Source of the DNA: Gammaproteobacteria bacterium | Lineage (GTDB): Bacteria > Pseudomonadota > Gammaproteobacteria > HK1 | Assembly: GCA_021773645.1 (NCBI GenBank) | Contig: JAJFJU010000018.1 | Location: forward strand, 1 to 64,000 | Length of the DNA stretch: 64,000 bases | Direction: 5' to 3' | Shown: positions 1 to 64,000 of the stretch, piece after piece | Layout: each line of letters starts with the position of its first letter | How positions within the stretch are numbered: the stretch's first letter is position 1 | Translations under genes and position numbers: made by a program | The notes under the pieces: model-generated | What the model was told of the DNA's origin: nothing | What the model saw: only the letters and a program-made list of their open reading frames with translations | The model's database searches: none

Positions 1-612
1 TTTGCCTACCAGCGTGAGCACCTAATCCGTTGGCGAGTGGTGGGCTTACTGGCACTCGGTAGCTTGCCGGCCACGGCGATGACCATCGGCGTGCTGGCAC
101 GGTTAGAGCATCTCGGCCTCGATTACCAACTGCTAATCACCCGTACCCTCAGCTTTAGCTTAGTACTTACCGGGGTGGTGTTGTTGGCCAGTGGGCATCT
201 GCACGGGCTGGGGAAGAAATCCAACTTTATCGCCGCAGCCATTGCCTGGCGCGAACGCTGGACCAGGCCGTTGACGCTGTTGGCCGGGCTGTTATTGGGT
301 GCCCTGGTAACGCTCTCTTCTGTAGGTGCCGGCGCCCTGGGAGCTGCGATATTGGTAACCCTCTACCCGCGTCTGCCCATGCGTCAGGTGGTAGCCATCG
401 ACTTGGCCCATGCGGTCCCCCTAACAGCATTGGCTGGCCTAGGGCATTGGCAGTTAGGCAGTGTCGACTTTCAGCTACTAGGTTTACTGCTATTGGGTTC
501 CCTGCCGGGCATCATGCTGGGCAGCCGTGTGGGCCGCTATCTGCCGGAACAGGTCATGCGCACGCTGTTGGGCGTAATTCTATTGCTCGTAGGTTTTAGC
601 TTGGCTTGGTAG
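1..612 (+). CDS. TSUP (TauE/SafE) family permease, 5' partial
   Basis: This is the C-terminal part of a sulfite exporter TauE/SafE (TSUP) membrane protein. The reading frame is open from the first base of the window, so the start lies upstream; the first internal ATG-like start is at 37 but homologous-looking sequence precedes it. About 200 residues remain and are almost entirely hydrophobic, with five to six probable membrane helices and a Gly-rich helix (LSSVGAGALGAAIL) typical of the second TSUP repeat. Family members export sulfite, sulfoacetate or other small organosulfur or organic anions; the substrate cannot be told here. The gene converges on pmbA with only 5 bp between the stops. 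Confidence 0.8.
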   Translation, partial: FAYQREHLIRWRVVGLLALGSLPATAMTIGVLARLEHLGLDYQLLITRTLSFSLVLTGVVLLASGHLHGLGKKSNFIAAAIAWRERWTRPLTLLAGLLLGALVTLSSVGAGALGAAILVTLYPRLPMRQVVAIDLAHAVPLTALAGLGHWQLGSVDFQLLGLLLLGSLPGIMLGSRVGRYLPEQVMRTLLGVILLLVGFSLAW

Positions 613-617
613 CACGC

Positions 618-1955
618 TCAGCCACCCGCAATCGTCATACGATCGATAAGCACCGAGCCACTGCGTATATTGCCGCGTAGCTCGGTATCCGTACCCACCT
701 CGCGTATCCCCATGAACATGTCCTGCAGTTTGCCGGCAATGGTGATCTCCTGTACTGGGTAGCAGAGCTCGCCGTTCTCCACCCAGTAGCCGGCGGCACC
801 GCGGGAGTAATCACCAGTGACGGTATTCACCCCCATCCCCATCAGTTCTGTTACCAATAGCCCAGTACCCATTTCACCCAGCAGTCCCGAGAGATCGTGA
901 GTGCCTGCCTCTACCGTAAGGTTGTGTACCCCGCCAGCATTGCCGGTGGTGTCCATGTTGAGCTTACGGGCGGCGTAGCTGTCCAGCACATAGCCACGCA
1001 GAATGCCGTCGTTGACGATATCCCGTACGGGTGTTGCGACCCCCTCGCTATCAAAGGGCGCACTGCCCAAGCCGCGTGGCAGATGGGGTTGTTCGTGGAT
1101 GCGAAAGCCCTTGGGGAAAACGGCTTGGTCGAGTTGATCGAGCAAGAAGCTGGCCTTGCGATACTGGCTGGCACCACTGATCGCCTGGATGAAGTGGCGA
1201 AATAATCCGGTGGCTACATCCGCGGCGTAGAGCACCGGCACCGAGCAGGTCTCCAGCTTGCGTGAGCCCAGGCGCGCCAAGGCCTGCTGTGCCGCCTTGG
1301 CACCAATGTCCGCGGGGCTATCCAAAGCATCCGCGACCCGCGCGGTGCTGTACCAGCCATCGCGCTGCATGCCGCTATCATCTTCAGCGATGACCGCTAC
1401 CGAGATACTGTGGCGGCTACCATGCCAGCCGCCGCGAAAGCCGTGGCTGTTGCCATAGAAATTACAGCCGGCGTGACGGGCTACGGAGGCCCCTTCGGAG
1501 TTGCTGATGCGCTTGTCGGCCTTGCGTGCGGCATCCTCGGTTTCCAGTGCCAGTAGTGTGGCCGCCTCCGCCTCCAGATCCCACGGGTGATAGAGGTCGA
1601 GATCGGAGATTTCGCTGGCCATCAGCTCGGCATCGGCTAGCCCCGCACAGGGGTCCTCGGTGGTGTAACGGGCCATGGAGCAGGCCGCCGCTACGGTCTC
1701 GCGTAGTGCCTTCTCACTAAAGTCCGTGGTGCTGGCGGAGCCTTTGCAGTGGTTGAAATAGACCGTTAGACCGAGGCTCTTGTCACGGGTGTGCTCGATG
1801 GTTTCCAGTGCGCCCATGCGTGCGCTCACAGATAGGCCCGCGCTCTCGTGTACCGCCGCTTCGGCGGCATCGGCACCGTGACCAGCAGCATCCTTTAACA
1901 CCTCGTCGAGGAGATGATTCAATCGAGTCTGGGTCGCTTGCTCGGGACTTTCCAT
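618..1955 (-). CDS. pmbA: PmbA/TldE metalloprotease accessory subunit
   Basis: A 445-residue protein of the TldD/PmbA family. PmbA (TldE) pairs with TldD in a heterodimeric cytoplasmic protease that processes antibiotic peptides such as microcins and degrades CcdA. Length matches the family. As expected for the PmbA branch there is no HEXXH zinc motif; that motif belongs to TldD, which is not in this window. C-terminal Gly-rich segments (GAAGYWVENGEL, REVGTDTELRGNIRSGSVLIDRM) are family hallmarks. The start at 1955 gives the usual N-terminus. It is divergent from uvrD across 93 bp. Confidence 0.93.
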   Translation of the reverse strand: MESPEQATQTRLNHLLDEVLKDAAGHGADAAEAAVHESAGLSVSARMGALETIEHTRDKSLGLTVYFNHCKGSASTTDFSEKALRETVAAACSMARYTTEDPCAGLADAELMASEISDLDLYHPWDLEAEAATLLALETEDAARKADKRISNSEGASVARHAGCNFYGNSHGFRGGWHGSRHSISVAVIAEDDSGMQRDGWYSTARVADALDSPADIGAKAAQQALARLGSRKLETCSVPVLYAADVATGLFRHFIQAISGASQYRKASFLLDQLDQAVFPKGFRIHEQPHLPRGLGSAPFDSEGVATPVRDIVNDGILRGYVLDSYAARKLNMDTTGNAGGVHNLTVEAGTHDLSGLLGEMGTGLLVTELMGMGVNTVTGDYSRGAAGYWVENGELCYPVQEITIAGKLQDMFMGIREVGTDTELRGNIRSGSVLIDRMTIAGG

Positions 1956-2048
1956 GGGGATTCCGTAGACGGTAGAAAGCGGAGGATTTTAACCCGAAGG
2001 CGGCCTTGCTGGGAGCACTGACGCGAATGAATCCGGTATGATCCGCAG

Positions 2049-4235
2049 ATGAATAATAATCCCATACTCTATTCTCTCAACGAAGAACAATGCCAAGCGG
2101 TGAGCGCCCCCGCCGAGCATGCCTTAGTGCTTGCCGGTGCCGGTAGTGGCAAGACGCGGGTGCTGGTGCACCGCATAGCTTGGTTGCTCGATACTGGCGC
2201 GGCTAGCCCCATGGGGATCTTCTCCGTGACCTTCACCAACAAGGCGGCGGCGGAGATGCGTGGGCGCATTGAGGCAATGCTGAATCGCCCCATCGGTGGC
2301 ATGTGGGTCGGCACCTTTCATGGCCTCTCGCACCGTCTGTTGCGTAGCCACTGGCGCGAGGCGGGATTGCCCGAGGGTTTTCAGATCCTCGACAGCGATG
2401 ATCAGCTGCGTATGTTGCGTCGCATTATGCGCAGCTTCGCCCTGGACGAGGCCAAATGGCCGCCTCGGCAGGTGCAGGGCTTCATCAATGGCCGCAAGGA
2501 TGAAGGTCTGCGGGCGCGTCACTTGGAGGGTGGAGATGATCGCTGGTTAACCACCATGCTAAAAATCTACAGCGCCTATGAGGCCGCCTGTGAACGCGGT
2601 GGACTGGTAGATTTCGCTGAGTTATTGCTGCGGGTGCACGAGATGTTTCGTGATCAGGAGGCCCTGCGTAACCACTATCAGGAGCGCTTCCAGCACATCC
2701 TGGTGGATGAGTTTCAGGATACCAATGCCATCCAGTACGCCTGGATGCGCCTACTGGCCGGTAGCAATGGCAAGCTCTTTTGCGTAGGTGATGATGATCA
2801 ATCCATCTACGGCTGGCGCGGCGCGAAAATCGAAAACATCCAACAGTTCCCGCGGGATTACGCGCCGGTGCACACCTATCGGCTGGAGCGTAACTACCGC
2901 TCCACGGGCAATATCCTGGCCTCCGCCAACGCGCTGATCGCCAACAATCAGGGGCGGCTCGGGAAAAAATTGTGGACCAGCGATGAGGCCGGTGAGCCGG
3001 TCTATATCTACACCGCCTTCAACGACCTGGAAGAGGCCCGCTTCGTCGTCGACCGCATCCGTCAATGGCGTGCCGAGGGCAATTCCCTGGAAGATAGCGC
3101 GCTGCTCTATCGAGTCAGTGCTCAGTCGCGAGTATTTGAAGAGGCGCTGATCGCCGCATCCATTCCCTACCAGGTTCATGGCGGCATGCGTTTTTATGAG
3201 CGTGCCGAGATCCGCGATGCGCTGGGTTATCTCCGCCTACTGGCCAACCGTGATGATGATGCTGCTTTTGAGCGAGTGGTTAATATGCCGCCCCGGGGCA
3301 TCGGCCTGCGTACCGTGGAATCGCTGCGAGAGGTAGCGCGGGCACGTAATTTGCCGCTATGGCAGGCGACTCGCGCCTTGCTTTCTGAGCAGGGACTGGC
3401 GGCCCGCGCTGCCAGTGCCGTTGTCGCTTTTTTGCAATTGATCGATGAGCTAGCGGCAAGCACTGGAAGTTTGCCACTGTATGAACAAGTAGATGCAGCC
3501 ATTGATGTCAGTGGCTTGGCCCGCCACTACGGCAAGGAGCGCGGCGAAAAAGCCGAGATGCGGGTAGAGAATTTAGCGGAGCTGGTTACTGCGGCTCGTC
3601 AGTTTGTGCCTTCGGAAGATGAAGCGGGCAGCCTGTTGAGTAATTTCTTGGCACACGCTGCCCTGGAGGCGGGGGAAGCCCGTTCCGATGGCAACGAAGA
3701 ATGTACTCATCTCATGACGCTGCATGCCGCCAAGGGCCTGGAGTTTCCACTGGTTTTCCTGTGTGGTCTGGAGGATGGCTTATTTCCCCATCAGCGCAGT
3801 GTAGAGAAGCCGGAGCAGCTCGAGGAAGAACGCCGGCTTTGCTACGTGGGTATTACCCGCGCTCGCAAGCGTTTGATCATTACCCATGCCGAGAGTCGGC
3901 GTTTGCACGGCAAGGAATATATGGCCTCACCCTCGCGATTTCTTGGCGAGCTACCAGCCGAGGTGGTAGAGGAAGTGCGTATGAAGGGACGGGTATCACG
4001 CCCGGTTTCAAGCTATACGCCGAGTGCAGCGCCGCGCGCACGGCCACGGCGACAACGCATCGTTGATGAGGCGGCCCCCTTTGCCCTAGGGGCGCAGGTC
4101 AGCCATCCCAAGTTTGGTGAGGGTGTGGTAATGCGCTGTGAGGGCAGTGGTGCACAGGCCCGGGTTCAGGTGAACTTCTCCCGGGCCGGCAGCAAATGGC
4201 TGATCGCCGCACTGGCAGGTTTGCAGGCGGTCTAA
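2049..4235 (+). CDS. uvrD: DNA helicase II UvrD
   Basis: A 728-residue superfamily 1A helicase. It unwinds DNA 3'-5' in nucleotide excision repair and methyl-directed mismatch repair, and strips RecA filaments. Visible motifs: Walker A GAGSGKTR near residue 30, motif Ia TFTNKAAAEM, Walker B VDEFQDTN, motif III GDDDQSIYGWRGA, motif IV LERNYRS, motif V TLHAAKGLEF and motif VI VGITRARKRL. The C-terminal tail carries a tudor-like segment (HPKFGEGVV), which in UvrD/PcrA contacts RNA polymerase. Length and motif order match E. coli UvrD (720 residues) rather than Rep. It is convergent with the cytochrome c gene. Confidence 0.96.
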   Translation: MNNNPILYSLNEEQCQAVSAPAEHALVLAGAGSGKTRVLVHRIAWLLDTGAASPMGIFSVTFTNKAAAEMRGRIEAMLNRPIGGMWVGTFHGLSHRLLRSHWREAGLPEGFQILDSDDQLRMLRRIMRSFALDEAKWPPRQVQGFINGRKDEGLRARHLEGGDDRWLTTMLKIYSAYEAACERGGLVDFAELLLRVHEMFRDQEALRNHYQERFQHILVDEFQDTNAIQYAWMRLLAGSNGKLFCVGDDDQSIYGWRGAKIENIQQFPRDYAPVHTYRLERNYRSTGNILASANALIANNQGRLGKKLWTSDEAGEPVYIYTAFNDLEEARFVVDRIRQWRAEGNSLEDSALLYRVSAQSRVFEEALIAASIPYQVHGGMRFYERAEIRDALGYLRLLANRDDDAAFERVVNMPPRGIGLRTVESLREVARARNLPLWQATRALLSEQGLAARAASAVVAFLQLIDELAASTGSLPLYEQVDAAIDVSGLARHYGKERGEKAEMRVENLAELVTAARQFVPSEDEAGSLLSNFLAHAALEAGEARSDGNEECTHLMTLHAAKGLEFPLVFLCGLEDGLFPHQRSVEKPEQLEEERRLCYVGITRARKRLIITHAESRRLHGKEYMASPSRFLGELPAEVVEEVRMKGRVSRPVSSYTPSAAPRARPRRQRIVDEAAPFALGAQVSHPKFGEGVVMRCEGSGAQARVQVNFSRAGSKWLIAALAGLQAV

Positions 4236-4278
4236 AGCGATAGTGTGCTTGGTGTTAAAAGCGGTGTAACGGAGAGGA

Positions 4279-4782
4279 TTAGTTGGCGGTCAGCCCGGTC
4301 TCTCTGAGCATATGATTGACGGCGGCGCGGATGGCGTCTTCGCTCAGGCTCATGTTGCCGCCCTTGGGGGGCATGGCATTCTTGCCATTTACGGCACTGG
4401 CAACCAGGGTGTCGAGCCCCAGTTTCACCCGTTCTGTCCAAGCGGACTTATCGCCCAGTTTGGGGGCTCCGGCAGCGCCCGTGCCATGACAAGCAAAGCA
4501 GGCTGTCTGGTAGACCGTGGCACCATCGGTAGCGGCAAGTGCCGCAGCGCTGGTTGATGCCGCAGAGCTAGCAGTTGCAGCGGCCTTGGCCGGGCTTGCT
4601 GCACCCTTCAGATTCACCTTGCCCACCGCACTGATGCGCTGGGTAACGACCGCGCTGGCCTGGGCCGGTTCGACCTTCGAGTGGAGAAATTGGGCTAGTA
4701 CGATGGCGAACAGCATGAAGATCACGAGTGCTGCTATGACCAGTACTAGATTGCGAATTACGGTGTCGTCCCCTTGGCTCAC
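4279..4782 (-). CDS. cytochrome c5-type monohaem cytochrome
   Basis: A 167-residue membrane-anchored class I cytochrome c of the c5 family. The N-terminus has one hydrophobic helix ([21 protein letters not shown]) acting as signal or anchor, then an Ala-rich linker, then a haem domain with CFACH and a distal Met in NAMPPKGGN. Such proteins carry electrons in the periplasm to terminal oxidases. I chose the GTG at 4782 because AGAGGA lies about 8 bases upstream. The frame stays open further upstream only because it runs antisense through the neighbouring tRNA gene. It has no operon partner. Confidence 0.9.
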
Positions 4783-4902
4783 GATACGTCCTCTTGTGGT
4801 TTGAATTTGGCAGGCGCAAGTATACTGACAATGACTCAGGGTGGACACAGGCACATAGATTTCCCCACGGTGAATCGGTATCCTTGGCCACCCATTTTTT
4901 AA

Positions 4903-4979
4903 GCGCCCGTAGCTCAGCTGGATAGAGTATTGGCCTCCGAAGCCAAGGGTCACAGGTTCGAATCCTGTCGGGCGCGCCA
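4903..4979 (+). tRNA. tRNA-Arg (anticodon CCG)
   Basis: A 77-base tRNA with the 3' CCA encoded. The acceptor stem GCGCCCG pairs with CGGGCGC, followed by discriminator G. The D arm AGCTCAGCTGGATAGAG and the T arm CAGGTTCGAATCCTG are canonical. The anticodon stem TTGGC/GCCAA encloses the loop CTCCGAA, giving anticodon CCG, which reads the CGG arginine codon. Confidence 0.97.
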
Positions 4980-5019
4980 AACCAAAAGACCCGCTTTTTT
5001 TGCGGGTCTTTTGGTTTGG
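4977..5019 (+). terminator. intrinsic terminator of tRNA-Arg
   Basis: A perfect 18-bp inverted repeat with a seven-T loop. The left arm ends AAAAGACCCGC at 4994 and the right arm begins GCGGGTCTTTT at 5002. The left arm begins inside the CCA end of the tRNA, so the hairpin directly abuts the mature 3' end. A/T-rich outer arms would let it work in either direction. Confidence 0.85.
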
Positions 5020-5038
5020 CTTGTATGATCCAGGATTA

Positions 5039-5148
5039 GAACCTATAGGTTCGACCAAATTGCCAGGACCATTTTGCTGGGAGCAAAATGGGACGCATCA
5101 GGCGCCGCTTGCGGTGGGCCACAGGGAGGTGGCGAATCTGCAATTTGG
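5039..5148. repeat. nested inverted-repeat element in the gap after tRNA-Arg
   Basis: The 334-bp gap between the terminator and the next gene holds no convincing gene. It begins with a perfect palindrome GAACCTATAGGTTC (5039-5052). Then CCAAATTGC (5055-5063) pairs with GCAATTTGG (5140-5148), and inside that pair CCATTTTGCT (5069-5078) pairs with AGCAAAATGG (5082-5091) around GGG. The nesting suggests a mobile or folded intergenic repeat. The rest, up to 5353, is the probable promoter region of the next gene. Confidence 0.55.
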
Positions 5149-5353
5149 AACGCTGCGAAGCAGCAGCCCGCCTGTATAAAATGTATCGAGTAACCCTGCC
5201 CCATCCCCCTTTAATAGTTATGCTCTGCCACATCTTAAGCCCGAGAATTTTTTAACATCCCCTCTTTCGGTTATTCTCAGTACCTGCTTTGGCCGCTAAC
5301 TTAAGTTTCACTTGAGCCGTTAGCGCTGCAGATAACTTTCTCGACCTCAAGAT

Positions 5354-8300
5354 ATGGGCGGGATGCCCAAGGTTAAAAATATGTCGAACAAGGGATTCAC
5401 ACAACCTGTTTCCATAGGCTTGGTAATTATTCTAATCGTCGGCGTTAGCACGGCGTGGTTTATTGCCGCTTGGCTGTATGGCGCCGAAAGGACCAAGGAG
5501 GCCACGCGTTTTGACCAAACTGCCCAGGAACGTATTGCACTGGTACAAAAGTCGGTGGATGCGCGGCTGCAGGCAGTGCATTCACTGACCGCCCTGTTCT
5601 ATGCCTCGCAACATGTTGATGCAGCAGAGTTTCGTACCTTTATACAACGCAACCACTGGCTTGACCGCAGTATTCACGAGCTGTTGTGGATCCCCAAGCG
5701 CGGTGGGAATTTCCCAGTGGAATATGCCGTTTCCCTGTCTTCCTTACCTTTTCGCCCCCTCTACGACTACAACCTGTGGGCCGATCCACGCTTTCGTGGT
5801 GTTTTACAGCAAGCGGTTGGTAATGACATTCAAGCGGCAAGCTTTCCCTTCATGTCTAACGAAGGAAATACCGTTTTCTTCCTGGTGGCGCAACCAGTAT
5901 ATGGCAAAGATGTGGCCGCTCAGAATGTGCGGGGCGTCGTCGTTGCTATCTTTGATATGGGTGCCTTGGTTTCCCTGGCCATGGAGGGTGTACAGGCAAC
6001 GGATATAACACTTCATTTGGAGAATGGCGGTGCAGCGGGCGAAGGATATTTTATTCATCACCAAGGAGGTGCGGAGTACCAAAGCGCTGCGGTAAGGGAA
6101 CATGAGAGCCATCGAGATGCGTTGCTGCAGGGGGCGCATAAGGCAGAGAGTCATATCATTGCAGCCGATCATCAGTGGTTGATTCAAGCCTATAGCAGAG
6201 ATCAGGCCTATCAACCATCGAACTGGCACTTTGCACTACCGTTTCTTATCGGCCTATGTCTTAGCTTGATGATTGCTGCCTATTTCCGTTCTATGCGCGA
6301 CCATACGACGAGGTTACAGGCGGCCAAGGAGCGGATGAGGAAAAATCGTGACCGCCTGGAAAACGCACAGCGTATCGCTCATGTCGGCAGTTGGGACTGG
6401 AGCATTCCAGATAATAGGCTGGAATGGTCTGATGAGATCTACCGTATTTTTGGCCTAGGACCACGGCAGCTCGGGATGACCTACGAGGCCTTTCTGGAAC
6501 GCGTACATCCCGAGGATCGGGACAAGGTCATGCGGGCAGTGGACAGTGCGCTGGAGTCGGGTAGCCGCTACTCACTCGATCACCGGGTGATACGCCCCGA
6601 TGGCGAAGAACGCATCGTGCATGAGCATGCCGAGGTGAGTCTCGATACGAGTGGTCGGGCGGTATGGATGCAGGGAACGGTACAGGATGTCACGGCACGC
6701 CGGCACGATGAGGAGCGCTTGCGGCTAGCGGCGGCGGTATTCGAGCATGCACTGGAGGGCGTGATGGTCACCGATGCGGCTATACGGATAGTCGCCATCA
6801 ATAAAGCCTTTACCCAGATTACCGGTTTTAGCGAGGCGGATGTATTGGGAAATAATCCACGCCTACTTAAATCTGGCCAGCAGAACAAAGACTTTTATCA
6901 AGCCATGTGGACGTCTCTTGAAGAGACCGGTCAGTGGCAGGGAGAGCTTTTAAATCGCCGCAAAAATGGGGAGGTCTTTCCCGCCTGGCAAACCATAAAA
7001 GGGGTGCGTAACGAACAAGGTGAATTAACCCACTATGTGGCTCTCCTGTCCGATATCACTGGGATAAAACAATCCCAGCAGAAACTCAATTTTTTGGCTC
7101 ACCACGATGCGCTGACCCGGCTGCCAAATCGTCTGCTATTCAATGCCAGCCTGGATCAGGCTCGAGCCCACGCCTATCGGGTGGATGGTCAGGTCGCCGT
7201 GTTATTCCTCGATCTGGATGGTTTCAAGAATGTTAATGACAGCCTGGGCCATGGCGTTGGCGATCAGTTGCTGTGTCAGGTGGCTGGTCGCCTGAAAGAG
7301 CAGCTTCGCAATGAAGACATGATTGCCCGCCTTGGAGGTGACGAGTTTGCGGTGTTGGTGGAAGGCGTGACGCATGCCAACGATGCCGGAGCGGTGGCGG
7401 AGAAATTGCATGCTGCCTTTAAGGAAAATTTTCATGTGGACGGTCATGCGCTTTATCTCAGCGCCAGCATCGGTATCAGCCTGTATCCGAGCGATGGGAC
7501 AGATGCCGCCACACTGATGCGTAATGCAGATGCGGCTATGTACCGAGCCAAGGATCAAGGGCGTGATAATTATCAGTTTTACACCCAGGAGCTGACCCAT
7601 AACGCCAATGAGCGCCTGGCCCTGGCCGGGGATCTGCGTTTGGCCATCGAGCGGGGGCAGTTGGCGCTTTATTACCAACCGAAGATGGATATGGCCAGTG
7701 GCATACTGGTGGGCCTAGAGGCTTTGCTGCGCTGGCAACATCCAGAGCACGGTGCGGTTTCACCGGCCCGATTCATTCCATTAGCGGAAGATACCGGCCT
7801 GATATTGCCCATTGGTGAATGGGTATTGCGTACCGCGGCAGCCCAGGCCCACGCCTGGCACCAGGCGGGTTACGATTTTGGTCGTATCGCGGTCAACATC
7901 TCCGGCCAGCAACTGCAGCGAGGGGATCTGCTGGGGACGTTGAAAACCGTGTTGACGGAAACCGATTGCGCGGCAAGTCTGTTGGAGTTAGAGGTCACCG
8001 AGGGCTTCATCATGGGTAAGGCCGAGTGGGCGGTGACCACCCTGGAACGTTTGCGCCAGACCGGGGTCACCCTAGCCATTGATGATTTCGGTACCGGCTA
8101 CTCATCCCTTAGCTATCTGAAAAAATTACCCATCAACATACTAAAAGTGGATCAGTCCTTCGTGCGGGATATCCCCGAGGATCGAGATGATGAGGCGATT
8201 ACACGTGCGGTCATTGCACTGGGCCACAGCCTGGGGCTGAGCGTGGTCGCCGAGGGTGTGGAGACCGAGGCGCAGCGCGCCTTTTTGCTACAAGAGGGCT

Positions 8301-8410
8301 GTGAAATTGCCCAAGGCTATCTCTACAGCCGACCTGTTCCTGCCGATGAGTTTACGTCCTTGTTTCTCCAAAACGTTCAGGATGGCGAGGCAAGCCCGGA
8401 GATTTTGTGA
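5354..8410 (+). CDS. CHASE-PAS-PAS-GGDEF-EAL sensor, cyclic di-GMP synthase/phosphodiesterase
   Basis: A 1018-residue membrane protein for cyclic di-GMP turnover. In order: TM helix near residues 20-45, periplasmic CHASE domain (about 60-250), second TM near 292-311, PAS domain with PAC (about 336-450), second PAS (about 455-575), GGDEF domain and EAL domain. The cyclase motif GGDEF (661-665) is intact, with an inhibitory-site RNED exactly five residues before it. EAL is present at 789-791 and the DDFGTGYSSL loop is intact, so both activities are possible. A start at 5381 has a better ribosome site (AAGG at 5369) and would remove nine residues. It appears monocistronic. Confidence 0.93.
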   Translation: MGGMPKVKNMSNKGFTQPVSIGLVIILIVGVSTAWFIAAWLYGAERTKEATRFDQTAQERIALVQKSVDARLQAVHSLTALFYASQHVDAAEFRTFIQRNHWLDRSIHELLWIPKRGGNFPVEYAVSLSSLPFRPLYDYNLWADPRFRGVLQQAVGNDIQAASFPFMSNEGNTVFFLVAQPVYGKDVAAQNVRGVVVAIFDMGALVSLAMEGVQATDITLHLENGGAAGEGYFIHHQGGAEYQSAAVREHESHRDALLQGAHKAESHIIAADHQWLIQAYSRDQAYQPSNWHFALPFLIGLCLSLMIAAYFRSMRDHTTRLQAAKERMRKNRDRLENAQRIAHVGSWDWSIPDNRLEWSDEIYRIFGLGPRQLGMTYEAFLERVHPEDRDKVMRAVDSALESGSRYSLDHRVIRPDGEERIVHEHAEVSLDTSGRAVWMQGTVQDVTARRHDEERLRLAAAVFEHALEGVMVTDAAIRIVAINKAFTQITGFSEADVLGNNPRLLKSGQQNKDFYQAMWTSLEETGQWQGELLNRRKNGEVFPAWQTIKGVRNEQGELTHYVALLSDITGIKQSQQKLNFLAHHDALTRLPNRLLFNASLDQARAHAYRVDGQVAVLFLDLDGFKNVNDSLGHGVGDQLLCQVAGRLKEQLRNEDMIARLGGDEFAVLVEGVTHANDAGAVAEKLHAAFKENFHVDGHALYLSASIGISLYPSDGTDAATLMRNADAAMYRAKDQGRDNYQFYTQELTHNANERLALAGDLRLAIERGQLALYYQPKMDMASGILVGLEALLRWQHPEHGAVSPARFIPLAEDTGLILPIGEWVLRTAAAQAHAWHQAGYDFGRIAVNISGQQLQRGDLLGTLKTVLTETDCAASLLELEVTEGFIMGKAEWAVTTLERLRQTGVTLAIDDFGTGYSSLSYLKKLPINILKVDQSFVRDIPEDRDDEAITRAVIALGHSLGLSVVAEGVETEAQRAFLLQEGCEIAQGYLYSRPVPADEFTSLFLQNVQDGEASPEIL

Positions 8411-8419
8411 GGGCTTTCT

Positions 8420-8450
8420 AAAAAAAGGCGCTTACCCCGGGGCAAGCACC
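8420..8450 (-). terminator. terminator downstream of the thioredoxin-like gene
   Basis: Read on the minus strand, a 12-bp G/C-rich stem (GGTGCTTGCCCC with GGGGTAAGCGCC, two wobble pairs) is followed by seven T. It lies 29 bp past the stop at 8479 and just beyond the stop of the convergent EAL gene. Confidence 0.75.
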
Positions 8451-8478
8451 CTTTGATGTTACGCGTGGGATGCAAAAC

Positions 8479-8715
8479 TTATTTTAACGCTTCGATACCC
8501 GCTCCAAAGTTGATATGAAAGGCGGCGCCATCCATGACCAGCGCTGGCACGGATTTCACCCCGGCGGCTTCTGCTTCAGCCAGACGCGAGTTGTCGGTGC
8601 CAAGGTGAACAATTTCAACGTCGTACCTTGAGGGATCCAAGGCTTCGGCAACATTTTGCTCTGCAGCAATGCAGACGGGGCATCCGGCGTGGTAAAAAAT
8701 GGCTTTAGTGGTCAT
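8479..8715 (-). CDS. small thioredoxin-fold protein with CPVC motif
   Basis: A 78-residue cytoplasmic thioredoxin/glutaredoxin-like protein. After the first beta strand (KAIFYHAG) comes the redox motif CPVC, and a cis-Pro loop (KSVPALV) is present, so the active-site geometry is complete. It is shorter than ordinary thioredoxin and has no signal peptide. I placed the start at 8715 because AGGAG lies about 8 bases upstream; a start at 8745 lacks this. It is transcribed divergently from an HxlR regulator, which suggests a redox or electrophile response pair. The substrate is unknown. Confidence 0.8.
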   Translation of the reverse strand: MTTKAIFYHAGCPVCIAAEQNVAEALDPSRYDVEIVHLGTDNSRLAEAEAAGVKSVPALVMDGAAFHINFGAGIEALK

Positions 8716-8784
8716 GGTTTTTGCTCCTGGTTTGTTGTTAAACACGGCGCTAGATTAGGAGTCAGGATGACCGCCGTATAGAAG

Positions 8785-8815
8785 GCACTTTCTGGTTCCC
8801 CACGCACTTTTTGGT
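8785..8815. promoter_or_regulatory. direct repeat in the divergent thioredoxin-like / hxlR promoter region
   Basis: GCACTTTCTGGT (8785-8796) is repeated as GCACTTTTTGGT (8804-8815), a 19-bp period with one mismatch, about 32 bp before the hxlR start. Two turns on one DNA face fit a dimeric winged-helix regulator. The site lies between two divergent genes. Operator function is inferred. Confidence 0.45.
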
Positions 8816-8847
8816 GTAACTTGCCGGAACTTAAGGAAAATAAAAAA

Positions 8848-9171
8848 ATGTCCTCAGAAAGCAATCCGGCCTATCGGCAGCTTGAAGACGTGGTTGGATG
8901 CAAATGGTCGGTATCGGTGTTGCAGGCTGTAGCCGATGGTGTTTCGCGTCCCGGGGCGCTGGAGCGTCACGTAGCAGGTATTTCTACCAAGGTGCTTTCC
9001 CAGCGCTTACGCAAACTCACTGGCTATGGCTTGTTATCCAAGCAAATTTACGCGGAAGTCCCACCCAGAACGGAATATGCCCTAACCAAAAATGGTCAAA
9101 AGCTGATTGGTATCATCGGGCAAATTAGAAGTTTGGATGAGGAGATAAAAGGAGCCAATCAACCGGGTTGA
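8848..9171 (+). CDS. HxlR-family winged-helix transcriptional regulator
   Basis: A 107-residue HxlR/MarR-like regulator. The start of the domain (DVVGCKWSVSVLQAV), the recognition region (ISTKVLSQRLRKLTGYGLL) and the wing (PPRTEYALTKNGQKL) are all typical. The only cysteine falls in VVGCKWS, the position used for thiol sensing in characterised YodB/HypR-type members. The ATG at 8848 is preceded by TAAGGA; an upstream TTG at 8821 overlaps the putative operator and is unlikely. It probably controls itself and the divergent CPVC protein. Confidence 0.9.
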   Translation: MSSESNPAYRQLEDVVGCKWSVSVLQAVADGVSRPGALERHVAGISTKVLSQRLRKLTGYGLLSKQIYAEVPPRTEYALTKNGQKLIGIIGQIRSLDEEIKGANQPG

Positions 9172-9184
9172 TTGCTTGTGAATT

Positions 9185-10369
9185 TTATACCACTAGCCCC
9201 GCAGCCTGGGCCGAGGCCCAGGCCCACTGGAAATTGAAGCCGCCAAGATGTCCGGTGACATCGACGACTTCGCCGATGCAATAGAGGCCCGGTTGGTCTT
9301 TGCATTCCATGGTTTTTGAGGATAGTTCGTTGGTGTCGATACCGCCCAACGTCACCTCTGCCGTACGGTAACCCTCGGTGCCAGCCGGTCTTAATACCCA
9401 GCCGTTTAATTGTTTTGCCACTTGCTTCAAGACGGTATCGGAAATTTCAGCCAGTGGTGTTTCTGCCGAGGCTGGCCAGAAAAGTGGCTCTAGCTCTAAC
9501 ACCAAGGCTCGGGGCAGGGTTTCAGATAATACCGTTCGCAAGACCACTTTGGATTGCTTGGCCTTGGCCCTTAATAACAGTGCTTGAGCATCCTGTGCAG
9601 GCAATAGGTTGAGCTGAATATCCTTGCCCGGCTGCCAATAACTGGATAGCTGCAACGCGGCGGGGCCACTGAGTCCGCGATGGGTGAATAGGATACCTTC
9701 CGTGAAGGATATGTTGCCGATCTCAAGGATGGCGGGCAGGCTAACCCCGGAGAGCCGTGCCATCAAAGCACCCATGGCACCGGAAAAGGTAAAAGGCACC
9801 AGCCCCGCGCAGGTAGTGCGTACCTTTAGCCCGAATTGTCGCGCCAGCCGATAGCCAAAATCGGTCGCCCCCATTTTTGGAATAGACAGCCCTCCGGTTG
9901 CCAGTACCAGCGATTCAGCCGTGTAGTCACCATGTTTGCAGCTCACGCTGTAGCCCTGTTTATACGCTACCGAGCGGATGTCACTATCGGTCAGCATCTG
10001 CACATGGGCCTGCTCACATTCGGCCGTTAGCGCAGCGAGAATATCTTTGGACGAATGATCACAAAACAGTTGGCCAAGGGTTTTCTCGTGGTAGGCAATG
10101 CCATGTTTCTCCACTAGCGCGATGAAGTCCCACTGGCTATAGCGGCTCAGTGCAGAGATGCAAAAATGCGGGTTGGCAGAAATATAGTTGGAAGGCTCGC
10201 AATATAAATTGGTGAAGTTACAGCGCCCGCCGCCGGACATGAGGATTTTCTTGCCAACCTTGTTGGAACCTTCGAGCACCAGAACCTGCCGGCCACGCTG
10301 TCCCGCAGCAATGGCGCACATCAGACCGGCGGCACCCCCGCCTAAAATAATGACATCGAAATGTTTCAC
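9185..10369 (-). CDS. HI0933/YhiN-family flavoprotein (NAD(P)/FAD-dependent oxidoreductase)
   Basis: A 394-residue flavoprotein of the HI0933 (YhiN, BaiN-like) family. The N-terminus has the FAD dinucleotide motif GGGAAGLMCAIAAG, then the family signature GKKILMSGGGRCNFTN, and the C-terminus has a GEVVDVTGHLGGFNFQWAWASA cofactor loop. The physiological reaction of this family in aerobes is not settled; BaiN relatives reduce bile-acid intermediates. It starts 5 bp after the etfA stop, so it is probably co-transcribed with etfBA, which may hint at a flavin electron-transfer role. Confidence 0.9.
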   Translation of the reverse strand: MKHFDVIILGGGAAGLMCAIAAGQRGRQVLVLEGSNKVGKKILMSGGGRCNFTNLYCEPSNYISANPHFCISALSRYSQWDFIALVEKHGIAYHEKTLGQLFCDHSSKDILAALTAECEQAHVQMLTDSDIRSVAYKQGYSVSCKHGDYTAESLVLATGGLSIPKMGATDFGYRLARQFGLKVRTTCAGLVPFTFSGAMGALMARLSGVSLPAILEIGNISFTEGILFTHRGLSGPAALQLSSYWQPGKDIQLNLLPAQDAQALLLRAKAKQSKVVLRTVLSETLPRALVLELEPLFWPASAETPLAEISDTVLKQVAKQLNGWVLRPAGTEGYRTAEVTLGGIDTNELSSKTMECKDQPGLYCIGEVVDVTGHLGGFNFQWAWASAQAAGLVV

Positions 10370-10374
10370 CGGGT

Positions 10375-11319
10375 TTACTGTTCCAGTTTATCCAGCGCTG
10401 CTTCCAGCTCGGGCAAAATTTTGAACAGGTCGCCGACAATGCCGTAGTCGGCAACCTCGAAGATCGGCGCTTCCTCATCCTTGTTGATGGCGACGATGAC
10501 CTTGCTGTCGATCATGCCGGCAAGATGTTGGATGGCACCGGAGATACCGATGGCGATGTAGAGATCCGGGGCAACAATTTTCCCCGTCTGCCCCACCTGA
10601 TAATCGTTGGGGACAAAACCCGCATCCACCGCTGCGCGCGAGGCGCCGATGGCGGCATTGAGACAATCTGCCAAACCATCGAGTTGGGCAAATTCCTCTT
10701 TACTGCGTAACCCCCGACCGCCGGAGACGACGATGCGGGCGGCAGTAAGTTCAGGGCGTTCGGAACGGGTAAATTCCTCGCTAACGAAACGGCTACCGGG
10801 AAATTCTGGCATAGCCTCGATGCTCAGGATCTCGGCACTGCCACCCTCACCGGCTGCCGCCTCAAAGGCAGTGGCGCGTACCGTTAACAGCTTGGTGGTA
10901 TCACTACTTTGCACCGTGGCTAGAGCGTTACCGGCGTAGATGGGCCGCACAAAGGTATCCGCTGAGGCTATGTCGCAGATGTCAGCAATCAATGCGACAT
11001 CAAGTAGCGCGGCTGCCCGGGGCAAGATATTTTTACCGTAGGTATCCGCCGGGGCGAGGATGTAATCGTAGTCTGTTGCCAACTCCACCACCAAGGCGGC
11101 AAGATTTTCAGCCAGGGCATGGGCGTAATGGGGAGCTTCGGCCACCAATACCTTATGAACGCCAGTGACCTGGCTGGCAGCTTGTGCTGCGGCTTTACCA
11201 TCGGCACTGGCTACTACCACGTGGACTTCATCGGCCAAGGCAGCTGCGGCAGTGACGGTGTTGAGCACCGCGGGGGCAATGCCGCCGTTGCGGGTTTCGG
11301 CCAGTATCAGGGCGCGCAT
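10375..11319 (-). CDS. etfA: electron transfer flavoprotein alpha subunit
   Basis: A 314-residue ETF alpha subunit. Alpha and beta form a soluble FAD/AMP heterodimer that takes electrons from acyl-CoA and other dehydrogenases and passes them to ETF-quinone oxidoreductase. The FAD-binding C-terminal domain is complete: [31 protein letters not shown] and the terminal [20 protein letters not shown]. Its ATG overlaps the etfB stop by one base (TGATG), indicating translational coupling. The electron acceptor is encoded divergently. Confidence 0.96.
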
Positions 11320-12068
11320 CAGATCACCTTCGCTTCATTGTGGAGCCGATCCACCAACTCGGCGGCCGTTTCCAGCTTGATGCCGGCTTTTCGTTTCGGC
11401 GGCGCGGTGACTTTAATCACCTTAAGACGAGGCGCGATATCGATGCTGAGATCCTCGGGACTGAGCGCCTCCAGCGATTTTTTCTTCGCCCTCATGATGT
11501 TGGGCAGGGTGGGATAACGCGGCTCGTTGAGACGCAGATCGACACTAACCACCGCCGGCAGATCAAGCTCAAGGGTTTCCGAGCCACCATCCACCTCGCG
11601 GATAATGGTGAGCTTACCTTCACCGAATTCCAGCTTGGATGCGAAAGTGCCCTGGGGCCAATGGAGCAGACCGGCGAGCATCTGGGCACTCTGGTTATTG
11701 TCGTCATCAATGGCCTGTTTGCCGAGCAGTACCAGATTGACATCCTCTCGCTTGGCCAGAGCAGCGAAGCCCTTGGCCACCGCCAAGGGCTGCAGTTCGG
11801 CATCCGTAGTCACGTGGATGGCCCGATCCGCACCCATGGCTAACGCAGTACGCAGGGTCTCCTGGCACTTGGCCTCACCCATGGAGACCACGATTATCTC
11901 ATCGGCACCTCCGGCCTCTTTCAGGCGTATGGCCTCCTCCACCGCAATCTCGTCAAAGGGATTCATCGACATCTTGACGTTGCTGGTCTCGACGCCGGTT
12001 TCATCCGTTTTGACGCGGATTTTCACCTCATAGTCGATGACCCGCTTGACCCCAACCAGTATTTTCAT
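11319..12068 (-). CDS. etfB: electron transfer flavoprotein beta subunit
   Basis: A 249-residue ETF beta subunit, usual length. It carries the AMP-binding fold ([66 protein letters not shown]) and the recognition loop [30 protein letters not shown], which docks partner dehydrogenases. It is the first gene of etfB-etfA-flavoprotein, with 122 bp between it and the chosen start of ETF-quinone oxidoreductase on the other strand, so a shared divergent promoter is likely. Confidence 0.96.
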
Positions 12069-12190
12069 CCGTTACTCCAACGCTTTTTCTATAGGACCCA
12101 AGCTTAGTGATGAGGGTTCAAGCCCGCAACGCCTGGCGATGGTCGCAGTCTATACTTGCCATCAATGTAGTGCGGAGGAGGACGGAAACG

Positions 12191-13801
12191 ATGGCGCGGG
12201 AGAGTATGGAGTTTGATGTGGTCATCGTGGGTGCGGGTCCCGCCGGCTTGGCCGCGGCCATCCGCCTGCGCCAGCTAGCCGATCAGACTGGGCAGGATAT
12301 TAGCGTGTGTGTGCTGGAAAAAGGCTCTGAAGTGGGCGCTCACATTCTGTCTGGCGCAGTGCTCGATCCAAAAGCGCTGGATGAGTTACTGCCCGACTGG
12401 CAATCATCCGGTGCTCCGGTTAGCACCGCGGTACAACAGGAGCGCTTTTTATTTCTCCGTAAGCAGGGGTTCTTTTCCTTGCCGGTGCCTCCGCAGATGC
12501 ATAGTGCTGGCACTTATGTCATCAGCCTGGGCAATCTGTGCCGATGGTTGGCCGAGCAGGCCGAGGCGTTGGGGGTGGAGATCTTTCCCGGTTTTGCCGC
12601 CAGCGAGGTGCTCTATGGTGACCAGGGCGAAGTGGTTGGTGTGGCCACCGGTGATATGGGAATCGCTCAGGATTCCTCTCCCAAGCCCAATTACCAGCAG
12701 GGGATCGAGCTGCGTGCCCGCCACACGCTGTTTGCCGAGGGCTGTCGCGGCTCCCTGACTCGCGAGTTGCTAGAGCGCCACAAGCTGCAGGATGAATGCG
12801 ATCCACAGATCTATGGTCTCGGCATCAAGGAACTGTGGGATATTGATCCCGCCCTGAACCAACCCGGACAGGTAATACATAGCGTGGGTTGGCCGCTAGA
12901 TCGTAAGACCTATGGCGGCGGCTTTCTCTACCACCTAGAGGGCCATCAGGTGGCGGTGGGTTTCGTTGTGGGTCTCGATTACCAGAATCCCTATATGAGC
13001 CCCTTCGAGGAATTCCAGCGCTTCAAGACCCATCCGGCCATTCGCGGTGTATTTACTGGAGCGCGTCCGGTGGCCTACGGCGCCCGTGCGCTTAGCGAAG
13101 GAGGTTATCAGGCTATTCCAAGACTCAGCTTTCCCGGCGGATTGCTCATTGGTGACACCGCTGGCTTTCTCAACGTGCCGCGCATCAAGGGAATTCACTG
13201 CGCGATGAAATCCGGCATGCTCGCGGCCGAGGCCATTGCGACTGATGGGGCTGAGCACTATGCAACAAAACTGCATGCGAGCTGGCTTGGAGAAGAACTC
13301 TACCGGGCGCGCAACATTCGCCCCGCCTTTCGCTGGGGACTATATGGCGGTCTGGCCTACGCCGCCATCGACACCTATTTTCTACGTGGTCGTGCACCCT
13401 GGACCCTGCATCACCAAGCCGATCATACGCACATCAAGAAGGCGGAGCAGTGTCAGCCCATCACCTACCCCAAGCCTGACGGAGTGCTGACCTTTGATCG
13501 CAGCACTTCCCTGTCATTAGCCAACATTGGTCACGATGAGGATCAGCCGGTGCATCTGCAGCTGGATGATCCAGAGCGGGCCCTAAAGGTAAATCTCTCT
13601 GATTACGCCGGACCGGAAGCACGTTATTGCCCCGCGGGGGTCTATGAATTCGTGGAAGATGGCGAGACCGGTGCCCAGCGTTTACAGATAAACGCCCAGA
13701 ACTGCCTGCACTGCAAAAGCTGCGACATCAAGGACCCGGGGCAAAATATCCGCTGGATACCGCCGGAGGGCGGCAGCGGGCCAAGTTATCCCAATATGTA
13801 A
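12191..13801 (+). CDS. electron transfer flavoprotein-ubiquinone oxidoreductase
   Basis: A 536-residue peripheral inner-membrane iron-sulfur flavoprotein. It oxidises reduced ETF and reduces ubiquinone. FAD motif [14 protein letters not shown] lies at the N-terminus. The C-terminal 4Fe-4S ligands are present in CPAGVYEF and [13 protein letters not shown] chose the ATG at 12191, which follows GGAGGAGG; an in-frame ATG at 12107 would add an atypical basic leader. Together with etfBA it completes a dehydrogenase-to-quinone pathway, probably for fatty or branched acid oxidation. Confidence 0.95.
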
Positions 13802-13838
13802 GCGCTGCTCCGGGATGCCATTCACCCATTCCACGAGC

Positions 13839-13882
13839 TATAATTCCGCACGTTTATTTGGCGCTTGGCGCCCTCCTTTTTT
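13839..13882 (+). promoter_or_regulatory. perfect -10 box followed by a terminator-like hairpin ahead of glyQ
   Basis: TATAAT stands at 13839-13844, with no clear -35 at the normal distance. About 15 bp later GGCGC-TTG-GCGCC (13860-13872) is followed by CTCCTTTTTT. The hairpin may simply end the upstream ETF oxidoreductase transcript, or act as an early attenuator of glyQS if transcription starts near 13851. Confidence 0.45.
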
Positions 13883-13902
13883 CAGCTATACGGTATTTCA
13901 CA

Positions 13903-14853
13903 TTGTCAGCAAATAGTGAGTCCGCTTCGGCCTTTGATCTGTCCACTTTTCAGGGACTGATTCTGGCGCTGCAAGATTTTTGGGCAAAGCAAGGTTGCGC
14001 CCTGCAGCAGCCCCTCGATATGGAGGTGGGTGCAGGCACCTTCCATCCGGCTACTTTTCTGCGTGCCATTGGGCCAGAGCCTTGGTCCGCGGCCTATGTG
14101 CAACCCTCGCGCCGACCCACTGATGGGCGCTATGGTGAGAACCCCAATCGTCTGCAGCACTATTACCAGTATCAGGTAGTGATTAAACCCTCGCCGCTGA
14201 ATATTCAAGAGCTCTATCTGGAATCACTGCAAGTCCTCGGCATCGATCCGCTGGAGCACGATATTCGCTTTGTGGAAGATAACTGGGAGTCACCGACGCT
14301 TGGGGCCTGGGGCCTGGGTTGGGAGATTTGGTTGAACGGCATGGAGATTACCCAGTTCACTTATTTTCAGCAGGTGGGCGGGCTCGAATGTCGACCGGTC
14401 ACCGCCGAGATCACCTATGGGCTGGAGCGTATCGCCATGTATCTCCAGGAGGTGGACAGCCTGTTTGACCTCACCTGGACCGATGGGCCACTTGGGCGGG
14501 TTACTTATGGTGATATTTTTCTGCAAAACGAGGCGGAGATGTCAGCCTACAATTTTGAGCACGCCGATGTGGAGGCCTTGTTCGGCTGGTTCGATAGCTG
14601 TGAGGCCGAGAGTACACGGCTGATCGAGTTGGATCTTCCGCTCCCAGCCTATGAGATGGTGCTCAAGGCCTCCCATACTTTTAATTTGCTGGATGCCCGT
14701 CAGGCCATTTCGGTGACCGAGCGCCAGCGCTATATCCTGCGTGTGCGCACTCTCTCACGTGCGGTGGCCAAGGCTTATTACGCCCGTCGGGAGGCGCTAA
14801 ACTTCCCCATGCTGGCGGATGCTGTAGCCATGCTTGAAGAGGGGGCAGCATGA
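13903..14853 (+). CDS. glyQ: glycyl-tRNA synthetase alpha subunit
   Basis: A catalytic alpha subunit of the alpha2beta2 bacterial glycyl-tRNA synthetase. The hallmark start of the domain ([46 protein letters not shown]) is intact and the body is collinear with E. coli GlyQ. No ATG is available at the right place. I prefer the TTG at 13903, giving about 316 residues; a TTG at 13858 would put the start in front of the terminator-like hairpin and is unlikely. No strong ribosome site is visible. Its last bases overlap glyS by ATGA. Confidence 0.93.
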
Positions 14854-16931
14854 GCGATATAGCAGATCTGCTGATAGAGATTGGCACCGAGGAATTGCCG
14901 CCCAAGGCCTTGCGCGGTCTTTCCCAGGCCTTTACCCGTGGTGTACAGGAGGGTTTGAAGCAGGCCGGGTTGAAGCATGCCGATGTGGTGCCTTACGCTA
15001 CACCACGCCGCTTGGCGGTGTTGGTTTCGGACCTGGTTGCCGGTCAGCCCGAGCGCCAGTCAGAGCGGCGTGGTCCCGCTGTGAAGGTGGCCTTTGATGA
15101 ACAGGGCGAGCCCACTCGCGCTGCCAGTGGTTTTGCCGCCTCTTGTGGAGTGGAGGTGGATCAACTGGAGCGCCAGGAGACCGAGCAGGGGTGCTGGCTG
15201 ATTTTTCGCAGCACTGAGGTGGGACAGACCACCACCTCACTGGTTCCAGGCATCGTAGAAAAAGCACTGGCCAATTTGCCGATTCCCAAGCGCATGCGTT
15301 GGGGATCTAGCGATATAGAGTTTGTACGCCCAGTGCATTGGGTGGTTTTGCTCTATGGAGAAACCGTCATTGATACCGAAATTTTGGGCGTCAGTGCAGG
15401 TCGACAGACTTACGGTCATCGCTTCCACGCACCTAGTGCCATCTCCCTGGAGCAACCTTCAGCCTATGCCCTGCAGCTCTATGGCAGCGCCTATGTAGTG
15501 GTGGACTTTGATACCCGCCGTTCCATGGTGCGCAAGCAGGCCGAGGCAGCCGCAGTAGAGCTCGGAGGCACAGCCATCATCAATGATGCCTTGCTCGATG
15601 AGGTCACCGCCCTGGTGGAATGGCCGGTGGCGGTCAGTGGCAGTTTTGATGAGGAATATCTGGAGCTGCCGGATCCGGCGCTTATTGCCACCATGCAGGG
15701 CAATCAGAAGTATTTTCCGGTGGCCGATGAGAGCGGCAAGCTACAGGCTCATTTCATTACCATCAGCAACATTGAGAGCAGCAACCCTGAAGCGGTCCGC
15801 TCCGGTAATGAACGGGTTATCCGCCCGCGTTTGAGCGATGCCCAATTTTTTTACCATAATGACCTCAAACACTCCCTGGAAGAGCGCCTGGAGGGGCTTA
15901 AGAATGTGGTGTTCCAGAAGGATTTGGGATCCTTGTTCGAGAAATCTCGGCGCGTCTCACGCCTTGCCGCTCACATTGCCATCGCCATGGGCGAAACCCC
16001 GGAGGCAGTGGAGCTGGCGAAGCGCGCCGGCCGCTTGTGTAAATGTGATCTGCTAACTGAGATGGTGGGTGAATTCCCTGAATTGCAGGGCACCATGGGG
16101 CGTTATTACGCCATCGCGGGCGGTGAGCCGAAGGCAGTTGTATTGGCGCTTGAGGAGTCCTATGCACCGCGTTTTGCCGGTGCCCCGGTACCGGTTAGCA
16201 CCACCAGCCAGGCGGTGGCCATGGCCGACAAGCTCGATACCCTGGTAGGCATCTTTGGTATCGGTCAGGTACCCAGCGGTGCCAAGGACCCCTTTGCCCT
16301 GCGCCGGGCGGCGCTGGGGGTGCTGCGCATCATGATTGAGGCAAAACTCAATCTTGATCTGCCAAAGCTGCTGGATGCGGCGGTCGCGGAATATCCAGAG
16401 GACATTGATCGTACGGTGGTCGAGCCCATCTTCGCCTTTATGAACGATCGGCTGCGGGCCTATTTTCTGGATCGCGGCATTCTGCCCGATGTCTTTGAGG
16501 CGGTGCAGGCCCGCCACCCCGAGCGGCCCTATGATTTTGCTCGCCGGGTACAGGCCGTGGAGGCCTTCCGTAAGTTACCGGAGGGCGAGGCCCTGTCGGC
16601 GGCGAACAAGCGCATTGGCAATATACTCAAGAAAGCCGAGGGAGAGCGGGCAGAACAGGTGGATGATGCCCTGTTTGGCGAGGATGCAGAGTGGAATCTT
16701 GCAGCCAAATTGGCGGGGCTTACGCCACAGGTGAAAAAGCTGCTGCAATCCGGTGATTACAGCGGTGCGCTGACGCGTCTCGCTGGCCTGCGGGAGGCGG
16801 TAGATGACTTTTTTGATCACGTCCAGGTGATGGCGGAGAATCCTGCGGTCCAGCAAAATCGATTGACCATGCTGAATAATATCCACGGGCTTTTCCTGCA
16901 GACGGCAGATATATCTCGCCTGCAATTCTAG
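14850..16931 (+). CDS. glyS: glycyl-tRNA synthetase beta subunit
   Basis: A 693-residue beta subunit, normal length (E. coli 689). It recognises tRNA and is needed for activity with GlyQ. The N-terminal [23 protein letters not shown], the HD-like central part and the C-terminal anticodon-binding-like tail ([24 protein letters not shown]) are all present. It starts in a 4-base ATGA overlap with glyQ, preceded by GAAGAGGGGG, so the two subunits should be made in step. Its TAG stop lies inside a CTAG palindrome. Confidence 0.96.
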
Positions 16932-16942
16932 CAGGCTGCTAG
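16928..16942. repeat. 15-bp CTAG-bounded palindrome over the glyS stop codon
   Basis: CTAGCAG-G-CTGCTAG is a perfect inverted repeat with a one-base centre. The stop TAG of glyS is part of the left arm. Its ends (CTAG-CAG and CTG-CTAG) equal the ends and target duplications of the 202-bp element at 55787-55988, so it may be an excision footprint. Confidence 0.4.
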
Positions 16943-16962
16943 CAAGTACGAGGGCTACGCGC

Positions 16963-17514
16963 ATGCATTTGGTGATACTGGGACGGGATGGTGTGATTAG
17001 CCGCCGGGGCATACGCCCACGTACGCCAGAGCAATGGGAGGCCTTGCCCGGTTCCCTGGATGCCATTGCGCGAATGAATCACGCGGGCTTTCGGGTGGTG
17101 GTAGCCACCAACCAGCCACGACTAGCGCGGCCAGGGTTCGACATCGAGGATCTGAATCGCATCCACGCCAAACTATATCGACAGTTGGCGGAGAAGGGTG
17201 GTCATATCGACGCCTTTTTCTTTTGCCCCCACGATGAAAAAGAGCGCTGCGATTGCCGCAAGCCACGTCCTGGCTTGCTCCATCAGATCAGTAGCCGGCT
17301 GCGGACGAGTGTCGAAGGGGTACCCATGGTGGGCTGTTATCTCGGGGATATCCAGGCGGCACGGGCTGCGGGAGCACAACCGGTCTATCTGCATTCCAAC
17401 GGCGGGCGTGAATTGAGTCAGGAGCACCTGGAAGGGGTCAAGGTGTTCGATGGTTTGCCGAGCTTTGTCGATTCTCTTATTGCCAAGCTGAGTACAGCGG
17501 AGGCAGCACCATAG
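16963..17514 (+). CDS. GmhB-like HAD phosphatase homologue with a degenerate active site
   Basis: A 183-residue homologue of D-glycero-manno-heptose-1,7-bisphosphate 7-phosphatase (GmhB), in the usual place after glyS and before plsC. GmhB makes a lipopolysaccharide heptose precursor. HAD motif I should read LDRDGVI; here it is LGRDGVI, so the nucleophilic Asp is Gly (codon GGA at 16981-16983). Motif IV VGDxLGD is VGCYLGD, losing another acidic residue, and the usual TNQSGIARG loop is TNQPRLARPG. Motif II Thr, motif III CDCRKP and the zinc ligands (CPH, CDC) are retained and the frame is open. It may be a pseudoenzyme or have changed function. Confidence 0.85.
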   Translation: MHLVILGRDGVISRRGIRPRTPEQWEALPGSLDAIARMNHAGFRVVVATNQPRLARPGFDIEDLNRIHAKLYRQLAEKGGHIDAFFFCPHDEKERCDCRKPRPGLLHQISSRLRTSVEGVPMVGCYLGDIQAARAAGAQPVYLHSNGGRELSQEHLEGVKVFDGLPSFVDSLIAKLSTAEAAP

Positions 17515-18242
17515 TGCACAAACGCGGCGTGGTGATGCTGCGTTCGACGCTGTTTGCCTTGGGTCAGGTCGTATCTACGATGCTGGTTGCGATCCTCGGA
17601 TTGTTGACCCTTCCCTTTCCCTACCGTACCCGCTATCGCTGCATCACTCTGTGGACCCATTTTAATCTCTGGTGGTTGGAAAAGAGCTGTGGTCTGCGCT
17701 GCGAAATAGAAGGCCTGGAGCATGTGCCGTCGCAGCCGACCATCGTTTTCTCCCGCCATGAGTCCGCCTGGGAGACGCTGGCCCTGCAGAAGGTGTTCAA
17801 CCCGCAAGTGTGGGTGCTCAAACGCGAAATACTCTGGCTGCCCTTCTTCGGTTGGGCCATCGCCATGCTAAAACCCATTGCTATTAATCGTTCCAATGCC
17901 CGGCGTGCCCTGCTCCAGCTCAAGGAGCAGGGTCGGCAGCGCCTTGAGGCCGGTTGCTGGGTAGTCATTTTCCCCGAGGGCACGCGGGTGGCTCCGGGGG
18001 AATATCGGCGTTATAGGCGTGGTGGTGCAGCACTGGCTGAGGAGACCAGCTACCCGGTGGTGCCAGTGGCCCATAATGCAGGCGACTACTGGCCACGCCG
18101 GAGCTTTCTCAAGTGGCCCGGAACCATTCGCTTGGTGGTAGGCCCGGTAATTGAGAGCAAGGGTCGGAGTGCGGCCCAAATCAATGCCCTTGCCGAGAGT
18201 TGGATCGAGACTACAGTCGCCCGCCTGCGCGAGAAAACTTAG
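17514..18242 (+). CDS. plsC: 1-acyl-sn-glycerol-3-phosphate acyltransferase
   Basis: A 242-residue PlsC-type acyltransferase that converts lysophosphatidic acid to phosphatidic acid at the inner membrane. An N-terminal hydrophobic helix (LVAILGLLTLPFPY) is followed by block I RHESAWET (an H-x4-E form common in this branch instead of H-x4-D), block II KREILWLPFFGWA, and block III FPEGTRVAPGE. The GTG at 17514 overlaps the stop of the preceding gene; an ATG at 17535 is an alternative. Its TAG stop abuts a small inverted-repeat element. Confidence 0.92.
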   Translation: MHKRGVVMLRSTLFALGQVVSTMLVAILGLLTLPFPYRTRYRCITLWTHFNLWWLEKSCGLRCEIEGLEHVPSQPTIVFSRHESAWETLALQKVFNPQVWVLKREILWLPFFGWAIAMLKPIAINRSNARRALLQLKEQGRQRLEAGCWVVIFPEGTRVAPGEYRRYRRGGAALAEETSYPVVPVAHNAGDYWPRRSFLKWPGTIRLVVGPVIESKGRSAAQINALAESWIETTVARLREKT

Positions 18243-18331
18243 GAGCCTGTCGGATTTAGGCGTCCGTAGCGAGGGAAAGCTATTTTGAGACAGATTTTTC
18301 GCAGTAGGGTAGTCCTAAACTCGACAGACTC
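18243..18331. mobile_element. 89-bp MITE-like element with 18-bp terminal inverted repeats
   Basis: The left end GAGCCTGTCGGATTTAGG (18243-18260) matches the reverse complement of the right end (18314-18331), GAGTCTGTCGAGTTTAGG, at 15 of 18 positions. It is flanked by TTAG (18239-18242, containing the plsC stop) and CTAG (18332-18335); both fit the YTAR target rule of IS5-type transposition. No coding capacity. The next gene's promoter would lie between here and 18432. Confidence 0.55.
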
Positions 18332-18432
18332 CTAGAAGGCTGTCAACCGCTGAATACTTACTGCGTTTCCTATTATAGAGTCTGAACATATAGATTTATG
18401 CGGGAAGGCGCGGATGAAAGAGGAGAGCGGCA

Positions 18433-18972
18433 ATAGCGGATTCCACCCTGGCCCTCGATCGGTTTCTCGCAGGCGTCGAACGGCGTGCGCTGCGGATGGC
18501 GGATATTGCCACTGGCAACCGCGAAGAGGCGCTCGACATTGTTCAGGACAGCATGCTGAAGCTCTGTACTCGCTACGGCGACCGGCCGGAATTGGAGTGG
18601 GGGGCGTTGTTTCACGTCATTCTGCAAAGCCGAATCCGCGATTGGTACCGGCGATCCCGGGTGCGTAATCGCTGGCAGGTATGGTTCAAGGGCGATGGGC
18701 TGGATGAGGCAGAAGACCCTATTGCCAGGCAGCCGGACCCAGGGCCGGGGATTGAGCGCCAGCTGGAGCATGTGGCCATGGTGGATGAGTTGGAGGTGGC
18801 CTTGCGTGCATTACCGTTACGCCAGCAACAGTGCTTTTTACTGCGGGTGTGGGAAGGCCTGAGCGTGGCCGAGGCGGCGCGAGCGATGGCCTGCTCCGAG
18901 GGCAGTGTAAAAACCCATTATCACCGTGCCATCCACAAGCTGAGAACCTCATTGGAGGGCTATGCGCCATGA
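18433..18972 (+). CDS. ECF-type RNA polymerase sigma factor (probable ATA start)
   Basis: A sigma-70 family ECF factor of about 179 residues with region 2 (ATGNREEALDIVQDSMLKL, then the WGALFHVILQSRIRDWYRR core/-10 contact) and region 4 (ALPLRQQQCFLLRVWEGLSVAEAARAMACSEGSVKTHYHRAIHKL). The first ATG in frame, 18496, would cut off the conserved start of region 2 (TLALDRFLAGVERRALRMA), which is clearly encoded upstream. The frame is closed by TGA at 18415. The only place that fits a start is ATA at 18433, 7 bases after AGGAG. It heads a four-gene cassette and overlaps the next gene by ATGA. Confidence 0.85.
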   Translation: MADSTLALDRFLAGVERRALRMADIATGNREEALDIVQDSMLKLCTRYGDRPELEWGALFHVILQSRIRDWYRRSRVRNRWQVWFKGDGLDEAEDPIARQPDPGPGIERQLEHVAMVDELEVALRALPLRQQQCFLLRVWEGLSVAEAARAMACSEGSVKTHYHRAIHKLRTSLEGYAP

Positions 18973-19328
18973 GTCATGACGAGCAGCAGTTCCTCAGCCG
19001 GGCACGCGCCACTCTCAATGAGCGTGTGGATAGCTTAGACCCGCTGAGCTTGCAGCGTTTACGCGGAATGCGGCGGGAGGCGCTACGGGCGACAGCAGTG
19101 GGGTCGCCGCTGTCGGGGACTTGGTTTTTACCGGCTGGTGCCATGGGTTCTATATTGTTGCTGTCATTGGTATTTGCACTTTGGCAGCCGGTTGTCGATA
19201 TGCCCTTATCGCTGGCAGATATGGAATTGTTGGCGGCAACAGACAAACTGGACCTCTATGAGAATATTGATTTCTATCAATGGCTTCCCGCGGTGGAGTC
19301 TGATGCTGATGTGCCTGCTGGTGCCTAA
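18969..19328 (+). CDS. DUF3619-like membrane protein, probable sigma-factor partner
   Basis: A 119-residue protein with a soluble N-terminal segment (FLSRARATLNERVDSLDPLSLQRLRGMRREAL), one transmembrane helix (LPAGAMGSILLLSLVFALW) and a short acidic tail. The layout resembles DUF3619, which commonly follows this class of sigma factor. A membrane protein coupled to an ECF sigma gene is a natural anti-sigma candidate, but no zinc-binding anti-sigma motif is visible, so that is inference. The start overlaps the sigma stop (ATGA). The last 26 bases overlap the next small gene. Confidence 0.75.
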   Translation: MSHDEQQFLSRARATLNERVDSLDPLSLQRLRGMRREALRATAVGSPLSGTWFLPAGAMGSILLLSLVFALWQPVVDMPLSLADMELLAATDKLDLYENIDFYQWLPAVESDADVPAGA

Positions 19329-19497
19329 TGCGGAGGCGGCGGAAACCGCGGCTGGAGACAAGCCAGATATGGCCCTGCTGGAATTTCTTGGTGGTTTTGA
19401 AGCTGCGGACGGGGCCTGGGTGGATCCGTCATTGCTTGTGGAAACAGAGAGTCCAAATTCCGACACACCCACCAGGAAGTCAGATGAAGCGCGCTAG
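19303..19497 (+). CDS. small exported protein of the sigma / DUF3106 cassette
   Basis: A 64-residue protein whose N-terminus MLMCLLVPNAEAAE looks like a very short signal peptide; an upstream TTG at 19267 would lengthen it. The mature part is acidic and has the motif LLEFLGGFEAADGAWVDP, a pattern I associate with the unnamed gene between DUF3619 and DUF3106 in other proteobacteria. GGTGGAG precedes the ATG pair at 19303/19309. It overlaps DUF3619 upstream and the DUF3106 start downstream, so all four genes are translationally linked. Function unknown. Confidence 0.65.
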   Translation: MLMCLLVPNAEAAETAAGDKPDMALLEFLGGFEAADGAWVDPSLLVETESPNSDTPTRKSDEAR

Positions 19498-20047
19498 CCA
19501 AATAGTGTTAGTGGCACTGCTTGCCTTCCTGTTAGTACCCATGGCGAGTGCTGCTGCGAAAGGACTGGAGTGGCAACAATTAAGCGCCGAAGAGCAGCAT
19601 GTACTGGAGCCCTTCCAGTCGCGTTGGTCAACATTATCAGCAGAGCGTCGGCTCAATCTACAAAAGGGTTCGCGGCGCTGGGCCGGTATGAGCGCCGGAG
19701 AGCAACGTCGGGTGAGGCAACGTTTCAAACATTGGCAGGGTTTGCCGCCAGCAGAGCGTCAACGCTTGCGGGCGCGTTACCAACGCTTTCGAAAGTTACC
19801 GGCGGAGGAGCAAAAACAGATTCGCCGAGCCCATCGCCGTTTTCAGCAGATGCCGCCCGCGCGTCGCCAGCAGCTACGGAAAAAATGGCAGAACATGAGT
19901 CTGAATGAGCGCCGCCGTTTTATCCGCAAGCGCCAGGGAACGGGGCGTGCCCATGTGCCCGGGCGGCATCAGGGTGGGACCCGGCAACCTGGCGGTCGTA
20001 CTGAAGTTTCCCCCAGACACAAACGCCCTTCCCGCCCTAATCGCTAG
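19484..20047 (+). CDS. DUF3106 periplasmic repeat protein
   Basis: A 187-residue exported protein. It has a signal peptide (IVLVALLAFLLVPMASAAA) and then tandem Arg-rich helical units of about 22 residues, each with a W/F and a (L/M)(S/P)(A/P)xE(R/Q) turn: RWSTLSAERR, RWAGMSAGEQRR, HWQGLPPAERQR, RFRKLPAEEQKQ, RFQQMPPARRQQ, KWQNMSLNERRR. The tail is basic and Pro/Gly-rich. This matches DUF3106. A helical array of this kind resembles periplasmic stress sensors in shape, but the role is unknown. AGGAAG precedes the start. Last gene of the ECF cassette. Confidence 0.8.
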   Translation: MKRASQIVLVALLAFLLVPMASAAAKGLEWQQLSAEEQHVLEPFQSRWSTLSAERRLNLQKGSRRWAGMSAGEQRRVRQRFKHWQGLPPAERQRLRARYQRFRKLPAEEQKQIRRAHRRFQQMPPARRQQLRKKWQNMSLNERRRFIRKRQGTGRAHVPGRHQGGTRQPGGRTEVSPRHKRPSRPNR

Positions 20048-20102
20048 CTAGGAGCCTGCCGCCAGTCCGCCGGGAACGGCTGGAGACGAGCCAGCGTATG
20101 GT

Positions 20103-21161
20103 CTAGCCGAAATTAATCTTGGCTTCCAGATTGGTGCGGGAATCGGCATTGGACAGGGCCTCTTCCAAGTTAATTCGTCCCTCCTTGTAGAGCTCATGGA
20201 GTGCGGCATCGAAGGTCTGCATGCCCGGGGTTCCGCTGGCCTCCATGGCCTCCTTGATGGCATCAATTTCCCCTTTGAGGATGAGCTCCGAAATGTGCGG
20301 GGTATTGATGAGCACCTCGATGGCAGCGCAGCGCTTGCCGTGCACATCCTTCACTAGGCGTTGGGAGATCACCGCGCAGAGATTGAGCGAGAGGTCCATG
20401 AATAGCTGACGGTGCAGGGTCTGTGGAAACATGTTAATGACCCGTTCCATGGTCTGATTGGCATTATTCGCGTGCAGGGTCGAGAGCGCTAGGTGGCCGG
20501 TATTGCAAAGCTCCAGTGCCGCTTCCATGGTCTCCCGGCCTCGGATTTCACCAATGAGAATGACATCAGGGGCCTCACGCAGGGAAGATTTCAAGGCCTT
20601 CTCGTAGCTCACCGTATCGACCCCCACTTCACGTTGATTGAGGATGGATTTCTGGTTGGGGTGATAGAACTCAATAGGGTCTTCAATAGTGAGAATGTGC
20701 CCTGCCATAGTGCTATTGCGATGATTGATCATGGCCGCCAGGGTGGTGGATTTACCCGAGCCAGTGGCACCCACCATGAGAATTAGCCCTCGCTTTCGGG
20801 CAATCAAATCCTTAAGGATAAGCGGCAGACCCAGCTCCTCAATGCTGGGGATTTTGGAGGGAATCAGACGCAGCACCATGGCTACATCGCCACGCTGGCG
20901 AAACACATTGACCCGAAAGCGGGCACTGCCATCTTCAAGAGCAATGGCAAAATCACTCTCCAAATCTTGCTCAAAGGCGGCAATCTGGGCCTCGTTCATG
21001 ATCCCATAGGCCGCAGCTTTTACCAGTTCTCCGGTGAGTTGGCTCTTGCCCACCGAAGTGAGAGTGCCTTCAAGCTTGATCTTCACCGCAGCGCCCGCGG
21101 TGAAAAATAGATCCGAGGCTTTCTTATCCTGCATCAATTTGAGATAGGGCGTGATATCCAT
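20103..21161 (-). CDS. PilU-like type IV pilus retraction ATPase (second paralogue)
   Basis: A 352-residue PilT/PilU-family hexameric ATPase. Walker A is GATGSGKSTT, the Asp box LTIEDPIEFYH, Walker B VILIGEIRGRETM and the His box TGHLALSTLHANNANQTMERV. Sequence such as SDLFFTAGAAVKIKLEG and the ESDFAIALEDGSARFR segment is nearer PilU than PilT. It is the third gene of the pilT-pilU-pilU2 run, 53 bp after pilU. Whether it retracts pili or modulates PilT is not known. It is convergent with DUF3106. Confidence 0.88.
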   Translation of the reverse strand: MDITPYLKLMQDKKASDLFFTAGAAVKIKLEGTLTSVGKSQLTGELVKAAAYGIMNEAQIAAFEQDLESDFAIALEDGSARFRVNVFRQRGDVAMVLRLIPSKIPSIEELGLPLILKDLIARKRGLILMVGATGSGKSTTLAAMINHRNSTMAGHILTIEDPIEFYHPNQKSILNQREVGVDTVSYEKALKSSLREAPDVILIGEIRGRETMEAALELCNTGHLALSTLHANNANQTMERVINMFPQTLHRQLFMDLSLNLCAVISQRLVKDVHGKRCAAIEVLINTPHISELILKGEIDAIKEAMEASGTPGMQTFDAALHELYKEGRINLEEALSNADSRTNLEAKINFG

Positions 21162-21214
21162 CGCGTGTTCCAGTCAGTGTTTGATAGCGGGAAGCAAAAT
21201 CAGGTTAATTCGTT

Positions 21215-22387
21215 TCAGCCCATCATGCCGCCAGATTGATCGTCGTCACTCTCTTCCATAGAAAGATGTTCAAGGCCATCCAGCGCACCTTTGTTCTTGG
21301 CTGCCTTGCCTTCGAGCTTGATCCGTAGTCGTAGCTCATTCATTGAGTCGGCATTGCGCATGGCGTCATCAAAGCTGATCTTGTCTTCCTCGTAGAGATC
21401 GAAGAGGGCTTGGTCAAAGGTCTTCATTCCTAGCTCATTAGATTTCTGCATGATGGGCTTGATCTCATGCAGATCGCCTTTGAGGATGAGATCCTTGATC
21501 AGCGGTGAGTTGAGTAGAATCTCAATGGCTGCGACGCGGCCCTTGCCATCTTTGGTTTTAAGCAGGCGCTGGGAAATGATACAACGCAGATTGGCCGACA
21601 GATCCATCAGCAGCTGTTGTTTGCGCTCCTCCGGGAAAAAGTTGATAACCCGATCCAGCGCCTGATTGGCATTGTTGGCGTGCAGGGTGGCGAGTGCCAG
21701 ATGGCCGGTTTCGGCAAACTGGATGCCAAAGCCCATGGTTTCTCGATCCCGGATCTCACCCAGCAGGATCACGTCCGGGGCTTGGCGCAGGGTGTTCTTG
21801 AGGGCAATTCCCCAATCCTCGGTATCCACCCCGACCTCGCGTTGCATGATGATGCAGCCCTTATGGGGATGGACGTACTCGATGGGATCCTCAATGGTGA
21901 TGATGTGGCCTTTGGAATGCTCATTGCGGTAATCGACCATGGCCGCAAGGCTGGTGGATTTACCGGAACCGGTACCACCGACCATGATCACCAGGCCGTT
22001 CTTGGCCATGACCACATCTTTTAGTACCTCGGGTAGTCCCAACTGGTCGATATTAGGAATGTCAGTGGTAATGGTGCGCATCACTAGCCCCGCGCAGCCC
22101 TGTTGAATAAAGGCGTTACAGCGAAAGCGCCCGACTCCGGGCGGTGCCACCGCAAAATTACACTCCTTGGTGGCATCAAACTCCTTGAGCTGGCGGTCGT
22201 TCATGATCGCGTAAGTCAGGGCTTGGGCGTTTTCGGCACTCAGCGCCTGTTTGGAGACCGCGGTGACTTGCCCATCCACCTTAATGGCCGGTGGAAAACC
22301 AGCGGTAATAAAAAGATCCGAGCCATCCTTCTTAATCATCAACTTAAGAAGATCCAGCATGAATTTGATTGCTTGTTCTCGTTCCAT
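21215..22387 (-). CDS. pilU: type IV pilus retraction ATPase PilU
   Basis: A 390-residue PilU-type ATPase, close in length to Pseudomonas PilU (382). Features: SDLFITAGFPPAIKVDGQ, Walker A GGTGSGKSTS (second residue G instead of A), IEDPIEYVHPHKGCIIMQREVGVDT, Walker B VILLGEIRDRETM, the TGHLALATLHANNANQALDRVINFFPEERK segment and an acidic C-terminal tail (EESDDDQSGG) typical of PilU. PilU works with PilT in pilus retraction at the inner-membrane base. It lies 26 bp after pilT, so they are one transcript. Confidence 0.93.
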   Translation of the reverse strand: MEREQAIKFMLDLLKLMIKKDGSDLFITAGFPPAIKVDGQVTAVSKQALSAENAQALTYAIMNDRQLKEFDATKECNFAVAPPGVGRFRCNAFIQQGCAGLVMRTITTDIPNIDQLGLPEVLKDVVMAKNGLVIMVGGTGSGKSTSLAAMVDYRNEHSKGHIITIEDPIEYVHPHKGCIIMQREVGVDTEDWGIALKNTLRQAPDVILLGEIRDRETMGFGIQFAETGHLALATLHANNANQALDRVINFFPEERKQQLLMDLSANLRCIISQRLLKTKDGKGRVAAIEILLNSPLIKDLILKGDLHEIKPIMQKSNELGMKTFDQALFDLYEEDKISFDDAMRNADSMNELRLRIKLEGKAAKNKGALDGLEHLSMEESDDDQSGGMMG

Positions 22388-22413
22388 GGTTCCCCTCCGG
22401 GAAATATCGCTGG

Positions 22414-23451
22414 CTACTGAATGGAATCCTTATTGGCAGCCTTCGAGGCGGCCTCTTTACGCGATACCTGATTTTCATTCACCAGCCGCTGCAAATCCTG
22501 ATCCAAGGTCTTCATGCCGTGGGCCTGTCCAGTCTGGATAGCCGAATACATCTGCGCAATCTTGGACTCACGGATAAGATTCCGAATAGCCGGTGTGCCG
22601 ATCATAATCTCGTGGGCCGCTACCCGGCCACCGCCGTTTTTCTTCAGCAAAGTCTGGGAGATAACCGCGCGTAGCGATTCTGATAGCATGGCGCGGATCA
22701 TGTCCTTTTCCGCTGCGGGAAAGACATCAACGATACGATCGATGGTCTTGGCCGCAGAGCTGGTATGCAGGGTACCAAACACCAGATGGCCGGTTTCCGC
22801 AGCAGAGAGCGCCAGGCGGATGGTCTCCAAATCCCGCAACTCACCTACCAAGATGACATCGGGGTCCTCGCGCAGTGCTGAACGCAGGGCCTCGTTAAAG
22901 CCCAGGGTATCGCGATGCACCTCGCGCTGGTTTATCAGGCATTTGTTGCTGGTGTGGACGAACTCGATGGGATCTTCAACGGTGAGAATATGGCCGTATT
23001 CTGTTTTATTCTTGTGATCAACCATGGCCGCCAGGGTGGTGGATTTGCCCGAGCCCGTGGGTCCGGTGACCAGTACCACGCCGCGAGGATAGTCAGAGAT
23101 TTCCTTAAAAATTGCCGGGCATTTGAGATCGTCAAGGCTGAGGATGTCAGAAGGGATGGTACGGAATACCGCACCGGAACCGCGCTGATGATTGAAGGCG
23201 TTAACCCGAAAGCGCGCCAGGCCCGGGATCTCGAAACTGAAATCGGTTTCGAGAAATTCCTCGTAATCCTTGCGCTGTTTATCGTTCATGATGTCATAGA
23301 CGAGATCGTGCACGGTCTTATGATCCAGCGCCGGCAGGTTGATCCGGCGGACATCGCCATCGACCCGGATCATCGGCGGCAGCCCTGCCGAGAGATGGAG
23401 ATCCGAGCAACCGTTTTTCACCCCAAATGCGAGCAGTTCACCAATATCCAT
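22414..23451 (-). CDS. pilT: type IV pilus twitching motility ATPase PilT
   Basis: A 345-residue PilT, exactly family length. It powers pilus disassembly for twitching and DNA uptake. Motifs: GCSDLHLSAGLPPMIRVDG, Walker A GPTGSGKSTT, EDPIEFVH, Walker B VILVGELRDLETI, the AIRNLIRE C-terminal motif and the closing segment. First gene of the ATPase run and divergent from yggS, the usual order in gammaproteobacteria. Pilin and assembly genes are not in this window. Confidence 0.96.
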   Translation of the reverse strand: MDIGELLAFGVKNGCSDLHLSAGLPPMIRVDGDVRRINLPALDHKTVHDLVYDIMNDKQRKDYEEFLETDFSFEIPGLARFRVNAFNHQRGSGAVFRTIPSDILSLDDLKCPAIFKEISDYPRGVVLVTGPTGSGKSTTLAAMVDHKNKTEYGHILTVEDPIEFVHTSNKCLINQREVHRDTLGFNEALRSALREDPDVILVGELRDLETIRLALSAAETGHLVFGTLHTSSAAKTIDRIVDVFPAAEKDMIRAMLSESLRAVISQTLLKKNGGGRVAAHEIMIGTPAIRNLIRESKIAQMYSAIQTGQAHGMKTLDQDLQRLVNENQVSRKEAASKAANKDSIQ

Positions 23452-23567
23452 TCCGCTAACCCCCTTCTATAATTCAATACCCAAGCCAACCTGGGCGGGC
23501 GCCATTTATTCCATTTTGGCCGCCCGGACAGTGATACGGCTTTAGTGTAGTCGCTGGATAACAACAG

Positions 23568-24263
23568 ATGAATAGTATTGCAGATTCATGGCAAGCGGTC
23601 AGGGTGCGTTTGGCTAGGGCGGAGCAGCGTTTTGGCCGTAAGCCGGGTAGCGTTAACTTGCTCGCGGTAAGCAAGACTCAACCAGTCGAGGCAATCCGCG
23701 ACCTTGCGTTACTTGGGCAACAGTCCTTTGGCGAGAGTCGGGTGCAGGAGGCGCTACCAAAACTGAAGGCACTAGCCGAATTTGGGCTGGAATGGCATTT
23801 CATTGGCCCGCTGCAATCCAACAAAACCCGTGCCGTCGCTGAGCATTTTAGTTGGGTGCATAGCGTTGAGCGGAAGAAGATTGCCCAGCGTCTGAGTGCC
23901 CAGCGTATCGATGCTGGCTTGGCACCCTTGAATATCTGCATAGAGCTAAACATCAGTGGTGAGGCGAGTAAATCTGGGGTGGCCCTCAAGGAATTGGAGA
24001 GGCTGGTGGGACAGATCATCGACTTACCGGGGTTAAAACTGCGAGGTTTGATGGGGATTCCAAAAATGAGTGCCGATCCGGAGATTCAACGCGCTCAATT
24101 TCGGTTATTACGGAAGGCCCTGGAAGATTTAAATACCCAAGGGCTGCCACTCGACACCCTGTCCATGGGCATGAGCGGTGATCTGGAGGCCGCAGTGGCG
24201 GAGGGGGCGACTGTGGTGCGGGTGGGGCAGGCCATTTTTGGCAAACGGCCGCCTGTAGGCTAA
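23568..24263 (+). CDS. yggS: YggS-family pyridoxal-phosphate homeostasis protein
   Basis: A 231-residue PLP-binding protein of the YggS/PROSC family. It has an alanine-racemase-type barrel without known catalysis and buffers PLP, affecting amino acid and vitamin B6 balance. The PLP lysine is in LLAVSKTQPVEAI, and GFGESRVQEA-like (QQSFGESRVQEAL), WHFIGPLQSNKT and LSMGMSGDLEAAVAEGATVVRVGQAIFG segments are canonical. It starts the run yggS-proC-yggT-yggU-metX-metW. Confidence 0.95.
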   Translation: MNSIADSWQAVRVRLARAEQRFGRKPGSVNLLAVSKTQPVEAIRDLALLGQQSFGESRVQEALPKLKALAEFGLEWHFIGPLQSNKTRAVAEHFSWVHSVERKKIAQRLSAQRIDAGLAPLNICIELNISGEASKSGVALKELERLVGQIIDLPGLKLRGLMGIPKMSADPEIQRAQFRLLRKALEDLNTQGLPLDTLSMGMSGDLEAAVAEGATVVRVGQAIFGKRPPVG

Positions 24264-24338
24264 AGGGCAATGCTTCCCGCCATGGATTGAATGGCCGATA
24301 ATGACCGCCGTTTTGATGCACATATCACCTGGGGAACG

Positions 24339-25166
24339 ATGAGCCAATTACAGATTAGCTTTATAGGCGGCGGCAATATGGCGGCGGCGCTGCTGGGTGG
24401 TCTGGTGGCCCATGGTTGGCCGGCAGCGGCCATTCGGGTGGTGGACCGGAATGCAGAGAAACGGGCTGATCTGCATGCTCGCTATGAGGTGCAGGCACTT
24501 GCCGAAGCGGCGCCAGCGGTCGCGGCAGCAGATATTCTAGTGCTCGCAGTCAAACCCCAGGGGTTAGCACAGACGCTGTCCGATTTGGCCGATGTCATCC
24601 GTGAGTCTCAACCTTTGGTCATTTCCGTTGCCGCAGGGGTGCGCGAACCCGATATTCGGCGCTGGCTAGGCTACGACGCCGCCATTGTGCGCAGCATGCC
24701 CAATACCCCAGCGATGCTGGGTAAGGGAGCCAGTGCGCTGTACGCCAATTCCTACGTGAATGCCGAGCAGCGCACAGCCGCACTGGAGATTCTCCAGGCC
24801 GTTGGGCTGGCCCTGTGGGTGGAAAACGAGGCCGAGTTAGATGCGGTGACCGCGCTGTCTGGCAGCGGTCCCGCCTATTTTTTCCTGTTTATGGAAGCGA
24901 TGGCCGAGGCCGGCACGGAGTTGGGGCTTAGCCCCCAGACAGCCCTGCAACTTACCCTGCAGACGGCAATGGGTGCGGCGGCCATGGCCCAGAGTGGTGA
25001 GGCAACCCCGACCCAGTTGCGCGAGCGCGTGACCTCTCCAAAGGGCACCACTGAACGAGCTTTGAAATCGCTGGCACAAGATGACTTCGGGGCTATCGTG
25101 GCGCGTGCATTGAAGGCTGCCCGTGACCGTTCGGTGGAGTTGGGCGACGTGTTGGGAGCAGCGTGA
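24339..25166 (+). CDS. proC: pyrroline-5-carboxylate reductase
   Basis: A 275-residue P5C reductase that makes L-proline from pyrroline-5-carboxylate with NAD(P)H. The nucleotide motif FIGGGNMAAALLGGL is at the N-terminus, followed by VKPQ, RSMPNTPAMLGKGASALYAN and the proline-binding signature AVTALSGSGPAYFFLFMEAM. I placed the start at the ATG 24339 after GGGGA; an in-frame ATG at 24291 would add 16 non-homologous residues before the dinucleotide fold. Its stop overlaps the start of yggT. Confidence 0.95.
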   Translation: MSQLQISFIGGGNMAAALLGGLVAHGWPAAAIRVVDRNAEKRADLHARYEVQALAEAAPAVAAADILVLAVKPQGLAQTLSDLADVIRESQPLVISVAAGVREPDIRRWLGYDAAIVRSMPNTPAMLGKGASALYANSYVNAEQRTAALEILQAVGLALWVENEAELDAVTALSGSGPAYFFLFMEAMAEAGTELGLSPQTALQLTLQTAMGAAAMAQSGEATPTQLRERVTSPKGTTERALKSLAQDDFGAIVARALKAARDRSVELGDVLGAA

Positions 25167-25744
25167 TGGGCGGCGCATCCTATGTGGGCAACGCCGCCAC
25201 CTTTCTTATCAGCACCCTGTTTGGCATTTATATCCTGCTGCTGATGCTGCGCTTTGTGCTGCAGTGGCTGCGGGCAGATTTTTATAATCCGGTGTCCCAG
25301 TTTATCTATCGCGCGACCGAGCCGGTGTTGCGCCCACTGCAGCGCGTTGTTCCCCGGGTCGCTGCTCTCGATCTGGCGCCGCTGTTATTGATGCTGGGGC
25401 TCAAGATCGCTGAATTATGGCTTAGCTTTATGATCCTTGGGCATGGCCCCCGTTTACCGGGTCTACTGGTGCTAGCCATCGCGCATTTGATGTCGTTACT
25501 ACTGCACGTTTTTCTGGTGGCGATCCTGGTGCAAGTGGTGCTCAGCTGGGTCAATCCGGGGGCCTATAATCCCGTGACTCAGCTTATCCATCGTCTTACC
25601 GAACCGTTGCTTGGGCGTGCCCGCCGCCTGCTTCCACCCATGTCGGGGCTGGATCTTTCCCCCATCGCGGTGCTTATCGGTTTACAGCTTGCCAATATGC
25701 TATTGATTGCCCCACTCATGGATCTGGGGCGTAGCTTGCTGTGA
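25166..25744 (+). CDS. yggT: YggT-family inner-membrane protein
   Basis: A 192-residue protein with two YGGT repeats, each with a helical hairpin: LISTLFGIYILLLMLRFVLQWLRADFYNPVSQFIYRATEPVLRPLQRVVP and LLHVFLVAILVQVVLSWVNPGAYNPVTQLIHRLTEPLLGRARRLLPP. Bacterial YggT is linked to ion homeostasis and its plastid relative to complex assembly; the bacterial role is not settled. ATG at 25166 overlaps the proC stop, and a GTG at 25163 is equally possible. It overlaps yggU by 4 bases. Confidence 0.92.
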   Translation: MGGASYVGNAATFLISTLFGIYILLLMLRFVLQWLRADFYNPVSQFIYRATEPVLRPLQRVVPRVAALDLAPLLLMLGLKIAELWLSFMILGHGPRLPGLLVLAIAHLMSLLLHVFLVAILVQVVLSWVNPGAYNPVTQLIHRLTEPLLGRARRLLPPMSGLDLSPIAVLIGLQLANMLLIAPLMDLGRSLL

Positions 25745-26037
25745 GTGCATCCTGGTATCGCTGGGAGGGCAAGACCTTGCTGCTGGCCATACGCGTACAG
25801 CCACGGGCCAGTCGCAGCGAGGTGGTGGGTCCATTGGGGGAATTGTTGAAGATTCGGTTGGCCGCCCCGCCCGTTGAGGGTGAGGCCAACCGTCAGTTGC
25901 TGCGTTTTTTGGCGCGGGAGTTTCGTTTGCCCAAAACACGCGTGCGCTTATTACGCGGGGAGCGTGGGCGGACCAAAGCAATCGCTGTGGATCAGCCCCG
26001 AGTGATTCCCTCTTGGCTGGAAGCCTCATGCCCATAA
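25741..26037 (+). CDS. yggU: DUF167/YggU-family protein
   Basis: A 98-residue DUF167 protein. Typical features are [47 protein letters not shown] and the basic [14 protein letters not shown] segment. The biochemical role of the family is unknown. It starts with GTG in a 4-base GTGA overlap with yggT, and its end overlaps metX by 10 bases, so expression is tightly coupled. Confidence 0.92.
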
Positions 26038-27179
26038 CTATTCCCACTGATTCTGTCGGTCTGGTCATTCCGTTGAGCCAGCATTTTGATCAGCCTTTAC
26101 CGCTGGATTGCGGCCGTAGTCTGTCTAACTATGAACTGGTCTATGAGACCTATGGCGAACTCAATGCCGCGCACTCGAATGCGATACTTATTTGCCATGC
26201 CCTGAGCGGTGATCACCATGTTGCCGGCTACCACAGCACCGATGATCGCAAGCCGGGTTGGTGGGAGACGTGTATTGGTCCGGGCAAGGCCATCGATACC
26301 AACCGTTTTTTTGTGGTGGCGTTGAATAATCTCGGTGGTTGTAACGGCTCTACGGGCCCCGCTAGCATCAACCCCGACAGCGGCGAACCTTATGGGCCTG
26401 ACTTCCCTATTGTGACCGTGCGCGACTGGGTACGCAGTCAGGAGCGCCTGGGGCAGGCTTTAGGGATTGAATGTTGGGCGGCAGTGGCTGGCGGTAGTCT
26501 CGGCGGCATGCAGGCAATGCAGTGGGCCATCGATTTTCCGAATCAAATTCGCCACGCCATCGTCATTGCCGCAGCACCTCGGCTGTCGGCACAGAATATC
26601 GCCTTCAATGAGGTCGCTCGCCAGGCTATCCGCACCGATCCGGAATTTCACGACGGTCATTATTATGCCCACGGGGTAGTACCTCGCCGTGGGCTGACTC
26701 TAGCGCGCATGCTCGGTCATATCACCTATCTTTCCGATGATGCCATGCACCAAAAGTTTGGTCGTGAGCGTCGTGAGGAATCCTTTCAGTACGGTTTTGA
26801 TGTGGATTTCCAGGTGGAAAGCTATCTGCGCCACCAGGGCGCGGCCTTCGTGGATCGCTTCGATGCCAACACCTATCTATTGATGACCAAGGCACTGGAT
26901 TATTTCGATCCGGCCGCTGATTATGATCACGACCTCAGCAGCGCATTGGAAAAGGCAAAGGCGGATTTCTTTGTGCTTTCCTTTACCAGCGACTGGCGCT
27001 TCTCTCCAGAACGTTCACGGGAAATCGTCAAGGCGTTGGTAGCGGCTCGCCGTCAGGTCAGCTATGCCGAGGTAGAGGCGGACCAGGGTCACGATGCCTT
27101 TCTCATGCCCATTCCCTATTACCTGGATGTGTTTAAGAGCTATATGGATGCGATTTCGTTGGATGGGGATGACGCATGA
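26028..27179 (+). CDS. metX: homoserine O-acyltransferase MetX
   Basis: A 383-residue alpha/beta-hydrolase-fold transferase that activates homoserine for methionine synthesis. The nucleophile elbow is [13 protein letters not shown]; the acid and base are in [12 protein letters not shown] and DQGHDAFLM. Gammaproteobacterial MetX may use succinyl-CoA or acetyl-CoA, and I cannot decide which from motifs alone. I chose ATG 26028, since an upstream TTG at 26013 lies deeper in yggU. The pair metX-metW overlaps by ATGA. Confidence 0.94.
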
Positions 27180-27790
27180 GTACATTGCGTACCGATCTGG
27201 CGCTAATTCAAGAGTGGATCACCCCGGGTAGTCGGGTGCTGGATCTCGGTTGTGGTGATGGCACTTTTCTTGCCTATTTGCGCGACCATCGTCAGGTATC
27301 GGGTTATGGCTTGGAAATTGACGATGCCAATGTGAGTCGCTGTGTGCGCGCTGGCATTAACGTCATCCAGGCGGATCTGGATGCTGGGCTGGCGGACTTT
27401 GGCACCGATTCCTTTGATTTTGTCATCATGACCCAGACCCTGCAGTCGGTGCATCGACCGGAGCGGTTGCTGGAGGAAATGTTGCGGGTGGGCCGCGAGG
27501 GCATCGTTACCTTTCCCAACTTTGGCCACTGGAGCCTGCGCCTGCAGTTGGCCTTGTGGGGGCAAATGCCTATCACCCCGGTGCTTCCAGGCAAGTGGTA
27601 CAACACCGCCAATATCCGCCTTTGTACGCTCAAGGATTTCGAGCGTTTACGCGAGGCGCACGGGATCGAGCTATTAAAACGGGCGGTGGTCGATCTTAAA
27701 CATCGGGAAAGCCTGGGAATGCGTTTGCTACCAAATTTGCTCGGCGGTATGGCTATCTACCACCTGCGCCGCGGGCAGTCTGTAGGCTAG
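27176..27790 (+). CDS. metW: methionine biosynthesis protein MetW
   Basis: A 204-residue class I SAM-methyltransferase-fold protein. MetW works with MetX in methionine synthesis in many proteobacteria; it is thought to support the acyltransferase rather than methylate. Motif [16 protein letters not shown] and the family segments [33 protein letters not shown] and [21 protein letters not shown] are clear. It starts within the metX stop. Confidence 0.94.
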
Positions 27791-27802
27791 ATTTACTCTC
27801 CC

Positions 27803-27913
27803 GTCATCCTCGCACAAGCGGGGACCCAGCGGGTGATTTTATTGATTAGTAGGGCGGACCGTGTCCGCCGTTCAACAGGAGTCATGGTATGCGGCGGGCA
27901 CGGCCCGCCCTAC
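27803..27913. repeat. REP/BIME-like palindromic repeats after metW
   Basis: GTCATCCTCG...CGGGGACCCAG (27803-27829) is a common intergenic palindrome. A second unit begins GTAGGGCGG (27849) and ends CCGCCCTAC (27913), enclosing GGACCGTGTCCGCC and GGCGGGCACGGCCCGCC. The long G/C-rich arms lie between the convergent metW and exonuclease genes and could stop transcripts from both sides. Confidence 0.65.
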
Positions 27914-27933
27914 GAAGCCGTTGTAACGGGTAA

Positions 27934-28710
27934 CTACGGCAGTGGATAGTCGTAGTCGATGGTGAGCGGCGCGTGATCGGAAAAGCGTTCCTCCCGGTAG
28001 ATGGCGGAGCCAGATACCCGTGCTCCCAGCTCAGCGGTAGTCACCTGATAATCGATACGCCAGCCGGTGTTGTTGGCCCAAGCCTGGCCGCGGTTTGACC
28101 ACCAGGTATATTCATCGGCCTGCTGATTCACCACCCGGAAGGCATCGACGAAACCCGCTTCATCGAATAGTTTATCCATCCACGCCCGTTCCTCGGGCAG
28201 GAAGCCAGAGTTTTTCTGATTGCCACGCCAGTTCTTGATGTCTATTTTCTTGTGCGCGATGTTCCAGTCACCACAGACGACGAGTTGGCGCCCCTCATCA
28301 CGCAGTGCCTGCAGAAAAGGCAAGAAGCGGTCGAGGAAACGGTACTTGATAGTCTGGCGCTCCTCTTTGGAGGAGCCTGAGGGCAGATAGACTGAGATCA
28401 CGCTTAGTTGGCCAAAACGGGCCTCAATATAGCGTCCCTCAATATCTATATCAGGCCAGCCCAGGCCGCGAATGACCTCATCTGGCTGTAGACGGGTATA
28501 GAGCGCTACACCGGAATAACCTTTCTTTTCAGCCGCATAGTAATGACACTGATATCCCGTGGGATAAAATTGCGGATCCGTCAGCTGCTCTTCCAGGGCG
28601 CGCACCTCCTGCAGGCAAATGACATCAGCATCCTGCTTTTCTAGCCAGGGAAAGAAGCCCTTGCGGGCGGCGGCGCGGATACCATTGACGTTAACGCTGA
28701 TGATGCGCAT
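27934..28710 (-). CDS. exodeoxyribonuclease III (catalytic relative of Crc)
   Basis: A 258-residue exonuclease III/AP endonuclease fold protein. Wording such as IISVNVNGIRAAARKGFFPWL, IKNWRGNQKNSGFLPEERAWMD and GWRIDYQVTT, and its place beside pyrE, match Pseudomonas Crc. Unlike Crc it keeps the nuclease residues: Glu in CLQEVRA, Asp and Asn in GDWNIAH, and Asp-His in FSDHAP. It is therefore expected to act on abasic sites and 3' ends of DNA, not as an RNA-repression cofactor. I chose ATG 28710 by homology; no strong ribosome site is visible. Confidence 0.9.
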   Translation of the reverse strand: MRIISVNVNGIRAAARKGFFPWLEKQDADVICLQEVRALEEQLTDPQFYPTGYQCHYYAAEKKGYSGVALYTRLQPDEVIRGLGWPDIDIEGRYIEARFGQLSVISVYLPSGSSKEERQTIKYRFLDRFLPFLQALRDEGRQLVVCGDWNIAHKKIDIKNWRGNQKNSGFLPEERAWMDKLFDEAGFVDAFRVVNQQADEYTWWSNRGQAWANNTGWRIDYQVTTAELGARVSGSAIYREERFSDHAPLTIDYDYPLP

Positions 28711-28826
28711 TAGCTTGTACCAAGTATGAAAAAGAGCGCGTAGCATACCTGAGAGCGGCTGCTCCTTTGTTCTATCGTGGCCCTGCGGTAGGGTAGCGTT
28801 TCAAATTACCAGATGGGTCTTTAACC

Positions 28827-29471
28827 GTGCAGGATTATCAACAAGAATTTATCGCTTTTGCCCGCGCCAAAGGGGTGCTGCGCTTCGGCGAGTTTCAGCT
28901 TAAATCGGGTCGCTTAAGCCCTTATTTTTTCAATAGCGGCGCTTTCAATAGCGGTGACAGTCTGGCCCGTCTCGGCCGCTATTATGCCGCTGCCCTGCAT
29001 CACTCTGGGCTGGAATTCGACATGCTCTATGGGCCAGCCTACAAGGGCATCCCGCTGGTGTGCGCCGTGGCCATTGCCTATGCACAGGAATATGGTCGCG
29101 ACCTCCCTTATGCCTTTAATCGCAAGGAGACCAAGGACCACGGTGAGGGTGGTTCCTTGGTGGGAGCGCCGCTGGCAGGCAGGGTGGTGATCGTGGATGA
29201 CGTGGTATCCGCCGGTACTTCGGTGCGTGAGTCGGTCGAGTTGATCAGTGGCGCTGGGGCAAAGTCAGCAGGGGTAGCCATTGCGCTAGATCGTCAGGAA
29301 CGTGGCAAGGCTAAGAGCTCGGCTATTATGGAATTGCAGCAGGCCTTTGGTCTCGAAGTGGTGCCAATCATCACTCTGGCGCAGATTATTGAAAGTGTTG
29401 CCGGGGAGTCACAGGACGCCTCACTGCTAAAGCATATTAAGGACTACCAACAGCGTTATGGTGTGGAGTAA
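28827..29471 (+). CDS. pyrE: orotate phosphoribosyltransferase
   Basis: A 214-residue type I phosphoribosyltransferase making OMP from orotate and PRPP in pyrimidine synthesis. The PRPP loop VVIVDDVVSAGTSVRES, the flexible loop FNRKETKDHGEGG and the N-terminal FGEFQLKSGRLSPYFFNSGAF are canonical. It starts with GTG. It is divergent from the exonuclease gene, as pyrE and crc are adjacent in Pseudomonas. No attenuator hairpin is evident in the 116-bp leader region. Confidence 0.96.
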   Translation: MQDYQQEFIAFARAKGVLRFGEFQLKSGRLSPYFFNSGAFNSGDSLARLGRYYAAALHHSGLEFDMLYGPAYKGIPLVCAVAIAYAQEYGRDLPYAFNRKETKDHGEGGSLVGAPLAGRVVIVDDVVSAGTSVRESVELISGAGAKSAGVAIALDRQERGKAKSSAIMELQQAFGLEVVPIITLAQIIESVAGESQDASLLKHIKDYQQRYGVE

Positions 29472-29510
29472 CTCAGAGTTTCCTTAGATTGAAAATATCA
29501 GGAGTTGGAT

Positions 29511-30089
29511 ATGGCGCAGACTATCAAGGGCACACAAACAGAGAAGAACCTGCTGATCGCATTTGCCGGCGAATCCCAGGCGCGTAATCGTTACACCTAT
29601 TTTTCTGCAGCCGCGAGAAAAGAAGGTCTGGTACAAATTGCCCATATCTTTGAGGAGACGGCAAATCAGGAGAAGGAGCACGCCAAGCGTTTTTTTAAAT
29701 TTCTCGAAGGTGGTGAGGTAGAGATTACCGAGACCTTTCCGGCGGGGAAGACCGGCTCGACCCTGGAAAACCTGCGAGCGGCAGCTGCAGGTGAGGAATA
29801 CGAATGGACCGAGATGTATCCGGGTTTTGCACAGACTGCCCGAGAGGAAGGTTTTGAGCAGGTAGCGCGTGCCTTTGAGGCTATCTCTATCGCCGAGAAA
29901 CAGCATGGCAAACGCTATAAGGAGCTCGCTGGCAATCTTGAGGCCGGCAAGGTTTTCAAGAGAAACGGTCGCGTCACTTGGCGCTGCCGGAACTGTGGCT
30001 ATTTACATGAAGGGGAAGATGCTCCCAACGTGTGCCCAGCCTGTTTGCACCCCCAGGCCCATTTTGAATTACTAGGTGAGAATTGGTGA
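29511..30089 (+). CDS. rubrerythrin
   Basis: A 192-residue rubrerythrin, a cytoplasmic peroxide reductase. The ferritin-like di-iron domain supplies the Glu ligands (FAGESQARNRY, EETANQEKEH, FEAISIAEKQH). A C-terminal rubredoxin domain binds one iron through CRNCGY and CPAC. Start is ATG 29511, 6 bases after AGGAG; a TTG at 29505 is less likely. It opens a four-gene rightward run inserted between pyrE and slmA, and its presence suggests exposure to microaerobic or oxidant-stress conditions. Confidence 0.95.
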   Translation: MAQTIKGTQTEKNLLIAFAGESQARNRYTYFSAAARKEGLVQIAHIFEETANQEKEHAKRFFKFLEGGEVEITETFPAGKTGSTLENLRAAAAGEEYEWTEMYPGFAQTAREEGFEQVARAFEAISIAEKQHGKRYKELAGNLEAGKVFKRNGRVTWRCRNCGYLHEGEDAPNVCPACLHPQAHFELLGENW

Positions 30090-30137
30090 TTCGAAAAAAT
30101 GTTATTCAATACATTGACGTATAAGGAACACTAAACT

Positions 30138-30299
30138 ATGGAACTTATCAAGATTCTGTTGGCAATTTTCTTGCCGCCAGTCGCTGTTTTTCTTCAGGTA
30201 GGCATTGGCAAACATTTCTGGATAAACATCATCCTTACCTTGCTGGGATACATTCCCGGTATCGTGCATGCCGTTTGGGTGATCGCCAAGAAGAAATAG
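30138..30299 (+). CDS. Pmp3/YqaE-family proteolipid
   Basis: A 53-residue protein made of two membrane helices. LLAIFLPPVAVFLQVGIG, then HFWINIILTLLGYIPGIVHAVWVI, is the UPF0057/Pmp3 signature (PPxxVFLxxG, NxxLTLLGYIPGIIHAxW). The family modulates membrane potential and salt tolerance in yeast and plants; bacterial function is poorly known. AAGGA precedes the ATG by about 10 bases. It sits between rubrerythrin and a P460-like lipoprotein. Confidence 0.92.
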   Translation: MELIKILLAIFLPPVAVFLQVGIGKHFWINIILTLLGYIPGIVHAVWVIAKKK

Positions 30300-30330
30300 T
30301 GCTCGTTTAACCCCGGAATTTGGAATAAAA

Positions 30331-30951
30331 ATGCCAACTATAAATTTTCGATTACTGGGTGCCTTGTTGTGTCTTATGGTGCTAGCTGCTTGTGTACAGA
30401 AGCTGGACCGTAGAGATGCGGGTAAATCTCTTGCTCCCATGGGCACGGCCGTTGATGTGGCTTATGCGGCCCGGCTTTGGCAGGTGATGGAATCAGAAAG
30501 ACTGGTGGGGGCCAATGCGACGCTACAAAAGCCCTTCTTTGGAGGTGCCAAGCCCCATGGAATGATTCTGGAAATTGGCTATCAAGATATTCGTGTCGAT
30601 GGGCACACCGGCTTTGTGGTGGTTAAGAAGAATTACAATGGTGAAGGGGTATCAGAGGCTACTGTGGCTAAAGATCGGGCCAGGTATCTGTCGTCTATTA
30701 CGGTGATGTTTCAGCGTGAGGCGAATTACGACGAAGATAATCAAAACTGGTTTTGGGTTAAGTATCGGCCCAATGGTGAGCTGTTTAAGAAGACCATAAT
30801 GGGCCGACAGCTGCCGCTGGCCGGGCGGATTTTTAAGGGGAAAACGCGGGATGAAAATGGTGGTTGTATCTATTGCCATAGCTCCGCGGGCGGTGGTAAT
30901 TACATCTTTTATCGCGAGATCCCCTTTCCCGGTGCTCGCCGGGCGCGCTAA
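30331..30951 (+). CDS. cytochrome P460-type haem lipoprotein
   Basis: A 206-residue exported lipoprotein. The N-terminus has a hydrophobic run and a lipobox LAAC, so Cys21 should be lipidated. The rest looks like the cytochrome P460 fold: FVVVKKNYNG, ITVMFQREANYDEDNQNWFWVKY and GCIYCHSSAGGGNYIFY. CIYCH is a c-type haem site. P460 proteins detoxify or oxidise hydroxylamine and nitric oxide, or act as cytochrome c'-beta. The Lys that cross-links haem cannot be assigned without alignment. Neighbours suggest a nitrosative or oxidative stress role. Confidence 0.75.
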   Translation: MPTINFRLLGALLCLMVLAACVQKLDRRDAGKSLAPMGTAVDVAYAARLWQVMESERLVGANATLQKPFFGGAKPHGMILEIGYQDIRVDGHTGFVVVKKNYNGEGVSEATVAKDRARYLSSITVMFQREANYDEDNQNWFWVKYRPNGELFKKTIMGRQLPLAGRIFKGKTRDENGGCIYCHSSAGGGNYIFYREIPFPGARRAR

Positions 30952-30986
30952 TATTCTGTATGAACTGTAAATTTTCCGGAGTCGGT

Positions 30987-31616
30987 ATGAACAGCCCCAT
31001 ATTGCGTCGTTTGTTGGTAATTTCTTTACTTGCCTTAATAGTAGCGCCCGTTGGCGTGTCCGCGCGAATCAAGTGCTGGACTAACAAGGAAGGGGTACGG
31101 GAATGCGGCAACAGGATACCCCCGGAATATGCTCAGAAGGGACATCGGGAAGTCAGCAAACACGGAATTACGACGAAGCGGCAGCAGCGTGCAAGAACAG
31201 CCGCGGAGCTGGAGGCGGAGAAGCAAAAAGAGATAGAGCTGGCGGAGGAGAAGCGCAAGGTGCGTGAGCAGGCGGCACATGATCGCGTGTTACTGGATAC
31301 CTTCACTACCGCCAAGGAATTGGAGATGGCCCGGGATAGTAAAATCGAGGTCATCGATGCTCGCATCGCCCACACCCAAAATCGCATTGCCCGTCTGCAG
31401 GAAAACCGCGGGATTATGCAAAAAGAAGCGGCTCGTCAGGAAAGAAGCGGTAAGCCAGTAGCCAAAAAACTCGGTCAGGATATCCAGCACACGCAACGCC
31501 AGATAGCAGAAAACCGTGGCTTTGTGATCGAGCGAGAGAAGGAAAAAATGGAGGTAGATGCCCAGTTCGAACGGGATCTCAAACGCTATCGACAGTTAAA
31601 GCAACGGCGACGTTAA
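30987..31616 (+). CDS. exported coiled-coil protein with DUF4124-like N-terminus
   Basis: A 209-residue protein with a signal peptide (LLVISLLALIVAPVGVSA), then a short DUF4124-like motif (IKCWTNKEGVRECGNRIPPEY) with two cysteines that could form a disulfide. The rest is a long charged helix rich in Glu, Lys, Arg and Gln with heptad spacing, predicted as coiled coil. GGAG lies just before ATG 30987; an ATG at 30960 is possible but poorer. Function unknown. Last gene of the insert, converging with slmA. Confidence 0.7.
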   Translation: MNSPILRRLLVISLLALIVAPVGVSARIKCWTNKEGVRECGNRIPPEYAQKGHREVSKHGITTKRQQRARTAAELEAEKQKEIELAEEKRKVREQAAHDRVLLDTFTTAKELEMARDSKIEVIDARIAHTQNRIARLQENRGIMQKEAARQERSGKPVAKKLGQDIQHTQRQIAENRGFVIEREKEKMEVDAQFERDLKRYRQLKQRRR

Positions 31617-31623
31617 TAGCTTT

Positions 31624-32232
31624 CTAAGGGATTCTTGTATTGAGGGCGGTTGCCAGCAGGGCTTGTTGTTCTTCCCAGGATGCGATGGGCGAATCGCGGA
31701 AATCGCTGCGTACAAAGCGCATCATGCGGCCTTCGGCAAAGGCCAGTAGTAGATTGGCGCGGACGCTGATCTGCGATGGCATCAGGGGGCCATCAGGCAT
31801 TTCTCCTTCTCGCAGGATCTGTTTGAATTGAGTTTCCAGGCGGTCGAAAAATTGCCGTACCCGTTTACGCAGGCGTTCGTGCTCCCCCACCAAGGCATCA
31901 CCCAGCAGCACTCGACTAATCCCGGGGTTACGATTGGCAAAACTTAGCACCGCCTGCAGGATTCTGAGGCATTGGCTATGGGCGTCACCCGGTTGTTCCA
32001 GGATGCGTGCCACCAAACCAAATACCGCCTCTTCGGCAAAGGCGATAAGGGCCTCAAACATCTGCGCCTTGCTACGAAAATGCCGGTAGAGCGCGGCCTC
32101 AGAAAGCCCCAATAATTCTGCCAGACGCGCGGTGGTCACTCGTGCACCGGGATGCTCTTCCAACTCCAACACAAGTACTTCCAGGATCTGTTGGCGACGT
32201 TCACCGCCCCTGGCAGACTGTTGAACAGTCAT
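31624..32232 (-). CDS. slmA: nucleoid occlusion factor SlmA
   Basis: A 202-residue TetR-fold protein. The HTH (VTTARLAELLGLSEAALYRHFRSKAQMFEALIAFAEE) matches SlmA, and the C-terminal part (NPGISRVLLGDALVGEHERLRKRVRQFFDRLETQFKQILRE) does too. SlmA binds chromosomal SBS sites and blocks FtsZ rings over the nucleoid. It follows argB directly, its ATG abutting the argB stop. Synteny with dut and coaBC supports the call. Confidence 0.92.
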   Translation of the reverse strand: MTVQQSARGGERRQQILEVLVLELEEHPGARVTTARLAELLGLSEAALYRHFRSKAQMFEALIAFAEEAVFGLVARILEQPGDAHSQCLRILQAVLSFANRNPGISRVLLGDALVGEHERLRKRVRQFFDRLETQFKQILREGEMPDGPLMPSQISVRANLLLAFAEGRMMRFVRSDFRDSPIASWEEQQALLATALNTRIP

Positions 32233-35591
<3,359 letters not shown>

Positions 35592-35627
35592 AGCTGGTGA
35601 TTTCCTGGAGGCTGGCAGATGGTCGCG

Positions 35628-36104
35628 TCAGGCGCGGCCGGAATGTCCGAATCCGCCGGCACCGCGAGTGCTGTCTTCGAAGTCGTTAACCACCTCAAAG
35701 CCCACCTGTACCACGGGTACGAAGACCATTTGGGCGATACGATCACCCGGGTGGATGGTAAAGGACTCATTAGAGCGATTCCAGCAAGATACAAAGACCT
35801 GGCCCTGATAGTCAGAATCGATAAGACCCACCAGATTGCCCAGCACGATGCCGTGTTTGTGGCCTAACCCCGAGCGCGGCAGCAGTACAGCCGCCAACCC
35901 CGGGTTACCAATGTGGATCGCCATGCCCGAGGGGATGAGGTGGGTGCTGCCGGGGGTGATGTCCAGGGCCTCGTCGACACAGGCGCGCAGATCGACGCCG
36001 GCCGAACCGCTGGTAGCATGTTCCGGCAAGGGAAATTCTCCACCAATGCGTGGGTCGAGAATTTTAAGCTGTATTTTTGTTTCGAAATTGTTCGTCGATG
36101 ACAT
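35628..36104 (-). CDS. dut: deoxyuridine 5'-triphosphate nucleotidohydrolase
   Basis: A 158-residue homotrimeric dUTPase that keeps uracil out of DNA and makes dUMP. All five motifs are present: [40 protein letters not shown] and the C-terminal P-loop-like [11 protein letters not shown]. The start overlaps the end of coaBC by 41 bases, a coaBC-dut order conserved across gammaproteobacteria. Confidence 0.96.
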
Positions 36105-37260
36105 CGATTAATTGCTCCGCCAGAATTGTTTTTGTACCTGTCCCAAGCGCTTTGCTACCACCGCGCCAGTAGAGGCACAGGTTATTGTTATCACTATCGA
36201 AGCCAAGCCCCGAGACATTTACCGCATTGGCGGCAATGAGATCCAGGGATTTAGCCGTAAGTTTGGCGCGTGCATGCTGCTCCAGTTTCTCAGTTTCTGC
36301 CGCAAAGCCAACAGTGAACGGAGGTGTGGGCAGGGCCGCGACTTCGGCCAGAATATCAGGCGTCCGGGTTAGTTTCAGGGTGAGGGTCTTTGTGCCCTTC
36401 TTGAGCTTTTGAGCCCCCACTTTGGTGGGGGCATAGTCGGCTACCGCGGCACAGGCAATAAAGATATCCGCCTCAGCGACTCGTGCCATAACCGCTGCGT
36501 GCATCTCTTGCGCCGTGGTGATCTCGGTACGGTGGATACCCGCGGGGGGCGGCAGTGCGGTGGGGCCGCTGATCAGATCAACTTGGGCACCACGTGCCGC
36601 AGCCGCTGTTGCGATGGCATAACCCATCTTGCCGGAGCTGCGATTGCTAAGAAAACGCACCGGGTCCAGGGCCTCGCGGGTGGGGCCGGCGGTAATGAGT
36701 ACACGCTGTCCACGCCACGGTCCGTCGAATAGTTGTCTGACAATATCGTCCGGCTCCAGCATCCGCCCCAGACCGGTCTCGCCGCAGGCTTGGGAGCCTG
36801 ATGCCGGTCCCAGCAGGCGCACGCCCCGCTCGGCGAGCAATACTGCATTGCCCTGGGTGGCGTGTGCTGACCACATGGCCTGGTTCATGGCTGGGCAGAC
36901 AATGAGGGGCACGATGCTGGCGAGACAGAGTGCACAGAGCAAATCGTCGGCACGACCGTGGACTAGTCGTGCCATAAAATCTGCTGTTGCCGGAGCCACC
37001 ACGACGCGGTCTGCCCAACGTGCCAGTTCGATATGCCCCATAGCCGCCTCGGCGTCCGGGTCCAGCAGCTCACAATGTACCGGTTGTCCACTCACTGCCT
37101 GCAAAGTCAGGGGGGTAATGAATTCACAGGCTGCAGCGGTCATCACCACTCGCACCTCACAGCCTCGATCACGCAACCGGCGCACCAACTCCGGGGCTTT
37201 ATAGGCGGCAATACCGCCGGTTATACCGAGCAGGATGCGTTGTTTCGTGGGCTCGCTCAT
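36064..37260 (-). CDS. coaBC: bifunctional phosphopantothenoylcysteine decarboxylase/synthetase
   Basis: A 398-residue Dfp protein for two steps of coenzyme A synthesis. The CoaC half has the FMN motif [18 protein letters not shown], the catalytic His in [11 protein letters not shown] and CPAMNQAMW. The CoaB half has [26 protein letters not shown], and [18 protein letters not shown] with the CTP-binding lysines. I chose ATG 37260 (MSEPTKQ); the upstream open frame runs antisense through radC and is not protein-like. Confidence 0.96.
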
Positions 37261-37306
37261 ATGCGCTACAGTGTAACCTACAGTTTGACCGCGACATGGA
37301 GGTTGC

Positions 37307-37981
37307 ATGGGAATCAAGGACTGGCCCGCGGCGGAGCGTCCACGGGAGAAATTATTGGCGCGTGGCGAGCAGGCGCTGTCGGATGCCGAATTACTGGCCA
37401 TCTTTCTGCGCACCGGGGTGAAGGGAAAAACTGCGCTGGATCTGGCCCGCGAACTGCTCCAACACTTTGGTAGTTTGCGCCCCTTGCTGGAGGCAGAGCT
37501 ACAGCCATTTTGCGCGGGCCACGGTCTTGGGCCCGCCAAATACGTACAACTCAAGGCCTGCCTGGAAATGGGTCGGCGCTATCTGGCCACCCGCTTGAAC
37601 CACGGTGATGCGCTGACCTCACCCACAGATACCCGTAACTATCTCTCAGCCCAACTGTGTCATTACCGCCACGAGGTTTTTGCCTGCCTGTTTCTCGACA
37701 ATCGCAATCGGATGCTCAGTTTTGATGAGATGTTCTCCGGCACCATTGATGGTGCCAGCGTGCATCCGCGAGAGGTGGTGAAACGTGCGCTCAAGCATAA
37801 TGCGGCGGCGGTGATTCTGGCCCACAATCACCCTTCCGGAGTCGCTGAACCAAGTAATGCGGATCGTAATATCACCCGCCGTTTGGCCGATGCCCTAGCA
37901 TTGGTAGATATTCGTCTGTTGGACCATTTCGTGATTGGCGACGGCGAGACGGTGTCCTTTGCAGAACGGGGTTTGTTGTAG
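37307..37981 (+). CDS. radC: RadC-family JAMM/MPN protein
   Basis: A 224-residue RadC (YicR) protein. The N-terminal HhH region ([14 protein letters not shown]) precedes an MPN+ domain with the zinc motif HNHPSG and the downstream Asp (SNADRNIT), preceded by [15 protein letters not shown]. The old radiation-repair phenotype has been withdrawn; the molecular function is unknown. Divergent from coaBC, as in E. coli and Pseudomonas. It converges with the receiver-GGDEF gene with 5 bp between. Confidence 0.94.
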
Positions 37982-37986
37982 CTTTC

Positions 37987-39288
37987 CTAACCGGAGCAGA
38001 TGGTATAACGGTGGCCGCCGGAGTTTTTGGACTGGTACATGGCTGTATCGGCACGGTTTAGCAGGCTTTCAATGTCCTCTCCATCCTGGGGAAAGACGGC
38101 AATGCCAATAGATGCAGAAAGTTGAGTGCTGTTTCCGTCCAATAGAATGGGGGCAGAAAGGGCGCGGAGAATATTCTTTGCCACCGTTTCTGATTCATCG
38201 GCACTCTGAACGCCAGGTAAAAGCACCATGAACTCATCCCCCGCATAACGGCAAACCGTATCGGTCTTTCTTATGCTGGCCCGCAGACATTTGCCCATTT
38301 CCTCCAGCGCTTTATCCCCACAAAGATGACCAAGGGTATCGTTGATTGTTTTTAGGCGGTCCATATCAATAAACAACAGGGCGCATGAGTTGCTATCACG
38401 TTTGGCCTTGTGCAGGGCCTGCTCGGCACGATCCATAAATAGCGAGCGATTGGGTAATCCCGTCAGGGCATCGTAGTTAGCTTGATGCCAGACCTTTTCC
38501 TCATCCTGCTTACGTTCAGTAATGTCGTTGAATATGGCGACATATTGAGTGATCTCACCTGCATCATCCCGGATGACGCTTAGGCTTAACCACTCTGGGT
38601 AGATCTCCCCATTTTTTCGGCGATTCCAGATATCACCCTGCCAAAAATCATTTTTTAGCAAATCTGCCCACATGGCCTCATAGAAATGTGCGTCGTGGCG
38701 ACCGGACTGAAGTACGCTCGGGTTTTTCCCCACCACCTCATCAAAGCTATAGCCGGTAATTCGAGTGAAGGCGGGATTGATCGCCTCAATATTATTGAGT
38801 TCATCCGTGATGGTAATGGCCTCTCGAGCAGCCTCGAAGACCACGTTGGCCTGCTGTTGGCGGAGCCGTGCCAGCCGCTGCCCTCGTAACAACTCCTGAT
38901 GATTCCATATACGCTGGATAATCGTTGGCAGTAGCTCCAGATAACTACCGGCGGCATCCTTGACCAAATAGTCCACGGCCCCGAGTTTCATCGCCGCCAC
39001 GGCAACCTCCTCGTTGCCGGCGCCCGTGAGCATGATAACGGGGGTCTCATTCTTGCTATGGCGCAGCGCATGCAGAAATTCCAGACCATTCATCCCCGGA
39101 AGCTGATAGTCCACCAGCACCAGCATATAGGTTTCGTTCTGCAGCCTAGTCAAGCCTTGCTCGGCATCGGCTGCCAAATCTACACGGACAGCACTTTGCC
39201 GGGGCAGGCGCTTTTGTAGCAGGCGTGCCAGCCCCGCGTCATCCTCTACATACAGGATGGGCGCAAGATTTTGATCGGATTTCCCCAT
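37987..39288 (-). CDS. response regulator with PAS and GGDEF output (diguanylate cyclase)
   Basis: A 433-residue cytoplasmic protein: an N-terminal receiver (ILYVEDDAG, phospho-acceptor Asp in LVLVDYQLPGMNGLEFL, MLTGAGNE, LVKDAAG), a PAS domain with PAC, and a GGDEF domain. The cyclase motif is AGDEF, an active variant, and the inhibitory RKTD lies five residues before it, so product inhibition is expected. I chose ATG 39288 after GTGGAG; the upstream frame to 39543 runs over the divergent gene. The adjacent kinase is a likely phosphodonor. Confidence 0.92.
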   Translation of the reverse strand: MGKSDQNLAPILYVEDDAGLARLLQKRLPRQSAVRVDLAADAEQGLTRLQNETYMLVLVDYQLPGMNGLEFLHALRHSKNETPVIMLTGAGNEEVAVAAMKLGAVDYLVKDAAGSYLELLPTIIQRIWNHQELLRGQRLARLRQQQANVVFEAAREAITITDELNNIEAINPAFTRITGYSFDEVVGKNPSVLQSGRHDAHFYEAMWADLLKNDFWQGDIWNRRKNGEIYPEWLSLSVIRDDAGEITQYVAIFNDITERKQDEEKVWHQANYDALTGLPNRSLFMDRAEQALHKAKRDSNSCALLFIDMDRLKTINDTLGHLCGDKALEEMGKCLRASIRKTDTVCRYAGDEFMVLLPGVQSADESETVAKNILRALSAPILLDGNSTQLSASIGIAVFPQDGEDIESLLNRADTAMYQSKNSGGHRYTICSG

Positions 39289-39309
39289 ACACCACTCCAC
39301 TTTCGGCTC

Positions 39310-39372
39310 AATATTTCTCACTGGCTGCCGATGCCATCTTTGATAGGCTAGCGGCATCTTTAGAGAAATATT
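39310..39372. promoter_or_regulatory. two-level inverted repeat in the divergent signalling promoter
   Basis: AATATTTCTC (39310-39319) pairs perfectly with GAGAAATATT (39363-39372). Inside, GATGCC (39330-39335) pairs with GGCATC (39353-39358). The site is between the diguanylate cyclase and the binding-protein/kinase operon, so one regulator could control both. No known DNA-binding protein is encoded beside it. Confidence 0.45.
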
Positions 39373-39411
39373 TAGTGCCAAGATGTCAGTTATTGATGTA
39401 GGGGTATAGCG

Positions 39412-40698
39412 GTGACGGCGAATATTGCCAAGAATTTGAGAGTTCTCTGGATAACCATGCTCGTTGGGCTGGTGCTTGTCGCTGTGTGGTTCTGGCATAA
39501 CCGGAGCGCCCCCCTCCCCCCTATTAAAGTAGGCATCCTGCATTCTCTCACTGGCACTATGGCTATCAGCGAAAAACCGGTGGTTGAGGCCACTTTATTT
39601 GCCATTGAGGAGATCAATCAACGCGGTGGTGTGTTGGGTCGTCGCATTGAGCCGGTGGTAGTGGATGGACGTTCCAACTGGGCGCATTTTGCCCGTGAGG
39701 CCAGACGACTGATCGTTGAGGAAGAGGTTAGCGCGGTCTTTGGCTGCTGGACTTCGGCCTGTCGCAAATCCGTTAAGCCCGTGTTTGAAGAACTTAATAA
39801 TCTACTGTTCTATCCAGTGCAGTATGAGGGCCTAGAGAGTTCTCCTAATATCGTCTATCTCGGCACCGTCCCCAGTCAGCAGATCATCCCGGCCATCAAT
39901 TGGGTAAGCACGCACATTGGGCGGCGCTTCTATCTCATCGGTTCCGATTATATCTTTCCGCGCATCGCCAATTGGATCATTAAAAAACAGGCGGGGATTA
40001 TTGGCGCCGAGATCGTGGGTGAGGGCTATATCCCGCTTGCCAGCCAGCAGCTTGATGAACTGGTGGCCGAGATCGCCCGCACGAAACCGGATGTGGTAAT
40101 CAATACCTTGAATGGCGACAGCAATCTGGCCTTTTTTCAGGCTCTGAAGCAGGCCGGCATTTCACAGCAGGACATCCCTTCTTTGTCCTTCAGTATTGGA
40201 GAAAATGAATTTCAGACCATGCAGGCACAGGGCGTTGACGGGGCGTTGACGGCGTGGAGTTATTTTCAGAGCCTTGATACGGAAAGTAACCGGGGTTTTC
40301 TTAAGCGTTATGCCCTTAAACACGGTACCAATCCCGTGGTGAGCGATCCCATGGAGACGGCCTATAGTGGCGTGCACTTGTGGGCGAAAGCGGTGGAAAG
40401 GGCGGGCAGTCTTGCCATCAATGGCGTAATCCGTCACTTGCGGACCGGAAGTGTGGTGGCCCCCGAAGGCATCATTTCTCTGCATGTGGAAAATCAGCAT
40501 ACATGGCGAGAGATGCGTATAGGGAAGTTACGCGGTGATGGCCAATTTGAAATCCTGTGGAAATCAGAGGCGCCCATACGCCCAGTTCCCTATCCACTGA
40601 ACATTAGCAAAGTGGATGCAGCGCTCGAATTAAAAAAACTCTATAGAGCATGGGATCTGAATTGGGCTGCTCCCAAAGCATCATGGGAAGACCCATGA
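39412..40698 (+). CDS. membrane-anchored UrtA/AmiC-like periplasmic binding protein
   Basis: A 428-residue type 1 periplasmic binding protein of the urea/short-chain amide branch (UrtA, AmiC, FmdD). Hallmarks: IKVGILHSLTGTMAISEKPVVEATLFAIEEINQRGG, VVDGRSNWAHFAREARRL, VFGCWTSACRKSV, LLFYPVQYEGLESSPNIVY. The N-terminus is one hydrophobic helix (LWITMLVGLVLVAVWFW) without a lipobox, either anchor or signal peptide. No ABC permease or ATPase is present; instead the gene overlaps a histidine kinase by ATGA. It probably senses rather than transports. Starts with GTG. Confidence 0.88.
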   Translation: MTANIAKNLRVLWITMLVGLVLVAVWFWHNRSAPLPPIKVGILHSLTGTMAISEKPVVEATLFAIEEINQRGGVLGRRIEPVVVDGRSNWAHFAREARRLIVEEEVSAVFGCWTSACRKSVKPVFEELNNLLFYPVQYEGLESSPNIVYLGTVPSQQIIPAINWVSTHIGRRFYLIGSDYIFPRIANWIIKKQAGIIGAEIVGEGYIPLASQQLDELVAEIARTKPDVVINTLNGDSNLAFFQALKQAGISQQDIPSLSFSIGENEFQTMQAQGVDGALTAWSYFQSLDTESNRGFLKRYALKHGTNPVVSDPMETAYSGVHLWAKAVERAGSLAINGVIRHLRTGSVVAPEGIISLHVENQHTWREMRIGKLRGDGQFEILWKSEAPIRPVPYPLNISKVDAALELKKLYRAWDLNWAAPKASWEDP

Positions 40699-42743
40699 AT
40701 ATGGGCGTAATACGACTAGACAGAAGATATCGGGATCTGCCCATTCGCTTTCAAATTGGCGCTATCTTTACTTTTCTCATAGTGTTTTCCCTCGGCCTGC
40801 TTTCGATGGTTTCCTTTCAGCAGTACACGGCAAAGATCAAGGCTGATTCCCTTACTCAGTTGCTGGAATTGAAGGAAAGCAAGCGCTATCAGATTATGCA
40901 ATATCTACATGAGCGACTGCACGATATTGAGTTGTTATCACAGAACCCATCGGTCGCCCAAGCATTGGATGTGATGGATTATGTACACGCGATATCAGGT
41001 GCCGCATCGGCTGGCTACATTGAGAACATGCGGCGTTTCGAGCCCTTTTTTCGCTCCTATCGGGATAAGGCAGATTATGAGGATCTGCTGCTGATTTCGA
41101 GTGCCGCTAATGTCGTCTTTAGTATGGCCGCAGAAGCAGATTTAGGCACCAATCTAATTACTGGAAAGTTTCGGGATACGGGGCTTGCTCACGCCTACCG
41201 ACGGGCGATGATTGGGTTGCATGCAGAGTATTCACGCATTGAGTATTACCCGCCATCCAAAGGGCCGGCTAGTTTTATCGTCAGCCCTATCATTATTGAC
41301 GGGGGGATCAGGGGGGCAATTGCACTGCAACTGGCGCAGCACGCTTTAAATGAGGTCATCATGGATCGCTCTGGATTGAGAGATACAGGAGAGACCGTGG
41401 TGGCACATCGGGTCAAGGGCGCTGCCATGGTGGTTGCGCCACTCCGTCACTTGCCCCAAGCGGCGCTTAATATGAGCATTCCACTGGACAGTGCAGCGGG
41501 CAGGCCCATTCAATTGGCGGTGCAGGGAAACTCGGGGCATGGGACGGATGTGGATTATCGCGGTATGCCCGTACTTGCGGCCTGGGGTTATTTGCCGGAG
41601 TTACAAATGGGGATGGTGGTAAAAATAGATCAGGCAGAACTCTATGCTCCTATTACCTATATGAAACAAACCGCGCTGCTGATCAGTAGCCTCATAATCC
41701 TGTTCGCAGTGAGTTGTGTATTTTTACTTTCCGGAACCATCTCTGGGCCAATTAAACAACTCGCAACGATCATTGAACGCTACGGGGCCGGGGATCATGA
41801 GGTGAGAAGTGAATTAAATCGAAAGGATGAGATCGGAGTTTGGTCCGCGGGTTTTAATGCGATGGCGGAGAGCATCGGTCGTTCTCATGAAGAAATAAGG
41901 CAGCAGAATCGCTTGCTTGAGGATGCCAAACAGCACCTGGAGCGGCGCGTTGAAAAGCGCACGGCAACCCTAGCCGCCGCCAATGAAGAACTGAAAAGCC
42001 TAGCCTACATCGTTTCCCATGATCTGCGTGCACCCTTGGTCAACATCAAGGGATTTGCTAGCGAGCTGGGTTATTCCATTGCAGAGATCAACGATCTGCT
42101 TGAGGGTGCTAACCAGCTGGGAAAGCAGGAGCAGAAAATTCTGTCTGAGCTAACGGAAAAAGACATTCCGGAGTCGATGGACTTTATAAGGATCTCAGCA
42201 GAGAAGATGGACGGTTTGCTCAATGCTATTTTAAAGCTCTCTCGTTTTGGCAGCCGGAAATTGCAGCTAGAGGAAATCGATATGGTTGCGCTAAGCAATT
42301 CGATATTGGAGACCCTTTCATACCAATTAGAAAATCATAATACCGAGGTGTTGATTCGGGCTTTGCCAAATATCGTTAATGATCGTTTCGTGATGGATCG
42401 CATCATAGGAAACTTGCTCGATAATGCAGTGAAATATCTTGCGGATGATCGCAATGGTCATATCGAAATCAGCGCCAAGAAAAGGCAGCGCGGGGTGGAG
42501 TTCTCGGTTAGCGATAATGGTCGGGGGATTGCCAAGGAAAATCGGGATAAGGTTTTTACAATCTTCCGCAGGGGGGCACACGAGGATATTGCCGGCGAGG
42601 GAATGGGGCTTGCCTATGTGCAAACCATGGTACGGAGTCAGGGTGGACACATTAGTTTTGAATCGACCCCGGGGGAGGGCAGTTGTTTTTCCTTTTATCT
42701 GCCAGATGGGAAGCTAGATGTGCCGGCAGAGGAAGTAGTATGA
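40695..42743 (+). CDS. membrane sensor histidine kinase
   Basis: A 682-residue kinase. N-terminal TM (IGAIFTFLIVFSLGLLSMVSF), a large periplasmic region of about 280 residues resembling dCache, second TM (ALLISSLIILFAVSCVFLL), HAMP, coiled coil, HisKA with phospho-acceptor His in YIVSHDLRAPLVNIKGFASELG, and a HATPase with N box DNAVKYL, G1 DNGRGIAKE and G2 GEGMGLAY. The HisKA to ATPase linker is longer than usual. The start overlaps the binding-protein stop. The binding protein may dock on its periplasmic domain, as in other two-protein receptors. Confidence 0.9.
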   Translation: MNMGVIRLDRRYRDLPIRFQIGAIFTFLIVFSLGLLSMVSFQQYTAKIKADSLTQLLELKESKRYQIMQYLHERLHDIELLSQNPSVAQALDVMDYVHAISGAASAGYIENMRRFEPFFRSYRDKADYEDLLLISSAANVVFSMAAEADLGTNLITGKFRDTGLAHAYRRAMIGLHAEYSRIEYYPPSKGPASFIVSPIIIDGGIRGAIALQLAQHALNEVIMDRSGLRDTGETVVAHRVKGAAMVVAPLRHLPQAALNMSIPLDSAAGRPIQLAVQGNSGHGTDVDYRGMPVLAAWGYLPELQMGMVVKIDQAELYAPITYMKQTALLISSLIILFAVSCVFLLSGTISGPIKQLATIIERYGAGDHEVRSELNRKDEIGVWSAGFNAMAESIGRSHEEIRQQNRLLEDAKQHLERRVEKRTATLAAANEELKSLAYIVSHDLRAPLVNIKGFASELGYSIAEINDLLEGANQLGKQEQKILSELTEKDIPESMDFIRISAEKMDGLLNAILKLSRFGSRKLQLEEIDMVALSNSILETLSYQLENHNTEVLIRALPNIVNDRFVMDRIIGNLLDNAVKYLADDRNGHIEISAKKRQRGVEFSVSDNGRGIAKENRDKVFTIFRRGAHEDIAGEGMGLAYVQTMVRSQGGHISFESTPGEGSCFSFYLPDGKLDVPAEEVV

Positions 42744-42785
42744 ATCTGTGGTTTTATTTATTGGATTATCGATGCGGGGAAAGTG

Positions 42786-43253
42786 ATGCAGAAAACTGAC
42801 AAGCTAATCGTCTTGGCCGAGGATGATGACGGTCATGCAAGACTGATGGAGAAAAATCTCCGCCGCGCCGGCCTGACCACTAAAATAGTCCGCTGCAAGA
42901 ACGGACGCGACGCCCTGGAGCTTATTCAGAACAGAGCTGCAGAAGCCTCGCTAGATATTAAAAACACTATATTATTGCTGGATCTGAATATGCCGATAAT
43001 GGACGGCAAACAGGTGTTGAAGGAATTGAAAGCAAGAGAAAAGACCCGAAATATCCCCGTTGTAGTGCTGACGACCACCGATGATTCCCGGGAGGTTAAC
43101 CGTTGCTATGAACTCGGTTGTAACGTCTACATCTCAAAACCCGTTGATTACGAAGAATTCAGCAAGGCCATCGTTAATTTGGGTATGTTTCTTTCCGTGC
43201 TCACCCTACCCAATGGCAGCAACGAAATTAGTGTCTGTAATTCCCCTACGTGA
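42786..43253 (+). CDS. single-domain response regulator (Rcp1-like)
   Basis: A 155-residue stand-alone receiver. Acidic pair EDDDGHARL, phospho-acceptor Asp in LLLDLNMPIMDG, Thr in VVVLTTTDD, and Lys in YISKPVDYEEF. The family (Rcp1/CheY-like) pairs with phytochrome-type and other HisKA kinases and often passes phosphate onward. GGGGAAAG precedes ATG 42786. No output domain, so it could shuttle phosphate to the divergent receiver-PAS-GGDEF protein. Confidence 0.92.
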   Translation: MQKTDKLIVLAEDDDGHARLMEKNLRRAGLTTKIVRCKNGRDALELIQNRAAEASLDIKNTILLLDLNMPIMDGKQVLKELKAREKTRNIPVVVLTTTDDSREVNRCYELGCNVYISKPVDYEEFSKAIVNLGMFLSVLTLPNGSNEISVCNSPT

Positions 43254-43267
43254 GCCCCGGGGAGGGT

Positions 43268-45442
43268 TTAGCAAAACTTCTCCTTTGCCTCCCGCCGACG
43301 GGCGCGTAGCAAAACTTCAGTGTAGCCGTTCGGCTGTTCCCTGCCCTTAAAGATGAGATCACAGGCGGCCTGAAAGGCGATGCTGTGGTCAAAGTCCGGA
43401 GCCATGTTGTGGTAATTCGGATCCTCCGCGTTTTGTGCGTCCACCGTGCCAGCCATACGTTCTAACGTGTCCATAACCTGTGGTTTGCTGCAGATGCCGT
43501 GACGTAGCCAATTGGCAATGTGCTGGCTGGAGATGCGCAGGGTGGCACGGTCCTCCATCAGGCCGGTGTCGTGAATGTCTGGCACTGTAGAGCAACCCAC
43601 CCCCTGTTCCACCCAGCGCACCACGTAGCCAAGAATTCCCTGGGCGTTGTTATCCAGTTCCTGCTGGATCTCCCCCATGGAAAGCGGGGTGTCACCAAGT
43701 AGCGGTAAGCGCAGTAATTCGTCGACGCTGGCGGGAGCGCGATGGGAAAGTTCTTGCTGGCGGGCATCTACATCGATCTGGTGATAGTGCATGGCATGCA
43801 GGGTGGCGGCGGTGGGTGAAGGTACCCAAGCGGTGTTGGCGCCAGCCAGCGGGTGGCCGACTTTTTCCTCCAACATCTGCTGCATTTTCGCTGGCATAGG
43901 CCACATGCCCTTGCCGATTTGCGCCCGGCCCCGGAGCCCGCAGGCGAGGCCAACATCCACGTTGGCATCTTCGTAGGCAGCAATCCATGCTTCGTTTTTC
44001 ATCGCCGCTTTACGCACCACCGCACCCGCCTCCATACTAGTGTGGATTTCGTCGCCGGTGCGATCCAGAAAGCCGGTGTTGATGAAGATCAGGCGCTCTT
44101 TTGCAGCGCGGATACAAGCCTTTAGATTCAGCGTAGTACGTCGCTCTTCGTCCATGATACCGAGCTTGAGGGTGTAGCCCGGTAGATCCAGGGCATCCTC
44201 AATGCGTGCGAACAGTTCGTTAGTGAAGGCCACCTCTTCCGGCCCGTGCATCTTCGGCTTAACGATATAGACGCTGCCGGTACGGGAATTTTTTCGGCTG
44301 TTCGCGCCCTTGAGATCGTGCAGGGCGATGAGTGCCGTCATCATGCCGTCCAGTATGCCCTCGGGGATTTCCTTACCATTACGGTCGAGCACTGCATCGG
44401 TCATCATATGGTGACCCACGTTACGCAGTAACATCAGGCTGCGTCCTGGCAGCTGAAAGGCCGTGCCATCGGGCGTCATGTAGCTACGATCTGGATTCAG
44501 GGTGCGGTGTAGGGTTTTGCCGCCTTTCTCAAAGGAGGCGGAGAGATCGCCCTTCATCAAGCCGAGCCAGTTGCGGTAGACCTGCACCTTATCCGTGGCA
44601 TCCACGGCGGAAACCGAGTCTTCACAATCCTGGATGGTGGTAATAGCAGACTCCAGGATCACATCCTTCACACCGGCGGGGTGGCGTTTTCCAATCATAT
44701 GCTGGCGGTCGAGCTGTAGCTCAATATGCAGGCCATGGTTTTTGAGCAGAATGCTGGTGGGTGCTGCAGCAGCGCCGCCGTAACCGGCCAGTTGCTCCAT
44801 GTTTACCAGCATGGTTTCATCGCCCCCGATCAACGTTGCATGGAGTTGACCCCTGGCTATCCGGTATGCACTCACTGCGGCGTGGCCGCTACCGATCAGT
44901 GGAATCGTTTGATCCAGAAAGGCGGTAACGTATTCCACTACGTGGGCACCGCGCAGCGGGTTGTACATCTGCCCTGACTCCTCCTCATGGCTTGCCGGAA
45001 TGACGTCGCTGCCATAGAGCGCATCATAGAGACTCCCCCAGCGAGCATTGGCGGCATTTAGCGCATAACGGGCAATGGTTACCGGCACCACTAGCTGCGG
45101 CCCGGCGATAGTATTGATTTCCGGATCGACGTCGGTGGTGCTAATGTGGAAGTCGTCGCCCTCGGGTAGCAGATAGCCGATCTCGCACAGGAAATTCTTG
45201 TAGACGGCAGCGTCAAAAGCCTGTTCACGATGCGCACGGTGCCAGTCATCAATACTGGCCTGCAACGCATCGCGTTTTTCCAGCAACGCGCGGTTGCGCG
45301 GGGTGAGCTCGCCCAGGATGTGCGCCAGTGCTAACCAGAATTCTGCCGCCGTAATACCCGTGCCCAGCGTGATCTCATCGGCGACCAATTGGTTGAGATT
45401 AGCCGCAACCTTTAGCCCGCCTGCCTGAATGTAATCGGTCAT
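43268..45442 (-). CDS. glcB: malate synthase G
   Basis: A 724-residue malate synthase G, condensing glyoxylate with acetyl-CoA to malate. Length and collinearity match E. coli GlcB. Visible segments: the active-site [47 protein letters not shown] with the metal-binding acids, and a C-terminal GYTEVLL. I chose ATG 45442, which overlaps the dctM stop by 4 bases. Co-transcription with a TRAP transporter suggests the imported compound yields glyoxylate. Confidence 0.95.
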
Positions 45443-46803
45443 CCGTAGACCATCCGCGGCAGCCAGAGCACCACTTCGGGAAAGATAATGCAGATGGCGA
45501 GCCCCACCGCCTGCAAAAACAGGAAGGGCAGTGACGAACGATAGATCTGTCCCATGGTGACCTCGGGCGGTGCCACGCTTTTCAGATAAAACAGTGCATA
45601 ACCAAAGGGTGGGCTGATGAAGGACATCTGCATATTCACCATGTACACCACACCAAACCATAGCGCCATGTCTTCCGGGGCCACGCCGGGCATGCCGAAT
45701 ACCCCGTCAAAGCTCATGCTCTGCATCAGCGGGATGAAGATCGGTACCGCCAGCAACAGGATGCCGACCCAGTCGAGAAACATACCGAGTATCACCAGGA
45801 TGACCATCATCAACACCAGAATCCCGTAGGAACCGAGACCGGTACCGATGATGGTGTCGTTGATAAATTCCTGGCCGCCGTTAACGACGTAGAAACCCAC
45901 GAACAAGGTCGCGCCAAAGATAATCCACAGCACCATGCCGGTGACCCGTAGAGTGGTCATGGCGGCGGAGCGTACGTTTTCCAGCGACAGGCGGCGATGC
46001 ATCGCCGCCACTACCAGTGCGCCAAAGGTGCCGACTCCAGCAGCCTCAACCGGGGTGGCAATGCCGGCGAAGATAATTCCCAACACCAGGGTGACCAGTG
46101 CCAACGGGGCAAACATATTGCTCAGTAGTCGAAATTTTTCACGGGTATTGACCCGCTCCTCCGGCGGCAGCGGTGGTCCGGCGGAGGGCACGATATAACA
46201 GAACCCGGTGACGTAGAGGATGTACATCCCCGAGAGCATAAGGCCGGGCATCACGGCACCGATAAACAGCTCACCCACTGATTGCTGCGCGATGACTGCG
46301 AACAGGATGGCGAGAATAGAAGGCGGGATGAGGATTCCCAGGGTGCCGCCGGCAAGGATGGATCCGCAGGCGATGGTGGGGTGATACTTACGGCGAAGCA
46401 TCGCCGGCAGCGCGATCATCCCCATGGTCACCTCGGTGGCACCGATGACGCCGCACATGGCCGCCAGTAGCGTGGAGGCAATGATAGTGGAGGTGGCGAG
46501 ACCGCCACGCAGGCTGCCAAGCAGCTTGTACACCATGTCATATAGTTCTTCGATGATGCCGGCTCGCTCCAGCATGGAGGCCATAAAAATAAACAACGGA
46601 ATGGCGGAGAGCTGATAGTTGGTCATCAGCGGAAAGATCCGCGATGGCAGGATGTTGAGCATCCGTGCATCGCCGAATATGAACAGAAACACGCAGGCCA
46701 GTCCGCCGGTGACAAAGGCTAGCGGCAAGCCGGCCATCAGCAGCACCAGCAGCGATCCGAACATCAGTACGGTCAGCCATAGAATGTCGATTTCAATTCC
46801 CAC
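45439..46803 (-). CDS. TRAP transporter large permease (DctM)
   Basis: A 454-residue DctM subunit with 11 to 12 membrane helices, the ion-coupled pore of a TRAP importer. Characteristic parts are [72 protein letters not shown] and [17 protein letters not shown]. It overlaps dctQ by 11 bases and glcB by 4. It resembles the TRAP branch used for 2-oxo acids and mannitol/chloroaromatic annotations; the true substrate is not determinable here. Confidence 0.93.
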
Positions 46804-47944
46804 GATCTAAGCTCCCGTTTAGTTGAGCGGACGTGGGTTCCATCAGTACGGCAATGTCTTTGAGCACCAAGGCGATGCCCTGCAACAGCAGCAGCAAAGC
46901 ACCCAGCGGAAGGGAAAACTTGATCGGCCAGTAGGAAATGGCCCATTCGCTGAAGGAGACCTCACGGACCTCAAAAGAGTCATAAAAAAATGTCCAGCCC
47001 ACGCACATCAGGGTGATGGTGAAGATGAAAAAGAACACCGAGGTGAGCAGATCGACGATGGCCTTGCAGCGTGGTGGCATGTGCACATACAGCACATCGA
47101 CGCGCACATGGTTGCCTTCGCGTAGTACAAATCCACCGGCGAGCAGATATTGCATGCCGAACATCAGAAACATGCCCTCATGGGCCCAGTTGGTAGGGGA
47201 GTTAAAAACGTAACGGGCAACCACCTCGTAGTAATAAACCCCTACGGCAATGATCGACCAGTAGGCAACGAACTCCCCGACGACGCCGTTGATACTGGAG
47301 ATGGCGCGACCGAAGGCAGTGGGATCGGGGATTGGTTCGGCGTCGCTTTCAAGCGGGCAATGAAAGCAGGCATCGTCGTCAGACGGGGCCTCTATGGCAT
47401 TGCGCGCGCGTACCAGTTTGGGCAATCGCAGGGCATCTATGAGCATCAGCAGCACGAGCATGCCACCGATAATTCGGGCAATGGTGATGCTCTGCCGATG
47501 GGATTCCTGGGCGCTTAGCTGCTCGGCTTTGACGACGATGAGGCGCTGGCGGGCCTTTTCCAGTTTAGTAGGGGCGTTACGGCGGCCCTTTTTTACTGAC
47601 TTTTGAGCGCGAGTGATGCGGGATTCCACCATATGGACAGCATTGTTAGCACCGGAAACTGCATCCCGGGTACTGCGCACATCGGTGTTGACCACGAGAA
47701 TGCCGACGAACAGGGCGACAAAAAGTAGCGCGCCGATACTGCGGAGATAGAGCCGATGAATCCCCAGGAAACCGCCGAGGATGAGAAAGATATAAGCCAG
47801 CGATAATGACACCGGCAACTTTGAGCCGATATTGTCGGGATCCGATGCGTTGTTATGGTGAAAGATCAGTAATGCAATGAGTGGAAACAGTACGAGTCCG
47901 CCCCAATACAACCAATGGGGGAGCACGAAAGTGAGTTCTGGCAT
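46793..47944 (-). CDS. TRAP transporter small permease DctQ with N-terminal TM2/coiled-coil extension
   Basis: A 383-residue protein, more than twice normal DctQ size. The C-terminal 180 residues are DctQ (NGVVGEFVAYWSIIAVGVYYYEVVARYVFNSPTNWAHE, then LREGNHVRVDVLY). The N-terminal 200 residues add a helix (WLYWGGLVLFPLIALLIF), a TM2-like hairpin (AYIFLILGGFLGIHRLYLRSIGALLFVALFVGILVV), a basic coiled coil and another helix (IGGMLVLLMLIDAL). I chose ATG 47944. The extension may recruit or regulate the transporter. Confidence 0.88.
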   Translation of the reverse strand: MPELTFVLPHWLYWGGLVLFPLIALLIFHHNNASDPDNIGSKLPVSLSLAYIFLILGGFLGIHRLYLRSIGALLFVALFVGILVVNTDVRSTRDAVSGANNAVHMVESRITRAQKSVKKGRRNAPTKLEKARQRLIVVKAEQLSAQESHRQSITIARIIGGMLVLLMLIDALRLPKLVRARNAIEAPSDDDACFHCPLESDAEPIPDPTAFGRAISSINGVVGEFVAYWSIIAVGVYYYEVVARYVFNSPTNWAHEGMFLMFGMQYLLAGGFVLREGNHVRVDVLYVHMPPRCKAIVDLLTSVFFFIFTITLMCVGWTFFYDSFEVREVSFSEWAISYWPIKFSLPLGALLLLLQGIALVLKDIAVLMEPTSAQLNGSLDRGN

Positions 47945-48065
47945 GGTGTGAATCCTGCAGGTCAGCCGATGCACATGCGAACGCCGTGGACGCGTCCGGG
48001 TCGTTATGAAGGGGGGCATCGCGGTATGTAGTGAGCGATGCCCCCGCAAGGCAGTTGAGGGTTGC

Positions 48066-49211
48066 CTACATCTTCAGGCTCTGGCCCTTGACCATATCGG
48101 CATCCACGTAGCCAAGTGATCCGGAGCGCATATAGTCCAGCTGAATCTTGAAGGCACGGGCAGCGTATTTGTCCTTGTTGGCCCACTTGAACCATAGCGG
48201 TACCGCCAGTTCGGTGAAGGCCTCCACGTCATCCTGGGACAGCCGGGTGACCTCGGTACCCGCATCATCAAACTTCTTCCAAGCTCTTTGGTCCGCGGCC
48301 TGAATGCCCGCATGGTGCATATCGGAATAGACGTGTACCTCGGACTCTACAAAGCGTTTCATTGCTGGCGACAGCTTATCCCAGGAGCGCTGGCCCACGG
48401 TGAGATCCATGAGATCCACCGGTTGGTAGATAGACATGAAGCCCGCCGGACCCATGGAGATGTATTTGGTGACCTGGTGGAAACCCAAGGCGTGATTGAT
48501 GGCCGGACCTACATAGTCCGCCACGTCGATGGTGCCCTTCTCCAGCGCGGCAAAGATCTCCGAGCCAGGGAGCAATGTGGTTTTGGCACCCGCCGCCTGG
48601 AACAATTCGGCAACCATGCCGCCGGGCAGGCGCATCTTGCGGCCGCGGAAATCGTCGATGGAGCGAATTGGTACCTTGGAATGGATGATATTGGGGCCGT
48701 GATGCACCGGGCCGACGTAGTAGAGGCCCATTTTGCCAAAGGCCTCCCGGGCTAGCTCCAGACCACCGAGGGCGTAGTAGAACACGTCCCATTCGTGGGG
48801 ATTTCTGAGACCGAGTGGATAGGAACTGAGAAACACCGCCACCGGCATGCGGCCGGCCCAATAAAGGGTGAAGGGGTTCATGGCATCGAGTACGCCGTTT
48901 TTTACCGCATCAAAGAGCTGGAACTCGCCAACGACATCCTTGGCGCCGAAGGGCTTGAAGGCCAGTTCACCCCCGGTTTTTTCCACGATGCCATTACACC
49001 AGTCCTTGAAGATGTCGAGGCCGATACCGCCAGGCCACGAAGTCTGAATTTTCCAGGTGGTGGTACGGGCGGCCTCTGCATTGCCGATAAACGGTGCCCC
49101 GGCAACGGCGACTGCACCCGCTGCTGCGGCACCTGTCAGGAAAGTACGGCGACCGGTTTTTGCCGGCGGACTATTATCAGACAGGTTCCCTTTTTTCTGT
49201 TTGCTGGACAT
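48066..49211 (-). CDS. TRAP transporter solute receptor (DctP/TakP-like), Tat-exported
   Basis: A 381-residue periplasmic receptor. The N-terminus has a twin-arginine signal (GRRTFLTGAAAAGAVAVAGAPF), so it is exported folded. Body features, TTWKIQTSWPGGIGLDIFKDW, RKMRLPGGMVAELFQAAGAKTTLLPGSEIFAALEKGTIDVADYVGP and TKYISMGPAGF, match the TakP-type branch that binds 2-oxo acids with a cation. First gene of dctP-dctQ-dctM-glcB, divergent from an IclR regulator that probably controls it. Confidence 0.92.
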   Translation of the reverse strand: MSSKQKKGNLSDNSPPAKTGRRTFLTGAAAAGAVAVAGAPFIGNAEAARTTTWKIQTSWPGGIGLDIFKDWCNGIVEKTGGELAFKPFGAKDVVGEFQLFDAVKNGVLDAMNPFTLYWAGRMPVAVFLSSYPLGLRNPHEWDVFYYALGGLELAREAFGKMGLYYVGPVHHGPNIIHSKVPIRSIDDFRGRKMRLPGGMVAELFQAAGAKTTLLPGSEIFAALEKGTIDVADYVGPAINHALGFHQVTKYISMGPAGFMSIYQPVDLMDLTVGQRSWDKLSPAMKRFVESEVHVYSDMHHAGIQAADQRAWKKFDDAGTEVTRLSQDDVEAFTELAVPLWFKWANKDKYAARAFKIQLDYMRSGSLGYVDADMVKGQSLKM

Positions 49212-49313
49212 GGTGTCTCCTCCAAAGTTTCTGAGTCATATCATTTAAATAGCATTGTTTATCCTTGTTAATTGCACGAGTGGGCACCGGAATATCGGCA
49301 TCCATGTTTAAAC

Positions 49314-49362
49314 GTAGCAGCGCATGCTACATTTCACAATGTGAATATTGATTTCATTATAC
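49314..49362. promoter_or_regulatory. palindromes and promoter between dctP and the IclR gene
   Basis: GTAGCA (49314-49319) pairs with TGCTAC (49325-49330). Next, TTCACA-A-TGTGAA (49333-49345) is a perfect palindrome. TTCACA also fits a -35, with TTATAC (49357-49362) 18 bp later as -10, reading toward the IclR gene. A palindrome over a -35 suits autorepression by an IclR dimer. Transcription would begin close to the ATG at 49370. Confidence 0.5.
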
Positions 49363-49369
49363 GAAAGCT

Positions 49370-50149
49370 ATGAGCGAAAAAAGTTCATCCATACAGGTGA
49401 TTGATCGGGTGGCTAGCCTGCTGGAGGCCATTGCTGGCTATGAGGAAGCGATCAGCCTGAAAGTACTTGCTGCAGACTCCGGGCTACATGCGTCCACAGC
49501 CTTTCGCATCCTTAGCTCGCTGACGGAACACGGTTTTGTGGAAAAATCAGAGGCGGGCGGCTATCGGCTCGGCAATAAGCTGGTAGACCTTGGTAGTCGA
49601 GCACACGCCCACGTAGATATTCTCAAGCAGGCACGGGAAATCATGGAAAAGCTGTGCCAGCAGGTAGAAGAAACGGTCAATCTCACGCTTCGACAAGGGG
49701 ATGAGGTGCTCTATGTAGAGCGCGTGGTTGCCAAGCGAATGATGCGGGTAGAGCAGGTGATCGGTAGCCGGGCGCCACTACATCTCACCGCAGTGGGCAA
49801 GGCAATGCTGGGGGAAATGAGTGGGCGGGAAGTTAGCGAATACGCCAAACGAACCGGGATGCCCCACTACACCGTACACAGCATACGTTCCCTTTCCGGG
49901 TTACAGAAAAGCGTCCGTGCGGCACGAGAGCAGGGTTATGCCCTGGATAATGAGGAGGCGGAGATCGGTGTAGGCTGCATCGGGGTGATCATTCGTGATG
50001 GACATGGATCCGTGGTTGCTGGGCTTTCGGTGTCCTGCCCCATGGAACGACGACAAGATGCATGGATTGAACTGGTTAAGGCTGCCGGCGAGCATATTTC
50101 AAGGCGGCTCGGATATCGCCCTGTGACGCTGCCTGCGGTAAAAAAATAG
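49370..50149 (+). CDS. IclR-family transcriptional regulator
   Basis: A 259-residue IclR regulator. The winged HTH (SLKVLAADSGLHASTAFRILSSLTEHGFVEKS) is followed by the effector domain (NLTLRQGDEVLYVERVVAKRMMRV, APLHLTAVGKAMLGEM, YALDNEEAEIGVGCIGVII, GLSVSCPM). IclR effectors are small metabolites, often catabolic intermediates such as glyoxylate or pyruvate. It starts the otnK-otnC operon and faces the TRAP-glcB operon, so it is the natural switch for both. No clear ribosome site precedes the ATG. Confidence 0.93.
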   Translation: MSEKSSSIQVIDRVASLLEAIAGYEEAISLKVLAADSGLHASTAFRILSSLTEHGFVEKSEAGGYRLGNKLVDLGSRAHAHVDILKQAREIMEKLCQQVEETVNLTLRQGDEVLYVERVVAKRMMRVEQVIGSRAPLHLTAVGKAMLGEMSGREVSEYAKRTGMPHYTVHSIRSLSGLQKSVRAAREQGYALDNEEAEIGVGCIGVIIRDGHGSVVAGLSVSCPMERRQDAWIELVKAAGEHISRRLGYRPVTLPAVKK

Positions 50150-50151
50150 CC

Positions 50152-51420
50152 GTGCCCGCATTACTGGGTTGTATCGCAGACGATTTCACCGGCGCCACTG
50201 ATCTGGCCGGTACCTTGGTGCGGGCGGGCATGCGTACCGTGCAGATGATTGGTATTCCCGAGGCCGATACTGTGTCGGCGGATGTGGACGCCATTGTTAT
50301 TGCCCTGAAGTCTCGCACTGCGCCCACGGCCCAAGCGGTGGCGGAATCTCTGCAGAGCCTGAAATGGCTACAAGCCGCAGGCTGTTGCCAATTTGTATTC
50401 AAGATCTGTTCTACCTTTGATTCCACCGATAAAGGCAATATCGGCCCGGTTTCCGAGGCATTGCTGACCGCTCTTGATTCCGACTTTGCCATGGTCTGCC
50501 CTGCCTTTCCGCGTAATGCCCGCCGGGTATACCAGGGCTATCTATTTGTTGGTGATGGGTTGCTCAGCGAGAGCGGCATGGAACAGCATCCGCTCACTCC
50601 CATGACTGATCCCAATCTGGTGCGAGTGCTGGATCGGCAGACCCAAGGCTCCGTAGGCCTGCTTCCCTATGACACGATTAAACGCGGTGCGGCGGCGGTG
50701 ACGGCGGCCTGTGAGCACCTGCGTGTAGAGGGTACTAGCCTTGTCATTGCGGACACGCTTGCTGAAGATGACCTTGAGGTGTTGGCCACTGCAGCATCGG
50801 ATCATGCCCTGGTGGTGGGCGCCTCCGGTATCGCCACGGGTCTTGCCGGAAATTTCCACTGCCGGGGTTTACTAGGCCATGCCGCCGTCGCGGGTCAGCT
50901 AACAATACCCGTGGGCCAAGGAGCGGTGCTTGCCGGCAGTTGTTCACAGACTACCCGCGAGCAGGTGGCGCAGGCTGCGGCACATTATCCTGCTATCAAG
51001 CTTGATCCGGTGCAGCTTGCAAAGGACGAAGACGCGGTAGCTGATGTGTTGGTACAAGCGCAGGAGTATCTCGCAGCGGGACCAGTGCTTATCTATTCAA
51101 GCAGTGAACCAAAGATCCTGCAGGCCACACAGAATAAACTCGGCGCGGCACGGGCAGCCGCCGTGGTGGAAGCTGCTATGGCGCACCTGGCACAAGGATT
51201 GGTGGCGGCTGGTGTGACCCGCCTGGTGGTAGCCGGAGGTGAAACCTCCGGCGCAGTGGTGAAGGCGCTGGATATACACGGGCTGCGTATTGGTACCGAG
51301 ATCGACCCCGGAGTGCCGTGGACTTTGAGCCTTAACAATCCTGCCATTGGACTGGTGCTCAAATCAGGTAATTTTGGTAGTAAGGATTTCTTTCTGAGAG
51401 TTTTTGAGGATCCGCCATGA
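50152..51420 (+). CDS. otnK: 3-oxo-tetronate kinase OtnK (four-carbon acid sugar kinase)
   Basis: A 422-residue DUF1537 kinase. The N-terminal substrate domain (GCIADDFTGATDLAGTLVRAGMRTVQMIG, KICSTFDSTDKGNIGPV) and C-terminal ATP domain (VLAGSCSQTTREQV, VVAGGETSGAVVKAL, GTEIDPGVPW) match OtnK. It phosphorylates 3-oxo-tetronates (2-dehydro-erythronate or threonate types) at C4. It starts with GTG 2 bp after the IclR stop and overlaps otnC by ATGA. Confidence 0.92.
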   Translation: MPALLGCIADDFTGATDLAGTLVRAGMRTVQMIGIPEADTVSADVDAIVIALKSRTAPTAQAVAESLQSLKWLQAAGCCQFVFKICSTFDSTDKGNIGPVSEALLTALDSDFAMVCPAFPRNARRVYQGYLFVGDGLLSESGMEQHPLTPMTDPNLVRVLDRQTQGSVGLLPYDTIKRGAAAVTAACEHLRVEGTSLVIADTLAEDDLEVLATAASDHALVVGASGIATGLAGNFHCRGLLGHAAVAGQLTIPVGQGAVLAGSCSQTTREQVAQAAAHYPAIKLDPVQLAKDEDAVADVLVQAQEYLAAGPVLIYSSSEPKILQATQNKLGAARAAAVVEAAMAHLAQGLVAAGVTRLVVAGGETSGAVVKALDIHGLRIGTEIDPGVPWTLSLNNPAIGLVLKSGNFGSKDFFLRVFEDPP

Positions 51421-52052
51421 ACGAAAATGAAGCGCGGGAAAAAATGGTGGCACTAGCACGCTCCTTATATGAGCGTGGGCTGAGTGGCGGTAGCTCTGGG
51501 AATATGAGCATGCGCCTGGAAAACGGTTGGCTGCTAACGCCTACCAATTCCAGCATGGGTAGTCTGGAGCCAAAGGCGCTCTCAAGGATGGATGATCATT
51601 GGCGGCATGTGGAGGGTGATAACCCTACCAAGGAGGTCTTTCTGCACCGTGCGATGTACCAAGCGCGTCCCTCGGCCAGAGCAGTCGTGCACCTGCATTC
51701 TACCCACGCGGTAGCGGTCTCCTGCCTTGCCAATACCAACCCTGCCGATGTGTTGCCTGCCCTCACGCCCTACTTCGTCATGCGTATTGGGCGTTTGCCG
51801 CTGATTCCCTATCATCGCCCCGGTGATGAATCACTGGCTGACCCGGTACGGGAGCAGGCGCGTACACATACCGCTGTGCTACTCGCTAATCATGGTCCGG
51901 TGGTGGCAGCAAAATCCCTGGAAGCGGCGGTCAATGCCTCCGAGGAGCTGGAAGAAAGTGCCCGCTTATTCTTATTGCTGCAACACTGTGAAACGCGTGG
52001 TCTGAGTGCCGAGCAGATTGAGGAATTGCGTGAGCATTTCCCTATCTCCTGA
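51417..52052 (+). CDS. otnC: 3-oxo-tetronate-4-phosphate decarboxylase OtnC (class II aldolase family)
   Basis: A 211-residue class II aldolase/adducin fold protein. The phosphate loop SGGSSGNMSMRL, TPTNSSMGSL, the metal His pair in VVHLHSTHAVAVSC and the third His in LANHGPVVAA are intact. OtnC decarboxylates 3-oxo-tetronate-4-phosphate to dihydroxyacetone phosphate. A true retro-aldol role is an alternative since the family includes aldolases. The partner dehydrogenase (LtnD) and isomerase (OtnI) usually nearby are absent. Confidence 0.9.
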   Translation: MNENEAREKMVALARSLYERGLSGGSSGNMSMRLENGWLLTPTNSSMGSLEPKALSRMDDHWRHVEGDNPTKEVFLHRAMYQARPSARAVVHLHSTHAVAVSCLANTNPADVLPALTPYFVMRIGRLPLIPYHRPGDESLADPVREQARTHTAVLLANHGPVVAAKSLEAAVNASEELEESARLFLLLQHCETRGLSAEQIEELREHFPIS

Positions 52053-52112
52053 GCTTTTCTCCGCTGGCTGCGGGAAAAATGCAGTTTTCTTGCCTCGATC
52101 CCGCGTTAATCC

Positions 52113-52141
52113 TTGCATCAGGACGTGGGGATTGGTATAAA
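52113..52141 (+). promoter_or_regulatory. sigma-70 promoter for rpmBG
   Basis: TTGCAT (52113-52118) and TATAAA (52136-52141) are separated by 17 bp, close to consensus. It is about 56 bp before rpmB, within the 144-bp gap after otnC, and no other gene fits it. Confidence 0.75.
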
Positions 52142-52196
52142 ACCCGGCTCAAATTTAATACACGTTTCAGGGGCGTTCCCCCGAGAAGGCTAACCC

Positions 52197-52433
52197 ATGT
52201 CCAGAGTCTGTCAGGTAACCGGCAAGCGCCCCGTAGCGGGAAACAATGTTTCCCATGCCAAAAACAGGAACCGTCGGCGTTTCCTGCCAAATCTTCATCA
52301 CCACCGTTTTTGGGTGGAGAGCGAGAATCGCTGGGTGAGGCTGCGGGTCACCAGTAATGGCATGCGAATTATTGATAAAAAGGGCATTGATGTGGTGCTC
52401 GCCGACCTGCGTGAGCGTGGGGAGAAATTCTGA
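52197..52433 (+). CDS. rpmB: 50S ribosomal protein L28
   Basis: A 78-residue L28 ([39 protein letters not shown]), exact family length. It has one cysteine, so it is the zinc-free type. The stop codon shares its last A with the rpmG ATG (TGATG), the usual rpmBG coupling. Confidence 0.98.
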
Positions 52434-52588
52434 TGCGCGAGAAAATAAAGTTGGTTTCCTCCGCTGGTACCGGCCACTACTACACCACTACCAAGAACAA
52501 ACGCACCATGCCGGAAAAGATCGAAATGAAGAAATACGATCCAGTGGTACGCAAGCATGTAGCCTATAAAGAAGCCAAGATTAAGTAA
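52433..52588 (+). CDS. rpmG: 50S ribosomal protein L33
   Basis: A 51-residue L33: [36 protein letters not shown] and [14 protein letters not shown]. It has no cysteines, so it is the zinc-independent form. It begins at the last base of the rpmB stop and is followed by a strong terminator. Confidence 0.98.
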
Positions 52589-52607
52589 GGCTTAATTCAT
52601 GCTTGAA

Positions 52608-52636
52608 GAAAACCGCCTATCTGGCGGTTTTTTTTC
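52608..52636 (+). terminator. rho-independent terminator of rpmBG
   Basis: AAAACCGCC pairs with GGCGGTTTT around the loop TATCT, followed by a T run (52627-52635). It begins 20 bp after the rpmG stop. Confidence 0.92.
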
Positions 52637-52687
52637 GCCTATCGGATGCTTGGAAAGCCGGCCCGTGCAAGGAATAATAGCGCCCCT

Positions 52688-53650
52688 ATGAATAACGAAA
52701 CATTGATCAGCGTCACCCGTCTCAGCCGTTATTACGGCAAATTGGCGGCAGTAGATGATCTCAGTTTCGAACTCAGACGTGGTGAGGTGCTGGGGTTTTT
52801 AGGCCCCAATGGAGCGGGCAAGACCACCACCATGCAAATGCTCTGTGGCACCCTGGCACCAAGCGCCGGGAGTATCCGCATCGTCGGCGTGGATCTGCTG
52901 GAACAGCCCCGCGAAGCGAAGCATCAACTTGGCTATCTCCCGGAACAACCCCCTCTCTACCGCGAGCTAACGGTGGATGAATATCTTCATTACTGTAGTC
53001 GTTTGCGCGGCCTGTCGCGGCCATCAAGCGCTGCGGCCGTAGCACGAGCAAAGGGGCGTTGTGGCCTGGACAGCAGCGGCTCACGCCTTATTGCCAATCT
53101 CTCCAAGGGCTATCAACAGCGTGTCGGCATTGCCCAGGCCATTTTGCACCGGCCAGCGGTGGTGGTACTCGATGAGCCCACGGTCGGGCTCGATCCCATC
53201 CAGATCCGCGAGATTCGGAGCCTGATTCGAGAGCTTGGCGAAGATCACGGGGTAATTCTTTCCACTCATATACTCCCTGAGGTGCAGGCGGTATGTGATC
53301 GCGTGCAGATCATTCATCAGGGTCGGCTGGTGCTCAACGAAAACAGGGAACAGCTGGCTCACCGTACCGGACAGCGGGTACTACGACTGGGTTTACGGCG
53401 TCCGCCCTCGCAAGACCTGCTGGCGGCCATAGCCGGGGTACAGCGAGTGGAAGCTCTGGCCGATGAGCGTTGGCGTCTGACTTTCAGTGACGATACGGGT
53501 AGTGCCGAGGAACTCGCGGCACGGGCTACAACGGCAGACTGGGGGATGTTTGAGCTGGTCTCCGAGCAGCGCTCGCTGGAGGAGATTTTTGTAGAACTTA
53601 CTTGTGGCGAGTCATTTGTGGAAGACCAAGCTTCGTCGGAGGCCTCCTGA
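52688..53650 (+). CDS. ABC transporter ATP-binding protein (GldA-like)
   Basis: A 320-residue ABC-2 type ATPase. Walker A GPNGAGKTTT, Q-loop YLPEQPPLYRELTV, signature LSKGYQQRVGIAQAIL (LSKGY for LSGGQ, common in this branch), Walker B VVVLDEPTVGLDP and switch His LSTHILPEV. It heads a four-gene cluster of ATPase, permease, GldG-like protein and DUF4340, related in layout to gliding-motility Gld exporters but widespread in non-gliding proteobacteria. I chose ATG 52688. Substrate unknown. Confidence 0.92.
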   Translation: MNNETLISVTRLSRYYGKLAAVDDLSFELRRGEVLGFLGPNGAGKTTTMQMLCGTLAPSAGSIRIVGVDLLEQPREAKHQLGYLPEQPPLYRELTVDEYLHYCSRLRGLSRPSSAAAVARAKGRCGLDSSGSRLIANLSKGYQQRVGIAQAILHRPAVVVLDEPTVGLDPIQIREIRSLIRELGEDHGVILSTHILPEVQAVCDRVQIIHQGRLVLNENREQLAHRTGQRVLRLGLRRPPSQDLLAAIAGVQRVEALADERWRLTFSDDTGSAEELAARATTADWGMFELVSEQRSLEEIFVELTCGESFVEDQASSEAS

Positions 53651-53652
53651 GC

Positions 53653-54405
53653 ATGTTGAGTATCGCCGCCCGCGAATTGCGTAGTCTATTCCTCTCACCC
53701 TTGGCCTGGGTCATTCTAGCGGTGATACAGGCGATCCTGGCCTATGTATTTCTCATCCAGGTAGAGGTGTTTTTGCAGTGGCAGCCAAGGCTGGCGGGAT
53801 TTCCCGGTGCGCCGGGTCTCACCGCCATCGTCGCCGCACCGGTATTTCACACCGCCGCCATCGTCTTCATGCTAGTGACGCCTTTTCTCACCATGCGCTT
53901 GCTAAGCGAGGAGCGCCGTAGCGGCACCCTGGCCTTGCTACTGTCGGCACCGGTTTCGGTTACTGACATCGTACTGGGTAAATTTCTCGGAGTGATGGCT
54001 TTCCTTGGCTGTGCCCTTGGCCTGGTGGCGTTGTTGCCGCTGTGGCTATTATTTGGGGGTAGCCTGGATCTTGGTCTACTCGCCGCCGGTTTGCTGGGCC
54101 TAGCGCTATTGGTAGCCGCCTTCAGCGCCGCCGGTTTGTTTATGTCCAGCCTCACCGCTCAACCCACCATCGCGGCGGTTAGTACCTTTGGCCTGCTGTT
54201 GCTGCTGTGGTTGCTGGATTGGGGCAGTACCACTGGCAGCCAGGGCGCGGGCGAATTATTTTCCTATCTATCTCTGTTGACTCACTTTGAGGCCCTGTTG
54301 CAGGGGATCTTTGATACCCGCGACGTGCTTTATTACCTCATCTTTACCGTACTTTTTCTGCTGTTGGGAATCTGGCGGCTAGATAGTGAGCGTTTGGCAC
54401 CGTGA
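53653..54405 (+). CDS. ABC-2 type permease (GldF-like)
   Basis: A 250-residue permease with six predicted helices, including LAWVILAVIQAILAYVFLI, AAIVFMLVTPFLTMRLLSEERRSGTLALLLSAPVS and LIFTVLFLLLGIWRLDSERL. The RLLSEERRSGTL loop is the ABC-2 coupling segment. ATG 53653 follows the ATPase stop by 2 bp; a start further upstream would lie in the ATPase gene. It pairs with the ATPase. Confidence 0.9.
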   Translation: MLSIAARELRSLFLSPLAWVILAVIQAILAYVFLIQVEVFLQWQPRLAGFPGAPGLTAIVAAPVFHTAAIVFMLVTPFLTMRLLSEERRSGTLALLLSAPVSVTDIVLGKFLGVMAFLGCALGLVALLPLWLLFGGSLDLGLLAAGLLGLALLVAAFSAAGLFMSSLTAQPTIAAVSTFGLLLLLWLLDWGSTTGSQGAGELFSYLSLLTHFEALLQGIFDTRDVLYYLIFTVLFLLLGIWRLDSERLAP

Positions 54406-54424
54406 TGCGGATGGACCCGATCTT

Positions 54425-55786
54425 ATGGAACTGAACTCCCGCTTACGTCTGCAGTTACGCCTTCAGAACGGCTTGCGGGTGATATTGCTGTTAGTGATCT
54501 GCGGCCTGCTCGCATGGCTCAGCGATCGCTATACCTATTCCTTCGACTGGACCGCAAACGCTCGCCACACCCTTTCGGAAACTAGCCGCCAACTGCTGAA
54601 ACAACTCCCGGAGCCAGTGCAAATTACCGCCTATGCCCGCGAAGATGAAATGCTGCGGCGGCGCATTGCTGATCTGGTAGCCCGTTACCAACGTCACAAG
54701 CCCGATCTCAAACTAGAATTCGTCAATCCGGACACCGTGCCGAATCAGGTGCGCAAGCTAGGCATTACCCTGTCCGGGGAACTGCGCATCGAATACCAGG
54801 GCCGCAGCGAACAGCTACAGGAGCACACCGAGCAGGCGCTTAGCAATGCCCTGCAGCGGGTGTCACGGGCCGGTGAGCGCTGGGCGGCGTATCTGGTGGG
54901 CCATGGTGAGCGTGAACTCGAAGGCGAGGCTAATCACGATCTGGGGGCCTGGGGCAATTATCTAGGTCAGCGGGGCTATCGGCTGCGCGCCCTGTCGCTG
55001 GCAGAGGCGGGTGGGGTGCCACGCAATACCTCGGTGCTGATTATTGCCTCTCCCACGGTTGCCCTGCTGCCGGGTGAGGTGAAATTGGTGGTGGCTTATC
55101 TTCAGGCGGGCGGCAATCTGCTGTGGCTACATGAACCGGGGGAGATGCAGGGCCTACAGCCTGTGGCTGATTTATTGGGGCTGAGATTTGAATCCGGGGT
55201 TGTGGTGGACGCCAACGCCCAACTTTATGGTATCAGCGAGGTGGATTTTGCCCTTGTCAGCGCCTATCCGCCCCACGCCCTCACCCGCAATTTCAATCTA
55301 CTGACCCTGTTTCCCAAGGCCGCGGCACTGAGCATTAAAACTGCCGATGACTGGACCGATACCGGAGTGCTGATAACCGGCGATCGCAGCTGGGCCGAGA
55401 CCGGTGAAATTGCGGGAGAGGTGCGCTTTGATGATGGTCAGGATGTACGTGGTCCGCTCACCATTGGCAGCGTGCTGGAACGCAGCTTGCCGGCCAGCGA
55501 AGGCGTAGAAGCACGCCAACAGCGGGTAATGGTGGTGGGGGATGGTGATTTTCTCTCCAATACCTACCTAGGTAATGGCGGCAATCTCGATCTTGGTATG
55601 GCGATCATCCATTGGCTCAGTAGTGACGACGGCCTTATCAGCATCCCGGCACGTACCGCTACCGACCTAAGCCTAGATCTCCCCACACGCCTAGCTGCCG
55701 TCATTGGGCTCGGCGCACTCTTCGGTATGCCTTTGTTATTGCTCGCTTGCGGTTTCACCATCTGGCTACGTCGCCGCAGACGCTAG
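54425..55786 (+). CDS. GldG-like ABC-associated protein
   Basis: A 453-residue protein. N-terminal TM (VILLLVICGLLAWLSDRY), then a large periplasmic GldG-type domain (DWTANARHTLSETSRQLLKQL, VFAYAREDE-like QITAYAREDEMLRRRIADLV, AYLVGHGERELEG, VLIIASPTVALLPGEV) and a C-terminal TM (VIGLGALFGMPLLLLACGFTIWLRRRRR). Family proteins pair with ABC-2 exporters. I chose ATG 54425. Its stop TAG is part of a CTAG target duplication of the following mobile element. Confidence 0.9.
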   Translation: MELNSRLRLQLRLQNGLRVILLLVICGLLAWLSDRYTYSFDWTANARHTLSETSRQLLKQLPEPVQITAYAREDEMLRRRIADLVARYQRHKPDLKLEFVNPDTVPNQVRKLGITLSGELRIEYQGRSEQLQEHTEQALSNALQRVSRAGERWAAYLVGHGERELEGEANHDLGAWGNYLGQRGYRLRALSLAEAGGVPRNTSVLIIASPTVALLPGEVKLVVAYLQAGGNLLWLHEPGEMQGLQPVADLLGLRFESGVVVDANAQLYGISEVDFALVSAYPPHALTRNFNLLTLFPKAAALSIKTADDWTDTGVLITGDRSWAETGEIAGEVRFDDGQDVRGPLTIGSVLERSLPASEGVEARQQRVMVVGDGDFLSNTYLGNGGNLDLGMAIIHWLSSDDGLISIPARTATDLSLDLPTRLAAVIGLGALFGMPLLLLACGFTIWLRRRRR

Positions 55787-55988
55787 CAGATTGTTGTAAA
55801 ACGCTCATGCAGCCCCGTTCCACTCCTTGGCATCCATGCCACCGCGGTCTAAGTGCATGCATGCACGAAACTGCGTTAACAACCTACTCAAAATACGGGG
55901 CCGTGAAGTGGCAAGCCATGTGTAAACTCCACTTTTTCGCCAATTTTTGCCTTGTCTTGCACTCACCTGAATCTGTTTCAACAACCTG
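55787..55988. mobile_element. 202-bp MITE with CTAG target-site duplication
   Basis: The left end CAGATTGTTGTAAAAC and the reverse complement of the right end, CAGGTTGTTGAAACAG, form terminal inverted repeats. Perfect CTAG duplications flank it at 55783-55786 and 55989-55992. It has no reading frame of note and contains a 14-bp palindrome GTGCATGCATGCAC (55853-55866). It is probably mobilised in trans by an IS5-type (YTAR-target) transposase. It separates the GldG-like gene from its partner DUF4340. Confidence 0.75.
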
Positions 55989-55991
55989 CTA

Positions 55992-56846
55992 GTGCGCGGC
56001 CGTCTACTACAAAATCTCGTCCTGCTTGGCCTCGCTATCGGGCTGGGGTTGGTGGTATTTTTTGAGCCAGGAAAAGCGCTGGCACCGGTACCGGTCTTGT
56101 TGACTGAACTTAAGGCCGAGAGCCTAACGCAGATCCGCATTGAACGTCCGCACCAACCGGCTATCGCCTTGGTTAAAGAAGACGGAGGCTGGAACCTGCG
56201 TGCACCCGTTGCTGCCCCCGCCAATACCCGCCCCATTGAATCACTGCTAAAGATAGTGGCGGCGCATAGTCATACCCGCTTCCCGGTGGAGGCAAAAACA
56301 CTAGAAGATTTTGCCCTAGCACCCCCGAAGGCAAAACTGTTGCTCAATGACATGACCTTATTGTTTGGCGATACCGAGGCGCTGGATGGTCACCGCTATA
56401 TTAGGGTGGGCAACACCATTCATCTAATCACCGATGCTTATTACCATCACCTCATCGCCACTTGGCCGTCTTTTATATCACTACAGCTGCTGCCGCCTGG
56501 AGCGGAGTTGGTGGGGTTGGAATTACCCGAGTTTGAATTGCATCGTGAGGCAGGTCGTTGGCGACTGATGCCAGAGCAAGAGGCAATTGCCGCCGATGCC
56601 ATTGAGGCGCTGATACAGGCTTGGCAGAATACTCAGGCTATGCGGTTGACCGCCTTGATTCCAGGAAAGAAGGTGAATGGATTTATCCGCTTGAGCTTCT
56701 CTGGCGGACAGCCAGACCTTGAGCTGGATCTGGTGCAAGGCGCCGATGACCTTATTCTTCAGCGGCGAGACCTGGGTATTCAATACCACCTTCCAATGGC
56801 TGCCGGCCGCCGTCTGCTGACGTTGTCAAAGGTAGAGAAACCTTAA
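55992..56846 (+). CDS. DUF4340 protein of the Gld-like ABC cluster
   Basis: A 284-residue protein with an N-terminal TM (LLQNLVLLGLAIGLGLVVFFEP) and a periplasmic DUF4340 domain (LTQIRIERPHQPAIALVKEDGGWNLRAPVAAPANTRPIESLLKIV). It accompanies the ATPase/permease/GldG-like trio and probably forms a complex with it; the substrate is unknown. It starts with GTG whose first base is the last base of the right CTAG duplication. Without the insertion its start would overlap the upstream stop as TAGTG. Confidence 0.85.
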   Translation: MRGRLLQNLVLLGLAIGLGLVVFFEPGKALAPVPVLLTELKAESLTQIRIERPHQPAIALVKEDGGWNLRAPVAAPANTRPIESLLKIVAAHSHTRFPVEAKTLEDFALAPPKAKLLLNDMTLLFGDTEALDGHRYIRVGNTIHLITDAYYHHLIATWPSFISLQLLPPGAELVGLELPEFELHREAGRWRLMPEQEAIAADAIEALIQAWQNTQAMRLTALIPGKKVNGFIRLSFSGGQPDLELDLVQGADDLILQRRDLGIQYHLPMAAGRRLLTLSKVEKP

Positions 56847-56908
56847 GGCATTGGGGGCAACGAAGGGACTTCATAGGATGGAGCATGCCCATCAATTCTC
56901 GAGAAATC

Positions 56909-57068
56909 GTCATTCCTGCGGAGACATGAATCAAGTACGCAACGGCCATGCAAAGAACTCTGCGTTGGCAAGCGACATCCACCGCTTTATCAAGTTGGTA
57001 GAACGGCCTTTTTGTCTACGCTTTTCCCCCTAGAGCCTGGATCTACGTTGCACTGCGCCCGGGATGAC
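56909..57068. repeat. pair of degenerate REP-like repeats between DUF4340 and hppA
   Basis: The 339-bp gap has no gene I can support. GTCATTCCTGCG...GAATCAAG (56909-56935) and, inverted, CCTGG...GCGCCCGGGATGAC (57036-57068) resemble two known classes of intergenic palindrome ending in GTCAT(C/T)CC. Both are eroded compared with the copy at 27803-27829. The rest is unremarkable. Confidence 0.5.
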
Positions 57069-57114
57069 AAAATATGTAGATATCACCATCCACGGGCTAC
57101 ACGCCTCGCGCCCA

Positions 57115-57148
57115 TAAAAAAAGGCCAGCATTATGCTGGCCTTTTTTA
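57115..57148. terminator. bidirectional terminator between DUF4340 and hppA
   Basis: An A run, then GGCCAGCA-TTA-TGCTGGCC (57123-57141), then six T. It lies 38 bp after the hppA stop on the minus strand and also faces the Gld-like operon, so it can stop both. Confidence 0.9.
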
Positions 57149-57185
57149 TTCGCTAGTGGCCGTTAAGCCACTAGCCACAGCTGCC

Positions 57186-59195
57186 TTAGATAATCGGCAC
57201 AATCAAGAGAGCAACAATGTTGATGATCTTGATGAGCGGATTAATAGCCGGGCCAGCGGTGTCCTTGTAGGGGTCGCCTACGGTGTCACCGGTTACCGCT
57301 GCGCTATGCGCATCGGAACCCTTACCACCCAAAGCACCGTCCTCGATGTACTTTTTGGTGTTATCCCAGGCACCACCACCAGCGGTCATGGAGATAGCTA
57401 CAAACAACCCTGTGACAATGGTACCTACCAGCATGCCACCGAGAGCCGCCGGACCGAGCAGTAACCCGACCACTACCGGTGCAAACACCGGCAACAGCGA
57501 GGGCACGACCATTTCCTTAATGGCGGATTTGGTCAGCAAATCCACCGTCAGGGAGTAATCAGGCTTCTCAGTGCCGTCCATGATGCCCTTGATTTCCCGG
57601 AACTGACGCCGCACCTCATTCACCACGGAACCCGCAGCACGCCCCACCGCCTCCATCGCCATGGCCCCGAAGAGATAGGGGATCATGCCGCCGATGAACA
57701 GACCGATGATGATATCGGGATTGGAGAGGTCAAAGTTAACGTGCATACCGTTGGCTTCAAGGGTATGGCGATAATCGGCGAACAGCACCAATGCCGCGAG
57801 GCCTGCAGAGCCAATGGCATAGCCCTTGGTCACCGCCTTGGTGGTGTTACCTACCGCATCCATGGGATCGGTAATGCCGTCACGAATTTCCTTCGGCAAA
57901 TTGGCCATTTCAGCGATGCCGCCGGCGTTATCGGTAATCGGACCGTAGGCGTCCAGGGCCACGATGATACCGGTCATGGACAACATGGAGGTGGCTGCAA
58001 CAGCGATACCATAAAGACCCGCCCAGTCGTAGGTCAACCAGATGCTGATACAAACCGCAATCACCGGCAGAGCCGTCGCCTTCATGGAGATGCCGAGACC
58101 CGCGATGATGCCGGTGGCATGCCCCGTGGTACAAGCTTCGGCGATAGTACGCACCGGGCTGTACTCGGTGGAGGTGTAGTACTCGGTGATGAAAACCATG
58201 GCACCAGTAAGTGCCAGGCCAACAAGACCACAAGCAAACAACGCCATCACAGAATACTGACCGTTGTCACCCATAACATAGGAAGTCACCGGATAATAGG
58301 CAGCACCCGCCAGCACACCGGCCACGGCCAAACCGCGGTAGAGCGCCTTCATGATGTTGTCGTCATCACCGGTCCTAACGAAAAACACACCGACGATAGA
58401 GGCGATGATAGAGACCCCACCCAGCACCAACGGATAGAGCGCTGCGGTAGCGGCCATATCCTTAAACACCAGGGTACCCAGCAGCATGGTGGCGATGATG
58501 GTCACCGCATAGGTTTCAAACAAATCCGCGGCCATACCGGCACAGTCACCAACATTGTCACCGACGTTATCAGCGATAACAGCAGGGTTGCGGGGGTCAT
58601 CCTCAGGGATACCCGCTTCCTGCTTGCCCACCAGGTCAGCACCGACATCTGCACCCTTGGTGAAGATACCGCCACCAAGACGAGCAAAGATGGAAATCAG
58701 GGAGCCGCCAAAGCCGAAGCCAAGCATTGGGCCCATGACGTCACCGCCCGGATTCATTTTCAGCAGCAGCGCGTAATAACCAGCGACGCCCAACAAACCG
58801 AGACCCACCACCAGGAAACCAGTGATAGCACCACCACGGAAGGCAATCTGCACCGCCGGGGCCAGACCATCGAAGGCTGCCTGGGCGGTACGGATGTTGG
58901 CGCGTACGGAGATAAACATGCCGATAAAACCAGCCGCCGCGGAAAGCACCGCACCGAGCGCAAAGCCGATGGCGGTTTGCCATTCCAGCATAAAGCCAAG
59001 GACGAGGAACAGCGCAACACCCACGTAGGCAACCGTGGTGTACTGCCGATTCATATACGCCGCGGCACCCTCTTGAATAGCAGAGGCAATTTCGCGCATC
59101 CGGTCACTGCCCGTAGGCTTGGCCAAGATCCAAGAAATCGAGACCGCCCCATAGATGAGTGCGGCAACCGCACACAGCAAGGCAAAAGCAAGCAT
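57186..59195 (-). CDS. hppA: membrane H+-translocating pyrophosphatase
   Basis: A 669-residue integral membrane pyrophosphatase with about 16 helices. It couples PPi hydrolysis to ion export and saves energy under low ATP. Catalytic segments: [50 protein letters not shown] and [13 protein letters not shown]. At the diagnostic site it reads GNTTKA; Lys here marks K+-independent H+ pumps, whereas K+-dependent forms have Ala. GGGAG precedes the start. It stands alone. Confidence 0.95.
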
Positions 59196-59221
59196 GTAAA
59201 TTCTCCCAAGTTAACGAATTT

Positions 59222-59239
59222 GGGGCTCCGGTGAGCCCC
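59222..59239 (-). promoter_or_regulatory. stable hairpin in the hppA leader
   Basis: GGGGCTC-CGGT-GAGCCCC is a perfect 7-bp stem with a 4-base loop, about 15 bases upstream of the GGGAG ribosome site of hppA. It may stabilise the mRNA or affect translation. The remaining 390 bp up to thiD hold another weak inverted repeat (GGCGGCA 59447-59453, TGCCGCC 59466-59472) and no gene. Confidence 0.4.
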
Positions 59240-59628
59240 CTGTATGACTTGGCCGCTTCGACCAAGCTGCTGACATCAAACTAAACATCTACTTATTCGG
59301 ACCATACGCAGCCCGAACTATAACGCTCTCATCCCCCAATACAAACGGCCCCACCACAGCCCCAAAACAAAACCAGGAACGTCGAATGGATACAAGCTTG
59401 TGGTATTTTTCCCTAAGAGACCCAAGTAGGCGCTAGGCCAATAAACGGCGGCATTGTAGCGGTTTTGCCGCCATCAGGAAAGGCGGATCCGCGACTAAGG
59501 CACTGATAAAATGAGCCTGTTCGGCTCTCTTTCAGGTACTTTATGAGCTTTCCCACGGGGTCAAAATAGTGCTCGGAATTGTCCTCACTTCTTGGCTATA
59601 ACTCACCCATACTTAGCACCACAAAATT

Positions 59629-60447
59629 ATGAACGCACCGTCCAGCAGCATTATCGCTCTCACCATTGCCGGTTCAGATGGAAGTGGTGGCGCCGGAATT
59701 CAGGCCGATCTCAAAACCTTTGCCGCCCTCGGGGTCTACGGTGCCTCGGCCATCACCGTACTCACCGCCCAAAACACCCAGCGTATTCGTGCCAGTGAAG
59801 CCGTCGCCCCAAGCTTTATTGAACAACAGATCGATGCGATCTGCGAGGATCTACCGGTAAAAGCCACGAAAATAGGCATGCTTGGGACAGCGAACATTAT
59901 CCATGCAGTGGCATCGGCCATTAGCCGGCACCAACTCTTTTCCTTGGTACTAGACCCTATTCTGGCAGCCACAACCGGCCGAAGAATGTTGGATTCGGAT
60001 GGCTTGCACGCCCTGCGCGCAGAGCTGCTGCCCCACACCAGACTGCTCACCCCAAATCTGCATGAGGCGGGGATATTGACTGCCTCACCTCCACCGCAGA
60101 ACGAACAAGCCATGCGTACCACCGCCCGGGTCTTGGCGGACCTCGGTCCGGCCGCGGTACTCGTCAAGGGTGGTCATCTGGATAGTGGAGAATGTATTGA
60201 TATCCTCTGGGATGGCGAGAGCTTTCATCGTTTCGCCGCCAAACGTCACCCCACCCGCAATACTCACGGTACCGGCTGCACCCTGTCAGCGGCTATTACC
60301 GCACAGCTCGCCCGTGGGCTGGATCTGGTAACCGCGGTATCCCAGGCCAAAGCCTATCTTAATGGTGCTATCGCAGCAGCGGATACTCTGGAGATAGGCC
60401 AGGGCAGTGGCCCACTCCAACATTTCTGGTCACACAGTATGCCTTAG
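59629..60447 (+). CDS. thiD: hydroxymethylpyrimidine/phosphomethylpyrimidine kinase
   Basis: A 272-residue ribokinase-fold kinase of thiamine synthesis, phosphorylating HMP twice. Motifs: LTIAGSDGSGGAGIQADLKTFAALGVYG, KIGMLGTANI, LVLDPILAATTGRRMLD, LTPNLHEAGIL and the anion hole NTHGTGCTLSAAITAQLARG with the catalytic Asp replaced region normal for ThiD (GTGC). Its stop overlaps the MFS stop on the other strand by 4 bases. No TPP riboswitch is visible in the upstream gap. Confidence 0.93.
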   Translation: MNAPSSSIIALTIAGSDGSGGAGIQADLKTFAALGVYGASAITVLTAQNTQRIRASEAVAPSFIEQQIDAICEDLPVKATKIGMLGTANIIHAVASAISRHQLFSLVLDPILAATTGRRMLDSDGLHALRAELLPHTRLLTPNLHEAGILTASPPPQNEQAMRTTARVLADLGPAAVLVKGGHLDSGECIDILWDGESFHRFAAKRHPTRNTHGTGCTLSAAITAQLARGLDLVTAVSQAKAYLNGAIAAADTLEIGQGSGPLQHFWSHSMP

Positions 60448-61667
60448 ACCGGCCCATCCATAGCCTTGCGCTGGCCGTAGAGCGGTACTTCGCGTATCGG
60501 CAGATGGCAAAGTGCCGACAATAGACCCAGCACCACCGCCGTACCCCATACCAGCTGATAAGAACCAAGCACATCAAAGACCAGGCCTCCCACCCAAGCA
60601 CCTAAAAAAGCACCCACCTGATGGCTAAGGAAAACAATTCCAAACAGGGTCGCCATATAGCGCGTACCGAAAATATGAGCGACCAAGCCGCTGGTTAGCG
60701 GCACCGTTGCCAACCAAAGCAGCCCCATAGTGGCGGCAAAAATCAGCACTGCACCCTCGCTAACGGGTGCCAGCATAAACAAAGCGATCACGACGGCACG
60801 CAAGAAATAGAGTCCAGCGAGTAGCTTCGTGCGGCTGAATCGATCGGCCAGGAAACCAAACAGCGTCGTGCCAATAATGTTGAACAAGCCTATCAATGCT
60901 AGGGCACGAGCAGCTGTGGCAGGGCTTAACCCCAGATCACCCAGATAGGCCGGCAGATGTACCGCAATGAAACTTACGTGAAATCCACAGACAAAAAACC
61001 CTATCCCCAATAACTGGAATGCCGGTTGCACCACCGCCTCTCGCACCGCACTTGATAGGGCAGTGGGTGCGTCTTCGGGGGCCACTTCCGCGCTTCTCGC
61101 TGCCTTGGCAAAGGCAAAAGCCAAGGGCACGACCAAAAGGACCAAAGCCCCAAGTACCAGCAAGGCATCGGACCAGCCAAAGCTGGAAATCCACATTTGG
61201 GTCAATGGCGGCAACACGAATTGTCCGATGGAGCCACCGGCTGTCGTAATTCCCAGCGCTATGCCACGACGATGTGCCGGCACCAAACGCCCTACCGCCC
61301 CGAGTACCACCGCAAAACCCGCTGCCGAGGCACCAAAGCCGACCATCAGACCAGCACCCAAATTAAGATGCTGGGGACCCGAGGCCTGAGCCATCAATAA
61401 TAGGCCACTCGCATAGGCCAGGCTGCCGGTGATAAGCACCCTTGCGGCACCAAATTTGTCAGCCAGCGCTCCAGTCAACGGCTCGCAAAGGCCGATCACC
61501 ATGCTCTGTAGCGCGATAGCAAAGCCAAAACTGCCACGACCTAAAGCGAGATCGGTGGATATCGGCGTGAGAAAAAGCCCAAATACCTGACGTATGCCAC
61601 GACTCAGGGTGATGATAGCGGCCGCACAGCAAGCGACGAGTAAAAGCCGACGGGATAGCCAGCTCAT
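60444..61667 (-). CDS. MFS transporter
   Basis: A 407-residue major facilitator with 12 predicted helices. The inter-helix motif between TM2 and TM3 is GALADKFGAARVL and its repeat is GFLADRFSRTKLL. The start MSWLSRRLLLVACCAAAIITLSRGIRQVFGLFL and the GSIGQFVLPP segment resemble the monocarboxylate/oxalate-formate-like MFS group. Substrate unknown. It is 21 bp downstream of cyoE on the same strand? No: cyoE lies 5' to 3' before it in coordinates but is transcribed leftward first only if read-through from 61689 occurs, so co-transcription with cyoE is possible. Confidence 0.85.
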   Translation of the reverse strand: MSWLSRRLLLVACCAAAIITLSRGIRQVFGLFLTPISTDLALGRGSFGFAIALQSMVIGLCEPLTGALADKFGAARVLITGSLAYASGLLLMAQASGPQHLNLGAGLMVGFGASAAGFAVVLGAVGRLVPAHRRGIALGITTAGGSIGQFVLPPLTQMWISSFGWSDALLVLGALVLLVVPLAFAFAKAARSAEVAPEDAPTALSSAVREAVVQPAFQLLGIGFFVCGFHVSFIAVHLPAYLGDLGLSPATAARALALIGLFNIIGTTLFGFLADRFSRTKLLAGLYFLRAVVIALFMLAPVSEGAVLIFAATMGLLWLATVPLTSGLVAHIFGTRYMATLFGIVFLSHQVGAFLGAWVGGLVFDVLGSYQLVWGTAVVLGLLSALCHLPIREVPLYGQRKAMDGPV

Positions 61668-61688
61668 CAGCAGCCTAGGAAGCCGCCA

Positions 61689-62594
61689 TCAGAGCAGCAG
61701 CAGGTAATGGTCAACCAGCAAAAGAGCAAACAGACCCATGAGATAGATAATGGAATAGCTGAAGGTCTTCATGGGGATCTTCTTATCCTGCCCTCCGTAT
61801 AGGGCGATGGCGTAATAAAGGAAGATCCCATCCAGTATCAAGGCTCCCACCAGGTAGAGCAGACCGCTCATGCGGGTGATAAAGGGCAACAAAGTCACCA
61901 GCGTCAGCACCACCGTATAGAGCAATACCTGCAGACGGGTAAAGGCCAAACCGTGGGTAACCGGCAGCATGGGGATATCGGCCTTGGCATATTCCTTTTG
62001 ACGGTGAATAGCGAGCGCCCAGAAGTGTGGCGGCGTCCAGGCAAAAATGATCAGAAATAGTAGCCAGGCATTGGGATCGATGCTACCGGTGACCGCAGTC
62101 CAGCCCAGTACCGGCGGCATGGCACCGGCGGCGCCCCCAATAACGATATTCTGCGGCGTGGCACGCTTGAGAAACATGGTGTAGACCACCGAATAACCCA
62201 CCATGGAAGCGACCGCCAGTGCCGCGGTAAGCCCGTTCACAAAAAGCCCGAGGCTGACAACCGAGAGCATACAAAGGGAAATAGCAAATAACAGGGCGGG
62301 GAGGTTATCAATAGCCCCGGTAGGCAAAGGGCGACGTCGGGTGCGTGCCATCAAGCCATCAATACGCTGGTCCACCACGTGATTGACCGCTGCGCCGGAA
62401 GCCGCGGCGAGCCCTATACCGATGCTACCCCAGAAAAGCGCACTCGCCGGCACCATGCCCGGGGTCGCCAGAAACATCCCTACGATGGCGGTAAAAACGA
62501 TCAGCAACACCACCCGTGGTTTACATAATTCCAGATAATTACGCCAACCAGAAATAGGCGCAATGGCAGCGGTGGTTTGTTCTGGGGTGGACAT
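61689..62594 (-). CDS. cyoE: protohaem IX farnesyltransferase (haem O synthase)
   Basis: A 301-residue UbiA-family prenyltransferase making haem O from protohaem. The polyprenyl-diphosphate motif NHVVDQRIDGLMARTRRRPLP and the second acidic region (AKADIPMLPVTHG) are intact, with eight to nine membrane helices. ATG at 62594 is preceded by GAGG; a TTG at 62597 adds one residue. It follows the SCO-like and SURF1 genes in an oxidase-assembly run; the haem A synthase normally between them is missing. Confidence 0.94.
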   Translation of the reverse strand: MSTPEQTTAAIAPISGWRNYLELCKPRVVLLIVFTAIVGMFLATPGMVPASALFWGSIGIGLAAASGAAVNHVVDQRIDGLMARTRRRPLPTGAIDNLPALLFAISLCMLSVVSLGLFVNGLTAALAVASMVGYSVVYTMFLKRATPQNIVIGGAAGAMPPVLGWTAVTGSIDPNAWLLFLIIFAWTPPHFWALAIHRQKEYAKADIPMLPVTHGLAFTRLQVLLYTVVLTLVTLLPFITRMSGLLYLVGALILDGIFLYYAIALYGGQDKKIPMKTFSYSIIYLMGLFALLLVDHYLLLL

Positions 62595-62677
62595 CAACAG
62601 GGCCTCGGCAACACATGGCAGGGGGACGCATTATAGCCTGAGAATATTTCCCGGCTCAGGGCGCCTGTAACTGACTC

Positions 62678-63259
62678 CTAAGCCACCTTCACCAATCGCT
62701 GCAAATCCTTCAAAATTCCCTTTGCTGGCAGGCCTGCAGGGAAATACATCATCAGCAGGCCGTGTGAATCCACAAGGTAAATACGGCCTGATTCGAAGAC
62801 GTTTTCGAGCTGAGGGTTAGTCCGAGCATGCCAACCGGGGTTGGCCTGCGCCAGTGACAACTCTGGATGCTGTTCCTTCAGGAACTTTCGCAACGTCGGC
62901 GTTACCCGCTCCGTTGAGATATACAGCCTCTCGACCCGCCACGTATCCTTACCCATAGCCAAGCGAATCTGACGCGTGTCATAAAGCGCTTGGCGGCAGG
63001 CTTCGGCACACTGAGCGCTCTGGTTAATGACCAACAGGGTCCACTTATCCCCAAGCTCAATGGCGCTACCATCCTCTGCTTGCAGACCAACGCTATTAAA
63101 AGGTTGAGGGGGATTAATCAGCGTCCCATGATTTGCCATGCCCGCAGGACGCCAGCTCTCAGGCCCCCAAACCAGAAGCATGGCCAACAACAACGGCCCG
63201 ATGAATAAGCCCAGAACGGCGACCATATAGAGGCGTGTTTTAACAAGTTTTGTCAGCAT
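62678..63259 (-). CDS. SCO-like thioredoxin-fold protein of the oxidase assembly cluster
   Basis: A 193-residue protein with an N-terminal TM anchor (MVAVLGLFIGPLLLAMLLVW) and a periplasmic thioredoxin-like domain. WTLLVINQSAQCAEACRQALYDTRQIRLAM contains a C-x3-C pair placed like the copper-binding CxxxC of SCO proteins; the distal His seen in SCO is not obvious. RIYLVDSHGLLMMYFPAG closes the fold. Genes of this type sit between SURF1 and COX15/ctaA in many gammaproteobacteria and probably aid CuA delivery or thiol reduction in oxidase maturation. Confidence 0.78.
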   Translation of the reverse strand: MLTKLVKTRLYMVAVLGLFIGPLLLAMLLVWGPESWRPAGMANHGTLINPPQPFNSVGLQAEDGSAIELGDKWTLLVINQSAQCAEACRQALYDTRQIRLAMGKDTWRVERLYISTERVTPTLRKFLKEQHPELSLAQANPGWHARTNPQLENVFESGRIYLVDSHGLLMMYFPAGLPAKGILKDLQRLVKVA

Positions 63260-63370
63260 GAGATGTCTCTACTCTGGCCCGCAGAGACTGTTAGCCCGGA
63301 ATACTTGGCTTGGTCAATGCTCTGCGAGGGTTTGACGATAAAAATAACCAGTTTCAAAAATGTTTTCCAT

Positions 63371-64000
63371 TCAGCTGCTCCGTCGCGCTGCTAGGAAACA
63401 GAGGAGCAGGAAGATAGCAGCCAAACTGAACCATTGTATGGCATAAGCCCGATGTCGCGCTGCCCCCATGCTACTACCCACTGGCTGCCAGTGGCGGATG
63501 AAACCACTAGTGCTATCGGGGTGGAGCAATACCACCAGCGGCAACAGATTCAAACCGGTTGCCTGCTCCATACGATTAATGTCCACGTACTGGATAACAC
63601 GTGGCCAATTCCCGGCTTGATACCCACCGGGGCCCAGAAGCATCACCTCAGCTGGCGGCGAGCTAATCATTCCTCGCAGCGTTATCTCATCCGCCGTGGT
63701 TGTAATGGTGGGCACATCTTCACGACTCGCCCCCACGCCAACCCAGCCGCGGTTTACCAATACCGCATCCTTGCCATTAGCAAGCAGCAAGGGGGTCAAC
63801 ACATGATAGCCGGCGGTGCCGCGATGAATGCGATTATCTAGCAAGAAATTCGTGTTTGTGGCAAACCGCCCGGTGAGGCGTGATTGGCGATAGCGCAAGG
63901 CCGCATAGTCACTAACGGAACCTTCAAGCACCATGGGAGCCAACTTGGCTCGGGCCTCAAAACGATCATCCAGCACCTGTTTCTCAGCCGCCCGCGACAA
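63371..64000 (-). CDS. SURF1-family cytochrome oxidase assembly protein, 5' partial
   Basis: About 209 residues of a SURF1 protein, which helps insert haem A into cytochrome oxidase subunit I. The gene enters from beyond the right edge, so the N-terminal TM helix is missing. Visible signatures: NTNFLLDNRIHRGTAGYHVLTPLL, AVLVNRGWVGVG and the C-terminal RAYAIQWFSLAAIFLLLCFLAARR helix. It heads the run SURF1, SCO-like, cyoE. Confidence 0.92.
   Translation of the reverse strand: MSRAAEKQVLDDRFEARAKLAPMVLEGSVSDYAALRYRQSRLTGRFATNTNFLLDNRIHRGTAGYHVLTPLLLANGKDAVLVNRGWVGVGASREDVPTITTTADEITLRGMISSPPAEVMLLGPGGYQAGNWPRVIQYVDINRMEQATGLNLLPLVVLLHPDSTSGFIRHWQPVGSSMGAARHRAYAIQWFSLAAIFLLLCFLAARRSS

Follow-up and report, generated by a model that had tools for sequence, protein, structure and literature searches.

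How a GmhB-family gene that has lost the residues on which its chemistry depends can persist as an intact frame is the question raised by a locus in the window, the 64,000-nucleotide stretch of DNA analysed here. The gmhB-like gene at positions 16963 to 17514 of the forward strand translates as MHLVILGRDGVI...VVVATNQPRLARPGF...FFCPHDEKERCDCRKPRPG...MVGCYLGDIQ, a protein of 183 amino acids with no internal stop. Sequence comparison revealed that the nucleophile Asp of HAD motif I (DxD) is replaced by Gly7 (codon GGA, 16981 to 16983, forward strand), giving LGRDGVI, and that the Mg-binding Asp of motif IV (GDxxxD) is replaced by Cys125 (codon TGT, 17335 to 17337, forward strand). Both positions are Asp in 55 of 55 GmhBs from hldE-positive gammaproteobacterial genomes. 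Motif II, T49-NQ, is followed by an altered substrate loop, PRLARP, where canonical GmhB has SGIARG (17107 to 17133, forward strand). The zinc loop C-x-H-x5-C-x-C is kept (CPHDEKERCDCRKPRPG, 17224 to 17274, forward strand; ligands C88, H90, C96 and C98) together with Arg99 and motif III Lys100, all six of these residues being invariant in the genus, and Asp9, Thr49 and Asp129 are also retained. A sequence-only reading of this DNA had described the Gly substitution and its GGA codon, the VGCYLGD form of motif IV, the changed loop, the surviving zinc Cys/His ligands, motif II Thr and motif III Lys, and the intact frame; translation bore out each of these, as did alignment with homologues for motif I.

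Profiles, structure matches and a tree all place the protein in the GmhB/histidinol-phosphatase branch of HAD-IIIA. Its scores exceeded the cut-offs of TIGR01656 and TIGR01662 and, at 165 bits, fell slightly below the cut-off of 178 for NF006506 (GmhB). The closest solved structures are the GmhBs of Burkholderia thailandensis (4pnh), Bordetella bronchiseptica (3l8h) and Escherichia coli (2gmw); a search of a plasmid collection returned distant homologues only. An AlphaFold model built from a 30-sequence alignment had a pLDDT of 91.6 and a pTM of 0.89, with 3l8h as its best PDB match (TM 0.87-0.89) and E. coli GmhB at TM 0.81-0.82. The protein thus shares with active GmhB (2gmw, 3l8h and 4pnh) its predicted fold, zinc loop, motif II Thr and motif III Arg-Lys. 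Unlike active GmhB, it lacks the nucleophile and the motif IV Mg ligand, has a rewritten loop and is encoded by a genome without a heptose pathway.

Under the HAD mechanism, a protein without the acceptor Asp and with a damaged Mg site should not hydrolyse its substrate in the usual way. Because both the nucleophile and the motif IV Mg ligand have been lost, the protein would hardly be able to work as a Mg-dependent phosphatase. It might instead have changed its reaction, with the pocket, zinc loop, Asp9, Lys100 and Asp129 still doing chemistry without an Asp nucleophile. The survival of these residues, and of Thr49, Arg99 and every zinc ligand, would suit such an enzyme, but two Mg-coordinating carboxylates are missing and position 125 is Cys in two species of the genus and Ser in the third (OFTM98), so that no new conserved nucleophile is present there; we regard a changed reaction as improbable.

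Two congeneric metagenome-assembled genomes, OFTM50 (G002/L038) and OFTM98 (G001/L039), encode gmhB-like proteins that are 89% and 82-83% identical, respectively, to that of the window. Motif I is LGRDGVI in both, and the Gly codon is GGA, GGG or GGT across the three species. The presence of Gly7 in all three, specified by three different codons, implies that the change was fixed before the species split. Conservation of the Gly within a clade was the comparison that the sequence-only reading had proposed, and the two findings that it named as fatal to its case, a sequencing error at 16981-16983 and a single-strain mutation, are both contradicted by this agreement among species. A sequencing error as the cause of Gly7 was accordingly ruled out. 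The broader explanation, that sequencing or assembly errors produced the nucleophile loss or that the heptose genes are merely missing from incomplete assemblies, draws on the draft state of all three genomes, of which both congeners are metagenome-assembled. It deserves almost no credence, given that the three species concur with different codons in genomes that are all ∼99% complete and that four separate heptose gene families are missing from every one of them.

The window genome (2.49 Mb) is 99.9% complete and its two congeners are 99% complete. Profile searches of these three genomes did not find hldE (best score 38.6 bits against a cut-off of 345), gmhA (26-27 bits against 209) or a GT9 heptosyltransferase, and no hldD match exceeded its cut-off of 274.6 bits; the sub-threshold hldD matches, at 120-156 bits, lie in the range of related sugar-nucleotide epimerases. 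The ADP-heptose partner genes gmhA, hldE and hldD are thus absent from the window genome by these searches. The Kdo transferase KdtA was present in all three genomes (230-238 bits). A second GmhB elsewhere in the window genome was considered and rejected, the remaining HAD-IIIA matches being weak (43 bits or less, below the cut-off), and the idea of an alternative heptose phosphatase is moot because the rest of the pathway is missing. The earlier expectation of either another heptose phosphatase or no heptose LPS, and the search for a second GmhB, hldE and gmhA that went with it, therefore point to the second option. The organism very probably has no heptose LPS, and the gene content suggests Kdo-lipid A with no heptose in the inner core.

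Other members of the same taxonomic family vary in this respect. G006 and G008 carry hldE, hldD, gmhA, GT9 and an intact GmhB, and G007 (81% complete) carries gmhA, GT9 and an intact GmhB. Among family members lacking hldE, GmhB is damaged in G009, G012, G015 and G016 and was not found in G003, G004, G005, G010, G011 and G014; G013 has no hldE, yet its GmhB is intact.

To place these cases in a wider sample, 72 GmhB sequences from 113 relatives were scored at five catalytic positions (D7, D9, K100, D125 and D129). The set was complete in 54 of 55 hldE-positive genomes and incomplete in 9 of 17 hldE-negative ones (Fisher p = 2.5e-6, with genomes treated as independent and kinship uncorrected). 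The sole hldE-positive exception, G021, has an atypical zinc-loop stretch in a genome that is 62% complete. In the GmhB tree, catalytic residues were lost in at least five lineages (g1, which is the window's genus; g8; G015/G016; family f44; and G076), and the window's genus has a long stem (0.66) and a short crown (0.04-0.15). By inspection, the degenerate homologues converge on Pro at position 52 in place of the Ser that follows NQ (10 of 11, G076 being the exception), a change absent from all intact homologues. In that genome (L130:3446-4000), GmhB adjoins plsC and keeps its nucleophile, with motif III Lys changed to Leu and the last motif IV Asp to Ala; no hldE was found there.

An intact GmhB accompanies the absence of hldE in eight genomes (G007, G013, G020, G049, G057, G067, G091 and G095). 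G007 and G020 do carry gmhA, so some of the eight may be accounted for by incomplete assembly or by a GDP-heptose pathway. G057, G067 and G091 are near-complete genomes in which hldE is absent and GmhB is fully intact; GDP-heptose or another sugar phosphate is a possible substrate.

The clearest parallel to the window gene was found in genus g51 of family f44. Motif I is LAIDGVI in G059 (L129:3806-4339) and, with the same Asp-to-Gly change as in the window, LGRDGVI in G114 (L140) and G115 (L141); G113, of the same family, has an intact GmhB. The search for hldE, made after the motifs had been read, detected the gene in G113 (420.7 bits) and did not find it in G059, G114 or G115, of which G114 is only 79% complete. 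The nucleophile position is therefore Gly, Gly and Ala in the g51 species without hldE and intact in the species that bears it. This loss is independent of that in the window's genus, and the nucleophile seems to have been lost first, because G114 retains the other four catalytic positions. The g51 proteins resemble that of the window in the Asp-to-Gly change (two species), the loop Ser-to-Pro change, the failure to find hldE and, for G059, the glyS-gmhB-plsC locus. They differ in their separate origin and in evolving faster than their neighbours: between G059 and G115, identity is 51% for gmhB, 88% for plsC and 77% for glyS, and dN/dS is 0.15 for gmhB against 0.03 and 0.05 for the neighbours, at saturated dS. 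This rate suggests that the g51 gene is probably decaying.

Such decay raises the possibility that the window gene is likewise a relic, useless after loss of the heptose pathway, functionless and slowly eroding. Several other hldE-negative lineages fit this description. As in G059/G115, gmhB dN/dS exceeds that of neighbouring genes between G009 and G012 (0.20 against 0.07-0.12 for five neighbours); it is 0.37 between G013 and G015 and 0.29 between G015 and G016, compared with 0.13 and 0.25 for two G013-G015 neighbours. In G003 and G004 (L133 and L135), gmhB is missing from between glyS and plsC, which lie 2-10 bases apart. That the orphaned gene in related genera is either faster-evolving or absent indicates that decay is its default fate.

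By contrast, gmhB dN/dS among the three genomes of the window's genus was 0.08-0.11 (NG86) or 0.10-0.145 (YN00) at dS values of 0.7-1.1, compared with 0.06-0.09 for glyS, 0.08-0.11 for plsC, which was used as a yardstick, and 0.07-0.09 for the ETF-QO gene. The bootstrap ranges for gmhB overlap those of the neighbours but are wide (0.04-0.18), with only three genomes compared. Protein identity within the genus is similarly 83-89% for gmhB and 84-91% for the neighbours. The 37 variable alignment positions fall mostly past residue 143, and no variation was seen in residues 3-30 or in the zinc ligands; the Cys/Cys/Ser variation at residue 125 indicates that constraint does not act on every part of the former active site. 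In neutral simulations at 0.45 substitutions per site, fewer than 1% of runs kept a stop-free frame, and substitution-only runs gained a mean of 4.6 stops per branch, so a neutral gene would nearly always have acquired a stop. The dead protein of the window's genus is not decaying and is under purifying selection like that on glyS and plsC. Given a dN/dS equal to that of essential neighbours when dS is close to 1, a frame open in three of three species and an inactive state older than the whole interval measured, we consider it doubtful that the window gene is a relic.

The frame might also be kept for its position, merely to carry translation from glyS through to plsC. The gene lies downstream of glyS (glycyl-tRNA synthetase beta chain, 14850 to 16931, forward strand) and upstream of plsC (lysophosphatidic acid acyltransferase, 17514 to 18242, forward strand), and base 17514 is common to its TAG stop and the GTG start of plsC. 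The coupling to plsC claimed from the sequence is thus real in the window, and the one-base overlap recurs in OFTM98; it is not conserved, as a gap of ∼167 bp precedes plsC in OFTM50, and it is accordingly weak evidence. In OFTM98, an unrelated 425-codon open reading frame (L039:2717-3994), amidohydrolase-like by eye, lies between glyS and the gmhB-like gene. The OFTM98 insertion upstream and the OFTM50 gap downstream imply that gmhB is retained independently of operon coupling. Moreover, plsC follows glyS by 10 bases in G004 without any gmhB, and coupling would not keep an amino acid sequence at a dN/dS of 0.1, which makes this explanation very unlikely.

The glyS-gmhB-plsC locus is common to relatives with intact GmhB, and the order glyQ-glyS-gmhB-plsC, which G006 shares with the distant G059, is probably ancestral. 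In G008, G009 and G012 (L042, L043 and L044), gmhB lies near a cysS-like gene and not beside glyS, having moved within the family.

These observations can be explained by the following sequence of events. The window gene would have descended vertically as the gmhB of the glyS-gmhB-plsC locus. Judging from gene content, an ancestor of the genus lost the entire ADP-heptose arm of LPS synthesis, leaving the phosphatase without a substrate. Asp7 and Asp125 were lost and the substrate loop was rewritten before the three species separated; that pathway loss came before residue loss is the presumed order. The predicted fold, zinc loop and Arg-Lys anion site have been kept, under normal purifying selection since. 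The preserved surfaces are the motif I strand and the zinc loop with CRKPRPG, which in GmhB structures faces the substrate phosphate. The protein's most likely mode of action is non-catalytic, through binding of either a phosphorylated ligand or a partner protein.

We put at roughly 0.6 the probability that an orphaned enzyme has become a pseudoenzyme under constraint, with a role in binding rather than catalysis, the role being the more conjectural part. The pseudoenzyme proposed in the sequence-only reading is supported by the old, shared inactivation and by purifying selection equal to that on the flanking genes; the new ligand-binding role that it also proposed is a plausible extension. 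A precedent exists in the PcrP/PA2803 subfamily of Pseudomonas, HAD pseudoenzymes that have lost the nucleophile and Mg ligands, are conserved and inactive, and bind protein partners (PMC12632274). The window protein is likewise a conserved HAD protein without nucleophile and Mg ligands; unlike it, the PcrP/PA2803 proteins derive from C1-cap phosphonatases rather than GmhB/HisB-N, show wider loss and have no link to a lost pathway. A full-text search of open-licence papers returned none that pairs GmhB with "pseudoenzyme".

A more general possibility, which we advance tentatively and think unlikely, is that GmhB in many Gammaproteobacteria also fills a second role independent of catalysis and that heptose loss leads repeatedly to the Asp-to-Gly and loop Ser-to-Pro changes, leaving that role behind. 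If so, GmhB could interact, for example, with a translation or membrane-lipid protein, consistent with the glyS-gmhB-plsC order, and catalysis, useless or harmful without the heptose pathway, would have been removed repeatedly through the nucleophile. The LPS of E. coli and Klebsiella depends only in part on GmhB (PMC9302095), which indicates that the full role of this enzyme is not settled. GmhB was also among the ten proteins recovered in an E. coli Ap4A pull-down (PMC10657157); Ap4A binding as a GmhB role was set aside, a single such appearance being too thin.

The relatives form a natural series after pathway loss, from the intact enzyme with its pathway, through the decaying orphan and absence from the locus, to one lineage that holds an inactive protein by selection. 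The series makes a GmhB function beyond heptose bisphosphate dephosphorylation a directly testable question. Automatic annotation could label the window protein a heptose phosphatase, implying heptose LPS where very probably none is made.

Elsewhere in the window, three PilT/PilU-like ATPase genes lie in tandem at 20103-23451 on the reverse strand. In the congeners, the first shares 52% identity with the second and 42% with the third.
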